In this document: positions 1-64,000 of the stretch, one piece after another
Layout of the letters: each line of letters opens with the position of its first letter
Numbering within the stretch: the first letter of the stretch is position 1
From: Methanofervidicoccus abyssi
GTDB taxonomy: Archaea > AGJL01 > Methanococci > Methanococcales > Methanococcaceae
NCBI RefSeq assembly: GCF_004310395.1
Contig: NZ_BFAX01000003.1
Location: 177,333-241,332, forward strand
Direction of reading: 5' to 3'
Length of the DNA: 64,000 nucleotides
Made by a program: the position numbers and the translations under genes
Notes under the pieces: generated by a model
Told to the model about the DNA's origin: nothing
The model's database searches: none
What the model saw: the letters and a program-made list of their open reading frames with translations, nothing else

Positions 1-294
1 GCCTACAACGTTTTTATCTTCTAAATATCTTGGCATCTCCTCTATCAACCTCTGCCATTCCTTTGGATACCCCATTGGATGTATTCCTATAGCTACTTTA
101 ACATCTACCCCTGCCATTAAACCCCTCTTAGTTTCCATCCCTATCAGTCTCTCCCAGTGATCGAGATATACCTCTGGGACACTCATCCTATAGGGATTGT
201 GGGCACAGGTGACAATCTTTTCAATACCACATAGAGCCATCTTTTCCAGGTCTTCAAAACTTCTAACATCCAGGTGCGTATGGGCATCGATCAT
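1..294 (-). CDS. TatD-like metal-dependent hydrolase (N-terminal 98 codons)
   Basis: The gene runs off the left edge, and its first 98 codons are visible. It begins MIDAHTHLDV, with the His-x-His pair (H5, H7) that binds metal in TatD/amidohydrolase TIM-barrel enzymes, and a second conserved-looking GIHPMGYP segment around H72. GGTGAT lies five bases before the ATG, which fixes the start. Family members are cytoplasmic Mg-dependent nucleases or phosphoesterases. The substrate cannot be told from the visible part. The spacer to the next gene is about 250 bases, so it is probably transcribed alone. Confidence 0.75.
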   Translation of the reverse strand, partial: MIDAHTHLDVRSFEDLEKMALCGIEKIVTCAHNPYRMSVPEVYLDHWERLIGMETKRGLMAGVDVKVAIGIHPMGYPKEWQRLIEEMPRYLEDKNVVG

Positions 295-550
295 GAGGAT
301 CACCAATTTATGATTTTAAGTAACATTATGATAATACTTATTGCATTATCTATGAAAAATCTGGTTAATAAAGGTTTGTAGATGGACGGAGATCTCGAAA
401 TATTTGGTCATTACATTTAAATTACTTCGAGGAAGGACAAGGTTTTTTGGATCAAAAAAATTTATTTGATCTTAATTACCCAGTTAATTTTTATTTTTAA
501 GTAATAGTCATTATATTTACTATTTTATCATTATAATTTTACTTATATAT

Positions 551-1249
551 TTAATATCTACCAATAGAACCAAGTTTCAAAGTAGAGTTAAAATATACCT
601 TCCCATCTTCCTCTACCTTAATCTTAAACCCTCTAAAATCCACTCCCCTCTCAAGAGCCCTGTAGAACATCTCACTGAATTCCTTATCTATCTCCCAGTT
701 GGGAAGGAAGTACTTACAGTCTCTAACTGCCATTATAAGTATTACAGCATTATAACCCATCTCTTTAGCCTCTATTAACTCCCTAAGATGCTTTACACCC
801 CTTTTCGTCGGAGCATCTGGGAAGTATCCTATACCTCCCTTCACGAGGTTGCAACCCTTTAACTCTACAAAGGTGTTGTTATCCACTAGAAAATCAAAAC
901 GACTGTTTTTAAATTTAACCTCCTTCTCTATCTTCCTAGGCGTAAAACCCAATATGCCCTTTGCTATGGCTCTATGTGCTATAAAAGAGTGGAGAGATGT
1001 ATTTACAAGTACCCACTCTCCCCTAACATTAACCGTTATCAATGTGTAGTCGGTTTTTAACCCCTCCCTGTTTTTCACTACCCATATCTTTCTACCTCTA
1101 ACTAGTATATCCCTGAGACGTCCAGTATCTGCTATGTAGCAATTTCTCTCCTTACTATCTATAACTATTTTCCCTAAAAACCTGTTCACCCTTTTTATAA
1201 ATTTACCAACCTCCAGGTTTCCAAGATTATTTAGATCCATAAGTTCCAA
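551..1249 (-). CDS. sfsA: SfsA family DNA-binding/nuclease-like protein
   Basis: A 232-residue protein matching SfsA (sugar fermentation stimulation protein) in length and layout. An N-terminal OB-like part contains ADTGRL (residues 40-45). It is followed by a PD-(D/E)xK-like core with D119 and E129-x-K131, and then the PDAPTKRGVKHL segment typical of the family. SfsA proteins bind DNA and are suspected nucleases, but their role in archaea is unknown. The start is taken as TTG: GGTG sits at the right distance upstream of it, while the next ATG (codon 4) would be too far from the site. The gene stands alone between AT-rich spacers. Confidence 0.85.
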   Translation of the reverse strand: MELMDLNNLGNLEVGKFIKRVNRFLGKIVIDSKERNCYIADTGRLRDILVRGRKIWVVKNREGLKTDYTLITVNVRGEWVLVNTSLHSFIAHRAIAKGILGFTPRKIEKEVKFKNSRFDFLVDNNTFVELKGCNLVKGGIGYFPDAPTKRGVKHLRELIEAKEMGYNAVILIMAVRDCKYFLPNWEIDKEFSEMFYRALERGVDFRGFKIKVEEDGKVYFNSTLKLGSIGRY

Positions 1250-1461
1250 AATTTCACCTTTACGTAGTTAAAAGATTAACTAGCTCCTATCAAAAGTAAA
1301 TGATTAAAAGAATAAAAAAATAAAAAAAGAAAAATTAGAATATTAATAAGAAAAAGATAAAAACTCTTTTAAAGAGAAAAAGTTTTAATATAAACCTTAT
1401 TGTATTATTTTTTATTTGATATTAATTATTTTTTTAATAATTATTATTCCCGATTTTCACC

Positions 1462-2361
1462 TTATTGCCTTATTACCCTAAGTACAACAGCCAGGATTCC
1501 AAAAAATATCTCTATTATCCACAGAGTTAAAACTAACTCGTACTCCCTCATTGGATATATTTTTAAAATAAGTCTTGGGAGGGAGAGGTACCCCCTACCT
1601 GGATCCAGTTTTCCGTCTTCCCGTAAGGTAGTAGGTTTGTGGTCTTCTCTCTTTGTAACACCTGCGGAAAGGTACTTCAAGAATGCATCTATAATGTAAG
1701 GGGTCATTATAATAATAAACTCAGGTATGGAGTATCTAATAGCGAGAGTAACTAAAAATGCTCCTATAGGGAGAGTGCCCACATCTCCTGGAAACACCTT
1801 AGCTGGATACTTATTAAAGAGTAGCAGTCCTAAATAAGAGGCTATAAAAATAAGAATCAACCTGAAACCATCGTATTCTCCATTTAACAATAACACTATA
1901 CCTAAAAAAAATGCCGAAATTATTCCTAGTCCTATCTCCAATCCGTTGAATCCAGCTAACATATTTGTAAAGTTTGAAAAGATAGAGACACCTAAGATCA
2001 TAAGAAGTGTTTTAACATCGAAACCAAAGATTAGATACCCTACAATACCTCCAATAATACCGAGGAGTACTATCTTCTTAAAAGGTGACAATTTAAAGAG
2101 ATCGTCATAGATACCTACAAATCCAGTTAGAAGTAAAATAAGGGATATTTTAAAATCCAATAACATGAATAACAGAGAACTTATTAAAACAGGGACAATA
2201 CCACCCATTTCAGGGATCTTTTCCTTACTCCTCTTGTGGAGATCAAAACTGTACTTATAATTTACCATAAACTTTATAAAAGTTCTTGTTAAGAGGTAAG
2301 AAAGTAGAAATACAGCTACCAAAAGTCCTAGGAAGTAACTATCATTTAAAAGAATAAACAC
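1462..2361 (-). CDS. aglH: UDP-GlcNAc:dolichyl-phosphate GlcNAc-1-phosphotransferase-like protein (AglH/Alg7 type)
   Basis: A 299-residue, very hydrophobic protein with about ten membrane segments, of the MraY/WecA/Alg7 family (glycosyltransferase family 4). Motifs seen are the catalytic Asp pair in GIYDD (D86, D87), the NFTNMLAGFNGLEIG loop (130-144) in its Alg7-like form, FPGD (190-193) and HKPTTL (from 241). Family enzymes load a sugar-1-phosphate onto dolichyl phosphate at the membrane, the first step of the lipid-linked glycan for archaellin and S-layer N-glycosylation. The start is GTG with GGTGA four bases upstream. That site overlaps the stop codon of the regulator gene before it, so the two are probably translationally coupled. 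Donor specificity is inferred. Confidence 0.8.
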   Translation of the reverse strand: MFILLNDSYFLGLLVAVFLLSYLLTRTFIKFMVNYKYSFDLHKRSKEKIPEMGGIVPVLISSLLFMLLDFKISLILLLTGFVGIYDDLFKLSPFKKIVLLGIIGGIVGYLIFGFDVKTLLMILGVSIFSNFTNMLAGFNGLEIGLGIISAFFLGIVLLLNGEYDGFRLILIFIASYLGLLLFNKYPAKVFPGDVGTLPIGAFLVTLAIRYSIPEFIIIMTPYIIDAFLKYLSAGVTKREDHKPTTLREDGKLDPGRGYLSLPRLILKIYPMREYELVLTLWIIEIFFGILAVVLRVIRQ

Positions 2362-2369
2362 CTTTTCAC

Positions 2370-3353
2370 CTACTTACTGGCTATATATTCTAACAGATCT
2401 GAAGCGTCTTCCATCCTCTCCAACTCTCTTACATTTATAGTCTTTACATAACCTATACTGTGGTTGTTCTCCTTCCCTAACACTAGAAGAGAACCACTGT
2501 TCAATACGTAAGACAGCTGACTTACAATTAACATCTTCTGTCTAGTCTCCTCAGTTTCTCTCTCTTCTATGTTAGTTAGTACCAGAGTACAGAGATGGCT
2601 ATACTCGTCACATTCCACGTCTTCCTTCTCCACAACAGCATCGAAGGGCGCTCTTTTAACTTCTGTAGTGTTAAATCCTAACTGGTTGAATATGCCTATT
2701 ACATACAATTTAAAATCTTCTTCTTTTCCATTTTCAGATTTATAACTATCCCTCTTATTCTCTATGTCTATATTATTTATCTCTTTTTCATCTATCTCCA
2801 ACGATATGCCCTTTATTAACGGTGTATCTAAGTACTCTTCTATTCTTAGAGCAACCTCTATAGTAGGATTTGCTAAATTCTGTTCATATTTATATATCAT
2901 CTTTCTTGAGACGTTGGAATATTCTGCCAACTCTCCCACTGATATGTTTAAACTTTCTCTAACAGTTCTCAAGGTTTCTCCATCTATATTTACGAAGAAA
3001 CCACCTCTTCCAGCATACACGATTGGAGGACTACCCTCTAAGTAGGACTCAAAGGTTTTAAGTGTTATAGCTTTTATATTATACCTCTCGTATACTACCC
3101 CATCTTCCATTGGAAGATTTCTCGTCCTAATACCAATTAAGAGAGGGACAGCACCTAGGATTTTAGAGAGTTTCAATAATTCTACAGATTGTTCATAACT
3201 TAAACTATCTATGTTTTTTAACACCTTTATTAAATATTTTATATTATCTTTCCTGGCAAGTATATCGAAACAGGATCTACCGAAGGTCTGTGAAACTGTA
3301 AAGTTGAATCTCTGTAATATCTCAACACATTCTGAAAGGATGATCTCTCTCAT
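2370..3353 (-). CDS. Putative HTH-type transcriptional regulator (MJ0164/COG1395-like)
   Basis: A 327-residue protein. The N-terminal part (about 1-110) looks like a restriction-endonuclease-like fold, with FDILARKDNIKYLIKV resembling a D...x-K core. A cro/C1-type helix-turn-helix lies at about residues 127-176 (ETLRTVRESLNISVGELAEY, then SRKMIYKYE). A second endonuclease-like copy may follow in the C-terminal half (FDAVVEKED). A strong GGGGGTGAGAAT site precedes the ATG. It is the first gene of a two-gene operon with the AglH-like enzyme, nine bases downstream. A near-palindrome about 90 bases upstream (3439-3454) could be its own operator. The target genes are unknown. Confidence 0.75.
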   Translation of the reverse strand: MREIILSECVEILQRFNFTVSQTFGRSCFDILARKDNIKYLIKVLKNIDSLSYEQSVELLKLSKILGAVPLLIGIRTRNLPMEDGVVYERYNIKAITLKTFESYLEGSPPIVYAGRGGFFVNIDGETLRTVRESLNISVGELAEYSNVSRKMIYKYEQNLANPTIEVALRIEEYLDTPLIKGISLEIDEKEINNIDIENKRDSYKSENGKEEDFKLYVIGIFNQLGFNTTEVKRAPFDAVVEKEDVECDEYSHLCTLVLTNIEERETEETRQKMLIVSQLSYVLNSGSLLVLGKENNHSIGYVKTINVRELERMEDASDLLEYIASK

Positions 3354-4200
3354 ATTCTCACCCCCATTCTATACACTCATCGTAAATTAAATTTTATATA
3401 TTTAATAATATAAATAAATTACTGTCCTTGTCTCACTACTCAGAGTACTCCGAGGTAAAGTATTGTACTATAATTCCAAGAATTCATAATGGATTCTATC
3501 CTTCATTAGTAGTTGTTGGCAATATCCTTTAAAGTTTGGAATCAGAATGGTTAAAAACAGTGATGTAAATGAGAAGGTCGGGAAAAGCATCTATATCTTA
3601 TTTAAGAGTTAGAATTGATCCACAGGGCACGAAGTAAAGTTCCCAAAATCCAAGACAAATAGACAAATAAGTTCTTAACTTCAAACCTAAAATAAACTCT
3701 TCATCCTGTATCTCCAATCCCGAAGACATTTTTTCTTTCATCTATGAATATTTAGACCTCCACTGTAAATCTTTTTTTAACTCGTAAATAATGAAATTTA
3801 GGTAAAATTGTATAATGTTTTTAATCAACTTTTTTATAAATTATTGTTATAAATCCTATCGTAATGGATAGGATATTATAGGAAAAATTCAAACTTGGTT
3901 AGTTAAAAAATAAAAAAATTCTGAACCAGTGAGAAAATATATAGTAGAACCTATAAATACTATAAGGACAACCATTGAGAATTTTTAAATAAAATAAATA
4001 AAAATTATAAAAATAATTAAAAATCGAAATAAATGAAATTAAGCCCTTATCTTCTTAGGGGTTGTATTAACTCTTAACTGTATTTATGAATAGAAACTTG
4101 GCAACAGGTGTTTGGGACAATTTCAGTTTTATTATTTTTTATTAAATGGACTTCAGGAAGGTTTGGAAGTGTTAGATTATTTAAAAATTTAGGTGAGAAT
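3354..4200. other. Long spacer between divergent genes, with two palindromes and no convincing gene
   Basis: These 847 bases separate the HTH regulator (reverse) from argJ (forward). They hold a 16-base near-palindrome (CTCAGAGTACTCCGAG, 3439-3454, one mismatched pair) and a perfect 8-bp inverted repeat with a 6-base loop (ATCCTATC/GATAGGAT, 3853-3874). A weak copy of the dispersed CCAGTG-type motif lies at 3921-3940. The stretch 3470-3760 is less AT-rich than the other spacers and carries a 47-codon reverse ORF (3598-3741) without a ribosome binding site. This may be the remnant of a decayed gene. Confidence 0.5.
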
Positions 4201-5415
4201 ATGAACTTTAAAATAATAAATAACGGTGTTACAGCTCCAAAAGGTTTCAAGGCAAACGGGTATAAAAATGGAAAGTATGGAGTAGGTATAATATACTCTG
4301 AGAAGAACTGTACAGGTGCAGGAACCTTTACAACCAATAAAGTTGTTGCCCATCCTGTTAGGATATCCAAGGAAGTTCTGAAGAACAACAAGGATAAATT
4401 AAGGTGTATAGTAGTAAACAGTGGAAATGCCAACTGCTTTACTAAGAACGGATACGAAGATGGAAAGAAAATGATATCTAAAACTGCTGAGCTCCTTAAT
4501 ATCCCAGAGGATTCCATCCTAATAGCTTCTACGGGAGTTATTGGAAGGAAGATGCCCATGGATACAATACTCTCTGGAATAGAAAAGACATGTAGTAGAT
4601 TGAAGGAGAGAAGTAGTAACTACGACTTCGCCCTTTCCATACTTACCACAGACAGGTTTCCAAAAACCCTAGCCCTTGAATTTGAGGTAGGTGGTAGAAA
4701 GGTGAAGATAGGAGGTACCGCAAAAGGAGCTGGAATGATAGCACCTAATATGCTCCATGCAACTATGCTCTCCTTTATTACAACAGATATAAAGATAGAT
4801 CCGGAAGATTTAAAAATAGTACTCCAGGATATAGTAGATAAAACCTTTAACAACATCGTTGTAGATGGAGATACAAGTACCAACGATACTGTATTTATCC
4901 TTGCAAATGGAGAGAGTGGAGTTAGATACGAGGAGTGTCCTGAGTTGTTCAGGGAGGCTCTTCACTACCTATGCAGGGAACTGGCTAAGATGATCGTAAT
5001 GGATGGAGAGGGGAGCACAAAGATAATGGAAGTTGTAGTAAAGGGTTGTGCCTCAAAGGAGGATGCTATCAAGGCTACAAAGAGCATCGTTAGATCCCTA
5101 CTTGTGAAGACATCTCTCTATGGTGGAGATCCAAACTGGGGTAGAATAGCCGCTGCAGTGGGATACAGTGGAGTAGAGATGGACATGAACGTTATGGATA
5201 TTGTGATATCCGACTATAAGAGGGAGATCTATCTAGTTAAGGATGGAGATCCTATAGATGAAGAGAGTGAGGAATTTAAAGTGGCAGAGGAGATCATGAA
5301 AAACGACAAGATCAAGATAGTTGTGGATCTGAAGATGGGAGATTATGAAAATACCTCTTACGGTTGTGATCTAACCCATGACTACGTAACCCTCAATTCT
5401 GAATACACTACTTAA
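4201..5415 (+). CDS. argJ: Glutamate N-acetyltransferase / ornithine acetyltransferase
   Basis: ArgJ transfers acetyl from N-acetylornithine to glutamate in cyclic arginine synthesis; some versions also use acetyl-CoA. The autocatalytic cleavage site is present as KGAGMIAPNMLHATML, with T188 as the expected nucleophile that becomes the N-terminus of the beta chain. Also seen are the NSGNANC segment, GDTSTNDT and GGDPNWGR. The protein has 404 residues from the ATG at 4201, which follows GGTGA by four bases. An in-frame extension starting at 4108 has no ribosome binding site and no family-like sequence, so I exclude it. The gene is probably monocistronic, followed by the tRNA pair. Confidence 0.93.
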   Translation: MNFKIINNGVTAPKGFKANGYKNGKYGVGIIYSEKNCTGAGTFTTNKVVAHPVRISKEVLKNNKDKLRCIVVNSGNANCFTKNGYEDGKKMISKTAELLNIPEDSILIASTGVIGRKMPMDTILSGIEKTCSRLKERSSNYDFALSILTTDRFPKTLALEFEVGGRKVKIGGTAKGAGMIAPNMLHATMLSFITTDIKIDPEDLKIVLQDIVDKTFNNIVVDGDTSTNDTVFILANGESGVRYEECPELFREALHYLCRELAKMIVMDGEGSTKIMEVVVKGCASKEDAIKATKSIVRSLLVKTSLYGGDPNWGRIAAAVGYSGVEMDMNVMDIVISDYKREIYLVKDGDPIDEESEEFKVAEEIMKNDKIKIVVDLKMGDYENTSYGCDLTHDYVTLNSEYTT

Positions 5416-5437
5416 AATATCTAGATATATAAATTAA

Positions 5438-5477
5438 CGAAAAGTATATATATGAGAACCTATACTGTAATTTATGC
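5438..5477 (+). promoter_or_regulatory. tRNA promoter: BRE/box A and box B
   Basis: A purine-rich BRE-like CGAAAAG leads into a TATATATA box (about 5444-5452). ATGC at 5474-5477, about 28 bases further on, matches the methanogen box B initiator. This is the standard stable-RNA promoter layout and sits 23 bases before tRNA-Arg. Confidence 0.7.
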
Positions 5478-5499
5478 TTTTGAAACTTCTCTTTTTCAT

Positions 5500-5577
5500 G
5501 GGCCCGTGGCCTAGCCTGGATACGGCACCGGCCTTCTAAGCCGGGGATCGGGGGTTCAAATCCCCCCGGGTCCGCCA
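5500..5577 (+). tRNA. tRNA-Arg (anticodon TCT)
   Basis: The acceptor stem GGGCCCG pairs with CGGGTCC. The anticodon stem CCGGC/GCCGG encloses loop CTTCTAA with anticodon TCT, which reads AGA. The T-arm is GGGGG-TTCAAAT-CCCCC. The discriminator base is G and the 3' CCA is encoded. Stems are almost all G-C, which suggests a thermophile. Likely co-transcribed with the tRNA-Glu 23 bases downstream. Confidence 0.95.
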
Positions 5578-5600
5578 TGGATCTTTTCAGTATTAACATT

Positions 5601-5675
5601 GCTCCAGTGGTGTAGCCCGGCCAATCATGCGGGCCTTTCGAGCCCGCGACTCGGGTTCAAATCCCGACTGGAGCA
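5601..5675 (+). tRNA. tRNA-Glu (anticodon TTC)
   Basis: The acceptor stem GCTCCAG pairs with CTGGAGC, discriminator A. The anticodon loop CTTTCGA between CGGGC and GCCCG gives anticodon TTC. The T-arm is CGGG-TTCAAAT-CCCG. CCA is not encoded (ACT follows), so the CCA-adding enzyme in this window is required. It probably shares the promoter ahead of tRNA-Arg. Confidence 0.95.
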
Positions 5676-5717
5676 CTTTATCTCGTTTTTCACTGTTTTA
5701 ACAATCTTTCTTATACC

Positions 5718-6449
5718 ATGGATCTGAAAGTTATCCATCTAAAGGAGATAGATTCTACAAACAGATACTGTTATAAATTAGGTAAGGAAGGTAAAAGGAA
5801 CTTAGTTGTTATTGCAGACATTCAAAGTGCTGGAGTGGGAAGGCTCGGAAGGAGATGGTATTCTAACTACGGTGGGCTCTACTTTTCGATACTACTTGAT
5901 CTAAAAGAGTATTTAAATAACAGGAAGGATAGTATAGGTAAGTTGAACTTTATAGGTTCTATCTCCGTCTATGAGACGTTGATAGAGTATTTACCTGAGA
6001 ACCTGAAGGGAGCTATAGGTATAAAATTTCCCAATGACATTATCGTTAGTGCCGATAAAGATAAAAAGATATGTGGTATCCTCTCAGAGATAAACTGGGA
6101 TTACAAGTTTGTCGTCTTAGGTATAGGTATAAACATCAACAACCATATTCCCGAAGATATAAAAGATACTGCAGTATCTCTGTGGGAACTGTGTAAAAGG
6201 GAGTACGATAGGTTTGAGATCCTTCATAAGTTTCTCAGTAGGTTTAAAGATAACTTCCATCTAGAAGATAAAGAGATTCTAAAAAAATATGAAAAATACT
6301 CCAAAACCCTTGGTAGATACGTCAAAATAATAACACCGAAGGAAGAAATTACAGGAACAGTTTTTAAGATTGACTACGGAGGTGTATACCTCTCTACTTT
6401 TGAAGGAATTAGGCATATAAATGTTGGGGATTGTATTCATCTTAGATGA
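5718..6449 (+). CDS. birA: Biotin--[carboxylase] ligase
   Basis: A 243-residue biotin protein ligase without the N-terminal DNA-binding domain, so it should be purely an enzyme. Seen are STNRY near residue 13, the biotinyl-AMP loop in the form GVGRLGRRWYS (39-49), KFPNDI (a variant of KWPND) and GIGININ. In methanococci the expected substrate is the biotin carrier subunit of pyruvate carboxylase. No clear ribosome binding site precedes the ATG at 5718, so the message may be leaderless or nearly so. bioD lies elsewhere in the window, at 61.1 kb. Confidence 0.9.
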   Translation: MDLKVIHLKEIDSTNRYCYKLGKEGKRNLVVIADIQSAGVGRLGRRWYSNYGGLYFSILLDLKEYLNNRKDSIGKLNFIGSISVYETLIEYLPENLKGAIGIKFPNDIIVSADKDKKICGILSEINWDYKFVVLGIGININNHIPEDIKDTAVSLWELCKREYDRFEILHKFLSRFKDNFHLEDKEILKKYEKYSKTLGRYVKIITPKEEITGTVFKIDYGGVYLSTFEGIRHINVGDCIHLR

Positions 6450-6959
6450 GTTTTAATTTCTCTATCTTAATTTATTTTTTGACTGCGAGACTAAATGTTT
6501 TTTAGTATTTAGCAGTTTTTTTGACCTTTAATTTTTATTTTTATAAAAATTTTTATAATAAATATTAGTTTTTTATTTTTTGATTTAATCTATAATTATT
6601 ATATAATTGTTAGATTTCTACTACTTCCAAACCTTGAAGAAAGAGAGAGCTCAAAAATTCCCATCTTAATCTCGGGGTTCAGCTAATAAAAAATAAGAAT
6701 AAAATGGATGAGTGGTTAAATTTAAAATAAATCCTCAAAACTACAATCTTACGCAGTACTTAGAAAATATTACCGGTAATATAGTAATTAATATACCTAC
6801 CTCTTTTTAACTGTTTTTATTTAAAATTTTCTTGTTATATAGTATTAAAATTCTTTAATGGTGGTCAAAGGCATTATTATTTTGATTAAAGTATATATAA
6901 AGTATATATAATAAAAATAATAGAAATCTCCAAAACTACAGGATTCTGGTGTATATAAA
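6450..6959. other. AT-rich spacer
   Basis: About 510 bases between birA and the polyferredoxin gene, dominated by A/T runs. There is no supported ORF and no RNA-like GC-rich block. The only distinct element is the tandem TATA-like repeat near its right end (6890-6911). Confidence 0.6.
6890..6911 (+). promoter_or_regulatory. Tandem TATA-like repeat upstream of the polyferredoxin operon
   Basis: The 11-base unit AGTATATATAA occurs twice in perfect tandem, 49 bases before the polyferredoxin start. Either copy could serve as box A. The duplication may give two transcription starts. Confidence 0.45.
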
Positions 6960-7721
6960 ATGATCACTATTAAAAAATCTATTGAAGACATCCTGTCCCA
7001 AATCTCTGAAGATCTCTCCCTCACTAAGGATGAAATATATAAAATAGTAGAGGGAGCAAGGATATCTAAAAAATACATCTATGTAATTCCAAAAAAATGT
7101 ATAAGATGCGCCCTCTGTTATGACGAATGTCCAGTAGATGCTATAACAAAACCATCTATAAAGAAACCTGCAGAAATAATAACTGATAGATGCATTGAAT
7201 GTGAAATATGTGCTAGAACCTGTCCTGTGAATGCTATAAATATCTTACAGTGTACTGGAGATGTCAAGGAAAGAGAGTTGATTTACACCTTAAAAGAAGT
7301 GGAAGTAGAACGTAGAACTATAAGGTTGAAGAGATACAACATAGATTTAGATACGTGTGTAAAGTGTGGTATCTGTGGTAGGTTTTGTCCAACTGGTGCA
7401 ATACATGTTGAGAGGAGAAAAAGTTTCAAGGTTGATTTAAACCGCTGTGTTGGATGTAGAGCTTGTGAAAGAGTATGTCCAAGGAAGGCTATATCCGTTG
7501 AAAATGAAATGGGAGAAATACCTTTTCATAAGGAGATTACAGTGGATAACAGTAAGTGTGTAAAGTGCTTAGTATGTATATCAGAGTGTCCTATTGGTAT
7601 AATAAGAGAAGTAGAGGAAGGAGTAGAGATAGACAGTAAGTCCTGTATATTCTGTGGAAGGTGTGAAAGAGTATGTCCAGTTCATGCTATTGAGATTAAA
7701 AAATTAGAAGGTGTTCAGTAG
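6960..7721 (+). CDS. Polyferredoxin with six [4Fe-4S] motifs
   Basis: A 253-residue iron-sulfur protein. After a 46-residue helical N-terminus come six CxxCxxCxxxCP motifs, starting at C47, C78, C133, C163, C200 and C229, grouped as three ferredoxin pairs. Each ends in the usual CP-x-x-AI/II. Such polyferredoxins carry electrons between hydrogenase, heterodisulfide reductase or formylmethanofuran dehydrogenase modules in methanogens. The partner here is unknown, because no hydrogenase gene is nearby. GGTG lies eight bases before the ATG. The next gene starts on the base after the stop codon, so the two form an operon. Confidence 0.88.
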   Translation: MITIKKSIEDILSQISEDLSLTKDEIYKIVEGARISKKYIYVIPKKCIRCALCYDECPVDAITKPSIKKPAEIITDRCIECEICARTCPVNAINILQCTGDVKERELIYTLKEVEVERRTIRLKRYNIDLDTCVKCGICGRFCPTGAIHVERRKSFKVDLNRCVGCRACERVCPRKAISVENEMGEIPFHKEITVDNSKCVKCLVCISECPIGIIREVEEGVEIDSKSCIFCGRCERVCPVHAIEIKKLEGVQ

Positions 7722-8357
7722 ATGAAGGTAAGAGAATTGATGGATATCAACTTTTTAAGGTTGTATAAAGACTACTCCGTTGAAGAAGCTATCCAACTTA
7801 TGCATAGGAAAAAGAGATTCAGTGCCCCAGTTTTAGACGAGGAGGATAGGTTAGCAGGGTTAGTACTTTCAGTGGATCTAGCAGTGGTGGAGGATAGATC
7901 TATCCCAATCTCAGAGGTTATGTATCCTTCCGAGAAGGTGATAACAGTTAGGGAGAAGGATCCTGCAAGAGATGCTGTTATAAAGTTTGTTAAATACAAG
8001 GTTGTGAGTATTCCAGTATTAAACGAGGAGGATAAGATAGTAGGAGTTGTGAGAAGTTGCGATATAATAAAAACCTTGGCAAAGTTGTACGATATTCCTG
8101 TATATAAACTTTTCAAGATCTTAGAGAGAGAATTGAAGGGTGTAACTTGGGAGGAGCTCATGGAAGCTTCAGCAATAGTAACTAAAAATACCACTGGAGA
8201 AGATATAACACCAGAAGAATACGAGAAAAGGATAAGAAATACAACCTTTGGCCAGGCTCTCTGGGCATGCGGAGGTTTAGAGAAGTTCTTTGCAGGACTG
8301 ATTAAAATAGGGGAGGTTGTTATTGCCAGGAAGGTTGCAAGGTTTGCTAGGAAATGA
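7722..8357 (+). CDS. CBS-domain protein, partner of the polyferredoxin
   Basis: A 211-residue protein with two CBS modules (about 1-60 and 65-125; note FSAPVLDEEDRLAGLV and SIPVLNEEDKIVGVV). It also has a C-terminal helical domain (about 130-211, with TFGQALWACGGLEKFFAG) that I do not recognise. CBS pairs bind adenosine ligands such as AMP, ATP or SAM. The start abuts the polyferredoxin stop codon, and GGTG lies inside that gene. An energy- or ligand-sensing role over electron transfer is an inference from this pairing. Confidence 0.8.
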   Translation: MKVRELMDINFLRLYKDYSVEEAIQLMHRKKRFSAPVLDEEDRLAGLVLSVDLAVVEDRSIPISEVMYPSEKVITVREKDPARDAVIKFVKYKVVSIPVLNEEDKIVGVVRSCDIIKTLAKLYDIPVYKLFKILERELKGVTWEELMEASAIVTKNTTGEDITPEEYEKRIRNTTFGQALWACGGLEKFFAGLIKIGEVVIARKVARFARK

Positions 8358-8487
8358 AGAGTTGTCTTCAATGTCTAACTAATATTTTCACTTCATATCC
8401 ACGTTTCTCTTAGCAGTATTATCTTTAACTACATCATATTTATATAGTAAAAACCATAAAGGAAATTACAAAATTAGGTGGTAGTAT

Positions 8488-8910
8488 ATGGAGAACAAGA
8501 TCTACTACGATTACGATACTCTACTTAAGAGAGCATTCAGTCAACTTCCAGAAGAGGTATTTAAGGATATAAGGTTTGAAGTACCACTTGCAGATAGTAT
8601 CGTTGAAGGTAATAGAACTGTAATAAAGAACTTCAGGGATATTGCAAAGGTGATAAACAGGGATATACAGTTCTTTGCAAAGTATATAATGAGGGAATTA
8701 GGTACTGCAGGAAACGTCGAGGGACAGAGATTGATACTTCAGGGTAAATTTAATAACTACCTTATAAACAGTAAGATTAAGGACTTTATAGAAGAGTATG
8801 TCCTATGTGAAGAATGTGGAAAACCAGATACCAAGATTATCAAGGAAGGTAGGCTTCATTTCCTCAAGTGTATGGCCTGTGGAGCTATAAAACCTATTAA
8901 GTTGATCTGA
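8488..8910 (+). CDS. eif2b: Translation initiation factor 2 subunit beta
   Basis: A 140-residue aIF2-beta, the usual archaeal length. The middle domain includes NFRDIAKVINRD and FAKYIMRELGTAG. The C-terminal zinc ribbon has C107, C110, C128 and C131. It joins the alpha and gamma subunits in the complex that carries initiator Met-tRNA to the ribosome. The start has AGGTGG six bases upstream, and a TATATAG box lies about 50 bases before it. The gene is monocistronic by spacing. Confidence 0.95.
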   Translation: MENKIYYDYDTLLKRAFSQLPEEVFKDIRFEVPLADSIVEGNRTVIKNFRDIAKVINRDIQFFAKYIMRELGTAGNVEGQRLILQGKFNNYLINSKIKDFIEEYVLCEECGKPDTKIIKEGRLHFLKCMACGAIKPIKLI

Positions 8911-9134
8911 TTATAACTTAAAACTAATAACAAAAAAAAATAATAATAAAACAAAATTAAAAATGATTATATAAAATACTACACTTCTTCTATTGCCCAA
9001 TGTAAAATCGGAGAATAACTTTTTACTTTTTTACTGTACTAACTCTTTATTAGGTTAAATTTTTAAGATTTTTTATTTTTTAATTTTATCCTTATTATTT
9101 TTATCAATATTACTGTATATAACCAGGTGGGAGT

Positions 9135-10241
9135 ATGAAAGGATTTTGCTACAGGTGTGGTTACGAAGGTGAGTTGATAGAAGGGCTGTGTAAAGAGTGT
9201 TACGCCCAGGTTTATCCTCTGTTTCACATACCTAAAGAGATAAAGATTGAAGTATGTCATATGTGTGGCTCCTACAAGAGAAGAACGTGGCAGGATCCAA
9301 AAGGTGAAGACCTGTACTCTATACTAGAAGAAATCGCCTACTACGCCACAAAGGACAACTTAAAGAAAGCTCATAAAAATATAGAGATTGAGATAATACC
9401 ACAGGAGCCAGGACAACTACCAGGAGGTAAGAGAACTAAGGTAGAGATTCCTGTAAAGGTTGTTGGAAGGGGAAAATTGCCAGGAGAGGATAGGGAGAGG
9501 ACTATGGAGCAAGATGTGAAAGTATGCCTACAGATGGTTCAATGTCCAAGGTGTTCCAGATATATGTCTAACTACTACGAAGCCACACTCCAGATAAGGG
9601 CCATGAACAGACCTCTAACTGAAGAAGAAAAAGAAGAGATAGATAAGTTCGTAAGGAAGGAGGTTGAAAAAAGATTGAAAAAAGATAGAATGGCGTTTAT
9701 ATCTAAATTTATACCTAAAAAGGAGGGGTTGGACTATCAAATAGGTTCTATGGGTGGTGCGAGAAACATTGCTGCAAGTATAAAATCCAAGTATGGAGGA
9801 AAGATTAAAGAAACTGCTAAATTGGTTGGAGTTGGTAAGGATGGGAGGAACCTATACAGAATTACTATAGTTGTGAGAATACCGGAATACAAAATAGGAG
9901 ATATAGTTGAATACAGGGATAAGGTGTACAAGGTAGTTTCTATAAAGGAAGATAAACTATATCTGGAGGATATAACAGATAGTAGGGAGAAAATACCTAT
10001 TCAGTGGAGTACCGCTGAGAAGGAGACTAGGCTACTAAAAAGGGAAGAGGAGTGCCCTACCGCTACAGTTATCTCAGTGTCTCCAGAAACAGTTGTAGCA
10101 ATGGATGATAGAAACTACGAGATATATGAATACGATAACGTATTTGAAGACATTAAAGAAGGAGATGTCCTTAGGATATACAAAAGGAATAACGTTAGTT
10201 ATATAGTAAGTGTAGATAAAAAGATGAAAAGGGACAAATAA
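9135..10241 (+). CDS. Archaeal NMD3 homologue
   Basis: A 368-residue protein with the NMD3 N-terminal zinc-binding region: pairs C5/C8, C19/C22 and C41/C44, and a further VQCPRCSRY pair near residue 138. Eukaryotic NMD3 is the export adaptor of the 60S subunit; archaeal forms are thought to act in large-subunit maturation. The later part contains an OB-like region ([24 protein letters not shown]). The ATG follows GGTGGGAGT. Confidence 0.9.
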
Positions 10242-10795
10242 GTAATTCTATTAAGTAAAGTAATAATTAGTTAACCGTAATCACTATTTAGGTGTGGTGT
10301 AAAAAATCCAGTTTTATTAAAAATCTTAAAATTTAATAATGATTATAAAAACAAAATAATAAAATAAAAAATAAGAAAAAAGAGCGTTAAAATAAAAAAA
10401 TTCTTATATATCTCGAAATAAATAACTAAAATATCAAAAAACTAGTTTAATTTAGCTTAGAATAGATATATGACTCTCATCAATCTCTCCAGAAATATTG
10501 AGGAAGGATAAATATAGATTTAGGAAATTTTACAACCATCCTTTTTTTGTTATTTTTATATTGTTCCAGATATTTTCTGAACACTGAAATAGATATCACC
10601 GTTTGTATTTGGAAAATCATCCTTTTTGATTTATTCCTTTTGATAAGAACTACTTCTATTATTATTGTGATGGAGAGTTATAATCATTTATTAAATAGTT
10701 TTGTTAAAGGTGATATACGTTGTTTTATTTTTATATTAGTAGATATAGTAATAATCCATCATCTAATAATCTTCTAAAAGAAGAAGGGTGAAAGG
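10242..10795. other. Spacer upstream of gltX
   Basis: About 550 AT-rich bases. A forward ORF of 76 codons (10547-10777) is rejected: it has no ribosome binding site, is very Ile/Phe/Tyr rich and has no family features. A copy of the dispersed motif lies at 10473-10520, containing CCAGAAATATTGAGGAAG. Nothing else was recognised. Confidence 0.5.
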
Positions 10796-12469
10796 TTGAA
10801 GGAAATAATACTTAAATATGTACTTCAAAGTTCCCTATTAAACAGTGGGAAAGTAAATCCAAAGGGAGTCATGGGAAGGATAATGGCTGACAACCCTCAT
10901 CTAAGGGGTAAAGCTAAAGAGGTATATAACTTAGTACTTGAGATATCTAAGGAAGTTGAATCCATACCTCTCGAAGAACAGAAAAAAAAGTTAGAGGAGA
11001 TAGCACCAGATATGGTAGTTGAAGAAGGTAAGGAAAAAAAGAGAGAGTTGATATTGAAGAATGTTAAAGATAGTGTAGTTATGAGATTCGCTCCAAATCC
11101 TTCTGGCCCTCTACATTTAGGACACAGTAGGGCAGCAGTGCTTAACGACTACTTCGTAAAGAAGTACGGTGGAAAGTTCATACTGAGACTTGAAGATACA
11201 GATCCTAAGAGAGTACTCCCAGAGGCATACGAGATGATAGAAGAGGATCTAGAGTGGTTGAATATAAAGGTAGATGAGAAAATTATACAATCTGAAAGGA
11301 TGGAGATATACTATGAACACTGTGAGAGATTAATAGAGATGGGACATGCCTACGTATGTAGGTGTGATCCTGAAGAGTTCAGAAATCTTAAGAACCAAGG
11401 GATACCCTGTAGGTGTAGGAATAGATCTGTGGAGGAGAATTTGGAACTCTGGGAGAGGATGTTAGATAACAGTTTAGAGGGAGCTGTAGTAAGGTTGAAG
11501 ACTGATATACAACATAAAAACCCCTCTGTTAGGGACTTTCCAATATTTAGGATGGAAGACACCCTCCATCCCAGAACTGGAGATAAATATGTAGTGTACC
11601 CTCTTATGAACTTTTCAGTCCCAGTTGATGATCACCTACTGGGAATTACCCATGTTCTAAGAGGAAAAGATCACATAATTAATACAGAGAAACAGAGATA
11701 CATCTTTGAATATTTCAAATGGGAGATACCTGAGTATATCCACTATGGTATTCTAAAGATAGAAGGGACTGTACTAAGTACTTCTAAGATGTACGAGGGG
11801 ATAATTAAAAGGGAGTACAGTGGATGGGATGATCCAAGGTTGGGAACCTTAAGGGCTCTGAGAAGAAGGGGAATTAAACCTGAAGCTATATACAGATCCA
11901 TGTTGGAGATTGGAATAAAACCTGCAGATGTGAAGTACTCCTGGGAAAACCTCTATGCTATAAACAGGGAGATAATAGATAAAGATGCAAAGAGGTTTTT
12001 CTTCGTGGAGAATCCAAAGAGGTTAAAGGTGTTGGGGGCAGAACCTAAAACACTATATCTGAGGATGCACCCCGACAGGGACCTGGGCACTAGAGAGCTT
12101 CCATTTGAAGGAGAGGTCTATATCTCAGACGATTTAGAGATTAACGGAATGTACAGGTTGATGGAGTTGTACAACATAATTGTGGAGAAAATAGAAGGGG
12201 ATGTTGTATATGCAAGATACCACAGTGAGGATTTCAAAATACTGAGGAAGAAGAAGGGGAAGGTAATACACTGGGTACCAGTCAAGGATGTTGTAAATAC
12301 TGTAGTAATTGATACAGAAGGTAGGGAACATCATGGATTTGCAGAGAAGGACTTTAGAAATGTGAATGTAGGCGATATTGTCCAATTTGAGAGGTATGGG
12401 TTTGTAAGAGTAGATAATAAAATAAGAGATGGGGAATTAAAGGTCATTTGTTACTTTGCTCATAAGTGA
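10796..12469 (+). CDS. gltX: Glutamyl-tRNA synthetase (archaeal type)
   Basis: A 557-residue class I synthetase with an N-terminal helical extension of about 90 residues. The HIGH motif appears as [13 protein letters not shown] (HLGH at 107-110), and the KMSKS-type loop as LSTSKM. The C-terminal half is the beta-barrel anticodon-binding domain shared with GlnRS, which places it in the archaeal/eukaryotic branch. In methanogens this enzyme normally also charges tRNA-Gln with Glu for GatDE amidation. The start is TTG at 10796, with GGGTGA five bases upstream and no good ATG alternative. Confidence 0.96.
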
Positions 12470-12699
12470 CAATAGGGCTATAGGGCTAACATAAAAAATA
12501 ATATTAAAAAAGTAATAATAAGAATGAATACAGATAAAATAAAAAGTTAAATTAGTCTTTACCTTCTAATCTACATTGAAGTACTGAAGAAGTAGGAGCG
12601 AGTTTTATCTCTTTTTTTGTAATTTTATTTTATTACATTAAATTTAAAACATTATAAGTATTTTAAATAATAATATATCCTTATCTGTTATTCCTCCCT

Positions 12700-13365
12700 C
12701 TATTCTATCCTGAAGATATCTACAGGTACATCTACATATTTCTTACTGTGAAAAGTGAAGATTCTAGGTATTCTAAACCTACTCTTGAAGATATGAGTAA
12801 TACTCCTACCTCTTTCCTCAACGTAATTTATTACAAAGTCTCTAGTTGAAGAGTTGTGAATAGTATATATAACGTCCCCTATCTCTAGAGCCTTCTCTAA
12901 AAATATCCTATCTGCATGTCTCTTCTGGGAGCCAAAGGGAGGGTTCTGTATAACTACAATTTTTCCCTCATCTTCTAAGTATCTCTCTATATAACTTCTA
13001 TCTATATCTTTAACATCCATATCTACGAAAAACACTCCCTTATAAATCTCCTCAAAATCTACATCTAAATTTTTCGATACAGGTATCTTCTCTAACTTTC
13101 TCAGATTTTCTCTTGCACACTCCACAGATTCCCTGTCTATATCTACACCTAAAACCTTCCCTGCTCCGAGAAGTTTTGCTCCTATGGATAATCTACCAGT
13201 TCCACAACCTAGATCCACCACAAAGTTATCCCTTATATCATCCCTTGCAAAGAATAACAACTCACTGGCGAGTTTTCCCCCTATAGTATATTGTTCTAGA
13301 TGGGGTTTTGGGTTTGGATGGGGATCTAAGTTATCTAAGATCATCTCCAGGTGTTTCTTTTTCAT
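12700..13365 (-). CDS. METTL5-like N6-adenine rRNA methyltransferase
   Basis: A 221-residue class I SAM methyltransferase with DLGCGTGRL (51-59) for SAM and the N6-adenine signature NPPF (141-144). The short Rossmann-only form with an IGG..ASELLFFA N-terminus matches archaeal METTL5-like proteins (COG2263), which modify small-subunit rRNA. The human counterpart makes m6A in 18S rRNA. The start codon lies one base after the RIO2 stop, so the two are co-translated. RIO2 also acts in 30S maturation, which supports a ribosomal target. Confidence 0.85.
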   Translation of the reverse strand: MKKKHLEMILDNLDPHPNPKPHLEQYTIGGKLASELLFFARDDIRDNFVVDLGCGTGRLSIGAKLLGAGKVLGVDIDRESVECARENLRKLEKIPVSKNLDVDFEEIYKGVFFVDMDVKDIDRSYIERYLEDEGKIVVIQNPPFGSQKRHADRIFLEKALEIGDVIYTIHNSSTRDFVINYVEERGRSITHIFKSRFRIPRIFTFHSKKYVDVPVDIFRIE

Positions 13366-13366
13366 A

Positions 13367-14278
13367 TCACTTACCTACTACGTAGTTGTATATCTCATCT
13401 ACACTCTCCCTTATGCCATACTTCTTAAAGTACCTCAGTAAGTTTCCTATATCCCTCTTTAAGTAGTACTCAATGTCCATTTTAAACTCTCCAGGTAATA
13501 TATCCAACACTATCTTATCTTCCCTCACCTCTATAGCCTGTGCAAAGTCGATGATCAGAAAATCTCCCTCTTCATTTATCAGTATGTTGAATTCACTTAG
13601 ATCCCCATGGATGTATCCGATGTTGTACATCTTCTTTATCTCTTCCACGATATCCCAGAATAACTTCTTAATATCTATATCTAACTTAGTCAGATCCACC
13701 CTTTTCAACTCCACACCATCCCACTTGCCCATAATAATGGCATGCCTGTTTTGATCTATAGGTTCTGGAACCTTTACAACTGGATAAAGATCGTTCAACA
13801 CCTGGAATTCTCTCTCTGCCGTCAATCTCGAGGCGTAGAGCCAACTTATATGTCTCTTATCTGCCAAGTACAGCCTGTATCTCTTCCCCCTTGTGAAACA
13901 GGTCCTCCCCAACTTGTGAAACTTCAAAACAGCCTCTCTGTTGCTAGTTAGTAGTACCGTAAATACATCCCCTTCCTTTCCCACACCTAACTTATTACCT
14001 ATTGCCTTTATAAGATCTCTCTTTATAAATGTATTGAGTGCCAGCCCGTCGTATCCCTTATGAGACAGCCTGTAGCCGTAGGTACTTCTATTCACAAATT
14101 TATGCCTATTAAGTACTTTCAATCTGTATAGTACCTCGTTACTGTCTAACTTAGATTTTTTGATTATTTCATCGACAGGTACCCACTCATGGTGTCTCAT
14201 AGATATCTCTATTATCCTAAGAATTTTCCAATCCCTATCTCTCATTTGTTTAACAGATTCAACTAGATCTAGTATCAC
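13367..14278 (-). CDS. rio2: RIO2-type serine kinase/ATPase
   Basis: A 303-residue RIO2 protein. The N-terminal winged helix (about 1-85) includes DRDWKILRIIE and YRLSHKGYDGLAL. The kinase domain has the glycine loop LGVGKEGDVF (97-106), K119 in VLKF, the catalytic HGDLSEFN (D226, N231) and the metal-binding D244 in IIDFAQ. RIO2 drives a late ATP-dependent step of small-subunit assembly. The start is GTG, with GGTGAT six bases upstream. First gene of the operon with the METTL5-like methyltransferase. Confidence 0.94.
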   Translation of the reverse strand: MILDLVESVKQMRDRDWKILRIIEISMRHHEWVPVDEIIKKSKLDSNEVLYRLKVLNRHKFVNRSTYGYRLSHKGYDGLALNTFIKRDLIKAIGNKLGVGKEGDVFTVLLTSNREAVLKFHKLGRTCFTRGKRYRLYLADKRHISWLYASRLTAEREFQVLNDLYPVVKVPEPIDQNRHAIIMGKWDGVELKRVDLTKLDIDIKKLFWDIVEEIKKMYNIGYIHGDLSEFNILINEEGDFLIIDFAQAIEVREDKIVLDILPGEFKMDIEYYLKRDIGNLLRYFKKYGIRESVDEIYNYVVGK

Positions 14279-14429
14279 ACTTCCATCACCTTTTTTCCTA
14301 ATTTTAAAGTATTTTATATCTTAGTTTCCATCAAAAGTAATAGTTATCATTGATTATCCTTTTCTTATTTTTCTATTTTTTATTTTTATATTTTTAAGAA
14401 TGATGATAATAATGATAGGATATTTTAGT

Positions 14430-14828
14430 TTAAATATCAAATATCTTAATAGCCTTTAGGGGACATACCTTGACACAGTTTTTACATCCGATACACTCTT
14501 CTTCGTTAAATACTACGCTGTAGTCTTCATCTTGGTATATGGCCTTAACTGGACAGTGTACTATACAAGCCCCACAGTCGATACATCTCTCCTTATTTTT
14601 CTCTATTATCTTTGGAATATCTTCATATTCACCGTATTTTTTCAACAGATTTAGAGCTTCTTCAATTTGTTTCTCACTTCCACTTAACTCCAAGATCAGG
14701 AAACTCTCCTGAGGACTCATTTTAGCCATTAAGATATTTATCATGACCTTTGTCTCTAAGATCACCTTTGATATCACCGGTTTATCTATGTACTTCTCGT
14801 ATACCCAGTAGTATATCCTTTTTTTCAT
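14430..14828 (-). CDS. NIL-domain ferredoxin of the homocysteine-synthesis pair (MJ0099-like)
   Basis: A 132-residue protein. The N-terminal NIL domain (about 1-75) is followed by two [4Fe-4S] motifs at C82/85/88/92 and C112/115/118/122. This domain order with an upstream COG1900 protein matches the pair shown genetically in Methanosarcina (MA1821/MA1822) to form homocysteine from aspartate semialdehyde and a sulfur source, with the ferredoxin likely supplying electrons. I chose the ATG at 14828, which has GGTGA five bases upstream; the ATG four codons earlier lacks a site. It lies 13 bases after the stop of its partner. Confidence 0.85.
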   Translation of the reverse strand: MKKRIYYWVYEKYIDKPVISKVILETKVMINILMAKMSPQESFLILELSGSEKQIEEALNLLKKYGEYEDIPKIIEKNKERCIDCGACIVHCPVKAIYQDEDYSVVFNEEECIGCKNCVKVCPLKAIKIFDI

Positions 14829-14841
14829 AATTTTCACCATG

Positions 14842-16380
14842 TTAGAATTTCCTATTTCCCAACAACTTTGAGAGATCCTCTGCAGTTACAACCCCAACAA
14901 CTTTTCCACTCTTATCTATTACTGGTACTCCTGAGATATCGTATCTACTCATCTTCCTCGCTACAACATCTATTGGTTCATCGAGTGTGGAACTGATAAC
15001 ATGCTTCGTCATTATCTCACATATGGAGTTTATATTTTGAGCTACAGCTCTTGCAATGTCCCAGGATGTTACTATCCCTATCAACCTTCCCTCTTCATCA
15101 ACGATAGGTAGATGGTTTATATTCTTTTCAGTCAGTATCCTAGCAGCCTCCTCTATAGATATATTCTGTTTTGCCACAATTGGAGGTCTACTGAGAATAT
15201 CTCTTACCAACTTAACCTCTGCCTTCATAGGTTTACATGAACCTTTTCCTAAGGGAGCTACAGACTCCGAAAGCATGAACTCTCCATTTAGTATCCATTT
15301 TTTAAGTTCTTCTGCAACTTCCCGGGATTTTTTATAACTTGAAACAGAGGCTGTCTTAACAGTTTTCTCTACTAATCTTTTCAAATCACTATCGTATATC
15401 TCGATGGTAACTTCTCCCTTTCTGAGTTCCTCGTAATTTGTCCTTGCCACCACAGGTCTATCCCTTCTAGGCACTCCGTAATCTAAGACAGGTACCTCGA
15501 TATCTTCATCCTTTACAGCACAGGCTTTTGCAACTTCTTCATTTAACACGGGAATGGGAATACCTATCCCTATATACAGGGTACATCCGTAATTAGGTAT
15601 AGTAGCAGCTCTTAAAAATTTAGGACTCATCGTCTTTAAATCCCCTTTAACCATTAAAGTTCCAAAGGCCTTATCTGGGTCGTGCTGAGTACCTTCTCCT
15701 ATTACGTATCCAATACCCCCACCTAGGAATATCCTAGTACCTATACCAATAGTGTTGAAAGTTTTCTTCTCCCTGTTGTAGTCGTTTTGGAGAGGATTTA
15801 ACTGCCCAGCTCCCGAGTAGTTTATATTGGAATACTCTGGAAGTAAGGTGCCCATATAGGTATATATTTTCTCTTCTCTACTGTTTGTAGCTGCGGCGTA
15901 GGTTTGATAACAGTTTCTTGGATTTACTAGTATAGCCTGATTTAAATCATCCAACGTTATAGTTGTTGACACCTTCTTTCTTGGATAGCAGTCAGTTGTA
16001 TATCCTTCTGCAACGAGTTTTACCTCTTTCCCTGCTACAAGATCTTCTATAACATGGGCTCCACCGTAGTTGATATCTATATCGTCATCGGAGTTTGGCT
16101 GTGCAGCACCTAAGTAGGCATCAACTGCTGCTAGTCCAGAGTAGGCTTCCACTCCATTTAGGTATGTCTTCATCATCTTTATTGGAGGATCTGCATGGCC
16201 AAAGTTTAGAAACACTCCACTGGAACACATGGCTCCAAAGGTACCAGTTGTGACGACATCTACTTCCTTTACTGCACCTTCAGGTCCCATCTCTTCTACA
16301 ACTTCTATCATCTCTTCAGCTGTTAATACTACAGCATCTCCTTTTTTTATCTTCTCATTAATCTCTCTAATGGTTTTCAT
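14842..16380 (-). CDS. L-aspartate semialdehyde sulfurtransferase, homocysteine synthesis (MJ0100-like), with CBS pair
   Basis: A 512-residue protein. The HcyBio domain (COG1900/DUF39) fills about 1-375, with candidate persulfide-bearing cysteines C52 (in GAMCSSG) and C131 (in YTTDCYPRKK). Two CBS modules fill about 390-510 (NHLPIVDEEGRLIGIV, SGVPVIDKSGKVVGVV). The related CBS pair of MJ0100 has been crystallised with SAM and methylthioadenosine, so feedback by SAM is plausible. The enzyme makes homocysteine for methionine synthesis in methanogens lacking the classical pathway. A CATGGT/ACCATG inverted repeat about 120 bases upstream is a possible operator. Confidence 0.88.
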   Translation of the reverse strand: MKTIREINEKIKKGDAVVLTAEEMIEVVEEMGPEGAVKEVDVVTTGTFGAMCSSGVFLNFGHADPPIKMMKTYLNGVEAYSGLAAVDAYLGAAQPNSDDDIDINYGGAHVIEDLVAGKEVKLVAEGYTTDCYPRKKVSTTITLDDLNQAILVNPRNCYQTYAAATNSREEKIYTYMGTLLPEYSNINYSGAGQLNPLQNDYNREKKTFNTIGIGTRIFLGGGIGYVIGEGTQHDPDKAFGTLMVKGDLKTMSPKFLRAATIPNYGCTLYIGIGIPIPVLNEEVAKACAVKDEDIEVPVLDYGVPRRDRPVVARTNYEELRKGEVTIEIYDSDLKRLVEKTVKTASVSSYKKSREVAEELKKWILNGEFMLSESVAPLGKGSCKPMKAEVKLVRDILSRPPIVAKQNISIEEAARILTEKNINHLPIVDEEGRLIGIVTSWDIARAVAQNINSICEIMTKHVISSTLDEPIDVVARKMSRYDISGVPVIDKSGKVVGVVTAEDLSKLLGNRKF

Positions 16381-16498
16381 ACTAAACCCCTACAGGTAAT
16401 TATTTAAGAGAATAAAAATAGAATATTATCCAATAATTTTTATAACTTACTAAAACCTTAATCCCGTAGGATAATCTTTAAATATATTATTAAATCTA

Positions 16499-16519
16499 CA
16501 TGGTGAAGATATTACCATG
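16499..16519. promoter_or_regulatory. Inverted repeat between divergent genes
   Basis: CATGGT and ACCATG form a perfect 6-bp inverted repeat around a 9-base spacer. It lies between the homocysteine-synthesis gene (reverse) and the UPF0058 gene (forward). It could be a regulator site; a chance origin is also possible. Confidence 0.3.
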
Positions 16520-16629
16520 GGAAATCATAATTACAGCATATAATGTTTTTAGAGTGAATAAAAAAACAGAGATACTTTTTAAAGAGTTATCTATTATATA
16601 TTAATTTTACAATAAATGTGTGGGATAGA

Positions 16630-16974
16630 ATGAACAAAGAACAACTTATGGAACTCCATCAGTTTTTCATCCATGTATATAAGGAGTTAGTACCTGAGGA
16701 TTATAGATGTCCCTATCTAGAACTCTACAAAAAGCTAGATGTTAAACCCCACCATATTCACAGGTTGAAAACTGAACAGAGTGCTGCAATCTTTTTACTT
16801 TCTGCATGTATTGCCAGTTATATAGCCGATAACGACGACATGGTTCCTAAATCGTTATCTATAAAATTACTGGAGAATGCTTTTAGGTATTTAAATACAA
16901 AATCTAAGAATTTTAACGATATAGAGAAATATAAACAGTTAATAGAGAAAATCAAAGAATCAGGTAGAAAATAG
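16630..16974 (+). CDS. UPF0058 family protein
   Basis: A small, helical 114-residue protein of the archaeal UPF0058 family (MJ0132-like). Typical features are the start MNKEQLMELHQFF, the HHIHRLKTEQSAAIFLL segment and the conserved C-terminal helix. Its function is unknown; the His cluster suggests metal binding. I take the ATG at 16630 rather than an in-frame GTG at 16618, because family members start at this point. cca follows 30 bases downstream, so the two may form an operon. Confidence 0.78.
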   Translation: MNKEQLMELHQFFIHVYKELVPEDYRCPYLELYKKLDVKPHHIHRLKTEQSAAIFLLSACIASYIADNDDMVPKSLSIKLLENAFRYLNTKSKNFNDIEKYKQLIEKIKESGRK

Positions 16975-17004
16975 TAGAAGAAATAATTAATCTTAGGGAA
17001 AAAT

Positions 17005-18366
17005 ATGGAGAATATGGAAAGCATTAGCAAAATACTAAAGGATGTACTGGAGGATATAACTCCAGGAAAGAGGGAGAAAGAGGAGTTGAATAAACTCTCT
17101 AAAACAATTATAGATGGACTCTACACTATTATTCAGACAGAAGGGCTATGTGATATAGTTGAAGACATAGTACAAGTAGGATCTACAGCCAGGGACACCC
17201 ATCTAAAGAATGACTACGACATCGATATTTTTATAAGGTTTAAAAGGGGTGTAGATAGAGAGGTGTTGAAAGAGACTATTTTAAATATAGGTAGGAGGGT
17301 TATAGAAAATTTGGGAGGTACTTCCTGGATAGAATATGCTGAACATCCTTATGTCTCGGGAAGAATTGGAAAATACGATATAGATATAGTCCCATGTTAT
17401 AAGATTGGTTGGAACGAGGGAATAATCTCCGCTGTAGATAGAACTCCCCTTCATAACCAATTTGTAAAGGATATCCTTAAATCAAAACATCTAAACAACG
17501 ATATAAGACTGTTGAAGAAGTTCTTAAAGGGTGTTGGAATATATGGCTCAGATTTAAAAACTAAAGGTTTCTCTGGTTACTTATGTGAGTTGTTGGTTAT
17601 ACACTATGGTGGTTTTATCAACACCTTGAAGAACGCCCAGAAGTGGAAGATTGGGGAGAAGATTGTATTAGATGAGATTTTCCAGATTTACGGTATAGGC
17701 AGAGACTATAGATTTTCAGATTTCGATCATCCTCTTGTAGTATATGACCCTGTAGACCTTAAGAGAAACGTGGCAGCTGCTCTCAGTAAAGAGAACTTCT
17801 GTAGATTTATATTCTACTCCAGACAGTTCCTGGAGAATCCCTCTAAGGAGTTTTTCTACAACTATCACAGAAAACTAACAGAGAGAGTAAACAGTAGGGA
17901 TAGAGGTGCCTTGCTTACCTTAAAAATAGAAAGGGATAGCAATATAGTAGATGATATTATATATCCCCAGATGGAGAAGCTACAGAAAAGTATAAACAAG
18001 TTGTTAATTGAAAACGATTTCCAAATATTAGACTGTGAAATTTATGCCACTAAAGATGCCTGTTATCTATCCTGGGAGTTCTTAGTATGGGAATTTCCAA
18101 ATGTAAAGGTAAGGGTTGGACCTCCAGTATTCAACAGAAAAGTTAGGGACTTTGTGAAGAAGTATCCTAAGCATTTTATCAAGGACTGTAGGGTATGTGC
18201 CTACGTAGAAAGGAAATATAAAGATGTCTACCAACTCTTCGAAGATATAGTATCTGGGAAGTTGAAAAATAGGATAAAACATCCTAAGTATGTATCCCCT
18301 GTGAATGGTAAGGTGTACAGAGATATATTTGTAAATCGATATATGTCGATTATGAGAATAAAATAA
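17005..18366 (+). CDS. cca: CCA-adding enzyme (class I, archaeal)
   Basis: A 453-residue tRNA nucleotidyltransferase. The catalytic GS motif with metal-binding aspartates is seen as GSTARDT...DYDIDIF (G59, S60; D72, D74), followed by the third carboxylate in YDIDIVP. The length and the C-terminal RNA-binding region fit archaeal class I enzymes, which add CCA without a nucleic-acid template. It is needed here because tRNA-Glu in this window lacks an encoded CCA. AGGGA precedes the ATG. Confidence 0.94.
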   Translation: MENMESISKILKDVLEDITPGKREKEELNKLSKTIIDGLYTIIQTEGLCDIVEDIVQVGSTARDTHLKNDYDIDIFIRFKRGVDREVLKETILNIGRRVIENLGGTSWIEYAEHPYVSGRIGKYDIDIVPCYKIGWNEGIISAVDRTPLHNQFVKDILKSKHLNNDIRLLKKFLKGVGIYGSDLKTKGFSGYLCELLVIHYGGFINTLKNAQKWKIGEKIVLDEIFQIYGIGRDYRFSDFDHPLVVYDPVDLKRNVAAALSKENFCRFIFYSRQFLENPSKEFFYNYHRKLTERVNSRDRGALLTLKIERDSNIVDDIIYPQMEKLQKSINKLLIENDFQILDCEIYATKDACYLSWEFLVWEFPNVKVRVGPPVFNRKVRDFVKKYPKHFIKDCRVCAYVERKYKDVYQLFEDIVSGKLKNRIKHPKYVSPVNGKVYRDIFVNRYMSIMRIK

Positions 18367-18474
18367 TAATAAAGTTGAAAAAAACATTAAATATATAAAG
18401 AATAGAACAACTTAGGATCCATAACTCCAAATAGAGAATATATGGTTGTTGGGATAGATATAAAAATAAAAAAA

Positions 18475-18553
18475 TGGTAGCGGGGCGAAGATTTGAACTT
18501 CGGATCTCCGGGTTATGAGCCCGGCGGGATCGGCCTGGCTACCCCACCCCGCT
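18475..18553 (-). tRNA. Initiator tRNA-Met (anticodon CAT)
   Basis: On the reverse strand, AGCGGGG pairs with CCCCGCT, discriminator A, and CCA is encoded. The anticodon loop CTCATAA lies on stem CCGGG/CCCGG. The A1-U72 end pair and the three G-C pairs flanking the anticodon loop are hallmarks of archaeal/eukaryotic initiator tRNA rather than the elongator. Confidence 0.93.
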
Positions 18554-18558
18554 TCACA

Positions 18559-18600
18559 GCAGTAAGTATAGAAGTACTTTATTATATATAAACCTTTTGG
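18559..18600 (-). promoter_or_regulatory. Promoter of initiator tRNA-Met
   Basis: Reading the reverse strand, CCAAAAGG (BRE, 18600-18593) leads into TTTATATATAAT (box A, 18592-18581). TGC at 18561-18559, about 27 bases from the TATA centre, matches box B. The layout is the same as at the tRNA-Arg/Glu promoter. Confidence 0.7.
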
Positions 18601-18676
18601 TTTTGTGCAAAATTTTAGCACAATAATTATTGTAATTCTTGGCCCTTTAAATTAATTATAGTTGTATAGAGTGTTT

Positions 18677-19900
18677 TTATAGCCTCTTTACCTTCTTTTC
18701 GTCTATTTTATAGATAAAAGTGTTGGACTTTACATCCTTATCTACCAGGAGATTGGGACCTATCCAAGAGTTACTCCCTACTTTCACTCCAGGCATAAAT
18801 GACACTTGAATGCCTGTCTTCACGTTGTCCCCCATTATCACTCCAAGTTTTCTAACACTTTCAACAACTCTACCTTTTATATTTACCTTTACCGGCTTGT
18901 TGTCAAATCTCAGATTTGCAGTTATGGTGTTGCAACCGAAGTTACAGTTCTCTCCTATTATACTGTCTCCAATGTAGGACAGATGGGGGATCTTTGTACC
19001 TCTCATTATAATACTGTTTTTTATTTCAGACGAATTTCCTACAAAGGTGTCCTCCATAAGGACTGTATAGGGCCTGATATAGGTCAAAGGACCTACAACA
19101 GCTCCAGATTTTATAACAGCAGGGCCTTCGATTACTGTGTTATGCCTTATCACAGCATCTTCTTCCACTACAACATTCCCCTCAATTATTACATTCTCTC
19201 CTATTTCTCCCTTTATCTCTCTCTTTATCCCTTTTAAGATATGTCTATTGCTATCTAAGAGATCCCAAGGCCTACCGATGTCGTTCCAATATCCCTTTAG
19301 CTTTATACCCTTTATTTTTCTCTCCCTTATAAGTTCCTTTATGGCATCTGTAAGTTCCACTTCACCTCTCTCTGAAGGTTCTAAGTCCTCAAGTATATCT
19401 AAGATATCACTCTGGAATTTATAAATACCTCCGTTTATCAGGTTGGATTTCGGATTCTCAGGTTTTTCCTCTATCTCCACTATATTACTTTCCCTGTCCA
19501 ATACAACCACTCCAAACTCTTTAGGATTTTCCACCTCTACCAAACCCATGGCGTTCTCATGGAGCAGGATTTCTTTTAGGCGATCCTCAAAGACAATATC
19601 TCCATTTATCACTAAAAATTCGTCCCCTAAAAAATTCCTTGCACTTAAAAGGGCGTATCCAGTTCCATCTATATCTCCCTGTTCCACGAACTTTACTTTG
19701 GGATGATCTCTAAAGTAATCTATAATCACATCTTTTTTGTATTTCACAACGAGATAAATATTATCTACAAGATTTTCAACTTTTTCTATAATATACTCCA
19801 GGATAGGTTTCCCTCCTACTGGAAGCATAGGTTTAGGTCTATTTTCAGTTAAAGGTAGTAATCTTGTACCTTTTCCAGCACATAGAATAACCGCGTCCAT
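18677..19900 (-). CDS. glmU: Bifunctional sugar-1-phosphate nucleotidylyltransferase/acetyltransferase (GlmU-like)
   Basis: A 407-residue two-domain protein. The N-terminal nucleotidyltransferase carries LCAGKGTRLLPLT (6-18), NGDIV and EEKPENP. The C-terminal left-handed beta-helix (about 235-400) is built of hexapeptide repeats, with the acetyltransferase-type segments NCNFGCNT and GVIMGDNVKTG. Archaeal relatives (MJ1101 type) acetylate glucosamine-1-phosphate and make UDP-GlcNAc. It works with the GlmM at 45.3-46.7 kb. The product feeds surface glycans, possibly via the AglH-like enzyme at 1.5 kb. A GGAGATA site precedes the ATG. Confidence 0.9.
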   Translation of the reverse strand: MDAVILCAGKGTRLLPLTENRPKPMLPVGGKPILEYIIEKVENLVDNIYLVVKYKKDVIIDYFRDHPKVKFVEQGDIDGTGYALLSARNFLGDEFLVINGDIVFEDRLKEILLHENAMGLVEVENPKEFGVVVLDRESNIVEIEEKPENPKSNLINGGIYKFQSDILDILEDLEPSERGEVELTDAIKELIRERKIKGIKLKGYWNDIGRPWDLLDSNRHILKGIKREIKGEIGENVIIEGNVVVEEDAVIRHNTVIEGPAVIKSGAVVGPLTYIRPYTVLMEDTFVGNSSEIKNSIIMRGTKIPHLSYIGDSIIGENCNFGCNTITANLRFDNKPVKVNIKGRVVESVRKLGVIMGDNVKTGIQVSFMPGVKVGSNSWIGPNLLVDKDVKSNTFIYKIDEKKVKRL

Positions 19901-19971
19901 TATCTCCTCTATCTCAATGTTATTTTTTTGGACTATTAAACCTACTATTAGAATAGTATGTTATAAAAGAT

Positions 19972-20790
19972 TTATAAACCTAACATCTCAAGAGCTTTAG
20001 GTATTTGAAGTATCAACTCTTCAATCTGCGTCTTTGGAGTAGGATTTACTATCTCCCCAAGTAATCTGTTTATCTTACAACCTAATATACAGGCCTCCTC
20101 TGTTCTATAACCACAACTTATAAGGGACGATACAATTCCTGTAAGGGTATCTCCAGTACCTCCAATACACTCCATAGTTTCAATTCTTGGATTGTCTATT
20201 TTCTCTATTATATCCCCATCCTTCACTATATAATCAACTTCTCCTTTGACAACCATATACCTAGGCATCCTGTTTCTGTAGGCTCTCTTTATCAACTCTG
20301 GTACCTCTCTATCGTCTACCTCAGAGATAAATCCCCTAACGTAAGCTGGATGTGAAGCCTTCTCATCTGCCAAAAAAGCAAGTTCCCCTACATCTGGGAG
20401 AAAGAGGTGGAATTTATCCCCTATTCCAGCAGCCTTTGCAGCGTACATTCCTCCTGCATCAGCTACTATCTTTGGAGAAAAATCTATTTCCATTATCTCA
20501 GAAATCTTAGGTTTTATATAGTGTATTACCAACAGATCGTCATCAACATCCTTTAGATGTTTATATATCTTTAAACTTCCCTCTCCTGTGCCAATATCTC
20601 CTGCAGTTATAACCTCTGGTAATTCCTCTCCAAAGTACTCGTGAACTTTAATGGAAGCCCCTATTAGTGCTCCAGTACCCATGGATACAGGAAACTCCTT
20701 ATTACCTATAACTATTCTATTTTCTTTCAGTTTTCCCTTTCCCCTAACAAGATCCAACCCTTCTATCGGTAGAGTACCTGCTATTATCAT
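19972..20790 (-). CDS. Ribokinase-fold protein of the NAD(P)HX dehydratase/ADP-dependent kinase type
   Basis: A protein of about 272 residues. The family signature GGTGDTLTG (210-218 from the chosen ATG) provides the anion hole and catalytic Asp. FLPDVGELAFLADE resembles the conserved PxxGE segment of NAD(P)H-hydrate dehydratases. It lacks the epimerase half of the two-domain Nnr enzyme. It is the last gene of an operon with two YedE-like halves and a DUF3343-like protein, and overlaps the latter by four bases (ATGTGA junction) if GTG is used. I prefer the ATG at 20790. A substrate other than NAD(P)HX is possible given this context, and the real activity is unknown. Confidence 0.7.
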   Translation of the reverse strand: MIIAGTLPIEGLDLVRGKGKLKENRIVIGNKEFPVSMGTGALIGASIKVHEYFGEELPEVITAGDIGTGEGSLKIYKHLKDVDDDLLVIHYIKPKISEIMEIDFSPKIVADAGGMYAAKAAGIGDKFHLFLPDVGELAFLADEKASHPAYVRGFISEVDDREVPELIKRAYRNRMPRYMVVKGEVDYIVKDGDIIEKIDNPRIETMECIGGTGDTLTGIVSSLISCGYRTEEACILGCKINRLLGEIVNPTPKTQIEELILQIPKALEMLGL

Positions 20791-20792
20791 TT

Positions 20793-21374
20793 TCACATCT
20801 CCCCATATTTCTCTTTAACTATTCTCCTGGCCTCTTCAAAGGATTTATTCAATGTATAGGCACATAAGGTGTATCCTAATGCCTTTGGACTCTCCCCTTC
20901 AGGAATCTCCAGTATATTCCTTCCCTTCAATTTCATTGCAAGGTAGGGCACATCTGGACATCCTCCTCCAGATATATTTAGGATGTTTCCCTCTCTATCT
21001 ACAGTTATTTTCATATTTCCACATCTTACCATAATGGAACCATCATTGAATTCCTTTACCTTTGTAAGCTGAAGAGGCTTTAGAGAAGGATCACTTAGGG
21101 GGATGAACTTTAGAGGTTTTAAGTTATTTTTCTCCAGTTCCCTTTTTATCCCTATCTCCTCTACCATGTCGTACTCTAAAGCTAGATCACATCCTTCTCT
21201 GATCTCAGGAGGTGGGGCAACAACCTTTATAGAGTATCCCTTTAAGATCTCCTCCGCCTTTATAGCTTCTTTAACACTTTTAAAAATTATCAGCCCTCTA
21301 TGGCCCTTCTTTTCTTCTTCTTTCTTTTTAACCTTTTTAAAAATAGAGGAGATAAAAGAAGGGATAAATCCCAC
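20793..21374 (-). CDS. DUF3343-like protein with a cysteine-bearing C-terminal extension
   Basis: A 193-residue protein in three parts. A basic linker (1-26) is followed by a DUF3343-like domain (about 27-90), recognisable from LIIFKSVKEAIKAEEILK and PPPEIREGCDLAL with its single Cys. The C-terminal region (about 95-193) contains GGGCPDVPYLA and GYTLCAYTL. DUF3343 proteins are small putative sulfur/selenium carriers often found near YedE/YedF-type genes. The start is GTG with GGTGAT upstream. It sits between the YedE halves and the ribokinase-fold gene on the same strand. The function is inferred from context only. Confidence 0.6.
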   Translation of the reverse strand: MGFIPSFISSIFKKVKKKEEEKKGHRGLIIFKSVKEAIKAEEILKGYSIKVVAPPPEIREGCDLALEYDMVEEIGIKRELEKNNLKPLKFIPLSDPSLKPLQLTKVKEFNDGSIMVRCGNMKITVDREGNILNISGGGCPDVPYLAMKLKGRNILEIPEGESPKALGYTLCAYTLNKSFEEARRIVKEKYGEM

Positions 21375-21454
21375 GATATCACCATTATAACAATAAAAAT
21401 TATTTAAAATAAATTAATAAATTATTATAAAATTATAAAATTATAAAATAATAT

Positions 21455-21925
21455 TTATAACAACATCTTTATAACTGGTAGTACAAATAGATGGAACACT
21501 ACAGCACCAACTAGTAATCCGAGGATATAGGTCATTGCACTTTTATTTCCCTCGGCTGCCATAACATAGTTTCTAAAAGGACATCCACCCTGTATAACAG
21601 ATAAAAATCCTACTCCTATTCCACCAATTATTGTAACTAAGAAGTGTGCCATAAATCCAGCACTACCTGCAGCATCCCCCGGTATGGCAGTTAGGCCCTT
21701 CTCCAAGATCCATGGAAAGGAAGGGATCATACCTAATCCATAGAATATAATGTATCCTATTAAAGAACCTCCAAGAAATCCCAGGAGTCCTTTTATAAGC
21801 CATGTATCTCTAATTAGATAAAGATCTCTCATTCCCCCAATAAAACAGAGTGCAGCTCTCTGCCCAAGATATCCAATTAGGATACCGAATATAAGTGTCC
21901 CTATAGCAGGTAGATATTCCCCCAT
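21455..21925 (-). CDS. YeeE/YedE-family membrane protein, second half
   Basis: A 156-residue integral membrane protein with about four to five hydrophobic segments. It has the YeeE/YedE signature cysteine C115 in VIQGGCPFRNYV and another, C27, in AALCFIGGMRD. YeeE/YedE proteins pass thiosulfate or other sulfur species across the membrane by cysteine relay, and some members are linked to selenium metabolism. Here the usual single long chain is split into two adjacent genes. GGTGATATC precedes the ATG, and the other half ends eight bases upstream. Confidence 0.8.
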   Translation of the reverse strand: MGEYLPAIGTLIFGILIGYLGQRAALCFIGGMRDLYLIRDTWLIKGLLGFLGGSLIGYIIFYGLGMIPSFPWILEKGLTAIPGDAAGSAGFMAHFLVTIIGGIGVGFLSVIQGGCPFRNYVMAAEGNKSAMTYILGLLVGAVVFHLFVLPVIKMLL

Positions 21926-21933
21926 GATATCAC

Positions 21934-22401
21934 CTATGCTATTTTAAGATTCCTTTTTAGATACAGTTCACTTCCTATTACAACTCCGATGAACAATCCT
22001 AGAAGGCCGATTATACCAAATATATCTCCATAACTAGTTCTTAAACTCATTCTAATAGGACAGCCTCCCATTAAGAGGGCGAAATTTATCACAAGGAATC
22101 CAAGGATGAAACTAACCCCTAAGTTTTTGGTGGATCTAAGCTTAAAGTCTTTGTGGATAACAGCACCTATTAACGCCCCTAAAAATATACCTACCACAGT
22201 TAAAACAGGGAAAAATTTCGATACTGGAGCTAACCCCAATGTTGTACCTGCTATACTGTTCACTATCCAGTTTATCAAATCCCTTGTATGACATGCAATA
22301 CATAAACCGTAGGCTGGAGGAGGTGTAACTTTAAAAACTGCCTGCAGAATTGCTCCTGAGAGTCCTGCAAATAACCCAGCCTGTAGCGGTGATATCTTCA
22401 T
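21934..22401 (-). CDS. YeeE/YedE-family membrane protein, first half
   Basis: A 155-residue membrane protein and probable heterodimer partner of the preceding entry. It carries a GGCP motif of its own (MGGCPIRMSLR, C114) and a CxxC near the N-terminus (LCIACHTRD, C34 and C37). It is the first gene of the operon and is transcribed away from pstK across a 127-base AT-rich promoter region. Selenium rather than sulfur as the transported element is an inference from that neighbour. AGGTGGTAAT precedes the ATG. Confidence 0.8.
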   Translation of the reverse strand: MKISPLQAGLFAGLSGAILQAVFKVTPPPAYGLCIACHTRDLINWIVNSIAGTTLGLAPVSKFFPVLTVVGIFLGALIGAVIHKDFKLRSTKNLGVSFILGFLVINFALLMGGCPIRMSLRTSYGDIFGIIGLLGLFIGVVIGSELYLKRNLKIA

Positions 22402-22528
22402 ATTACCACCTCTAACCCAGTCTTTAGCGGTAATTATGTTATTCAGTTATATATAATTTTCTTAATAGAATTTTTAATATTCTAATTGCTATTAATATTC
22501 TTAATAAGTATATCTTAATGTGATAACT

Positions 22529-23299
22529 ATGCTGATAATACTTGTGGGCCTCCCATCTGTGGGGAAGAGTACCTTTGCAAAGAGACTTTCTAAGGAACTT
22601 TATCTCAGAGGTGTAGATAACATAGTAATAGGGAGTGATGTTATAAGAGAATGTTTTCCAGTGTGGAAGAGAGAATACGAGGAGTATATAAAGAACACAA
22701 CCTATCAATTTATAGACAGTGCCTTAAGAAAGTTCTACGTAATAGTAGATGATACTAACTATTATAACTCAAAGAGGAGAGATCTGATAAGTATTGCAAA
22801 GAGGAGGAACAAGGATTACATGATTATTTATTTAAGAGCACCACTGGATGTTATATTAGAGAGGAATATAAAGAGAGGGAAGAAAGTCCCAAATGAGCTG
22901 ATTTTAGAGATGTACAATAAATTTGATGAACCTGGAATGAAGTATGCATGGGATAGACCCGACATCGTAGTGGACACCCATCGGGAGATAAATTTTGATA
23001 AAATAGTCAATATTATTCTCGATAAAGGTGTTAAGAAGTCTAAAATAGAGAAAAATAGAAAAGAAGACAACTCTAAAAAACAGATATGGGATAAAGTAGA
23101 TAAGATAACCAGGGATGTTGTTGGGGAGTATATTAAAAAGGATGTTGTGAAGGGAAAAGATATTAGAGTGATTTTAAAACTTAGAAAGGAGTTTTTAAAA
23201 AATCTGAAGTCTAATATTTTAAATGATGAGAGGTGTTTGGAAAATATAAGATCTGATTTTAAAAGATTTTTAAATGAAAGACTGGATAACGATAAATAG
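22529..23299 (+). CDS. pstK: L-seryl-tRNA(Sec) kinase
   Basis: A 256-residue P-loop kinase with GLPSVGKS (7-14) and a DDTNYY segment. It has a C-terminal helical, basic region of the kind that binds tRNA-Sec. PSTK phosphorylates Ser-tRNA(Sec), and SepSecS then converts it to Sec-tRNA. Its presence shows that this organism reads some UGA codons as selenocysteine. I use the ATG at 22529, since GTGAT just before it looks like the ribosome binding site and known homologues begin MLIIL. It is divergent from the YedE-type operon. Confidence 0.9.
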   Translation: MLIILVGLPSVGKSTFAKRLSKELYLRGVDNIVIGSDVIRECFPVWKREYEEYIKNTTYQFIDSALRKFYVIVDDTNYYNSKRRDLISIAKRRNKDYMIIYLRAPLDVILERNIKRGKKVPNELILEMYNKFDEPGMKYAWDRPDIVVDTHREINFDKIVNIILDKGVKKSKIEKNRKEDNSKKQIWDKVDKITRDVVGEYIKKDVVKGKDIRVILKLRKEFLKNLKSNILNDERCLENIRSDFKRFLNERLDNDK

Positions 23300-23504
23300 G
23301 TAAAAAATTGTTATTAAAAATAAATACCTTCCTCGGTACTTCCAGATACATATGAATCTTTCTAACAGGGACTAATGTTATTATTATTTTTATTTCTAAT
23401 TTTTTAAATCTAATTATATTAATCATTATTAATAAATTTATAATAAACTCTTAAAATAATGTTAGGAGAGAGATGTTCTAAACTTTACAACAACGGTGAT
23501 CCTT

Positions 23505-24605
23505 ATGAAGATAGAGGAGGAGATAAGGAGAATAGAAGAGGAGCTTAGGAGGACGAAGTACAATAAAGCTACTCAGAAACATATAGGTATATTGAAGGCA
23601 AAGCTTGCTAAGTTGAGGGATCTTCAGAATAAACCAAGGGGTGGAAGTTCAGGGTACTCCTATGCAGTTAAGAAGACTGGAGATGCTACAGTAGCATTTG
23701 TTGGGTTTCCATCAGTTGGTAAATCTACTCTATTGAATAAACTTACCAATGCAAATTCAGAGGTGGGTGCTTATGCCTTCACAACTTTAACCATAGTACC
23801 AGGTATCTTGGAGTATAAAGGGGCGAAGATACAGGTGTTAGATGCTCCAGGGATTATAGCAGGGGCTTCTGTGGGAAAGGGGAGAGGTAGTGAGGTACTC
23901 TCTGCCGTTAGAAGTGCAGATCTAATACTGCTTGTGGTAGATGTCTTTACACTTGATCATCTACCTGTATTGGAGAAGGAACTTTACAACGTAGGTATAA
24001 GGTTAGATGAGAAACCTCCAGACGTTAAGATAGTTAAAAAGGACAGAGGAGGGATTACTGTAAGTAGTACTGTACCTCTGACTAAGATAGATGAGGAGAC
24101 TATAAGGGCAGTGCTCCAGGAGAACAAGATTCATAATGCAGATGTTGTAATAAGGGAAGATATTACAGTGGATCAACTTATAGATGTGATAAGTGGAAAC
24201 AGGGTATATATTCCATCCCTTGTAGTAGTCAATAAGATAGATCTGGCAGATGAGGAACTTATAAGGAGAATTAAGAAGAAGTTGGAGGATAGGGAGTATG
24301 TGTTGGTATCTGGATACAGGGAGATAAACTTGGAGGAGTTAAAGGAGAAGATCTATAACACCTTAGGGTTTATCAAGGTTTATCTTAAACCTCAGGGTAA
24401 AAAACCTGATCTAGACGAGCCATTAGTACTCTTGAAGAACTCTACAGTTGAGGATGTATGTAATAAACTTCATAGGGATTTTGTTAAGAACTTTAGATAC
24501 GCCCAGGTTTGGGGAAAATCTGCCAAACATCCTGGACAGAGGGTAGGACTTAACCATGTCCTTGAGGATGGTGACATACTAACTATAGTGACAAAGAAGA
24601 GATAA
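23505..24605 (+). CDS. drg: DRG-family GTP-binding protein
   Basis: A 366-residue Obg/DRG GTPase. An N-terminal coiled helical part (1-45, IEEEIRRIEEEL) precedes the G domain: GFPSVGKST (67-75), DAPGI, and NKID for guanine recognition. A TGS domain forms the C-terminal 75 residues or so. DRG proteins bind translating ribosomes in eukaryotes; the archaeal role is presumably related. The ATG at 23505 has GGTGAT upstream; the in-frame GTG at 23496 is part of that site. map follows nine bases later, so the two form an operon. Confidence 0.93.
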   Translation: MKIEEEIRRIEEELRRTKYNKATQKHIGILKAKLAKLRDLQNKPRGGSSGYSYAVKKTGDATVAFVGFPSVGKSTLLNKLTNANSEVGAYAFTTLTIVPGILEYKGAKIQVLDAPGIIAGASVGKGRGSEVLSAVRSADLILLVVDVFTLDHLPVLEKELYNVGIRLDEKPPDVKIVKKDRGGITVSSTVPLTKIDEETIRAVLQENKIHNADVVIREDITVDQLIDVISGNRVYIPSLVVVNKIDLADEELIRRIKKKLEDREYVLVSGYREINLEELKEKIYNTLGFIKVYLKPQGKKPDLDEPLVLLKNSTVEDVCNKLHRDFVKNFRYAQVWGKSAKHPGQRVGLNHVLEDGDILTIVTKKR

Positions 24606-24614
24606 TGGGATAAT

Positions 24615-25517
24615 ATGGATAACTTAGAGGAGAAGATGGAGAAGTTAAAGAGGGCTGGAGAGATACATGTTAAAGTAATGGAGGAGGCTGTAAAACTTGT
24701 TAAACCAGGAGTGAAACTTCTAGATGTAGCTGAGTACGTTGAAAGTAGGATAGTAGAACTTGGAGGAGGTGCTGCCTTTCCCTGCAACATCTCTATAAAC
24801 GAGGTTGCAGCTCACTACTCCCCATGTTATATGGATGAAAAGGAGTTTTCAGAAGGGGATGTTGTAAAGTTAGATATTGGAGTCCATGTAGATGGGTATA
24901 TAGCAGATGGTGCTATAACTGTAGATCTTTCAGGATCTTATAGTGATTTAAAGAAAGCATCGGAGGATGCTCTCAGATCTGCAATTAAGGAGATAGTGCC
25001 ACCTATGAAGGTAGGAGAGATAGGGGCTATTATCCAGGAAGTTATCGAGAGTTATGGGTATAAACCTATATCTAATCTCTCTGGTCATGTGATGGAGAGA
25101 TATTTACTACACTCTGGAATAAATATTCCAAATGTGAGAGAAACGTCTAACGAGTGTATAGATGTTGGAGATATTGTGGCAATAGAACCTTTCGCTACAG
25201 AAGGTTTCGGACAGGTTGTAGATGGTAGTGAGAGATATATATTTAAATTTCTCAGGGTAAGGCCCCTTAGATTGCCCATTGCAAGGAAGTTGTTAAAACT
25301 TATAGAGGATAAGTATCCCTATTTGCCCTTTTCCGAGAGGTGGATATTAAAGGAGAATGTGAGATACAGATCGGCCCTGAGGAATTTAGTATCTTCAGGC
25401 TGCATATATGCCTATCCAGTACTGATAGAGAAGAAGAGAGGTATAGTCAGTCAGGCTGAACATACTGTACTACTGACAGAAAATGGTGTGGAGATTATAA
25501 CTAAGGGACTGTTGTGA
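24615..25517 (+). CDS. map: Methionine aminopeptidase, type II
   Basis: A 300-residue pita-bread-fold peptidase. Metal ligands are D87 in LDIGVHVDG, D98 in ADGA, the His in SGHVMERY, and the glutamates in IEPFATEG and SQAEHTVLL. H67 in AAHYSP is the substrate-side His. The insertion between the last two ligand regions (about residues 200-270) marks it as type II, the archaeal/eukaryotic form. It removes initiator Met from new proteins and is co-transcribed with the DRG GTPase. Confidence 0.95.
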   Translation: MDNLEEKMEKLKRAGEIHVKVMEEAVKLVKPGVKLLDVAEYVESRIVELGGGAAFPCNISINEVAAHYSPCYMDEKEFSEGDVVKLDIGVHVDGYIADGAITVDLSGSYSDLKKASEDALRSAIKEIVPPMKVGEIGAIIQEVIESYGYKPISNLSGHVMERYLLHSGINIPNVRETSNECIDVGDIVAIEPFATEGFGQVVDGSERYIFKFLRVRPLRLPIARKLLKLIEDKYPYLPFSERWILKENVRYRSALRNLVSSGCIYAYPVLIEKKRGIVSQAEHTVLLTENGVEIITKGLL

Positions 25518-25746
25518 TAGTATGAAAGAGTAACTCAATTGGTATATTAAGGTATCACTTTTTTAGGAATAGTTAGGTTAATAAGGGAAAGTGGGATACA
25601 ATAGAAGAATATATATTTTTCTATGAAATTTTTTGATAACAACCTCATTAGGTATTATACATCAATAATACATTTTATAATAATTCTTTTGTTAAATAAT
25701 ATTGTTTAATATATTAAATAGGTTTAAATACTAGACTATTTCAAAA

Positions 25747-27000
25747 TCATTCATTAGTTATATATCCCTTAACAGCACTCTTTGCCGCAACTACTGGAGA
25801 TGATAAATATATTTTTGCATTAGTACTACCCATCCTGCCTTTAAAGTTCCTATTAGAAGTAGATAGACATACTTCACCATCTCCCAAAACACCCTGATGA
25901 GCACCGAGACATGGACCACAACCTGGAGGACATATAATAGCACCTGCTTCGAGGAATATCTTTATCAGTCCTTCCTTTAAAGCATCCTCAAATACTTTCT
26001 TTGAAGCAGGGATAACAATCAGCCTTACATCTCTATGCACCATCTTACCCTTTAGATATCTTGCAGCCATTCTAAGATCTTTCAGCCTCCCGTTGGTACA
26101 GGAACCTATAAATACCTGATCTACAGGAGTACCTACTACATCAGAGACAGGTTTAACGTTATCTGGATAGTGAGGACATGCAACTTGCTCTTCCATGTCT
26201 GTAATATCTATATCTACTGTCTTGTAATAACTCTCCTCCTTCTCATCTACGGATATTCTGTTTCGTATAAGATATGCTAACTCTTCATTACTTACCTTAT
26301 CCCTTAGATACTCATAGGTTTTCTCATCTGCCTCAACAATACCAACCTTCGCTCCCATCTCTACAGCCATATTACAGAGTACCACCCTATCCTCTACATC
26401 CATTCTCTTAACAACCTCTCCCCCATACTCTATAGCCATATATATAGCTCCTCTTCTTCCAACCTCCTTACAAACCCTAAGTACTATATCCTTGGATGTG
26501 ATTCTATCATTACTCCCCACGATATTAACCCTTATAGTCTTAGGTACCTTTATCCAGGTTTTACCAGTTGCAAATATATAGCCCATGTCTGTAGCTCCAA
26601 AGCCTGTTGCAAATGCACCGAGGGCACCGTAAGTACATGTATGACTGTCCCCTCCAGCGATAACCATGTTAGGTTTCACATGTCCTTTCTCAATTAACAC
26701 CTGATGACATATGCCCTCTCCTTCCCTATAAACATACTTTATTTTCTGCTCCCTTACAAACTCCCTTGTAATTTTATGCATATTTGCAGCCTTTACAGTA
26801 TTTGCAGGGATGTTGTGATCAAAACTGATTACTATCCTCTCCCTATCCCAAATCTTACTGGCTATCTCCTTAAAGGCTTTTACAGCAAGTGGTGTAGAAC
26901 CGTCATGAGTCATAGCCAGCTCTATATCTACCTCTACTGTATCACCCTCATAGACTTCTCTACCTAACTTTTTAGATATTATCTTCTCTACTAACGTCAT
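25747..27000 (-). CDS. hacA: Homoaconitase/isopropylmalate isomerase large subunit (probably HacA)
   Basis: A 417-residue aconitase-family subunit. The [4Fe-4S] ligands lie in GSCTNGR and CPPGCGPCLG, and substrate-binding segments include GGDSHTCTYGALGAFATG. Methanococci have two paralogues: LeuC for leucine and HacA for the 2-oxosuberate/coenzyme B chain-extension route. The N-terminus (MTLVEKIISKK, no insertion) looks more like HacA, but the large subunit alone does not settle the substrate. The small subunit is not in this window. GGGGTATT precedes the ATG. Confidence 0.85.
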   Translation of the reverse strand: MTLVEKIISKKLGREVYEGDTVEVDIELAMTHDGSTPLAVKAFKEIASKIWDRERIVISFDHNIPANTVKAANMHKITREFVREQKIKYVYREGEGICHQVLIEKGHVKPNMVIAGGDSHTCTYGALGAFATGFGATDMGYIFATGKTWIKVPKTIRVNIVGSNDRITSKDIVLRVCKEVGRRGAIYMAIEYGGEVVKRMDVEDRVVLCNMAVEMGAKVGIVEADEKTYEYLRDKVSNEELAYLIRNRISVDEKEESYYKTVDIDITDMEEQVACPHYPDNVKPVSDVVGTPVDQVFIGSCTNGRLKDLRMAARYLKGKMVHRDVRLIVIPASKKVFEDALKEGLIKIFLEAGAIICPPGCGPCLGAHQGVLGDGEVCLSTSNRNFKGRMGSTNAKIYLSSPVVAAKSAVKGYITNE

Positions 27001-27143
27001 AATACCCCTTCTTACTTTTCATTATTAATTTGAAAATTAGTTATTAAATGAAGATAATAAAAACAGATGGTAAAAGGAGTAGTAATATACTTCAGTATAC
27101 TTCAGAAGGTTTAAAAAGACTTTCTAATAATCTTTATTCCCAT

Positions 27144-27179
27144 TTTTATAATTATTATTACTTTTATAATTATTATTAC
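27144..27179. repeat. Perfect 18-base tandem repeat
   Basis: The unit TTTTATAATTATTATTAC occurs twice head to tail, just beyond the 3' end of sucD. It is followed by more TTATTAC-like copies up to about 27195. This low-complexity tract is probably a slippage product. Confidence 0.7.
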
Positions 27180-27193
27180 TATTATCACTATTA

Positions 27194-28054
27194 CTATAAA
27201 ACCTCCTTCAATACTGTAGGTATTTCAGAGATTCTCCTTACAACGTAGGCACCTGCATCTCTTAAAGCCCTCATTTTACTCTCTACAGTGCCTAAACCTC
27301 TCTCGATTATTGCACCTGCATGACCCATCCTTTTACCCTCTGGTGCACTAATCCCTGCGATGTATGCAACTACAGGTTTCTCCATCTTTTTTATATATTC
27401 ACTTGCCCTCTCCTCACTACTACCTCCTATCTCCCCTACCATTACAACAGCATCTGTATCTCTATCCTTCTCAAATAACTGGAGGATGTCTATAAAATCA
27501 GTGCCTACTACAGGATCCCCCCCTATTCCAACGCAGGTGGACTGTCCATAACCACTAACTACCAACTGGTTGGCTATCTCGTAGGTTAAGGTACCACTCC
27601 TGGACACCATTCCAATATATCCTTCCTTTAAAACCCTGGCAGGTATTATCCCTAACTTACCAAACTTAGGAGAAGCTATACCTGGTGTATTCGGCCCTAT
27701 GATTTTAACCCCTTTCTTTCTTCCGTAATTCACTATATCCACAGTATCATGCACAGGTACATGTTCAGTGATGATCACTATCAATTCTATACCTCCATCT
27801 ATAGCTTCATAGACAGCATCCTTCACTGCAGGTGCTGGAACGAAGAGCACAGAAGCATTTACATCATGCTCCTCCACAGCTTCCTTTACAGTGTCATAAA
27901 CAGGTATCCCATGTATTTCCTTTCCCCCTTTTCCAGGTGTAACTCCTGCCACTATCTTAGTTCCAACGTCTAACATCTCCTTAGTATGGAAACTCCCCTG
28001 TCTTCCAGTTATACCTTGGACAATAGCTCTAGTGTTCTCATCGATCAGTATCAC
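27194..28054 (-). CDS. sucD: Succinyl-CoA synthetase alpha subunit
   Basis: A 286-residue ADP/GDP-forming ligase subunit. The CoA-binding fold begins with [10 protein letters not shown], and GHAGAI carries the phosphohistidine H245. In methanococci it belongs to the incomplete reductive TCA branch leading to 2-oxoglutarate. The beta subunit is not adjacent. The start is GTG, with GGTGAAATT directly upstream. Confidence 0.95.
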
Positions 28055-28145
28055 AATTTCACCTAAAATATATTCTCAATCTCTTTAAAAAAGGAGGTAA
28101 AAACTTTTATCTAACTTTTATCTAACAATATCTTAATATACTTTA

Positions 28146-28164
28146 CCAAAAGATATTTATATTA
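28146..28164 (+). promoter_or_regulatory. BRE/TATA box of rps15
   Basis: CCAAAAG followed by ATATTTATATTA lies about 75 bases before the S15 start codon. This is a standard archaeal BRE plus TATA element, predicting a 5' leader of about 45-50 bases. Confidence 0.55.
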
Positions 28165-28234
28165 TCAGTAGATACTTCTAAGAAATCGTAAGATAACAAG
28201 AAAGATAACATGATAATAACTAGATGGTGAAAAC

Positions 28235-28690
28235 ATGGCAAGGATGCACGCAAGGAGAAGAGGAGCCTCAGGTTCTAAGAAACCTCTAAGGACAGAACCT
28301 CCAAAGTGGATTACCATGACTCCTGAAGAAGTGGAACAAAAAGTTGTTGAACTGGCAAAGAAGGGATATCAATCTGCAGTGATTGGGCTTATCTTAAGGG
28401 ATACATACGGTATTCCAGATGTAAAACTGATAACTGGAAAAAGTATAAGTAAGATAATGAAGGAACACAACGTCTATCCAGAAGTACCTGAAGACCTGTT
28501 GAATTTGATGAAAAGGGCAGTTAATTTAAGAAATCATTTAGAGAATCATCCAAAGGACTTACATTCCAGGAGAGGATTACAACTGATAGAGTCAAAAATT
28601 AAGAGATTAGTTAAATACTATAGGAGGAAGAAGGTACTACCTGAGAATTGGAAGTACACACCAGAAACTGCAAAGTTGCTGGTAGAGTAA
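28235..28690 (+). CDS. rps15: 30S ribosomal protein S15
   Basis: A 151-residue S15 of the archaeal/eukaryotic S13e type. It has an N-terminal extension ([17 protein letters not shown]) ahead of the helical rRNA-binding core, with [21 protein letters not shown] near the C-terminus. It binds the central domain of 16S rRNA. The ATG follows GGTGAAAAC. It stands alone between divergent sucD and the downstream ThDP enzyme gene. Confidence 0.97.
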
Positions 28691-28779
28691 TTACAAATTT
28701 TTATATTATTTTTTACTTTTAATTACTTTTAATATTATATTATTTTTATTACTATTTTCTTTTCTTTTAAGGGATTTAT

Positions 28780-30264
28780 ATGAAGTTCAGTGATTATATA
28801 GTGGATTTTTTATTAGATAGAGGTATAAAAACAGTATTTTCCTACCCTGGAGAGCAGATAATAGATATATACAAGGGATTGGAGGACTCATCTATAAGAA
28901 ACATTCTAGTTAGACATGAACAGGGAGCTGTACACATGGCAGATGGGTATGCCAGGATTACTAACTACGTAGGCGTATGTTTGGTAACTGCTGGACCTGG
29001 AGCTACAAATTTGACAACTGGAATATTTACCGCATATAAAGATTCTTCCTCGATTTTAGCCATTACAGGAAGATGTAAAAGAAAGTATATAAATAAAAAT
29101 TACTTTCAGGAGATAACTATAGATTTTCTAAATATCTACAGAGGGTACTTCGTAGATAAGCCAGATCCTAATATTATCGTCAGGGCGTTTAACGAATGTC
29201 TAAATAGTAAAAAACCTGTATCCCTGAATATACCCAAGGATATTGGTAGTATGGAAATTATAGTAGATAATAACTATAATGAAAATAATAATTTAAAAGA
29301 AAAAATTAAGATTATTGAAGATAACAGAGACGTTAAAAAACCTTTAATACTTATAGGCCAGGGAATATACGGCACTTTAAAATATAGAGACTTAATGAAG
29401 ATAAACAAAATACTTAAGAAGTTAAATATACCTCTTGTTACCACATTCCCTGCAAGGGGTGTTGTCGAAGAGACTCATAACTACAACCTGGGGTTAGTTG
29501 GAAGGAGAGGTACTCCTACTGCAAATAGATATCTACTAGAGAGTAACAAGATAATCTCCATCGGAACAAGTTTGTCCTACAACACCATACCTGAAGGTAT
29601 AAGGGAGAACACTTTAAAAAAGATAACACCTCTTAATGTAAGAATCAACTCTCTAGATGATATTAAGTGTATAGTCGAAGAAATAGAGAAAACCTTTCCA
29701 GAGGTAGAGTCTCCAGAGAAAGATACCTTTATATTAGATTTAGGAGACTACTCCTCCAAGGTGCTGGAAATACTGAAAAACATACCGGAAGATAGTATTG
29801 TTGTTACAGATGCTGGAAACCATACAGTTTTTGTATCACTGCTTAGAATGTGCAAATTACCTAGAAGTATTATCTCTTCCCATGGTATGGGTACCATGGG
29901 TTTTGGACTTCCTGCATCCATAGGTGTCAAGTTGGGATGTATAGATTACAACATCCAAAGGGAAGTAATCTCCATAAGTGGAGATGGAGGTTTCCAGATG
30001 AACCTCCAGGAACTCTCCACATTGGAGGAGAACAACTTAAAGATACTTCTTATAGTGATGAAGAACAATAAGTTGAACAGTTTCTGTAGACTTAAGAACC
30101 CAGATTTCAACAAAATAGCAGATGGATACGGTATAGATAACATCTATATCGAAGATATCGATGATATTAAGCCAAATATAAGATACTACCTCAGGAAAAA
30201 TAAACCTTACTTGATGGTTGTAGAGTGTGAAGATGAGAAACTACCTGAACCATTTCTACAATAA
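28780..30264 (+). CDS. Acetolactate synthase-like ThDP enzyme of unknown substrate (MJ0663-like)
   Basis: A 494-residue thiamine-diphosphate enzyme. Catalytic E47 lies in RHEQGAVHMADGYAR. The ThDP/Mg motif is present as GDGGFQMNLQE...VMKNNK. It is about 120 residues shorter than the real IlvB in this window (54.4 kb) and lacks a neighbouring ACT-domain subunit. It also has a shorter C-terminus than true acetolactate synthases, so it probably uses another 2-oxoacid. AAGGGATTT precedes the ATG. A zinc-finger protein gene follows 69 bases downstream. Confidence 0.8.
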   Translation: MKFSDYIVDFLLDRGIKTVFSYPGEQIIDIYKGLEDSSIRNILVRHEQGAVHMADGYARITNYVGVCLVTAGPGATNLTTGIFTAYKDSSSILAITGRCKRKYINKNYFQEITIDFLNIYRGYFVDKPDPNIIVRAFNECLNSKKPVSLNIPKDIGSMEIIVDNNYNENNNLKEKIKIIEDNRDVKKPLILIGQGIYGTLKYRDLMKINKILKKLNIPLVTTFPARGVVEETHNYNLGLVGRRGTPTANRYLLESNKIISIGTSLSYNTIPEGIRENTLKKITPLNVRINSLDDIKCIVEEIEKTFPEVESPEKDTFILDLGDYSSKVLEILKNIPEDSIVVTDAGNHTVFVSLLRMCKLPRSIISSHGMGTMGFGLPASIGVKLGCIDYNIQREVISISGDGGFQMNLQELSTLEENNLKILLIVMKNNKLNSFCRLKNPDFNKIADGYGIDNIYIEDIDDIKPNIRYYLRKNKPYLMVVECEDEKLPEPFLQ

Positions 30265-30333
30265 TTTTTAAAATCATTTTAATTTAAATATTTAATATTA
30301 TTAATATAACAATAGAATAAAGAGGGATGAGAG

Positions 30334-31269
30334 ATGGAAGAGTTGTTCCAACTACTTACAAGGAATATACACTTCAACATAACAGAGTTAAGTAGTAAAA
30401 CCTGGAACCAGAACTGGAGGGTACCTGAAGGTCTTATATCTATAATTGGCCTGAAACATGGGAAGAATCCAGTTTTCTACTATGGAGTTACAGCCAACTA
30501 CAGGGAGGAGTATGTAATAAATAAGGGAATCTCCGAGAATGGAAACAAGTTCATAAATGTAAGGGTATACTTTAAATTTGATAGAAAGGATATTCTGGAG
30601 AAGGAGAAGTATATAGTTGCAAATGGATTTCACGGACTTCTTCTATGTGTTAAGATAGATAAAGATAAGTTTGTAAAGGTTGCCGAAAAACTACTACTAC
30701 AAGAATACAGAAGTGGAGATCCTCATATAGTAGAGGTTTTAGAAAAGATGAAAGATAGGAATGTATTCAACAGTGTAGAAGAGAGTATTAGATATATTGC
30801 CAACAGAGATTACAACTGGCTAATAGGGAGGTTGAAGTATAAGGCGGGGCTTCTTAACTACTCTGGAGAGGGTTACTGGTTACTCCCTCTAAAGACAAAT
30901 ATGGAGATAACTAGAGGTTTCAAAGTGACAGAAAAAGAGATTATTGTAGATCTGGAAAATGTGGAACTTTTCAAAAACTACATAGTATATGTGGATACTA
31001 AGAGTAGAATAGTTAGATACAACAGATACAGGTTGTGTAAAAGTGGGTTTTCACTGGTAGACGAGATAAGGAAACAGATGAGAGATGATATATGCCCATG
31101 GTGTGGTGGGAAACTTAAGTTAATTAAGACAAAAAAGGGGGAGTTCTTAGGATGTTCCAACTACCCAAAATGTCTTTACAGGAGGTTTTTAAAGAAAGGG
31201 GAGGAAAATAGATTAAAAGTTGAAAGGAGTGAAAATGTCTCATACGATCAGTCCCTTCTGATAAGGTGA
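30334..31269 (+). CDS. Unrecognised protein with C-terminal topoisomerase-type C4 zinc finger
   Basis: A 311-residue protein. The first 245 residues or so are a mixed alpha/beta region I do not recognise. The C-terminal part (about 253-285) is a C4 zinc finger, CPWCGGKL...FLGCSNYPKC, like those at the end of topoisomerase I and of some restriction-type nucleases. A nucleic-acid role is likely. GAGGGATGAG precedes the ATG. Its stop codon overlaps the start of the decayed nuclease gene downstream, so they may once have been one operon. Confidence 0.65.
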   Translation: MEELFQLLTRNIHFNITELSSKTWNQNWRVPEGLISIIGLKHGKNPVFYYGVTANYREEYVINKGISENGNKFINVRVYFKFDRKDILEKEKYIVANGFHGLLLCVKIDKDKFVKVAEKLLLQEYRSGDPHIVEVLEKMKDRNVFNSVEESIRYIANRDYNWLIGRLKYKAGLLNYSGEGYWLLPLKTNMEITRGFKVTEKEIIVDLENVELFKNYIVYVDTKSRIVRYNRYRLCKSGFSLVDEIRKQMRDDICPWCGGKLKLIKTKKGEFLGCSNYPKCLYRRFLKKGEENRLKVERSENVSYDQSLLIR

Positions 31270-31747
31270 TAGTTAGAAGGGATAGACGCCTCCAATATTT
31301 TGACGAGGCTGCTACTAAACAGGCTGTAGTTCTTAGGATTTTAAAGGCCTTGGGGTGATCCCTTTAACATAGATGAGGTTTATCCAAAGTATTCTGTAGG
31401 TGGTGGGAAGGTAGATTACGCCCTTTAAATGTAACGGTAGAATTAAGGTGTTCATCGAGGTTAAGAAGGTGAATGAAAACTTAGAGAGACATCAGGAGCA
31501 ACTTTTAAACTACTCCTTTAAGGAAGGTGTAAAACTTGCAGTACTGACAAATGGTATCAGTTGATGATTCTATTTACCACTAAGTGAGGGGGTTGGGAAC
31601 AGAGGAAGTTCTATACAATTTTACAAAGAATCCTAACAATTTAAGAGTTTCTATAGGATAGATAATACAGATATCTATATGGAAACTAGTCTCAGTTCTA
31701 AAGGTGTAGTTAGGCTCTCTAAGAGGATACTATTCCTTTTTGGGTAA
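31266..31747 (+). pseudogene. Decayed type I restriction R N-terminal-like nuclease gene (HSDR_N family)
   Basis: Stitching three frames together gives a recognisable HSDR_N-type protein. It begins DEAATKQAVVLRILKALG, continues after a frame shift near 31353 with WDPFNIDEVYP and VGGGKVDYAL, and after another near 31425 with RIKVFIEVKKVN and LAVLTNGIS. Two TGA codons in a row follow (31562-31567, where TGG TGG is expected), then FYLPLSEG and, after a further shift, WEQRKFYTI. The PD-(D/E)xK core is visible as D..(17)..FIEVK. At least three frame shifts and two nonsense codons show that it is inactive. The remaining tail reads RIDNTDIYMETSLSSKG to a stop at 31747. Confidence 0.8.
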
Positions 31748-32095
31748 AAGAAGAGAATCTCCTTAATCGAAACTAAAGAAGAAAGAGGGATACTGAGTAG
31801 GAGATATCAATAATTAACAATAAAAATAACTGATATAAAAAACAATAAGGTAAATAATAATAGAGAATTTATAAAATAACAGATAGAAATTATCACAATA
31901 AAAAACAATGGACTATTTCCAGAGCACTGGAATAAGATGAGGAATTTTTCGTGATATATAATATAGGAATTTTCTATTTCAAAACCTTTTTCGTTATTTT
32001 TTTATAATTGTTATAATAATTGTTAATTTTTATAGGATTTTTAATGGGAACGGGATTTTTATACTTTTTAGACATACAAACATATAAGTGATAGT
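31748..32095. other. Spacer before pheS
   Basis: About 350 AT-rich bases after the decayed gene. A copy of the dispersed motif, TTTCCAGAGCACTGGAATAA, lies at 31917-31936. No ORF is supported. Nothing else was recognised apart from the AT-rich region expected to hold the pheS promoter. Confidence 0.5.
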
Positions 32096-33598
32096 ATGGA
32101 GTTGCACATAGACGAGAAAAAACTCCTAAAAATATTCCAAGATAGTGGAAAAGAGGAGATACCTGTCAAAGAGTTATCTAGGAACGAACTAATGGGATCT
32201 GAGACAAAGGTTATGAGAAGTGCCCTATGGCTCTCAGGTAAGGGGTTGGTGGATATTGTAGAGAGGAGAAGAAAATACGTAAAACTAACTGAGAGAGGTG
32301 AAAAAACCTTAAAGGAAGGACTTCCCGAGAGGAGGATAGCAGAGTATCTGAAGAAGAAGGGTATCACTCATATACCTATAGAGGATGTTAAAGATATCCT
32401 GGACAAATCGGAGATAAATCCTGCACTTGGATACCTAAAAAGAAAGGGTATAGCCAAAATAGAGAAAGGGGTTATACACTTTAAAACTTTGGATTATAGA
32501 GATGAAGAAGAAGAGGTACTTAAAAATATCAAGATAGACGGTAATATAGAAAAATATCCTCCTGATATCCTAAATATACTTAAGAAGAGGGGACTGGTTG
32601 AGATAGAGGAGACAACAGAGAGATCTATCAGATTGACGGAAAAAGGTAAGGAGTATATAAAAGAACCTATAGAGATAAAGGAAGAGATCACCCAATTAAC
32701 TAGAGAAGATATTATCTCAGGTAGATGGAAAGAATGTTACATTAGGCCCTACGATGTAGGAGTTCCTACAGAAGAGGTTTATCCTGCAAAGTATCATCCG
32801 TTAACTAGGATGATATACGAAGTTAGAGAAGTACTATTAAGTATGGGATTCAAGGAAGTAAAGAGCCCAATAGTGGAGACAGAGTTCTGGAACTTCGATA
32901 TACTCTTTGAGCCCCAGGACCACCCTGCTCGGGATATGCAGGATACCTTCTTCTTAAAGTACCCTAAGAGTGGAGAGATCCCTGAGGAACTTCTAAGAAA
33001 AGTTAAAGAAGTACATGAGAGAGGGACTGTAGATGGGAGAAAGGTATCTAAGGGATGGAACTACGAATTTCAGGAGGAGATATCTAGGAGAACCGTTTTA
33101 AGGACCCATACTACGGTATCATCTATTAGATACTTGGCATCCTTATCTCAGGAGGAGAAGGAGAAACCTCATAAAGTGTTCTGTATAGACAGGGTATTTA
33201 GAAATGAAGCTATAGATTACAAACATCTACCTGAGTTCTACCAGTGTGACGGTATAGTTATGGATAAAAATGTTAATTTTGACAACCTTATAGGTATATT
33301 GGTGGAGTTTCTAAGGAAGTTAGGCTTTGATAGAGTTAGGGTAAGACCTGCATACTTCCCATTTACAGAACCTTCCTTAGAAGCTGAGGTGTATCTGGAG
33401 GGTAAGGGCTGGCTCGAGATATTGGGAGCAGGTATGTTCAGACCTGAAGTTCTTGCACCCCTGGATATAGATAAACCTGTGCTGGCCTGGGGAATTGGAT
33501 TGAGTAGATTAGCGATGCTTAAGTTAGGGCTAAAGGATATAAGGGAACTACATAGGAATGACTTGAAATGGCTGAAGAGTGTTAGATATGCACCTTAA
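32096..33598 (+). CDS. pheS: Phenylalanyl-tRNA synthetase alpha subunit
   Basis: A 500-residue class II synthetase subunit of the archaeal/eukaryotic type. Winged-helix DNA-binding-like modules occupy about 1-200 ([20 protein letters not shown]). The catalytic domain includes motif 2 ([17 protein letters not shown], then FYQCDG) and motif 3 ([13 protein letters not shown]). It forms an alpha2beta2 tetramer with PheT, which is not adjacent here. GTGATAGT precedes the ATG. Confidence 0.96.
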
Positions 33599-33777
33599 AT
33601 TATAACTACAACTCGTAGGTATATGAAAATAATATTTTTAAAAGGTTTAATAGTTTAATAGAAAAATCCATTTCTACTTTCTTAATACTCGGTGTAAACC
33701 AGAGGACGAAGTTTAGATTTTATTTTTTTATCTGTATTTTTTATCTAGATTTTTATTTGATTTTTATTTGGGGTATT

Positions 33778-34545
33778 ATGGCAGGGAAGGTAATAATAGT
33801 AGGCGCAGGACCTGGAGATCCAGAGTTGATAACTTTAAAGGGAAAGAAGGCTATAGAGGAAGCAGATATTATCGTATATGCAGGTTCTCTTGTAAATAAG
33901 GAAATTTTGAAATATAACAGGAAGAACGCCAAGATCTACAACAGTGCCACTATGGATCTGGAGGAGATAGTTAAAGTAATGGTAGATGGAGTAGAAAAGG
34001 GTTTAAAAGTTGTAAGGTTACACACAGGGGATCCCTCAATATACGGTGCAATCAAGGAGCAGATAGATGAGTTAAAAAAGCATAATATAGAGGTTGAAAT
34101 AATACCTGGAGTAACATCCCTATCTGCAGCAGCAAGTTCTTTAAAGGTGGAATTGACACTTCCAAAAGTGTCTCAAACTGTTATAATCACAAGGCCTGAG
34201 GGGAGGACACCGAAACCTGAAGGAGAGAGTTTAAAAGAGTTGGCCAGACATAGATCCACTATGGCTATATTCTTAGGAGTAGGAATGATAGATAAGGTTG
34301 TATCTGAGTTGATAGAGGGGGGATACAGAAAGGATACTCCAGTTGCAGTTGTTTATAAGGCCTCTTGGAAGGATGAGAAGGTAGTTAAAGGGACATTGGA
34401 AGATATTGCCCTCAAGGTTAAAGAGGCTAACATAAGGAAAACTGCATTGATAATAGTGGGAGATGTACTATGTCCTAAGGAATATGAGTATTCAAAACTT
34501 TACAACAAAAACTTTGAAACAGAATATAGAAGGAAAAAGGTGTAG
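33778..34545 (+). CDS. cbiF: Cobalt-precorrin-4 C11-methyltransferase
   Basis: A 255-residue SAM-dependent tetrapyrrole methylase. The N-terminal GAGPGDPELITL (9-20), the YAGSLV segment, HTGDPSIYG and the PGVTSLSAAASSL region together are characteristic of CbiF/CobM. It methylates C11 in the anaerobic cobalamin route, supplying the corrinoid for methyl transfer in methanogenesis. The ATG at 33778 starts the conserved sequence; seven in-frame codons before it have no site. Confidence 0.92.
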   Translation: MAGKVIIVGAGPGDPELITLKGKKAIEEADIIVYAGSLVNKEILKYNRKNAKIYNSATMDLEEIVKVMVDGVEKGLKVVRLHTGDPSIYGAIKEQIDELKKHNIEVEIIPGVTSLSAAASSLKVELTLPKVSQTVIITRPEGRTPKPEGESLKELARHRSTMAIFLGVGMIDKVVSELIEGGYRKDTPVAVVYKASWKDEKVVKGTLEDIALKVKEANIRKTALIIVGDVLCPKEYEYSKLYNKNFETEYRRKKV

Positions 34546-34585
34546 AATTTTGAGATTTTTAAGAGGAGAGGAAATAAGTGTAAAA

Positions 34586-35227
34586 TCACCTCTTGAGAAT
34601 TTCAATTCCCTCATTTACTATCCTAAATTTAACCCTCTCTCCTTCTTTAATGTATCTATGTTTTTCTAAAATGGCTTCCCTGATTTCGTTTATCCTTTCC
34701 ATTCTTACAATAGTTTTACTCCAATATTCTAGTACTATACCACCTATAGGCTTAACTCCAGTGTATGTATCACTAATCTGATTAGTTAACAAAACTGCTA
34801 CGTTCTTTTTTTTAGCAAGTTTTAACAAGGTAAGTATCTGTTTTCCAAGTATCCTGTTAAGAAGGGCGTTCCTATGAACGTCGTCGGAGAGTTCCAACCT
34901 ATAGAGGGAAGATATCCCATCTATGATTACTAAACCTATGTTTTTTATATAAAAGAGTTTTTCAAGGACTTTGGACTGTTCCTCGAAAGTTTCTGGTTCA
35001 TAGAGTGTTAAGTTCTCGAGAACCTTTTCAAAATCCCTTCCAGATATTTGTCTTATTCTCTCAACAGAGAGTCCTCCCTCTGTATCGACATATACTACTC
35101 TATAACCTCTCCTCACAAAGTAGACCATAGATATTATAGCAATATTTGTTTTTCCCACACCTGGAGGGCCATATATCTGTGTTATAGTTTTCTTCTCTAT
35201 ATTCCCTCTTAGTATATCCGATAGCAT
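34586..35227 (-). CDS. radB: RadB recombinase paralogue
   Basis: A 213-residue RecA-fold protein consisting of the core only. Walker A is GPPGVGKT (20-27), Walker B is LVIIDGISSLY, and LLTNQISDTY is the RadA/RadB-type loop. It lacks the N-terminal HhH domain of RadA, which fits RadB, a recombination mediator in euryarchaea. GTGATGTT precedes the ATG. It is convergent with cbiF, with about 40 bases between the stops. Confidence 0.93.
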   Translation of the reverse strand: MLSDILRGNIEKKTITQIYGPPGVGKTNIAIISMVYFVRRGYRVVYVDTEGGLSVERIRQISGRDFEKVLENLTLYEPETFEEQSKVLEKLFYIKNIGLVIIDGISSLYRLELSDDVHRNALLNRILGKQILTLLKLAKKKNVAVLLTNQISDTYTGVKPIGGIVLEYWSKTIVRMERINEIREAILEKHRYIKEGERVKFRIVNEGIEILKR

Positions 35228-35575
35228 AACATCACTTTATTACTGTGATTGTTTAATTAAACATCCCTAATGCTCTTGTAGAATTTGACATATAAATTTT
35301 GTATAATAACATTATTACTTGTTTTATCGAAGAATTATAAGATATAATAATAATATCTATATTATCCCAGTTCCCATCAAAAAAAGGTAATAACAATTAT
35401 TATTAAAAATAAAATAACAATAAAATAAATAACAAAAAACTGTTTTTAAAATAAAAAATAAAATAAAAACTTCTATCCAACTATAAATACATTCTCTCCT
35501 ACTCGCCTGAACATTGAGGAAGAGATGACTCTTTTCTAAGAATAGATTCTGTTAACTCTATTCCCCATATATACT
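35228..35575. other. Spacer with a dispersed repeat copy
   Basis: About 350 AT-rich bases between tiaS and radB, both on the reverse strand. The right part holds one of the best copies of the dispersed intergenic repeat (35481-35537). No ORF is supported. Confidence 0.55.
35481..35537 (+). repeat. Dispersed intergenic repeat, copy A1
   Basis: Aligns by eye with 56418-56470. Both begin with TATAAATA, continue with TTCTC and CCT[A/G]CT, share CCTG[A/G]ACA[T/C]T, and end in a purine-rich run and CTTTTC. Identity is roughly 70 percent with small gaps. Confidence 0.4.
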
Positions 35576-36823
35576 TTAAAACAGCAACAGAGGTTTACTT
35601 AGATGTCTCCTTGCAGAAGGCGGTACTTCGTAAAATCCCTCTGAGATATCTCTCTTTACTTCTATCAGTTTTATGCTGTTATAATTTACTCTCTTCTTAC
35701 ACCTGTTACATACGTATCCACTTTTAACCCCTTTTGATTTCAAAGTACCTCCACAGGAACATTTCTTATCCTTCATATATACCTTAGCCAATTTAACAAT
35801 TTTCAACTTCTCCAGGTTTATACCAAAAGGTTTCTCCCTTACAGTGCCGTACACACCTACCATGTCCCCCTTTTTTAACTTTCTTACAATATCCCTAAAT
35901 CCTTTTGTAGGTTCATAGGCCACACAGGAAATCTCCCCAGTATTATCACAAACCTTAAAGATTACAGCTCCTCCTCTTATACTCTTAGGGTCTTCTGTAA
36001 CCACTCCATGGACTATAACACCAGTGTTTGGATAGATATCTTTTATCTTCATTGGTCTTAGATGAGCATCTGTACCCTGGTTAGTTTTAAATATCATATA
36101 TCTATCTATCTTCTCTTCACATTTTACCATCTTCATAGCCTCTAAAAGTATCTCTTTGTTTACCCCCCTGATACCATAGAGAACTGGACACTTAGTATTA
36201 GGTGCAATTATCTGCTTATCTCCATCAACGTTGTTGAAGGTATAAGGAAATGTCTTCCTATCCATCTCTACAACAGACTTATCGTCGATTATCCTTTTCT
36301 TTCCCCAGTTCTCCTTTTTTCTATAGGTGAGAAGTTCATAGGTATAGGGCCCAGAAGATGCTATACTTCCTAAAGCCCCTATGATACCGTAACCTTTTTT
36401 GTAACATACGTATTCTCCACCTACTTTCTCAACCATCTCTTTTGCATAATCTAAATCCACAATATCGTAAAGTACCTTCTTGTAGTATTTTTTTAAAAGT
36501 TCCCTGTTTTTTTTATAGTCTTTCTCCATTAGAAAAACCACTCCTGGATTTGTATTTTCATCTTCAAGGTCTGAGTACTTTTCTACGTACTTTAAAACAG
36601 TTTTTTTTATATAGTCTATATCCCTGTCCTTTAAATTCTCTTCGAGAACTCTTAAAGAAATCCCTCCATTTCCCCTTGTTTTATATTTAACCATCGGATT
36701 CATCCGTATCAATTTTGGAGTATCCATCTTGTATCTCTTTTCCAACTCCTCCATTAGAAGTGTGCCAATATAGGTAGTGCAGTATCTCTCTCTACTATCT
36801 GTGTCATCTATGCCTATAAACAT
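35576..36823 (-). CDS. tiaS: tRNA(Ile2) 2-agmatinylcytidine synthetase
   Basis: A 415-residue TiaS. It begins MFIGIDDTDS, which is the family signature, followed by GNGGISLRV. It has GIRG (in YGIRGVN), an OB-fold region (VIVHGVVTEDP) and a C-terminal zinc ribbon (CSCGGTLK, CNRCKKR). The enzyme joins agmatine to C34 of tRNA-Ile(CAU) so that it reads AUA, and is essential in archaea. I use the ATG at 36823; the GTG three codons earlier belongs to the GGGGTGA binding site. Confidence 0.95.
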   Translation of the reverse strand: MFIGIDDTDSRERYCTTYIGTLLMEELEKRYKMDTPKLIRMNPMVKYKTRGNGGISLRVLEENLKDRDIDYIKKTVLKYVEKYSDLEDENTNPGVVFLMEKDYKKNRELLKKYYKKVLYDIVDLDYAKEMVEKVGGEYVCYKKGYGIIGALGSIASSGPYTYELLTYRKKENWGKKRIIDDKSVVEMDRKTFPYTFNNVDGDKQIIAPNTKCPVLYGIRGVNKEILLEAMKMVKCEEKIDRYMIFKTNQGTDAHLRPMKIKDIYPNTGVIVHGVVTEDPKSIRGGAVIFKVCDNTGEISCVAYEPTKGFRDIVRKLKKGDMVGVYGTVREKPFGINLEKLKIVKLAKVYMKDKKCSCGGTLKSKGVKSGYVCNRCKKRVNYNSIKLIEVKRDISEGFYEVPPSARRHLSKPLLLF

Positions 36824-37031
36824 TGCCCTCACCCCAATTAAACTGTTAAAACCCGGAAAATAAAAGATAAATTGAAGGTAATAAGTAATTACATACCTTT
36901 AGACGCTCTTAGATACTAGAATAGTAATTTTAATATTACTTTTTTAGTGGAAATGGATAATTAAGAATAAAATTTATATAAAACTGGAATTCTCTTAGAT
37001 GATTTAGAGAAATTAGTGTCCCAATTCGAAG

Positions 37032-37508
37032 TTATTCTATCCTAACAGACAGATTTTTAGTTATATAGAAATCTAGATTTTTAGTTATATTGAAATCTCT
37101 AAAGGAAATGTTAAAGGAAATGTTAACAATATTTGGAGGCAAGGGGTTTTGCATATACCTCAAGTTATCTCCAGTGATGTTTATGTAGGAGATATTATCG
37201 TGATACTCTTTTCTAAACACTATAGTGGTTGGACTGTTTACTACAATCTCTTTGTTAGCAAACCTTATAGTATAATTAATATTTCCTATAGGTCTAAAGG
37301 TTGTTGAAAGGGTAACATCCTTTGAGTAAGATATTAAAGCGTAATTCTCAAAAACATCCATTATAGAATGTCCTCTTTCCACGATTTCTGAGTATCTGAT
37401 ATTGTTTAACGTATTAAATACGTTATAACTGAGTATTGCAGTAACTATCAGTATAAAGAGTATCGCCATTACAGCATCGATTGAGATCTGACCTCTATTG
37501 AACAGCAT
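37032..37508 (-). CDS. Pilin-like protein with class III signal peptide
   Basis: A 158-residue protein. The short N-terminus MLFNRG is followed by Q7, then QISIDAVMAIL and about 20 hydrophobic residues. This matches the archaeal class III signal (Q at +1, hydrophobic helix behind), with Asp instead of the usual Glu at +5. Such proteins are cut before Q by the EppA prepilin peptidase and assembled into pili or related surface structures. The rest is beta-rich with many possible N-glycosylation sites (NYT, NIS, NIT). The C-terminus is made of tandem repeats (see 37051-37124). Confidence 0.75.
   Translation of the reverse strand: MLFNRGQISIDAVMAILFILIVTAILSYNVFNTLNNIRYSEIVERGHSIMDVFENYALISYSKDVTLSTTFRPIGNINYTIRFANKEIVVNSPTTIVFRKEYHDNISYINITGDNLRYMQNPLPPNIVNISFNISFRDFNITKNLDFYITKNLSVRIE
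37051..37124 (-). repeat. Tandem in-frame repeats at the C-terminus of the pilin-like gene
   Basis: Two 24-base units (37051-37074 and 37075-37098) differ at one base and encode successive ITKNL-type segments. Two perfect 12-base units (AAAGGAAATGTT on the + strand, 37101-37112 and 37113-37124) encode NISF twice. Both unit lengths are multiples of three, so changes in copy number keep the frame. Confidence 0.8.
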
Positions 37509-37850
37509 GATATCCCTGTAACTGTCGGTGTAATATATTTAATACTTACAACTATATAATAATTAGTTAAAAAAATTTATATTTAGACATTACAACATTT
37601 TTAAATATATTAAAATGTAAATAAAAAACTTAGTTCTTATCAAACTGATAAGGTTCAAAAAAATAATAATAACTATAAAAAAAATAACATGATAAAAAAT
37701 AGAAACTCCTATCTCAAATGCAAAATTAAAAAATTATCTATTATTATATAATTTTTAGTTATTGCCTTAATGGTAATTGAGATGGTTGTTTTATAGCAAC
37801 AAACTTGGAATTTTTTGTCTTCTTCTATTATTTTATTCGTCAGTATATTG
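37509..37850. other. AT-rich spacer
   Basis: About 340 bases between the TctA-family gene and the pilin-like gene, both on the reverse strand. It is mostly A/T runs. A GTTG/CAAC-armed short hairpin just after the TctA stop could be a weak terminator. Nothing else was recognised. Confidence 0.45.
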
Positions 37851-39053
37851 CTAATAATTGTCCAAGAAATACAGTATAGTTGGGAATATCAACACCCCCA
37901 TTAGATAGGACATATTCCCTCGAGACTTCAAGGATAGGATTCCTAAAGCAGATGCCACCAGGAAAACTATAAAGTAATATATGGGATACTTAGATAAATA
38001 TCCTAAAATTACTACGATGAATAAACAGAGAAGTAGTACATAGAGAGAAATCTTCCCGTAATTCACCTTAGATAGATACTTTAAAATGTACTGTGAAAGA
38101 GTAATGAGTATATAGAAGGCACATCCTGTTGCCATCACTAAAGGAATAATGATACTACTATCCAAAGGTATGGAGAGATTCTTTATAGCCACTGCAGTTC
38201 CACTTCTCCCGTATCCTATTATTAGGAGGGAAAGTATAGAGAACACCTCGTTGGACATGGTGATAGCACCTTGAGATACTAAAAAACCTTTTATACTGTT
38301 CTCCCTTATTAATTTACTTAGAAAGAAGTTTATCTGGGATCCTCCAATTGCAGGTAGAAATATCCTTAGGAATCCTCCAAAGGTCCCTACACATGCATAC
38401 TTTATGAGGGATACATCTACCTCCGGATAGGTAATTCTCTGAGGAGGGATTTTCTCGCTTTTTATATTTTCTAAGAGGAAAGGTATTCCAAACATTCCTG
38501 TAAATATACTGGTTAATATATTGTCCACTGGAAAGCGGTTGTATAAGACCACTATTCCAAACAATCCTGAGAGAAGGAGTATAAGGCTGTTCCAAAACAC
38601 GTTATCTGTAAATATTAAAGATAAAAATACCAACAGTATCAATATATAGGGAATATAAGGTTTAAATAGAGTATAGGTACTCTCTAAATCAAAACCTATG
38701 TAGAAAATTAAAAATGCCAATATAACAGAGAGTAGTACTCCTATAAAACCTCCAATACCACACAGGACTATTCCTTCGTACCCCCTACCATTAGAGGTTA
38801 ACCTATGTAGAGGTAAAACAGAGACTGCAGTTTCATCCTGGGGCACACCTATAAATGCCGAAGGTATATAGTTTATAAAATAGTGGGTAATTACCATGCC
38901 TATTAGAAGATATAAATAATTCTGTGGAGATAGATAATTGTAAAGTAGAGTAACAAAGGGCACTAGAGTGTTTGGATGTATTCCAGGGATCATTCCAGTG
39001 AAGGTTCCCAGTACACATCCGAAAAATAGAAAGAATATGTTGGTGATGTCCAT
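37851..39053 (-). CDS. TctA/DUF112-family integral membrane protein
   Basis: A 400-residue protein with about ten hydrophobic segments. The N-terminal LGTFTGMIPGIHPNTLVPF and PSAFIGVPQDETAVSVLP match the repeated GxxPGxH / GVPxxE motifs of the TctA family, the large permease of tripartite tricarboxylate transporters. Archaeal members are found without TctB/TctC partners, and their substrate is unknown. It starts seven bases after the stop of the zinc-ribbon gene without a strong binding site, so it probably depends on coupling. Confidence 0.8.
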   Translation of the reverse strand: MDITNIFFLFFGCVLGTFTGMIPGIHPNTLVPFVTLLYNYLSPQNYLYLLIGMVITHYFINYIPSAFIGVPQDETAVSVLPLHRLTSNGRGYEGIVLCGIGGFIGVLLSVILAFLIFYIGFDLESTYTLFKPYIPYILILLVFLSLIFTDNVFWNSLILLLSGLFGIVVLYNRFPVDNILTSIFTGMFGIPFLLENIKSEKIPPQRITYPEVDVSLIKYACVGTFGGFLRIFLPAIGGSQINFFLSKLIRENSIKGFLVSQGAITMSNEVFSILSLLIIGYGRSGTAVAIKNLSIPLDSSIIIPLVMATGCAFYILITLSQYILKYLSKVNYGKISLYVLLLCLFIVVILGYLSKYPIYYFIVFLVASALGILSLKSRGNMSYLMGVLIFPTILYFLDNY

Positions 39054-39060
39054 ATTGTCA

Positions 39061-39636
39061 TTAAGTTCTTTTTATCTTTCTTAGTCTATGACCACAGTAG
39101 GGACATACCATCCACGAAGGATCTACACGCCTTCGGCACTGGGGGCATACTGGTGTTCTTTCTTTCTTCTCCTTTAATTGCATACCACAGTGTGCACAAT
39201 ACGTCCAACTCTCCAAAATATACTTATTGCAGTTACTACATCTTTTAAAATTTTCAAGGGTCATGCTGTCGATGTCAGAACCACAGTTAGTACAGTAGTT
39301 CCAACCTACATCTATAACCTCGTTACATTTATTACATCGAGGTATATCTATAGTGAATTTAGAACCTAAAGCTTTCTTTACCTTTTGAAGAGTTATCAAT
39401 GCCTCCCTTTTTATTATTTCATCCTGTTCCATCTCGTATATTTTTTCAATGGACCGTATTATCTCCTGTAAGCTCCTTTTATCTACCATCTCCATGTACT
39501 GCAAAGACTCTGGACGTAGATCTGCTATATCTGCTACCCTTTTTAAAGTTACCAATTTTGTAGCAGGTACCCGACTTTTAAGCCCCGTTAATATACTCAT
39601 TTTCTCTTCTTCAGAGATAGGGATTATCGTTACCAT
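39061..39636 (-). CDS. Zinc-ribbon protein with three CxxC...CxxC modules
   Basis: A 191-residue protein. The N-terminal helical part (1-100) has HEAT-like or coiled character (LVTLKRVADIADLRPESL). It is followed by three double-CxxC ribbons: CNKCNEVI...CTNCGSDI, CSNCNKYI...CAHCGMQL and CPQCRRRV...CPYCGHRL. The ribbons resemble the DZR and zinc-ribbon 2 families, which usually mediate protein or nucleic-acid contacts. GGGGATAGT precedes the ATG. It is operonic with the TctA-family gene. Function unknown. Confidence 0.7.
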   Translation of the reverse strand: MVTIIPISEEEKMSILTGLKSRVPATKLVTLKRVADIADLRPESLQYMEMVDKRSLQEIIRSIEKIYEMEQDEIIKREALITLQKVKKALGSKFTIDIPRCNKCNEVIDVGWNYCTNCGSDIDSMTLENFKRCSNCNKYILESWTYCAHCGMQLKEKKERTPVCPQCRRRVDPSWMVCPYCGHRLRKIKRT

Positions 39637-39718
39637 ACTATCCCCTTTTAAAGTTTAAATTATTATCTAAAAAATTTTATATTTATTAGTTTCTTTTTAT
39701 AAAAATAGTGATTATTTT

Positions 39719-40189
39719 TTATTGTATAATTTTTAATTTTCCCAACTTAATAATTTTATTGTAATACAGATATATATTGTTAGATAGATCTTTCTTAGAG
39801 ATATTTAACAATCCTGCCAACTCGGCGTTTCTTCTGTCTATTTTAAATTTATAATACTCGGCAAGTTTTCCTCCATGACTGTAGTAAGATATTATTTGAA
39901 CTTCATCAACATTTTTGTATTTATTGAATATATACCATACAATGTAACAGAGTTCAATTTTAGTTTGAGCATCTAAATTTCCTCTACTTATCTCACTTAA
40001 ATTCTCCAAATTTTTTATCTGGTATACTATAGATACATTTTTTCCGTTGATGGTAGTAAATTCCACATGATAGACATCACACTTCGCTAAAATGTCTTCA
40101 GAACTTGATATATAGTGTTGAACAAGCCAAACTATAGGTATTGCTACTAAGATTATAGTTACAATAAGTATTATAGACTCTTTCTCCAT
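39719..40189 (-). CDS. Unrecognised membrane-anchored protein
   Basis: A 156-residue protein with one N-terminal transmembrane helix (about 5-26, IILIVTIILVAIPIVWLV) and a soluble remainder, probably outside the cell. No family was recognised. It is the gene upstream of the zinc-ribbon protein, with an 82-base gap. GGGGAAACT precedes the ATG. A role alongside the pilin-like and TctA-family proteins in the same reverse-strand group is only a suggestion from position. Confidence 0.6.
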   Translation of the reverse strand: MEKESIILIVTIILVAIPIVWLVQHYISSSEDILAKCDVYHVEFTTINGKNVSIVYQIKNLENLSEISRGNLDAQTKIELCYIVWYIFNKYKNVDEVQIISYYSHGGKLAEYYKFKIDRRNAELAGLLNISKKDLSNNIYLYYNKIIKLGKLKIIQ

Positions 40190-40614
40190 AGTTTCCCCGA
40201 TTAGATATTATATCTTTACACTTTTTACACTTAATTATATATTTTTGTTATCTGTTAAAAATACTTTTTATATATTTTTAATTTAATAGAAAACTTTTTG
40301 GAAGGGATGAGTTGATGAAGAATGATATCTAATTTTGCAGTATATCATGAAGAGATGATGCAGTTTTATTAAACTGGAAAAAAATCTCTAAAAAATATAA
40401 ATCTCTCAACCTTGATATCTAATAATCTCATTCTGAAAAGAGTTGCACTACCAGTGAAAAAGTGGATAAAGAGGAGTTACTACTACTGATATAATATACT
40501 TCAAATCTTAGATAATAGAGAAAGGTAGAGACAGACAGAACCTTATAATCCCTGACATAATTTTTACATATCTGGAATTATAAAAATAGATATAAAAATA
40601 ATAAAAATATAAAT
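40190..40614. other. Spacer
   Basis: About 425 bases. A 7-bp inverted repeat ATGATAT/ATATCAT lies at about 40323-40349, next to TGATGA and GATGATG words; these suggested a C/D-box RNA but no D box fits. A weak copy of the dispersed motif (CACTACCAGTGAAAAAG) lies near 40446. No ORF is supported. Confidence 0.4.
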
Positions 40615-40947
40615 TTAAAATTTTTTAAGTAAATCTTCTGCAATGTTTCCAAATATTGGGAATTTGTACCTTTCTCCCTGATATGCTTTATACATGCCCA
40701 ATATCCAAAAGACAAGACTTACAAGATTTACCAACAAAGTAATTAGACCTCCCAATATTGGAATAAATGCCGCTATCATGCCTATTATCGTCAAACTTAA
40801 AAAGGTTACCAAAGATTGCATTGCATGGAATTTAACAAAATCATTTTCTTTCTCCAAGACTAAAAATATAATACCAGTTAATACACCAAATAAATAACAC
40901 AATAAACCTTCAATATTTTCATCTAAACCCAGAGTAGTTTTCGACAT
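40615..40947 (-). CDS. DUF4870-family small membrane protein
   Basis: A 110-residue protein with three hydrophobic segments. The family pattern is LCYLFGVLTGIIFLVLE, FVKFHAMQSLVTF and VFWILGMYKAYQGERYKFPIFG (DUF4870, Tic20-like). Its function is unknown. The ATG at 40947 has AAGGTG seven bases upstream, and the longer frame upstream has no site. Confidence 0.85.
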   Translation of the reverse strand: MSKTTLGLDENIEGLLCYLFGVLTGIIFLVLEKENDFVKFHAMQSLVTFLSLTIIGMIAAFIPILGGLITLLVNLVSLVFWILGMYKAYQGERYKFPIFGNIAEDLLKKF

Positions 40948-41209
40948 GGATAACACCTTTATCTGATATTTAATAATAATATTCACTATTCTAAAGTTTT
41001 ATACTTAATAAAATGTTAGAATTCTCCTGTAAGTGATCATGTCTTACTTCAATTTGAGTTAAAAAGTATTAGTTGTTGAAGAAATTATAGTATAGGAGTA
41101 AAATATATATATTACTAAATTTTAAAATTAACAAAAATTTTTAGTTCTTTTTTAAATACTTTTCTTTTTTGATATTATTTTTAAATCTTTTTTAGAATTG
41201 GTGATTACT

Positions 41210-41650
41210 ATGATATATGCAGTTAGAACTATAGCAGGTCAGGAGAAAAACGTCGCCGAGTTTTTAGCATCTAAGGCTGAAAAGGAAAAAATAGATATAT
41301 ACTCCATACTTGCCACTGAGGATTTAAAGGGCTATGTACTTGTGGAAGCTCCAAATAGAGGAGCAGTTGAGGATTTGGTAAGGAAGACGTTCAAGGTGAG
41401 AGGAATAGTACCTGGAGAAACCTCGGTAGAGGAACTGGAACACTTACTATCTCCACATAAGATAATAGAAAATATAGAGAAGGGAGATATTGTAGAGTTG
41501 ATAGCAGGGCCTTTTAAAGGTGAGAGAGGTAGGGTTATAAGGGTGGATAAACATAAGGAAGAGGTGACCTTGGAGTTGATAGATGCGGCAGTTCCCATAC
41601 CTGTAACAGTTGGTGTGGAACAGGTTAAAATAGTCTCAAAGAGTTCCTAA
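41210..41650 (+). CDS. spt5: Transcription elongation factor Spt5 (NusG)
   Basis: A 146-residue archaeal Spt5. It has an N-terminal NGN domain (1-85, AVRTIAGQEKNVA to VRGIVPG) and a C-terminal KOW domain with KGDIVELIAGPFKGERGRV. It binds the RNA polymerase clamp with Spt4 and couples to ribosomes. The ATG at 41210 has GGTGAT four bases upstream. rpl11 follows 68 bases later, as in other archaea, but no secE gene precedes it here. Confidence 0.95.
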   Translation: MIYAVRTIAGQEKNVAEFLASKAEKEKIDIYSILATEDLKGYVLVEAPNRGAVEDLVRKTFKVRGIVPGETSVEELEHLLSPHKIIENIEKGDIVELIAGPFKGERGRVIRVDKHKEEVTLELIDAAVPIPVTVGVEQVKIVSKSS

Positions 41651-41718
41651 GTTTACAACGTAAGTTTTAAATAGAATGTAAAATTATAGAGATTATACAA
41701 TTTAGAGGGGTGGCAAAA

Positions 41719-42201
41719 ATGGGTACAGAAATAGTAGAAGTACTGATAACTGGAGGAAAGGCTACAGCAGGGCCTCCACTGGGTCCAGCTATAGGACCCT
41801 TGGGTATAAACGTCATGAAGGTAGTAAAGGAGATTAACGAGAAAACAAAGGCGTACGAAGGAATGAACGTCCCAGTTAAGATTATTGTAAATACTGACGA
41901 TAAAACTTTCAAGATAGAGGTAGGTATACCTCCAACATCAGCACTTATAAAAAAGGAGTTGAACCTTGAAAAGGGCTCTTCAGAACCAAAGCACAATATA
42001 GTAGGTAACCTTACAATGGAACAGGCTGTAAAAATTGCTAAAATGAAGATGGACTCAATGCTCTCCTACACTTTGAAGAACGCTACAAAAGAAGTTATTG
42101 GAACTTGTGTATCTCTGGGAGTTACAGTAGATGGAAAAGATCCTAAGGAAGTGATAAAGTTGATAGAGAAAGGAGAATATGACGAGTACTTCAAAGAATA
42201 A
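41719..42201 (+). CDS. rpl11: 50S ribosomal protein L11
   Basis: A 160-residue L11. The N-terminal domain carries [20 protein letters not shown] and the proline-rich thiostrepton-site region. The C-terminal rRNA-binding domain includes [19 protein letters not shown] prefer the ATG at 41719, with GGGGTGG five bases upstream; the GTG at 41710 would lie inside that site. It is the partner of spt5. Confidence 0.96.
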
Positions 42202-42474
42202 ATAATTTCTACCATTATATTCTTATTGTTTTATCTCTATTCATTAAGTAGTACTTGCTATTTTTTCTTCGTAGCCTGTGTTGAAACCTTTAAAAAGTAT
42301 TGTTTTTGTTTTTTAATGATTAATTATTAGAAATGGCAAATAATAAAATAAAAATAACAGTAATAATTATAATATATTTAATAAAACATATATAGTATAA
42401 TAATTAATTATTAAACAATTAATATTTAGGGTATGATGTTTTTATTTTTGGTATAAATTTTTTAAGGGGGGATT

Positions 42475-42972
42475 ATGGATTCTGAAAAGATATTTATTAT
42501 ACAATCTATCTGCGAGGCAAAACTCTTTGATAAACTTAAATTGTTAATTTCTGGCAATGTTTCAAAGGTGTATAATATAAAAATAATAAATATCCTGAAT
42601 CATTCTCATTATTTTTTAAAGATTATTGTAAAAACTACAAGTGACAAATGTAAAATGTTATGTGAAATTTTACAGGAATACGAATTTATCATCACGAATT
42701 GTCAGGAGATAGCATTTCCTTCATATCTTGTTAGAATATCAGGGGACATGGAAAAATGTTTAAATTTGCATAAGGAAATCTTAAATTCTTTTATAAACTC
42801 GGGGGCTCTTCCTATTAAATCTGAAATTATATCTGAAGATTTTATCACTGCTATCTGTGATATTGTAGTAACTAACAAAGATCCTTTAAAATGTACAAAA
42901 TTTCTGGAGTTGATTAAAAAAGAAGATTTAACATACAAGGTGATACCTATAGAATCTTACGGATATTATTAA
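42475..42972 (+). CDS. Unrecognised 165-residue protein
   Basis: No family was recognised. The protein is alpha/beta with several cysteines (C13, C58, C62) and two similar halves around IKIINILNHSHYFLKIIV and ICDIVVTNKDPLKCTKFLEL. These could be two ACT-like or ferredoxin-like beta-alpha-beta units. GGGGGGATT precedes the ATG. Codon use looks more A/T-rich than in spt5-rpl11 by eye. A 42-base gap separates it from the next gene on the same strand, so the two form a likely operon. Confidence 0.6.
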   Translation: MDSEKIFIIQSICEAKLFDKLKLLISGNVSKVYNIKIINILNHSHYFLKIIVKTTSDKCKMLCEILQEYEFIITNCQEIAFPSYLVRISGDMEKCLNLHKEILNSFINSGALPIKSEIISEDFITAICDIVVTNKDPLKCTKFLELIKKEDLTYKVIPIESYGYY

Positions 42973-43014
42973 TCATTATTAAATCTTATATTTAATAAGC
43001 AGGGTGGTTTGTTA

Positions 43015-43941
43015 ATGGTCCTCCCCCTTTCATATCTAAAATCTCATAAATTAAAAAAACTCATTCTAAAGGGACACCTTTTAAAAGCCCAAAAGTTAAT
43101 TGAAAGCGACATGTCTCTTTTAAAATATCTATTAGAATTTGTTGGATCTGAAGATACAAAATTATCTTCAAATTCTATATACCTTTTAACAAAGATAGTT
43201 TTAAAACATAAGATGAACCATAAAAAACTTTTACCTTATATAAAAAAGTTTTTGAATAGTGATTCCGATGAAATTGTATTGAATACTCTAATGTGTTTAA
43301 AGTTACTACTAAAAGAGAACCCGGATTATTTTAAATATGTTGAGAAAGAAATATACGAGCTTAATAGAAGATCTGTGAATGTATTGATAAGAGAAAATAC
43401 CTGGGAACTGATAAAGAGTTATGGTGATATCAAAAAAATAGGTAATGTTAAACCTCAAAGGAGCTCTCTATACGAAAAACTTATAAAATTGAAGGAATCT
43501 ATTAAACAACAGACATTAATTAAGAAGTTAATTGATTTAGGAGAATCTCTTCTTAACCTTTCTTCCGTTAAAAAATTAACAATCTCCGTAGAAAAGATAG
43601 AATCGTCCATAAAGAAAGAAGATTTAAAAGGGATGTTAAAACTTATTGAAAAGGGAAAATTGGAAGAACTAAGCCCATTGAATGTGGCATACTGTTTCTC
43701 TGTTTTAACAACTTTAGATAAAAAAGAAGAAATTGAAAAGTACATTGACAATGTTTTTAAATTGATCTTCAGTGATAACGAGATCATAAGAAACACCGCT
43801 CTTCACACAATTTACGAAATAACTAAAAAGTATCCAGATCTTATCTATAAAAGAATAGATACACTTAGGAATTACTGTAGAAAATATGGTAGAAACATAC
43901 TGATTGAAGAGATATTTCAGGAACTTTCAAAGGCTATATAA
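43015..43941 (+). CDS. Helical repeat (HEAT/ARM-like) protein
   Basis: A 308-residue, almost entirely helical protein. Repeats of about 35-40 residues resemble HEAT/ARM units (LSSNSIYLLTKIVLKH, EIVLNTLMCLKLLLKENPDYF, EIIRNTALHTIYEITKKYPDL), in two blocks joined by a Lys-rich middle (about 150-215). Such proteins are usually scaffolds. The ATG at 43015 has AGGGTGG seven bases upstream; the TTG at 43009 is too close to that site. Co-transcribed with the 165-residue protein. Function unknown. Confidence 0.65.
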   Translation: MVLPLSYLKSHKLKKLILKGHLLKAQKLIESDMSLLKYLLEFVGSEDTKLSSNSIYLLTKIVLKHKMNHKKLLPYIKKFLNSDSDEIVLNTLMCLKLLLKENPDYFKYVEKEIYELNRRSVNVLIRENTWELIKSYGDIKKIGNVKPQRSSLYEKLIKLKESIKQQTLIKKLIDLGESLLNLSSVKKLTISVEKIESSIKKEDLKGMLKLIEKGKLEELSPLNVAYCFSVLTTLDKKEEIEKYIDNVFKLIFSDNEIIRNTALHTIYEITKKYPDLIYKRIDTLRNYCRKYGRNILIEEIFQELSKAI

Positions 43942-44035
43942 CTACATTCTGGAACTTTAGGACTTTTTACTTTTATTTTTTATTATTATTTAATTAAAAC
44001 AGTATTTCTATTTTTGTTAGAGATTTTTTATCATT

Positions 44036-44917
44036 TTACTGTTTATAGGGAAACTTAGCAATAATATCTCTGAGAACCTCTTCACTGATGTACTCTCTAT
44101 TCCCTACCTTAAAAACTTTCTCCTCAATGATCCTTCCAAATGGTATAACTGGGCACCTCTTCTCCACACATATATTCAAGATATCCTTTAAATTCTCCTC
44201 CTTAGTACTTACTATATAGGTCCCCAGGTATCTAGTGGAGCGGGGATAAGGTATAGCAGTTATCTCGGCACCTACCTTTGCCTTCACTATCATCTCAAGT
44301 ATGTTACACAACCATCCCCCCCTGGAAGCATCCTTACAGGCGTTGATCTCAATACCTTTCTTCACTATACTCAAAAATGTATCGTACTTATTTTTAGCCC
44401 TCTGGATTCTCTCCCCGATATCTCCTTCTACAGGGTGTCCCAACATAAGTATAACATCTCCAACCTGGGCACCTCCATCTGTAATTACTTTATCACCTAT
44501 CAATTCACCGAATACAACCACAGAGATACAGGAGTTTAAACTCTCTTCAGTTTGAGTGTTTCCTCCAACTATGGGGATATTTAAACCTAAGGACTGTCTT
44601 CTCAGCCCCTCTACAGCCATCTTTATTTCTTCCTCATTGTGGGCCTGGATTGCATCTAAGGCGTAGAGAGGCCTTGCCCCCATGGCTACAACATCACAGG
44701 AAGTATGTATAAGGGCAGTTTTTGAGCCCAACTTTAGGGGATAAGGCCCCTCAATGTTTATAACATTTTTACCTATTACTACGCTATCATCCCCTGCCCT
44801 AATACCCCTTATTAGATCTTTTACCTTAAGATCCATATCCCATAACCTTTTTCTTGGGTAATTTGTCTCCATCATGTGTTTTATGGCATGTTTTATTTCG
44901 TACTCTATACGTTCCAT
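44036..44917 (-). CDS. PurM/AIR synthase-related protein, probably methanogenesis marker protein 2
   Basis: A 293-residue member of the PurM/SelD/ThiL/HypE ATP-binding superfamily. Seen are GDDSVV, TALIHTSCDVVAMGARPLYALDAI, VGGNTQTEES and DASRGGWLC. It lacks the N-terminal Cys/Sec-Lys motif of SelD, so it is not an ordinary selenophosphate synthetase. The sequence fits the methanogen-restricted marker 2 family, whose substrate is unknown. TGATAAC precedes the ATG. It stands alone after a spacer of nearly 400 bases. Confidence 0.7.
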   Translation of the reverse strand: MERIEYEIKHAIKHMMETNYPRKRLWDMDLKVKDLIRGIRAGDDSVVIGKNVINIEGPYPLKLGSKTALIHTSCDVVAMGARPLYALDAIQAHNEEEIKMAVEGLRRQSLGLNIPIVGGNTQTEESLNSCISVVVFGELIGDKVITDGGAQVGDVILMLGHPVEGDIGERIQRAKNKYDTFLSIVKKGIEINACKDASRGGWLCNILEMIVKAKVGAEITAIPYPRSTRYLGTYIVSTKEENLKDILNICVEKRCPVIPFGRIIEEKVFKVGNREYISEEVLRDIIAKFPYKQ

Positions 44918-45312
44918 GTTATCATTCTCTGTTGTTATTTAACAGTAGAGTAATAATAAGAATCTTATAAAATAGTTATGATTAAAAAGAATAATATAAA
45001 TTACCTATAATAAAAGTCAAATAAATAAAGAAATAACAGAAAAGAAAGATAAAAACTAAATATTTTATTTTATATTAGAATCCTAAAAATAAAGATAAAC
45101 AATTGGTATAAAATATAAAAAGCTTATGTCATATACTCGAGAGATAAGGTGATATTTTTAATCCTTTTTAAGGAGTTTTCATTTGTTATTTGTTAATCTT
45201 TTACTATTTTTTATCCTAACTATTCTCCTTATTATTTTTTGTTGGGTATTTTTTATGGTTGTTATTAGTTTAAAATTTCTATATTTGTATGAAACAGGGT
45301 TATTAAAAACCA
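44918..45312. other. AT-rich spacer
   Basis: About 395 bases between glmM and the PurM-like gene, both on the reverse strand. It consists of long A-rich then T-rich tracts. A GGTGAT word at 45150 is followed only by a 15-codon hydrophobic frame. Nothing was recognised. Confidence 0.5.
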
Positions 45313-46656
45313 TTATAACTCATTCTTTAAGGCCTTTCTCACCAGCTTAATACCTCTCTCTAGGAGATCCTTTGCAATAGTATTATCCTTCCCCTCAACT
45401 CTTATCCTTATATAGGGTTCAGTTCCAGAGGGTCTTATAAGTATCCATCCATTTTCCAAGTTAAACCTGGCTCCATCTACAGTCTCTGGAGTCCTTTGGA
45501 ATATTCTCTCTCCGTACTCTATCACATACTTCATAACAGAGGATTTCTTACATTCTTCACAGGGTATCTTTTCTCTTAGATTTACATAGGATGGTACTTC
45601 ATCTAAGAGGATACACAGTTTCTCATCGAAGTACTCCATCATCTCCAAAACTCTTAAACCAGATAGTATCCCATCTGGGGTTAGATGAACATCTCCATGG
45701 ATCCAGGTACCAGAGGGTTCTCCTCCAAAGAGGGCGTTGTACTTAGACAGTGCCTGAGAGACTGCTACATCTCCAACCTTGGTTCTAACAACTTTAACTT
45801 TATCTCCCAGGTATTCATCTAAGGACATCGAGGCATCTACTGTAGTTATCACCACCTTACTCCCAGTCTTTTCCACAATATATTTAGAGAATATTGCAAG
45901 TAACTTGTCAAAATCTGCCATCCTTCCTCTTTCATCTATGGCCACCATCCTATCTCCATCTCCATCATGGGCTATCCCTATATAATTGCTCTCTCTCTCA
46001 TTCAACCCTCTAACTACCTTCATCGTCTCCTGAAGGTTCTCTTTATTTGGCTCAGGCATTCTACCTACGAATCTCCCATCTAGGTGAGCATTTAGAGATA
46101 TAACATGGGATCCGACATCTGTAAATAGATGGGGGGATATTACAGAACTTGCTCCGTTGGCACAGTCTACAACTACATTGAAACTTCTACTTATCGACAG
46201 GTGTTTAAGTATATGTTCCCTGTATTCCCTCAATGCGTTCTCATATCTTAACACTTCCCCAACAGAACTCCAATCAGCCCTTTTAAAGTTGTTTTTAGAG
46301 ATTGTCTCCTCGATTTCCCTCTCTTCTTCGGGACTATAGGGAGTACCATCTCTGTTAAAGAGTTTTATACCATTATACTCTGGGGGATTATGAGAGGCAG
46401 TTATCATAACGCCTACTTCGAAATTCCTCGTGGAAAAACCTAAGGTTGGGGTAGGTACAATACCTATATCTATTACAGTAGCTCCCCCACTTAAGAGGCC
46501 TGCAGTTAATGCACTCTTTATTAGATCCCCAGTTGTCCTACTATCTCTGGCAACAACTACATCTTCTACCTTCTGAGATACAGCAAAACCTACCTTATAG
46601 GCTATCTGAGGATCTAAGTTTTTCATCCTTATACCAGAGGTTCCAAAGAGTCTCAT
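45313..46656 (-). CDS. glmM: Phosphoglucosamine mutase
   Basis: A 447-residue alpha-D-phosphohexomutase. Motifs are the catalytic serine in TASHNPPEYNG, the Mg loop DGDGDR, sugar-binding GEPSG, and phosphate-binding RPSGTEPYIRI. MJ1100-type archaeal enzymes convert glucosamine-6-phosphate to the 1-phosphate, the substrate of the GlmU-like protein at 18.7 kb. I start at the ATG at 46656 (MRLFGTSGIR), which has AGGTTGAT upstream; the 31-codon extension before it has no family match. Confidence 0.94.
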   Translation of the reverse strand: MRLFGTSGIRMKNLDPQIAYKVGFAVSQKVEDVVVARDSRTTGDLIKSALTAGLLSGGATVIDIGIVPTPTLGFSTRNFEVGVMITASHNPPEYNGIKLFNRDGTPYSPEEEREIEETISKNNFKRADWSSVGEVLRYENALREYREHILKHLSISRSFNVVVDCANGASSVISPHLFTDVGSHVISLNAHLDGRFVGRMPEPNKENLQETMKVVRGLNERESNYIGIAHDGDGDRMVAIDERGRMADFDKLLAIFSKYIVEKTGSKVVITTVDASMSLDEYLGDKVKVVRTKVGDVAVSQALSKYNALFGGEPSGTWIHGDVHLTPDGILSGLRVLEMMEYFDEKLCILLDEVPSYVNLREKIPCEECKKSSVMKYVIEYGERIFQRTPETVDGARFNLENGWILIRPSGTEPYIRIRVEGKDNTIAKDLLERGIKLVRKALKNEL

Positions 46657-46924
46657 AATATCAACCTGAGTTGTTAATGTTTTATTATAAGATAGAAAAA
46701 AAATAACTTTTGCAATATTTAACAATCTTGATTTTATTTCGTATATCATATTAATCTTAAAACAATAAAAAACAATAAATAAAAATATTTATAATAAAAA
46801 TATTGTAAATCTTATAAATACGATAAAAAGAAGAAGTAGGTATATTAAATCTGAATTGTATAGTTATCTCTCAGCATACATGTCAGGTAAAAAATAGAAA
46901 AATAATATATAATAGTATTACTTA

Positions 46925-47461
46925 TTATTTGGACACTTCTTTAAACTCACAGCAGTCATAACCATTGGCACAACACTTCGATTCTACAATTTTAACCTTC
47001 TTATTTAATATATCTTCTAAACATCCTGTTAGTACTCCCCTTTCAAAGTGACATACGGGTACGGGTTTACCAATGTTTGGGAGACCTGAACAGAATGCAC
47101 ACTCATATACACGAATTTTTATAGGATCTTCACTTACCAATTCTGGTATACCTATTCTTAAACTCTCAAAACATTCTATCATCTCATCTATGGATTTTAC
47201 TCCCAATCTCTTTCCAAAATCTACTCCTGCATGGTACAGTTTCGACAATGCGTTAAATCCTAAGTACTTTACAAGAGAGAGGAGTACTGCTCTATACAGT
47301 ACAATATCTATATATCTACCTAAGATGGGTCTATTAATATCACAAATTTCTTCAAAATCTATTGGTAGTTTATTGAATTTCTTACCTGTAGCGTTTTGTT
47401 GTTTTTCTTTTTCTTTAATATTGTTAATATTGAATAAATTAAATATTGTAAAATCTGTCAT
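46925..47461 (-). CDS. V4R-domain protein
   Basis: A 178-residue protein. The C-terminal V4R (4-vinyl reductase-like) small-ligand domain is shown by CAFCSGLPNIGKP, CHFERGVLTGCLEDIL and SKCCANGYDCCEF, with an unusually high number of cysteines (eight in the last 60 residues). V4R domains bind hydrophobic ligands or, as in MsvR regulators, act as redox sensors. No DNA-binding domain is present. The gene is divergent from valS across 150 bases, with AGAGGATTTCC before the ATG. Confidence 0.75.
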   Translation of the reverse strand: MTDFTIFNLFNINNIKEKEKQQNATGKKFNKLPIDFEEICDINRPILGRYIDIVLYRAVLLSLVKYLGFNALSKLYHAGVDFGKRLGVKSIDEMIECFESLRIGIPELVSEDPIKIRVYECAFCSGLPNIGKPVPVCHFERGVLTGCLEDILNKKVKIVESKCCANGYDCCEFKEVSK

Positions 47462-47612
47462 GGAAATCCTCTGGTGAATTTATGTAGGTAGTTAGGTTGT
47501 TATTTAGGTATATATAATTATAATAGTACCTATTAAAGTATAAATACTTTTTCGATAATTTATTAAAATTAATAATAAAATTAATTATAAACAGACAAAA
47601 AATGGGGAAACC

Positions 47613-50291
47613 ATGGAGATGCCTAAGGAATATCCATTGGAACTGGAAAAGGTAGTGCAGAAGAAGTGGGAAGAGGAAGGTATCTACAGGTTTAAAAACG
47701 ACAAAAATAAACCTCAATATATTATAGACACTCCACCACCATATCCTACGGGAAATATGCACTTAGGACATGCCTTAAACTGGACATACATGGATATAAT
47801 AGCGAGATTTAAGAGGATGAACAACTACGACGTCCTCTTTCCACAGGGATGGGACTGCCATGGTCTTCCAACAGAGGTTAAAGTTGAGGAGATCTACAAT
47901 ATAACGAAATCTGATATAGATAGGGAGGAGTTCAGAAGACTCTGTATAGAGCTTACAGAGAAGAATATTAAAAAGATGAGAGAACAGGTAAAATCCTTAG
48001 GTATATCTATAGACTGGAGTAGAGAGTATATCACTATGAAACCTGAGTATATCAAAAAATCTCAAACTGCATTTGTCAGAATGTACAGGGATGGTCTTAT
48101 ATACAGAGGAAAGCACCCTGTTAACTGGTGTCCAAGGTGTCAAACTGCCATAGCTTTTGCAGAGGTAAATTACATAGATAGGGAGACTTACCTGAATTAT
48201 ATCAAGTTCCCTTATGCAGATGATGGAGATAAATATTTAACAATTGCAACTACGAGACCTGAACTCCTCCCTGCCTGTGTAGGTATCGTGGTAAATCCAA
48301 AAGATGAAAGATATAGGGATATAATTGGGAAAAGTGTTAAGGTACCCCTCTTCAACCAGGAGGTTAGAGTGTATGGAGACGAAGACGTAGAGATGGACTT
48401 CGGTACTGGAGTAGTAATGGTATGTACCTTTGGAGATAAGACAGACGTTAGATGGGTAAATAAGCATGGACTCGAGGTTAAAAAGGCTATAAACGAGAGA
48501 GGAGAACTTACAGAAATATGTGGTAAGTATGCAGGTATGAAGACAGAGGAGGCTAGGAGGGAAATAATAGAAGATCTTAAAAGGGAGGGCTATCTCCTGA
48601 AACAGGAGGTTATAAAACAGAACGTAGGTGTATGTTGGAGGTGTAAAACACCTATAGAAATCATCGTTGGGGATCAGTGGTTTGTAAATATAAAGGAGTT
48701 ATTACCTAAGATTAGGGAAGTTATTGATGAGATCAAGTGGACTCCTGAATATATGAAGAAGAGACTACTACAGTGGATAGAAGATATGGACTGGGACTGG
48801 TGTATAAGTAGACAGAGAATATTTGCCACGCCTATTCCTGTATGGTACTGTCCAGACTGTGGAGAGATAATAGTTGCTAAGGAAGAAGATCTTCCAATAG
48901 ATCCCACAGTAGAGTGTCCCTACACCTGTAAATGTGGAAATAAAAATCTTATACCTGAGAGGGACGTCTTAGATACCTGGATGGACTCCTCTATTACTCC
49001 GATGGTAATAACTGGATGGTTGGAAGATGAAGATTTCTTCAGAGAACACTATCCAGTGCAACTGAGACCTCAGGGGCATGACATTATAAGAACTTGGGCA
49101 TTCTACACCATTGTAAAGTCTATAGCATTGACAGGTAAGAAACCCTGGAACGAGATAATAATAAACGGCATGGTATTTGGAGAAGATGGCCATAAAATGA
49201 GTAAGAGTAGGGGGAACATAGTAGAGCCTTCTGAGATCACAGAAAAGTACGGGGCAGATGCCCTTAGAATGTGGGCTGCTAACAGCTCCCTTGGAAACGA
49301 CGTACCCTTTGCCTGGAAAGATGTTGATTACAACTATAGGTTCCTTAGGAAGTTCTGGAATGCTGCAAGATTTGCAAGGATGCACTTGGGGGATAATACC
49401 ATAGAGAAGATAAAAGAGGCCATAGAGAAGGGGGACATTTCATTGGATAATCCTGTGGATCTCTGGATAATAAGTAAGTTGAATAGACTTATTAAGAAGG
49501 TTACGGAAGATTTGGAGGACTACAGGTTCAACACCATCGTTAATATCCAGAAGTTTCTATGGCACGAGTTCTGTGATAACTATATAGAGATGGTAAAGTA
49601 CAGGTTATATAAAGAAGGTGAAGGATCTGAGAGGGATAAGTTCAACTGTTTATATACCCTCTACTACGTGATAACTAACGTTTTAAAACTCTTGGCACCA
49701 TTTGCCCCTCACTTCGCCCAGATAGTGGGAGATATATACAAGGTAGATAACTTCCATACCACATGGTGCAAAGTCCAGGAGGATATGATAGATGAAGAGT
49801 GGGAGTGTATTGGAGAGTTGGCTAAGAAAGTAGTAGTTTCTATAAGGAGATACAAAGCCAACAAAGGTATGTCTCTAAATGCCAAGTTGGAGAAGGTTGA
49901 GATATATCTGATGGATAAAAAAGATTATGAAAGAATATTGAAGGTTGTAAAGGATATAAAAGGCACTTTGAATATCGAGAAGTTAAAGGTCATAAGTGGA
50001 AAGCCCAAGTTAGAACAGAAAATAGTAGAGGTTATACCTGATAAATCCAAGATAGGTCCACAGTTTAAGAGGGATTCTAAAAAGGTTATGGACTTTATAA
50101 GAAATGCAGACGAAGAAACTATAGAGAAAATACTCCAGGAGGGTCTTGAGACTGAATTTGGTTTATTAAGTAGGGAACATATAAAATCTATTAAGAGAGC
50201 ACTCTTTAGTAAAGGTAAGATGGTAGATGCCGTAGATATAGAGGGGGTTGTAGACGGGATTGCTGTTATTGAAGTAGGAGGTGATAAATAA
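47613..50291 (+). CDS. valS: Valyl-tRNA synthetase
   Basis: An 892-residue class I synthetase. HIGH appears as [14 protein letters not shown] and KMSKS as [10 protein letters not shown]. The editing domain contains [15 protein letters not shown], a zinc-binding region CWRCKTPI and a CPDCGE...CKCGN element. The anticodon-binding region is helical. The C-terminus lacks the long coiled arm of bacterial ValRS. GGGGAAACC precedes the ATG. Confidence 0.96.
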
Positions 50292-50421
50292 TATAAAAAT
50301 ATGAATTATAATAAGATAAGATAAAGAAATAACAGAGAAAAAAGGTAAAAAACTCCTTAAAAAAAGGATTAACAGAAATTCTACCAAACTTCCTCTTATT
50401 TATAAACTATTTTTTTAATGG

Positions 50422-50979
50422 CTAAAATCTTATCTTCTCGTAATACTCACTGTATCCACCATGATAATGTGGAAGCTCTTTAAACAACGTCCTTTCCAAC
50501 TGAAGTATATTATCATACTCCTTCTGAGACACTGAACCTATGAGACACCTCTTCCAGGCCTCCTTACATTTTAAACTACACGGTATAAAACCTGATGTTA
50601 TCACTATGGCAATTTTTCCCTCTTCCTTCAAATCTTCAACTTCCTTAAGATGTTCTTCATCTATGGCGAACCTTACAGATTTGAAGGATTCGATACAACA
50701 CGTTGGATATCCCATCAACTTTCCATACTCTTCCGCAAACTCTAATCCAGAGTAAACACCTATGTAGGATGATACCATAGGGTCTATAGCAGGTCTAACT
50801 GGAGGTTTGTATTTTCTAACGATTTCAATCTGTTTTTTAAGTCTGGAGATTACAAGGTTGTATATATCATGATCCATATTCCGTATATAGAAAGATATAT
50901 TTTTTAGATCATTTTCAGGGTTTTTTCTAATAGATATTATTCTCTTAAGAATATCCTCCATAGATTTGATAGTATTCAT
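50422..50979 (-). CDS. DUF483 family protein
   Basis: A 185-residue protein of an archaeal family of unknown function. Conserved features visible are the cysteine pair in GYPTCCIESF, GFIPCSLKCKEAW with three spaced cysteines, and a His near the end (HYHGGYSEYY). The Cys/His set suggests metal or iron-sulfur binding. AGAGGATTAAAT precedes the ATG. Monocistronic by spacing and convergent with valS. Confidence 0.75.
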   Translation of the reverse strand: MNTIKSMEDILKRIISIRKNPENDLKNISFYIRNMDHDIYNLVISRLKKQIEIVRKYKPPVRPAIDPMVSSYIGVYSGLEFAEEYGKLMGYPTCCIESFKSVRFAIDEEHLKEVEDLKEEGKIAIVITSGFIPCSLKCKEAWKRCLIGSVSQKEYDNILQLERTLFKELPHYHGGYSEYYEKIRF

Positions 50980-51224
50980 ATTTAATCCTCTAATTATTCT
51001 CTATTGGCTTATAATAGAGATTTAAAAATGAAAGTAAAAGGAATAAAAGAGAAAAATCGTATGATCTGTATCCTCCGATCTTTAATACAGTAAAAAAAGA
51101 TTCAAGGGAAGACAGTTACAAAAGTTTTGAATAAGTACCCAACTGAAAGTCTCACCCTTTGAAGGTAAAATGGGATAGACACTAAAAATTTTATTTGTTT
51201 TTAGTGAGATATAATAGTTATGTT

Positions 51225-51368
51225 TTATCCTCTCGGTTCCTTTGCCTTAGGTCTCAACTTTGGATATCCACACTTTCTACATCTTTTAGCTTTCCAAGGA
51301 TTTCTTGCATTACATCTTAGACAGATCTTCTTTTTAAATAACCTGTTCATAGCTTCCTCAAATGCCAT
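51225..51368 (-). CDS. rpl40e: 50S ribosomal protein L40e
   Basis: A 47-residue zinc-ribbon ribosomal protein. [20 protein letters not shown] provides four zinc cysteines (C16, C19, C30, C33), with a basic C-terminus ending KAKEPRG. Length and pattern match archaeal L40e. GGTGATAGC precedes the ATG. It begins 20 bases after tsr3 and forms an operon with it, a pairing known from other methanococci. Confidence 0.95.
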
Positions 51369-51388
51369 GCTATCACCATATTTTTTAA

Positions 51389-51904
51389 TTACCTTTTTGC
51401 TATTCTACTTAAAAAATCTTTCTCTATCTCTTCAATCTCTTTACATCCTTTACCTGCATAACTTTCAAGTAGGTCTCTATTTAAATCTATAAATGTCTTT
51501 GCCCATTTAAAACCATTTAATAGAGATATGGCCTCATTTTTATAGTTTGCGATATATAAGGTTGCAATACATGCCTCCAAGGTTGAAAGTTTGTAGGGTT
51601 TTCCATAGTTTACGGGGTTGGCAGCTATAAGGAAAGGAAGACTCCTCTGATTTTTAAATCTTATCCTTTTAAATATCTCTTTGGCATGTTGCCAGGAACA
51701 ATCGAGAGCCAATATACCATACCTTTCTATGATGTCTCTATCCTCGATGGACACTAAAGTTTTGGAGTAGGGATTTAGTAGCAGGGCCTTCTTAGGTATC
51801 TTACGGTAGTCCTTTATAATCTTTGCCCTATTTAACTTTCCCATCTTAAGTGCGGTGCATTTCTTCGGATCACACTGATTTTTATGGTATATGTATATCT
51901 TCAA
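51389..51904 (-). CDS. tsr3: rRNA aminocarboxypropyltransferase (Tsr3)
   Basis: A 171-residue Tsr3. It starts [22 protein letters not shown] and continues with [25 protein letters not shown] and [18 protein letters not shown], all hallmarks of the SPOUT-fold enzyme. It transfers the 3-amino-3-carboxypropyl group of SAM to a small-subunit rRNA uridine. I favour TTG at 51904, because GGTGAA lies upstream at normal spacing and the conserved sequence starts there; GTG three codons earlier is part of the site. Confidence 0.92.
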
Positions 51905-52183
51905 GAAATTCACCTTTAATGTTACGCTTTATTATATTTCTATCATATAAACCTTTTACACCAATTTTAAGAGTATTCTAATGTCTTGGAAAAGGAATTC
52001 CTCATCGACAAGATCTATCTATAAATTATAGGAGTTAATAAGGATATTTAAAGAGAAAGATTAAAGATTTTTTATTATTTTTATTTTTGATTTTTAATTC
52101 TTTTGTTATTTTTATTTTTTTTTTGAATATAATTTTTAAATTGTAGTTTTTATAAAAAGATGGTTAAAAAATTCTCGATACTA

Positions 52184-53722
52184 TTACGGCCAGTTGATGA
52201 CCTTTGGAATCTCAGGTGGCTTTCCATACTTTTTCTGAATAACCTTTGGCCAATCGTCGTAGTTGAAACCGTATTGTGCTAAGAACCCCACAACCCACCT
52301 TGTTATACCGTAACCTGTACATCCAGTCCACACCTTCCTCCCCCTGTAATCTCTTATGTTAAAACCTTCCACAAAGTGAGTTCCATGGACATTTGCAGAA
52401 GTTACTGCAACTCCTCTTCTCTCCTCCTTTTCATAGGGTAACCATAACCTCATCTCATACTTAGGTATCTCTGGAAATTCTATATCCCTATCTTCCTTCT
52501 TCCTTCCTTCTAAATAGAATGGGTCATCTCCAACTACAGTCCAATACTCTAAGTCAAGTTTTTCAGCCAGTTTCTCGGCGTATCTCAATGTCTCGTCCCT
52601 AACCTTTTCAACGAACTCTGGACTACCTAACATTACACACTCTATCCTTAAGAATTCATTAACTCTATCAAGTCCTCTAGCTCCACCTCCTTCCCATCTA
52701 TACGTCCAACCACTCCTATCTACGAATTTTACAGGCTTATCTACATCTACCAACATATGCTCGAAGAACTGATAGAAAGGCTCACACTGGGCAGGGGCTA
52801 GTACATAACCAGGATCCCTAAGTAAATCCCTTAACTTCTTAATAGGTATCTCCCTCTTTATCATCATTTCAGTGACAAATTCCTTAAACATTTCAGGATC
52901 TCTCTTTGGAGGGGAAACATAGTACATTCCTTCCGGGAGTCCTTCTAAGTATCTCATTTTGTACATGATTTCTAAAGGTATCAACTTGGGAAATAGACAC
53001 TCTTCAAATCCAATTTTATTAACACACTCCTCCATTATAAGTTCTTCAAATATCCTAAATAGTTTTGCCATTGGAGGTGTGTAGAACCATTGCCCTTTAC
53101 CTGGAAACCTCTTAACCCATCCTAACTTCTCCGCAACCTCTGTAGGATCCTCCTTAAAGGTTATACTTCTCTTTGTTTTATACTCCCTTACTACCGTACC
53201 TGGTTCTATAACACATACACGGCGGGTTAGATCTTCCTCAGATTCTACGTAATTCTTTACAAACTTTATAGCCCTGTCTATAATATTTCTCTTAAGTTCC
53301 TTTTCCCCTATGTTTCTGAATACAAGTTTTAATGTGTTATCTTCAAAGATCACCTCCTCACATTCAGGTACTTTTATATCTTTCACTGTATTGCTTTCAA
53401 CAGGTATGGATATCTCGTAGTTCTCAATGAGAATACTTCTAATACCTATTCTGTGTTTTCTCCCAATCTTCTCTACAATAGGTTTTTTCAACCTTATAAG
53501 GGCGTCATGTGCTCTAGTGTATCTACCTGATACAATATGTAGCACAAGTTCGTTACCTTGAAATACATAATCCACTATCTTAGATGCTTCCTCTTCCTTT
53601 CCCTTAGGGACACCTTTTAGGAAAAACTCTCTACTACTTTTGAGAACCTCTTCTATATCCTCTATTATCTCACTGTTTAACTCTTTACTAAATATAATTT
53701 TCCCCCTTAGATCAAACCTCAC
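52184..53722 (-). CDS. serS: Type 2 (methanogen-type) seryl-tRNA synthetase
   Basis: A 512-residue atypical SerRS, restricted to methanogens and relatives. A distinct N-terminal tRNA-binding domain (1-165) precedes a class II catalytic domain with zinc ligands in APAQCEPF, in the RIECVML region (Glu) and in TGCTGYG. Motif 2 is near VNEFLRIE, and motif 3 near [15 protein letters not shown]. It also makes Ser-tRNA(Sec), the substrate of the PSTK encoded at 22.5 kb. The start is GTG with GGTGAAAGA upstream. Confidence 0.95.
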
Positions 53723-53866
53723 TCTTTCACCTATTATAAGTTATAAAAACGGTTTAAATCCTTATACCTTAAAGCAAGTACTATCTACATTAATTACACT
53801 GTTCTCCCAGTATCTAAATTTTAATATATTTTTAAAATTATCATAATAATAAAATTTATTAAAAAA

Positions 53867-54400
53867 TTAAGACTTCTTAGACTTCAATACCTTAGGCCCT
53901 CTCATAAGTGCAGTTAATCCAGTACGTGCTATCTCCTTAATTCCAAAGGTTCTAACTAAATCTATAAATGCATTTATCTTATCACTACTTCCCGTTATCT
54001 CCACAGTTAAGGACTCTTGGCTTAGATCCACTATTTTACCTCTGAATACGTTGGTGTATTGTATTACCTGAGATTTACTGCTCTCATCTGGCGTGTGGAT
54101 TTTTATAAGACAGAGTTCTCTCTTTACACACTTATTTACATCTAAATCACTTACCTTAATAACCTCTATAAGTTTGTTAAGTTGTTTTACCACCTGTTCA
54201 AGTATCTTATTATCCCCCTTAACTACTATTGTCATCCTTGCTATATGGGGGGTCTCTGTAGTACCAACTGTTATGGAAGATATGTTATAACCTCTTCTAC
54301 TGAAAAGTCCTGCTATCCTCTGAAGGACTCCTGGATTGTTCAACACAAGTACTGATATAATATGGGTAGAAATTTCTTCCTTTTTTGGATGTCTTCTCAT
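53867..54400 (-). CDS. ilvN: Acetolactate synthase regulatory subunit
   Basis: A 177-residue small subunit. The N-terminal ACT domain (about 13-85) starts [21 protein letters not shown] and includes the valine-binding [10 protein letters not shown]. The C-terminal domain ends in [13 protein letters not shown]. It confers valine feedback on IlvB and raises its activity. Its ATG lies 11 bases after the ilvB stop, behind AAGGTGATCTC, so the two form one operon. Confidence 0.96.
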
Positions 54401-54411
54401 GAGATCACCTT

Positions 54412-56262
54412 TTAATATATCTCCCTCTCTACAGGAGAGTTGAGATCCTGAAGAGTTTCCTTAGTGTTATCCCTTTCTTTAGAATCCTCCAATAACTTAC
54501 TCTTTATCTCATTGAAACATGGGATCTTCTCCTTAGGACGTTCCCTAACTGGATCTATTATATTCTTCAATTTTCCACCTGGGGGTACCATAGGTAGACC
54601 TTCTGCAGGATCTATAATAAAATCTATAAGGTAAGGTTCATCGCTGAGAAGGGCCTCCTTAAGTGCCTCCTTTATATCCTTAGGATCTGTCACCTTCTGG
54701 GCCTTTATACCGTAGCCCTTTGCAACCTTTACAAAGTCTGGACTATCTCCAAAGTTAACATTACACTGTCTCTTTCCATAGAAGAGATTCTGCCACTGAT
54801 AAACCATTCCTAACGTCCTATTGTCAAATACACATATTACAACAGGTATCCCATAGTCTGCAACAGTTCCTAACTCCTGGATATTCATCATCAATCCTCC
54901 ATCCCCAGTAACACATATAACTTTGGAATCTGGCTTTGCTATCTTAGCCCCTATTGCAGAAGGTAGTCCAAAGCCCATAGTACCTAAACCTCCAGAAGAC
55001 AGAAATGTCCTTGGTAGATGTACCTTGAAGTAGTGGGCCATCCACATCTGATTCTGTCCAACATCTGTTGTTATAATATATCTATCCTTTAACTTCAACT
55101 CCTCGATTACATTCATAAGCTCCTTTACGATTCTCTGGGGCTTTATTGGAATGTCGTCGTAGTTCATCTTTGGAATTTTGGATCTCTTCAGGGATTCCAG
55201 ATACTCCAACCACTCTCTCCTACCGTCATTACTTAATTCCTTACCACCTTCCCTACACATCTTAAGGAAGTAGGATATCATATCCCCCAATACAACTTTT
55301 GCATCCCCTACTATCGGTATATCAACATCTACGTTTTTCCCGATCTCGGCGGGATCTATATCTATATGTATGATCTTTGCATAGGGTGCAAAACTACTGA
55401 TATCCCCAGTTATCCTATCTGAGAACCTACAACCTATGGCTATCAGTAGATCACACTCTGACACTGCATAATTTGCAGGTTTTGTTCCATGCATTCCAAC
55501 CATTCCAAGAGAAAGTGGATGATCCTCGGGAAAACTTCCCTTTCCCATTAAGGTAGTACATACAGGGATACTACATAACTCTGCAAGTTTTAAAAGTTCT
55601 TCTGTTGCATTGGCTATATTTACACCACCACCTGCTATAATTACAGGCCTCTCCGCAGTCATGATGGCATTTACAGCCATTTTAATTTGCTTAGGATGTC
55701 CCTTTATAGTAGGTTTGTATCCAGGAAGATCTATCTTTGCAGGTATTGGGTTTTCTTCTATATCAAACTCCTCCTCCTGGACATCCTTCGGTAGATCTAT
55801 ATGTACCGGTCCTGGTCTTCCAGTTTTTGCTATCTCAAAGGCACTCCTAACTATTGCAGGTATATCCTTGCTCCTCCTTATCTGGAAGTTATGCTTTACT
55901 ATTGGCATAAATATACCTAAGGCGTCTATCTCCTGAAAGGCATCGTTTCCTATTAACCTTGTAGGTACCTGGCCAGTAATTGCAATTATAGGAGAAGAAT
56001 CTGCATAAGCTGTGGCAACACCAGTTACTAAGTTTGTAGCTCCTGGGCCTGAGGTTCCAACACATATCCCTACCTTTCCACTAGCCCTGGCGTATCCATC
56101 TGCTGCATGGGCTGCCCCTTGCTCATGCCTTGTAAGTATATGTATAAGATCACTGTCGTAGAGTGCATCGTAGAAGGGAAGTAGAGCTCCACCTGGATAT
56201 CCAAATATAACCTTTACTCCTTCATACTCCAGTGCCTTTATAAGGGCTTCTGCTCCTCTCAT
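54412..56262 (-). CDS. ilvB: Acetolactate synthase catalytic subunit
   Basis: A 616-residue ThDP enzyme. Catalytic E47 lies in [18 protein letters not shown]. The ThDP/Mg site is [14 protein letters not shown]...FDNRTLG. The FAD region and the conserved [13 protein letters not shown] are present. It makes acetolactate or acetohydroxybutyrate for branched-chain amino acids. The length and the adjacent ilvN distinguish it from the shorter paralogue at 28.8 kb. The C-terminal tail (about 585-616) is charged and variable. GGTGATGTC precedes the ATG. Confidence 0.97.
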
Positions 56263-56394
56263 GACATCACCGTTGATATTTAAAAGATTGAAAAATAGAG
56301 TTATTGTATAACTTATAAATAAGTTACTTTACTGACTAACTCATTATATCCATAATTCTTTTTTATATATTGATCCAATTTTTTTATAATTACT

Positions 56395-56470
56395 ACACTA
56401 CCACTGGAAAGGAAGAAATATAAATATTCTCCCTGCTACCCTGGACACTAGAATGATAAGGGAACTTTTC
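56395..56470 (+). repeat. Dispersed intergenic repeat, copy A2 (fullest)
   Basis: Begins ACACTACCACTGGAAAGG, which recurs in weaker form near 40446 (CACTACCAGTGAAAAAG) and 51135 (TACCCAACTGAAAG). It continues into the TATAAATA...CCTGGACACTAG portion shared with 35481-35537 and, in part, with 31915-31950 and 60883-60911. Confidence 0.4.
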
Positions 56471-56643
56471 TTAACACGATTAGGTACTATGAACTCTGTT
56501 TATACTCATCAAATAATCTTTAAAATAATAAATCTATAATAAAAATAAACAATAAAATAACCATAATAGCGATTAAATTAATAACAAAAGAGACAAAAAA
56601 CTTCTAAGAATGGATAAGAAAGATTAATAAAAATCCTATCCAA

Positions 56644-56675
56644 TTTCCCAGTGCCCAGTGTAATCCAGAAAATAA
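56644..56675 (+). repeat. Dispersed intergenic repeat, copy B1
   Basis: TTTCCCA, then GTGTAATCCAGAAAATAA. It aligns with 59181-59213 (TTTCCCA, then GTGTAGTCTGGGAAAATAA) over about 32 bases with one-base gaps, and with 8994-9019 (TTGCCCAATGTAAAATCGG) and 33686-33710 (CTCGGTGTAAACCAGAGG). Confidence 0.4.
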
Positions 56676-56729
56676 AAGTTTATTTTACTTTATTTACTTC
56701 TTTTTTTAATTTTAATTATTTTTTATTTA

Positions 56730-57512
56730 TTATTTTTTATTCAAAATCTCGACAGTTGTTTGTTTTTTATTATTATTTTTAGGTTTATTGTACTGACTTT
56801 TTCTTAAAACCACACATAGGAACTGCCCCTTACCTTTAAAAAGATCTCTTAATCTGTATTCTAACTTTAAGTATATTTTATCTATGAAACAATTAAGGAT
56901 AAACACTGGAAGTATCTTAAAGATAGGTGGTAGAAAATAAAATGTAGTATATTTTACTATCTCAAAACCATCAACTTCGAAATTCTTAAGAGATAGCCCC
57001 CTATGGTATATCCTAAACTCGTTGAATATCTCTTCCCTTATTATACTTTCTCTATTGACTACTACCACTAAAAGAATACCTTTATCTTTTAACACCCTAT
57101 GAAATTCCTTCAGCGCTCTATCGATATCCTTCACATGCTCCAAGACGTTTATACAGAGAAGAAGGTCAAATGTATTGTCTTTAAAGGGAAGATTTAATAT
57201 ATCGCCACAGATTCTATTACTACGAAGTCCATATATCTTCCCAAATCTTTTAAGCTGGTTGTAAGATAGATCGAGATAGAGGGTATTTAGATCCTTAGTT
57301 AGGGAGTAATAAGATCCGAATCCGCAGCCACAGTCCAATACCATACCTCTTTTCCTTTTAATATCTCTATACTCCTCTAAATTTTCTATAATACCCACTA
57401 CCAACATCTCTTCCAAATTCATAAGGGTTTTAATATAACCTGGAAATGTTTCAGGAAACCAGGTGTCGTAAAACTTTCTTATATCTTCTCTGATACTCTT
57501 TTTTCTATTCAT
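56730..57512 (-). CDS. Class I SAM-dependent methyltransferase of unknown substrate
   Basis: A 260-residue UbiE/Methyltransf_11-type enzyme. The SAM motif is LDCGCGFGSYY, then DLSYNQLKRF, DILNLPFKDNTFDLLLCINVLEHV and the EFHRVLKDKGILLVVV strand. A hydrophobic segment near 195-215 (FLPPIFKILPVFIL) may touch the membrane, and the C-terminal tail is Asn/Lys rich. It lies 35 bases after nadC, so it is probably its operon partner, but no NAD-related role is evident. No good ribosome binding site is seen, which suggests coupling. Confidence 0.8.
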   Translation of the reverse strand: MNRKKSIREDIRKFYDTWFPETFPGYIKTLMNLEEMLVVGIIENLEEYRDIKRKRGMVLDCGCGFGSYYSLTKDLNTLYLDLSYNQLKRFGKIYGLRSNRICGDILNLPFKDNTFDLLLCINVLEHVKDIDRALKEFHRVLKDKGILLVVVVNRESIIREEIFNEFRIYHRGLSLKNFEVDGFEIVKYTTFYFLPPIFKILPVFILNCFIDKIYLKLEYRLRDLFKGKGQFLCVVLRKSQYNKPKNNNKKQTTVEILNKK

Positions 57513-57547
57513 AGTAGCTAAGATGTGAAGAAGTATATATGTTGTCG

Positions 57548-58402
57548 TTATTCTCTTTTAAAAATGCTTAAACTTATATCCACCGCTGGAGCAGAGTGTA
57601 TAAGGCATCCCATAGATATTATATCCACCTCGTATTTCGCATACTCCAAGATGTTATTTTCCTTAATACCTCCACTAACCTCAACTAAGGGCCTATATCC
57701 CACTTTATCCTCGAAGGCACCTATCACTTCTAAGGCTTCCTCTACCTCTTTAGGTTTGAAGTTGTCCAAGAGCACTATATCAGGTCTGTAGGGAAGCACC
57801 TTCTCCAATAGATGTATACTATCTACCTCTATCTCTACCTTCTTTGTGAAACTAACCTTCTTCACTCTCTTGAAACATTCCTCCACTCCAAGGGCTTCTA
57901 TATGGTTATCTTTTATCATCACCATATCGTCCAACCTGAATCTATGACTATCCCCTCCTCCCACAACTACAGCGTACTTTTCAAGGGGCGAAAGTAGAGG
58001 TAGTGTCTTTCTAGTACAGGCTATTCTAACTTTCTTATTTATCTCCCTTACCTTCTTCACAACTCTATAGGTCTTAGTTGCTATACCTGATAAGTGCATC
58101 AAAAAGTTTAGAATAGTTCTTTCAAGTGTTAATATTTTTCTTGTGTTGCCTTCTATCTCCATAACTTTACTGTCTCTCTCTATAAACTCTCCTTCCTTTA
58201 CACGTAGATTACACTTTAAGTGATAATCCTTTAAAAAATCTAAGATGAAATTTAAACCACAGATTACAGCGTCCTCCTTAATAACTATCTCTCCCTTGGA
58301 GTTATGATTTTCTGGAATAACCAACTCTGTAGTGATATCTCCATACCCTACATCGTTTATAAGAGATTCATTTAGTACCTTTTTGGCGTATAGAGAGAGC
58401 AT
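57548..58402 (-). CDS. nadC: Nicotinate-nucleotide pyrophosphorylase (carboxylating)
   Basis: A 284-residue quinolinate phosphoribosyltransferase. Seen are DVGYGDITTELV near the N-terminus, the TRKTLPLLSPLEKYAVVVGGG segment with the HR pair (GGGDSHRFRL), KDNHI, EVDSI, LLDNF and EVSGGI. It makes nicotinate mononucleotide in de novo NAD synthesis. I use the ATG at 58402, with GGTGATTCT upstream, in place of a start eight codons earlier. Two overlapping palindromes lie at the predicted transcription start (58435-58474). Confidence 0.95.
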   Translation of the reverse strand: MLSLYAKKVLNESLINDVGYGDITTELVIPENHNSKGEIVIKEDAVICGLNFILDFLKDYHLKCNLRVKEGEFIERDSKVMEIEGNTRKILTLERTILNFLMHLSGIATKTYRVVKKVREINKKVRIACTRKTLPLLSPLEKYAVVVGGGDSHRFRLDDMVMIKDNHIEALGVEECFKRVKKVSFTKKVEIEVDSIHLLEKVLPYRPDIVLLDNFKPKEVEEALEVIGAFEDKVGYRPLVEVSGGIKENNILEYAKYEVDIISMGCLIHSAPAVDISLSIFKRE

Positions 58403-58434
58403 AGAATCACCAATCTTCAAGTGCACAGTTTCCT

Positions 58435-58474
58435 ATCACTCTTAAAGTGAGTGATCTTAGTCCTATCTAAGATC
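58435..58474 (-). promoter_or_regulatory. Two overlapping perfect palindromes at the nadC promoter
   Basis: Palindrome 1 is ATCACTC-N7-GAGTGAT (58435-58455). Palindrome 2 is GATCTTAG-N6-CTAAGATC (58453-58474). They share three bases. A TATA-like AAATATAAG on the reverse strand (about 58484-58476) puts the transcription start near 58455, inside the overlap. The site therefore looks like an operator, or like mutually exclusive hairpins at the start of the nadC leader. Confidence 0.5.
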
Positions 58475-58638
58475 TTATATTTAGTTTTGTTTTTTAGCAC
58501 TGGGAAACATTCCAGAGAACAACAATAGAAACAAAAAGATATTTCTATCTTTAATGTGTTTTTGCTTCTTTACATTTATTAAAGGCTGTATTATCTCCAA
58601 GGGTTTTAAAAAATTTAAAATATAATAAAAATATAGTA

Positions 58639-58827
58639 TTACTCATCTCTAACCTCTATGGCGTTCTCTAAACACACGTCTTCACAAACCCTACAGAAGG
58701 TACAGACATCCTCGTTTGATACTACAACTTTATCTTTCTCTATTTTAAACACCTCCATAGGACATACATTTACACACTCTGCACAATCTAACCCTTTACA
58801 CTTACTGTAGTCTATTATTACAACCAC
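58639..58827 (-). CDS. Small 2[4Fe-4S] ferredoxin
   Basis: A 62-residue ferredoxin. The first motif is CKGLDCAECVNVCP, with a longer gap between its first two cysteines (C10, C15, C18, C22). The second is CTFCRVCEDVC (C42, C45, C48, C52) followed by LENAI instead of the usual P. The start is GTG, with GGTGATGTAA upstream. It is transcribed alone, and its partner enzyme cannot be told from context. Confidence 0.85.
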   Translation of the reverse strand: MVVIIDYSKCKGLDCAECVNVCPMEVFKIEKDKVVVSNEDVCTFCRVCEDVCLENAIEVRDE

Positions 58828-59327
58828 TTACATCACCTTAATTTTTATTGCAATATATCGTATTATTTTTTATTTTTTTATAATTTTACACTAAATGGTC
58901 TTCACTAAAAATCCTATTTAGGAATCCTTGCTGTGATATCTAAATATTTAGTATTTTTTCAATCTTCTTCTTTTAAAATTTTATATTTAGGATTTTTTAT
59001 TATGAAATGTTTTTTTATTCTAATTTTTATTTTAATATATTATTATAATCCCTAACATTAACATAACTTTTTAAACCAACAATAAAAAATAATAATCATA
59101 ACTATAAAAGTATAAAAAATAATAAAACAAAAGAAAAAAACAGAAAAGATAAGAAGAGATCCAACAGGGATCTTACATATTTTCCCAATATTGGTGTAGT
59201 CTGGGAAAATAATAGATATACTTGCCTTTCATCCATAGTGTATTACTTTATTTAGGTGTTTTAATATTTTTTATCTAATTTTTGGTCTCTATAGTTATTA
59301 TTACCTTTGATGGAAACTATAGTAATT
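58828..59327. other. Spacer with a strong inverted repeat
   Basis: About 500 AT-rich bases between two reverse-strand genes. It holds a 10-bp perfect inverted repeat (59178-59211) and, just before it, a 6-bp one (AGATCC/GGATCT, about 59156-59172). No ORF is supported. Confidence 0.5.
59178..59211 (+). repeat. Dispersed intergenic repeat, copy B2, with 10-bp inverted repeat
   Basis: TATTTTCCCA and TGGGAAAATA are perfectly complementary around a 14-base loop. CCAATATTGG, spanning the 3' end of the left arm and the loop, could form a competing palindrome. It aligns with 56644-56675. Confidence 0.55.
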
Positions 59328-60734
59328 CTATTTTTTCAATAATGATCTCTCAAACTCAGATAGCATCACTTCGACAGAGTACGCTGCCCTTGTGATACCC
59401 ATACTCCTCGGATCTGCATCTGTACCTACAACATAGAAGTCATCCCTTATCTTGGGATATACGAAATACTGCCCTACAACACATGACGCCTGCTCGGGGA
59501 CACACTCCTGAAAATGTATCATGTGAGCCTTATCTATATCTATGTTTAACTTGTTCTCGATAATACTTAAGGACTCCTTTTTCTTAGTATTTACAAAGGA
59601 GAAACCTAGGAGATGTTTTCCAGGAGGTGCCAAACTTTTATCGTAGTTGGTTACGCAGGTCGCCCAGCAGGGATGATCTATCCATATCTCTGAACCTAAG
59701 TAAGGAAGAGGATTCTCATCGTATCCTATCCATACCGTGAGAGACTTTGTAAATTTTATACTCCTTAACTTATCCTCCCTTTCCTGGATCTCAGGAATAT
59801 CTGTAATATCTGGAAGAAACTTTGAAGGGGCGGAATATATAACCACATCACAGTAGTAACTGTTATCTTGGGTATAGATGATATAACCAGGGTTTTTCTC
59901 ATCTTCCCTGTATTGAGATATCTCTACAACCTTTTCTCCTTCTATGATCTCTGTTCTATCTAAGGAGTAAAGTATAGAGTTGCATATTGATTGGACCCCT
60001 CCGAGAGGGTATCCCTGGGTCCAATATTTTGGCCTCTTTATAAATTTACTTAAGTACTTTTTAGATTCGTTCTTTATCGAATATAGAAAACCATCCTTCA
60101 GGATTTTTTTAATCTTCTCCCCCCTTATCTTTTTAAATAGTACCGTCTTTAATGGGTTTATCTTCAGATCTTCGTAATATATGAAAGGTAGAATATCGTC
60201 TTCTGGAATATATCCTGCTCCTGTAAATAGTCTCCAGAGAGGAGTTTTTTTCATATCTTCTCCACTTAGGAAATAACAGATAGTGTTGAAAAAGTCTATA
60301 GATACCTTACTTAGGTTCATATCCTTTATAACATCGTAAACAGAAGTATCTTTAGAGAATCCAGAAGTCATAAGATCTATCATCTTACTTATGACAAGAA
60401 CCTTATCCCTATTGGGAATTATAGAAGTAGATGTCCACTCCTGCATAGAGATTGGGATACTGTAAAGTTTATCTAACCTAACGTAGTAGTCTCCATAGGG
60501 CCTAAAGTTTGGGATATATTTTGCATATTTCTTCAGTAGTCTTATAAGGGGTCCGTCGTTCAACATGGTAATTGCATGAACTCCTATATCCACTGTGTAG
60601 CCGTCGATATACTCGCTTCTACAGAGGCCTCCTACCTTATTTTTCTCTATAACTGTAACATCATGTCCCATTTTTTCCAGTGCTAATGCAGAGAGTAATC
60701 CAGATGTCCCTCCTCCAACGATCCCTATTTTCAT
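59328..60734 (-). CDS. FAD-dependent oxidoreductase (phytoene desaturase/amine oxidase-like)
   Basis: A 468-residue flavoprotein. The N-terminal dinucleotide fold IGIVGGGTSGLLSALAL (GxGxxG-type, 7-12) is followed by VIEKNKVGGLCRSEYIDGYTVDIG and, near the C-terminus, VVGTDADPRSMGITRAAYS, which contacts FAD. The layout fits the NAD(P)/FAD protoporphyrinogen oxidase and phytoene desaturase superfamily. In methanogens an isoprenoid substrate is plausible but unproven. Two ATGs follow GGTGAT directly; the second is better spaced. Confidence 0.82.
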   Translation of the reverse strand: MKIGIVGGGTSGLLSALALEKMGHDVTVIEKNKVGGLCRSEYIDGYTVDIGVHAITMLNDGPLIRLLKKYAKYIPNFRPYGDYYVRLDKLYSIPISMQEWTSTSIIPNRDKVLVISKMIDLMTSGFSKDTSVYDVIKDMNLSKVSIDFFNTICYFLSGEDMKKTPLWRLFTGAGYIPEDDILPFIYYEDLKINPLKTVLFKKIRGEKIKKILKDGFLYSIKNESKKYLSKFIKRPKYWTQGYPLGGVQSICNSILYSLDRTEIIEGEKVVEISQYREDEKNPGYIIYTQDNSYYCDVVIYSAPSKFLPDITDIPEIQEREDKLRSIKFTKSLTVWIGYDENPLPYLGSEIWIDHPCWATCVTNYDKSLAPPGKHLLGFSFVNTKKKESLSIIENKLNIDIDKAHMIHFQECVPEQASCVVGQYFVYPKIRDDFYVVGTDADPRSMGITRAAYSVEVMLSEFERSLLKK

Positions 60735-61137
60735 CATATCACCTTTTTGATAGTAAGTTTTCTATCGAAGTATATTTAGAATAAAAACTGTTTATAACAA
60801 CAACATCTCGAAGAGTACTACACCTAAAATGAGAGGAGTAAATGGCGTAAAAGAGTGGAGATTTCTGTGTTCTCTTTTCAGGATACCCTAAATACTGGAG
60901 AAAAGATAATATCTTCCATCATGAATAGACTTAACACCTTTCTCCATGGAAGAGAAAACCCAGAGTTATCCGGGAAGGATAACAGTGGGATTTTGTCTTT
61001 CTTAATATTTATCAGTAATCTTAGAGATTTTTCTATTTTTTCTATTTTTATTATTTTATTATATGGCTTTATTAAGTATTCTTAATTTATTAATAATTTA
61101 TTAAATAATTATAACACTTATCATAAGGTGAAATCCC
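60735..61137. other. Divergent spacer between the FAD oxidoreductase gene and bioD
   Basis: About 400 bases. A forward ORF of 76 codons (60855-61085) is rejected: it has no binding site, and its composition and hydrophobic tail look like chance. A copy of the dispersed motif (TACCCTAAATACTGGAGAAA) lies at 60883-60911. AT-rich sequence before bioD should hold its promoter. Confidence 0.45.
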
Positions 61138-61785
61138 ATGATATTCATCACAGGAACAGATACCGGAATTGGAAAAACTTACGTCTCTTCTATAATTGGA
61201 AGCCATTTAAAATATAAAGAAAATGTGGATGTAGGTTATTTAAAACCTATAGAAACTGGAGGCATGGAAGACACCTTAACACTTAAAAACACATTAAACT
61301 TAGAAGAAGATCTAAGTATTCTAAATCCCATAAACCTGAAGAGCCCCTTATCTCCAAATATAGCCTTTGAGATCGAAGGATACGACATAACCTTAGACGA
61401 AATAAAAGAGAGAATAAAAATGTCCTTCGATGTACTAAGTAAAAAATATCGATACCTCATAGTTGAAGGGGCAGGAGGTGTTGCAGTACCTATAAAGGAT
61501 AACTTCGTAATGTCAGATTTGATAAAGTTCTTAGATCTCCCTGCACTTATCGTCTCTAAGCCTAACTTAGGCACTATAAACCATACACTCCTTACAGTTG
61601 AACATCTGAGGAATAAAGGAATTGAGGTTAAAGGAATTGTCATCAACTGTATAACTAAATTGGAGGATGTTTTATACTATGAAAAAACCTTTGAAACGAT
61701 TGAAAAATACGGGGACGTAGAGATACTGGGAATAGTAAAGAGTAAAGAGGATTATAACATCCAGTTTAAAAAATTACTGGAGTAA
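61138..61785 (+). CDS. bioD: Dethiobiotin synthetase
   Basis: A 215-residue P-loop ligase. GTDTGIGKT (6-14) binds ATP. Also seen are LKPIETGG, the [11 protein letters not shown] segment and [14 protein letters not shown]. It closes the ureido ring of dethiobiotin from DAPA, CO2 and ATP in biotin synthesis. The other bio genes are not in the window; birA is at 5.7 kb. AAGGTGAAA precedes the ATG. Its last 12 bases overlap the end of the convergent chelatase-like gene. Confidence 0.94.
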
Positions 61786-63819
61786 CGCCAGTATACTTTC
61801 AGAGGTAAGTTTATCTATATGGTAGTATGGAAAACCAAATTTTTCCCCTATTTTCTTTCCAATACCTATCTTCACAAAGGAATCAGCTTCTGTATCTATA
61901 AGTATAACGTTTATACCATCTTCTACAAATTTTTCACATACTTGGTATATCTCCTCCAGATAGTCCTTACCGACAGCTACGTTAGGCTTGAAATCACTTA
62001 TAAATATAACTATAGGTATAATATTTGGATCCCTCCTGATGGCACTTTTAATAACCTCGTAGGATTTTAAGAAGGCCTTTGAAAGGGGTGTCCTACCTCC
62101 AGTAGGAATATCCCTTAAACACTTCTCTGCCAGCTCCACCGAAGAGGTAAAGGGTAATATTATCTCGGCGTCTTTACCCCTAAATGCTATCATACCTACT
62201 CTGTTCCTCTTCTGATAGGCATCCATGAGAATGGAGAGAATAGTCCCCTTAACAGCCTCCATTCTCTTCATGACTCCCATGGAACCACTTGCATCTACAA
62301 CGAAGAGTATATTTGTAAGTATCTTCTTCTTTCTAACTTTCTCCCTTATATCCTCTTCTTTGATTATTAATTTCACATCTTTTCGGGATTTCTCTAACCT
62401 ACTTCTCTGACAGGGAGCACTTGCCTTGATGGTGGCATCTAATGCTATATCTCTTACCTTACCTTTAGGTATCCTATAACTTACATACCTCCCCCTTCTA
62501 CTTAGACTATCCACATGTCTCCCTTGGAAGTTTCTAAGGGTGTCGTCCCTAAGTTTAACCTTTAGTATATTCCTGGGATCTATCCCACCTTTGGCATCAA
62601 ATACTCTTTCAGAGGAGCCTTTTTCATCTTCCCTATCCTTCCCTCCTTGAATATCCCTGTATCCCTCACCTCTATCCCCTTCACCCTCTCTATCCCTTTT
62701 ATCCCCTTCATGCCCTCTACTTTCAGTACTTTCAACTTCTACACTTTCAGAGGAGTTTTTTTTTAGATCCTTCTCACTATCTTTATTCCCTGGATCATTT
62801 CTATTTTTAAAATCTTCAATTATCTCATTTATTCTCTCATGGTTCAACTGTGGAGGTTCAAAAGGTTTTCTCCTCATCCTATGAGGTAGTGCCAACTCAC
62901 AGGCCTCCTTAATATCATCGATATTTACGTAAGTTCTTCCATTGAAGGCTGCTATTGCCTTTGCAGTTCTCGCCACCGTTATATCTGCCCTACTTGTTGG
63001 AATGTTCAACTCAATACAGATCCTGGCGATCAACTCCAATAGATCATCTTTAATTATAACATCCTTTAGAATTTTCCTCCCATTTTCAATCTTTTTTCTT
63101 AGTTTGTTCTGTTCTTCCTCAAATTTCTTATAGAACCCCTCCGGGTCTCTGTTAAACTTTTCAACCCTCTTAACAACCTCCACTCTATCTTTAACATCCT
63201 CTAAACCTTCTACATCAACCATTAAACCGAACCTATCCAGTATCTGAGGTCTAAGTTCCCCCTCTTCGGGATTCATAGTACCTACAAGTATGAACCTTGA
63301 AGGATGCCTTATCTTTATACCTTCTCTTTCTATGATATTCCAACCCATAGCTGCAACATCCAACAGGATATCTACTATATGATCATCTAAGAGATTTACC
63401 TCGTCTATGTAGAGTATATTACCGTTAGCTTCTGCAAGTATTCCCGGTTCTAATGCTTTTACACCCTCTTTTATAGCCCTCTCTATGTCTAATGTGCCTA
63501 TTACCCTATCTTCTGTACAGCCTATCGGCAGATCTACAACTTTCATCTTCCTTTTAACAGTTTTTAGATTTCCCTTTTTAATATTCTCCCTACAGATATC
63601 ACATAGGTCTCCATCAATAGTACAGTTAAATGGACAATTTTCCACAACCTCTATCTCCGGTAGAAGATCTGCCAGAGCTCTAACTGCAGTGGATTTTGCA
63701 GTACCCTTTTCACCTCTTATTAAAACTCCACCGATCTTTGGATTAATAGCATTTAGGATTAACGCCTTCTTCATCTTCTCCTGTCCAACTATTGCAGTAA
63801 ATGGAAATACCTTGTTCAT
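61774..63819 (-). CDS. Mg-chelatase-type AAA+ ATPase fused to a VWA domain (ChlI/ChlD-like)
   Basis: A 681-residue protein. The AAA+ domain (1-330) carries GEKGTAKST (36-44), a four-Cys insertion (C62, C66, C73, C76) and [11 protein letters not shown] (Walker B). A highly charged Glu/Arg/Gly linker (about 345-415) follows, then a VWA domain with the MIDAS motif VDASGSMG and [10 protein letters not shown]. Such ChlID fusions are the motor partners of CobN-type chelatases; in a methanogen, cobalt insertion is the usual guess. No chelatase subunit is adjacent. GGGAGGGT precedes the ATG. Confidence 0.88.
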
Positions 63820-63984
63820 ACCCTCCCTCTTTTTATTCTTTTTATGATATTTTTTATATGTATTTGTAATAATTAATAATTAACAATATTACTTTTTTGT
63901 ATATTTTAATATTACTATAATAAAAATTAATATTATTATAATATTTAATAATTATTTAAAATCAAAATTAAACTGGTGATTAGT

Positions 63985-64000
63985 ATGAAGAGTATTAAAA
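63985..64000 (+). CDS. Start of a gene running off the right edge
   Basis: GGTGAT at 63975-63980 is followed four bases later by ATG AAG AGT ATT AAA, which is the local pattern for a start site. Only five codons (MKSIK) are visible, so the product cannot be named. Confidence 0.5.

What the first reader, a model, noticed from the sequence alone, without database searches (positions are those of the whole stretch)
19972..23299. Split YedE transporter, DUF3343-like carrier and ribokinase-fold protein in an operon divergent from pstK
Two half-length YeeE/YedE membrane proteins, each with its own GGCP cysteine motif, are followed on the same strand by a DUF3343-like protein and a kinase-fold protein. 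pstK, dedicated to selenocysteine, is transcribed away from the same 127-base region. YeeE/YedE and DUF3343 families occur in bacterial selenium or sulfur neighbourhoods (established knowledge). A methanogen uptake and trafficking route for a selenium species that ends in Sec-tRNA is the inference. The kinase-fold protein has no known place in such a route, which makes this the best candidate for an undescribed system here.
Basis: partly seen in the sequence, partly recalled or inferred. Interest (0 to 1): 0.62.

Follow-up and report, generated by a model that had tools for sequence, protein, structure and literature searches.

The report
Selenium-uptake gene set with unnoticed kinase
This methanogen operon holds a two-part selenium-type transporter and a carrier protein that were already suspected of handling selenium, plus a kinase-like enzyme that turns out to travel with them in distant bacteria too, often beside the gene that activates selenium, so it is probably an overlooked part of how microbes take in and hand on selenium.

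Summary
On the minus strand lie two YedE halves, an extended DUF3343 protein and a ribokinase-fold protein, divergent from a bona fide pstK. The split archaeal YedE and the DUF3343 'Se carrier' idea were published in 2015, and yedE of Methanococcus maripaludis is induced about 40-fold without selenium (2024). The pstK link is weak: adjacency occurs in one small clade, and the operon is cleanly missing next to pstK in relatives. All 27 high-quality Methanococcales genomes have pstK; about 21 have the module.

What looks new is the kinase. It is present or absent together with YedE and DUF3343 across Methanococcales, even where the genes are scattered. In bacteria of several phyla the same extended DUF3343 (three invariant cysteines) directly precedes the kinase, often with a 4-base overlap, next to YedE and often TusA. 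In three bacterial groups selD is the neighbour or near neighbour. In Coriobacteriia, 25 of 26 kinase genomes carry a selenocysteine-type SelD. It is annotated NAD(P)H-hydrate dehydratase but fails that family's cut-offs.

Best reading: a mainly selenium uptake and hand-over module with an ATP-using enzyme of unknown substrate. Sulfur remains possible: Nostoc has the module without SelD.

The parts
21934..22401 (-). YedE1: first half-transporter (matches N-half of TIGR04112 and the C-half of TsuA); invariant cysteines C34, C37, C114 (GGCP)
21455..21925 (-). YedE2: second half-transporter (C-half of TIGR04112, N-half of TsuA); invariant cysteines C27 and C115 (GGCP)
20793..21374 (-). Extended DUF3343 (Se_S_carrier PF11823 plus a ~100-residue C-terminal domain with SGGGCPD); C62, C139, C171 invariant from archaea to bacteria
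19972..20790 (-). Ribokinase-fold enzyme (PF01256-like; GGTGD and DxxE motifs invariant), start ATG 2 bases after the DUF3343 stop; GTG at 20796 is an alternative start
22402..22528 (.). Divergent intergenic region between YedE1 and pstK
   Evidence: sequence only; no promoter mapping
22529..23299 (+). pstK, L-seryl-tRNA(Sec) kinase; neighbour, probably not part of the module

Best explanation
The operon encodes an uptake and hand-over module for a reduced or thiosulfate-like chalcogen compound, in Sec-using organisms chiefly a selenium compound. (1) YedE1 and YedE2 form one transporter that carries, split over two subunits, the cysteine ladder of the thiosulfate transporter TsuA: C114 of YedE1 is the entry cysteine; C115 and C27 of YedE2 are the second and the cytoplasmic one. 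The correspondence is shown by alignment; transport is inferred. (2) On the inner face the chalcogen is picked up by a cysteine carrier: TusA in bacteria, and the extended DUF3343 protein (C62, C139, C171) in both domains. Inferred. (3) The kinase-fold enzyme is made in tight coupling with the extended DUF3343 and probably acts on it or on a small molecule bound to it, using ATP (or ADP) to free, activate or trap the chalcogen before SelD makes selenophosphate. The coupling is shown; the reaction is a guess (about 0.3). The product feeds SelD and hence all selenium uses, not pstK in particular. The module is dispensable.
For: All-or-none co-occurrence of kinase, YedE and DUF3343 in 36 Methanococcales genomes (22 with all three, 13 with no complete gene of the set, 1 with YedE and DUF3343 only), holding within the Methanocaldococcus-like family where the genes are mostly scattered (of 9 genomes with YedE 8 have the kinase, of 5 without none; p=0.003). 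Bacterial kinase homologues have the same extended DUF3343 immediately upstream in 29 of 32 loci (two of the other three are at contig ends), with an ATGA overlap shared by archaea and bacteria, and a YedE-family gene beside most of them; TIGR04112 cut-off met in 25 of 31 genomes. Nostoc fuses YedE to DUF3343. selD lies next to the module in Peptoclostridium, Desulfobacterales L134 and an actinomycete L136, and 4-5 kb away in two Coriobacteriia. SelD is over cut-off in 26 of 31 kinase genomes; in Coriobacteriia 25 of 26 kinase genomes have a Sec-type SelD against about 88 of 174 others. TsuA cysteines C22, C91, C293 align with invariant cysteines (PMC11073785). yedE +5.3 log2 and TusAD +4.5 log2 without selenium in M. 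maripaludis (PMC11097638).
Against: Deleting the M. maripaludis yedE pair gave no clear loss of use of any tested selenium compound (PMC11097638). Two Nostoc genomes, two Omnitrophota and one Desulfobacterales MAG have the kinase without a SelD over cut-off, so the cargo need not be selenium. Several near-complete Sec-using Methanococcales lack the module. No co-occurrence test here was corrected for shared ancestry. Enzyme activity of the kinase and chalcogen binding by DUF3343 are untested.
Confidence: 0.55

Rival explanations
1. The module imports and hands on sulfur (thiosulfate or sulfane sulfur); its occurrence with selenium genes reflects shared anaerobic ecology.
For: Nearest solved relatives of YedE are the thiosulfate transporter TsuA. 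Module present in SelD-less Nostoc. yedE deletion without clear selenium phenotype (PMC11097638). Sulfur-incorporating homocysteine genes lie 4-6 kb away in the window.
Against: selD as neighbour or near neighbour in three bacterial groups; nearly all Coriobacteriia carriers have Sec-type SelD; yedE rises when selenium, not sulfur, is withdrawn (PMC11097638).
Confidence: 0.25
2. YedE exports excess selenium and the carrier and kinase belong to detoxification (export was suggested for YedE in PMC5322559).
For: The module is dispensable and repeatedly lost; Omnitrophota and Firmicutes versions have ArsP-like permease neighbours.
Against: yedE is induced on selenium depletion, the opposite of an exporter (PMC11097638). 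TsuA is an importer (PMC11073785).
Confidence: 0.08
3. The kinase is an ordinary NAD(P)H-hydrate repair enzyme caught in the operon.
For: PF01256 match over cut-off; closest fold is TM0922 NAD(P)H-hydrate dehydratase; annotated so in public records.
Against: 31 bits against a cut-off of 129.85 for TIGR00196, and the first 116 model positions do not align. Several carriers have a separate ~500-residue ORF that also matches weakly and is probably the real repair enzyme. The family is conserved with DUF3343 and YedE across phyla.
Confidence: 0.1
4. One reading: a selenium route dedicated to Sec-tRNA through pstK, with shared divergent regulation.
For: Divergent gene arrangement in G000, G028 and G031.
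Against: pstK is universal in the high-quality genomes and not next to the operon in other Methanococcales; clean loss of the operon beside an intact pstK in G025 and G032 and a kinase remnant in G026; pstK not selenium-regulated in M. maripaludis (PMC11097638).
Confidence: 0.05

Closest known systems
YedE family putative selenium transporter (TIGR04112; Lin et al. 2015, PMC5322559)
   Same: Same family; bacterial fused YedE has gene 1 as N-half and gene 2 as C-half; the split in archaea was noted in that paper
   Different: Each half reaches only about 70 of the 200 bits of the curated cut-off. The parts of Lin et al. read here do not name the kinase or the extended DUF3343 form
TsuA/YeeE thiosulfate transporter with TsuB/YeeD (PDB 6LEO, 8J4C, 8K1R; PMC11073785)
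   Same: Three relay cysteines have invariant equivalents; a TusA-like partner sits in bacterial versions of the module
   Different: Order of halves is swapped (YedE1 = TsuA C-half, YedE2 = TsuA N-half); two chains; no TusA gene in the archaeal operon; below the TsuA model cut-offs
DUF3343 / Se_S_carrier PF11823
   Same: N-terminal 64 residues
   Different: Extra C-terminal domain (SGGGCPD, C139, C171), with the kinase next to it in nearly all bacterial loci seen; Lin et al. found no selenium-specific subfamily
NAD(P)H-hydrate dehydratase NnrD (TIGR00196, PDB 2AX3/3RT7) and hydroxyethylthiazole kinase ThiM
   Same: Ribokinase fold, GTGD motif
   Different: Below family cut-offs; TM-score about 0.6 and 16% identity to TM0922; own conserved motifs (DAGGMY, PDxxE..FLAD..HPxY)

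Membership tests
TIGR04112 seleno_YedE | Score over the equivalog cut-off of 200 bits | tested here: not met
   Split halves score 69.2 and 70.2 bits; fused bacterial neighbours of the same module pass in 25 of 31 genomes
TIGR04112 seleno_YedE | Found in selenium-using organisms (SelD present) | tested here: met
   SelD in the window's genome with an in-frame TGA, and a match in all 36 genomes, 33 over cut-off; exceptions elsewhere: Nostoc
TsuA/YeeE thiosulfate transporter | Three relay cysteines C22, C91, C293 | tested here: met
   C27 and C115 of YedE2, C114 of YedE1
TsuA/YeeE thiosulfate transporter | Order of halves and score over TsuA cut-offs | tested here: not met
   Halves swapped; 25.0 and 21.8 bits at best against 400 and 645
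DUF3343 / Se_S_carrier PF11823 | Gathering score and conserved cysteine | tested here: met
   56.9 bits against 25; C62 invariant in 22 sequences from archaea and bacteria
NAD(P)H-hydrate dehydratase (TIGR00196) | Curated score and alignment over the whole model | tested here: not met
   31 bits against 129.85; model positions 117-251 of 277 only
NAD(P)H-hydrate dehydratase (TIGR00196) | ADP/ATP-dependent NAD(P)HX dehydration | not testable with these tools
   needs enzyme assay
Ribokinase superfamily | Fold, GxGD catalytic motif, (N/D)xxE metal motif | tested here: met
   AlphaFold2 pLDDT 88.4, top PDB matches all ribokinase-like; G212-D215 and D134, E137 invariant
PstK (TIGR03574) | Curated score | tested here: met
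   313 bits against 290.5

The most novel reading that the evidence does not exclude
The kinase and the extended DUF3343 protein form a two-protein enzyme, unrecognised so far, that takes a chalcogen from a YedE transporter and activates or releases it at the expense of ATP upstream of SelD; it would be the first biochemical step known between selenium entry and selenophosphate in archaea and bacteria.
Probability: 0.3. Interest if true: 0.85.

Novelty: new variant of a known kind. Interest (0 to 1): 0.6.

Why it matters
No specific high-affinity selenium transport system has been identified in prokaryotes (PMC13188914, 2026). The finding gives a defined set of genes with an enzyme in it, conserved from methanogens to clostridia, and shows that the one genetic test made so far, to go by the strain table of the paper, removed only the transporter pair and not the carrier and kinase. 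It also separates out a DUF3343 subfamily that tracks with selenium, which the 2015 study looked for and did not find. It flags a likely widespread mis-annotation (NAD(P)H-hydrate dehydratase).

Tried and rejected
Formate dehydrogenase as the common denominator: YedE lies beside a Sec-type FdhA in G002, but the window's genome and G028 have the module without FdhA, and G010, G014, G023 and G029 have FdhA without the module. Rejected.

Selenocysteine inside the kinase: three hits reported one in-frame TGA. In the two of these checked, the TGA is the ordinary stop codon. Rejected.

A solved relative of the extended DUF3343: none by sequence and no confident fold match.

Phylum-wide test for methanogens without pstK: the held phylum consists of the same 36 Methanococcales genomes, so it could not be done. 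The one scan of named genome contigs found no kinase in other archaea, but it also missed most of the Methanococcales, so its absence means little.

Literature: DUF3343 occurs in four papers of the library, two of which are about other subjects; I found no mention of the kinase with selenium genes. Subscription papers and preprints are not held.

Full report
WHAT IS THERE. The window carries a minus-strand operon of four genes: YedE1 (22401-21934), YedE2 (21925-21455), an extended DUF3343 protein (21374-20793) and a ribokinase-fold protein (20790-19972), divergent from pstK (22529-23299, plus strand). Domain searches confirm the names: the two halves match positions 5-135 and 184-310 of TIGR04112 seleno_YedE; DUF3343 is PF11823; the kinase is a weak PF01256 protein; pstK is over the TIGR03574 cut-off. 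The genome uses selenocysteine: its selD gene has an in-frame TGA. The window lies in the same genus as Methanothermococcus sp. SCGC AD-155-M21, since G031:C94 and that record's contig have the same length of 23,021 bases.

WHAT WAS KNOWN. Lin et al. 2015 (PMC5322559) linked YedE to SelD, noted that the gene is split in two in archaea, and proposed DUF3343 as a selenium carrier without finding a selenium-specific subfamily. Funkner et al. 2024 (PMC11097638) found yedE of M. maripaludis (MMJJ_13000) up 5.3 log2 without selenium, TusAD up 4.5 log2 and pstK unchanged; deletion of MMJJ_13000-10 had no clear effect on use of ten selenium compounds. To go by the gene order in Methanococcus-type genomes (TctA, an OB-fold gene, YedE1, YedE2, DUF3343, kinase), the deletion spared DUF3343 and kinase; this mapping is inferred from locus numbers.

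THE PSTK LINK. pstK is in all 27 high-quality genomes of the order, the module in about 21. Adjacency to pstK occurs only in G000, G028 and G031. In G025 and G032 the flanking glmU-like gene and pstK are both kept, about 76 bases apart, with the operon gone; G026 retains a 54-residue kinase remnant with stops. A pstK tree puts these losses in two different sub-clades. The module is therefore dispensable and its tie to pstK is local.

THE KINASE BELONGS TO THE MODULE. Across 36 genomes, 22 have all of kinase, YedE2 and DUF3343 (in one of them, G004, YedE2 and the kinase are decayed), 13 have no complete gene of the set, and one incomplete genome lacks only the kinase (p about 6e-9 uncorrected). 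In the Methanocaldococcus-like family the genes are mostly dispersed yet still co-occur. A scan of named genomes found 32 bacterial loci with the kinase in Desulfobacterales and another deltaproteobacterium, Nostoc, Actinomycetota/Coriobacteriia, Omnitrophota and Firmicutes. In 29 of these the extended DUF3343 lies immediately upstream; two of the other three are at contig ends. The ATGA overlap of DUF3343 stop and kinase start is the same in an archaeon and nine bacteria checked. In bacteria the order is usually yedE - tusA - DUF3343 - kinase. Desulfobacterales L134 has a split YedE like the archaea; Nostoc L135 has YedE and DUF3343 in one protein.

SELENIUM OR SULFUR. Next to the module lies a Sec-type selD in L134 and L136 and a selD in Peptoclostridium acidaminophilum, with two more selD genes 4-5 kb away on the same contig. 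26 of 31 bacterial carriers have SelD over the cut-off. In 200 Coriobacteriia, 25 of 26 carriers have SelD, all of the selenocysteine type, against 126 of 174 with any SelD and about 88 of 174 with the Sec type among non-carriers (p=0.004 and 2e-6; the Sec-type count was made by eye on a listing cut at its end, and neither test corrects for ancestry). The Nostoc cases, with a TIGR04112-passing YedE and no SelD, show that selenium use through SelD is not a strict condition.

ANATOMY. The TsuA relay cysteines C22, C91 and C293 align with C27 and C115 of YedE2 and C114 of YedE1, all invariant; thus only the pair holds the full ladder described for TsuA (PMC11073785). The halves are in the opposite order to TsuA, whereas bacterial fused YedE is collinear with the archaeal pair. 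The extended DUF3343 has C62, C139 and C171 invariant from archaea to bacteria; its model (pLDDT 80.5) has no confident PDB match. The kinase model (pLDDT 88.4) is ribokinase-like, nearest TM0922 at TM 0.6 and 16% identity, with GGTGD, DxxE, DAGGMY and HPxY invariant.

HOW IT MOST LIKELY WORKS. Shown: gene linkage, co-inheritance, conserved cysteines, conserved kinase motifs. Inferred: import through the split YedE, pick-up by TusA and the extended DUF3343, and an ATP-dependent step by the kinase on the carrier or a carrier-bound small molecule, upstream of SelD. The identity of the kinase substrate is a guess.

VERDICT. Observation confirmed; interpretation partly supported. The transporter and carrier are new members of a published prediction; the kinase and the extended DUF3343 form make it a new variant of that kind.

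Noticed in passing
L151, L152, L158: In two Omnitrophota and a Firmicutes MAG the extended DUF3343 and kinase sit between an ArsP-like permease and a different YeeE/YedE-type transporter, next to a radical SAM protein resembling the (seleno)protein TrsS (below its cut-off).
   Followed up: partly
L150:633-2591: Kinase and YeeE-like transporter in one 652-residue open frame in a low-coverage Omnitrophota MAG; real fusion or assembly error.
   Followed up: partly
L135:4364-5995: Nostoc sp. FACHB-152: complete YedE fused to extended DUF3343, followed by the kinase, in a genome without SelD over the cut-off.
   Followed up: partly
L095, L096, L097, L100: In Methanocaldococcus-type genomes YedE and DUF3343 have neighbours of the BcrAD activase, HGD-D and 2-thiouracil-desulfurase-like families; related activase and dehydratase genes are listed beside bacterial selenium genes in Lin et al. 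2015.
   Followed up: partly
window 14430-16380: Homocysteine biosynthesis (HcyBio) gene and a NIL/ferredoxin gene, a sulfur-incorporation pair, lie 4-6 kb from the operon.
   Followed up: no
   Followed up: no
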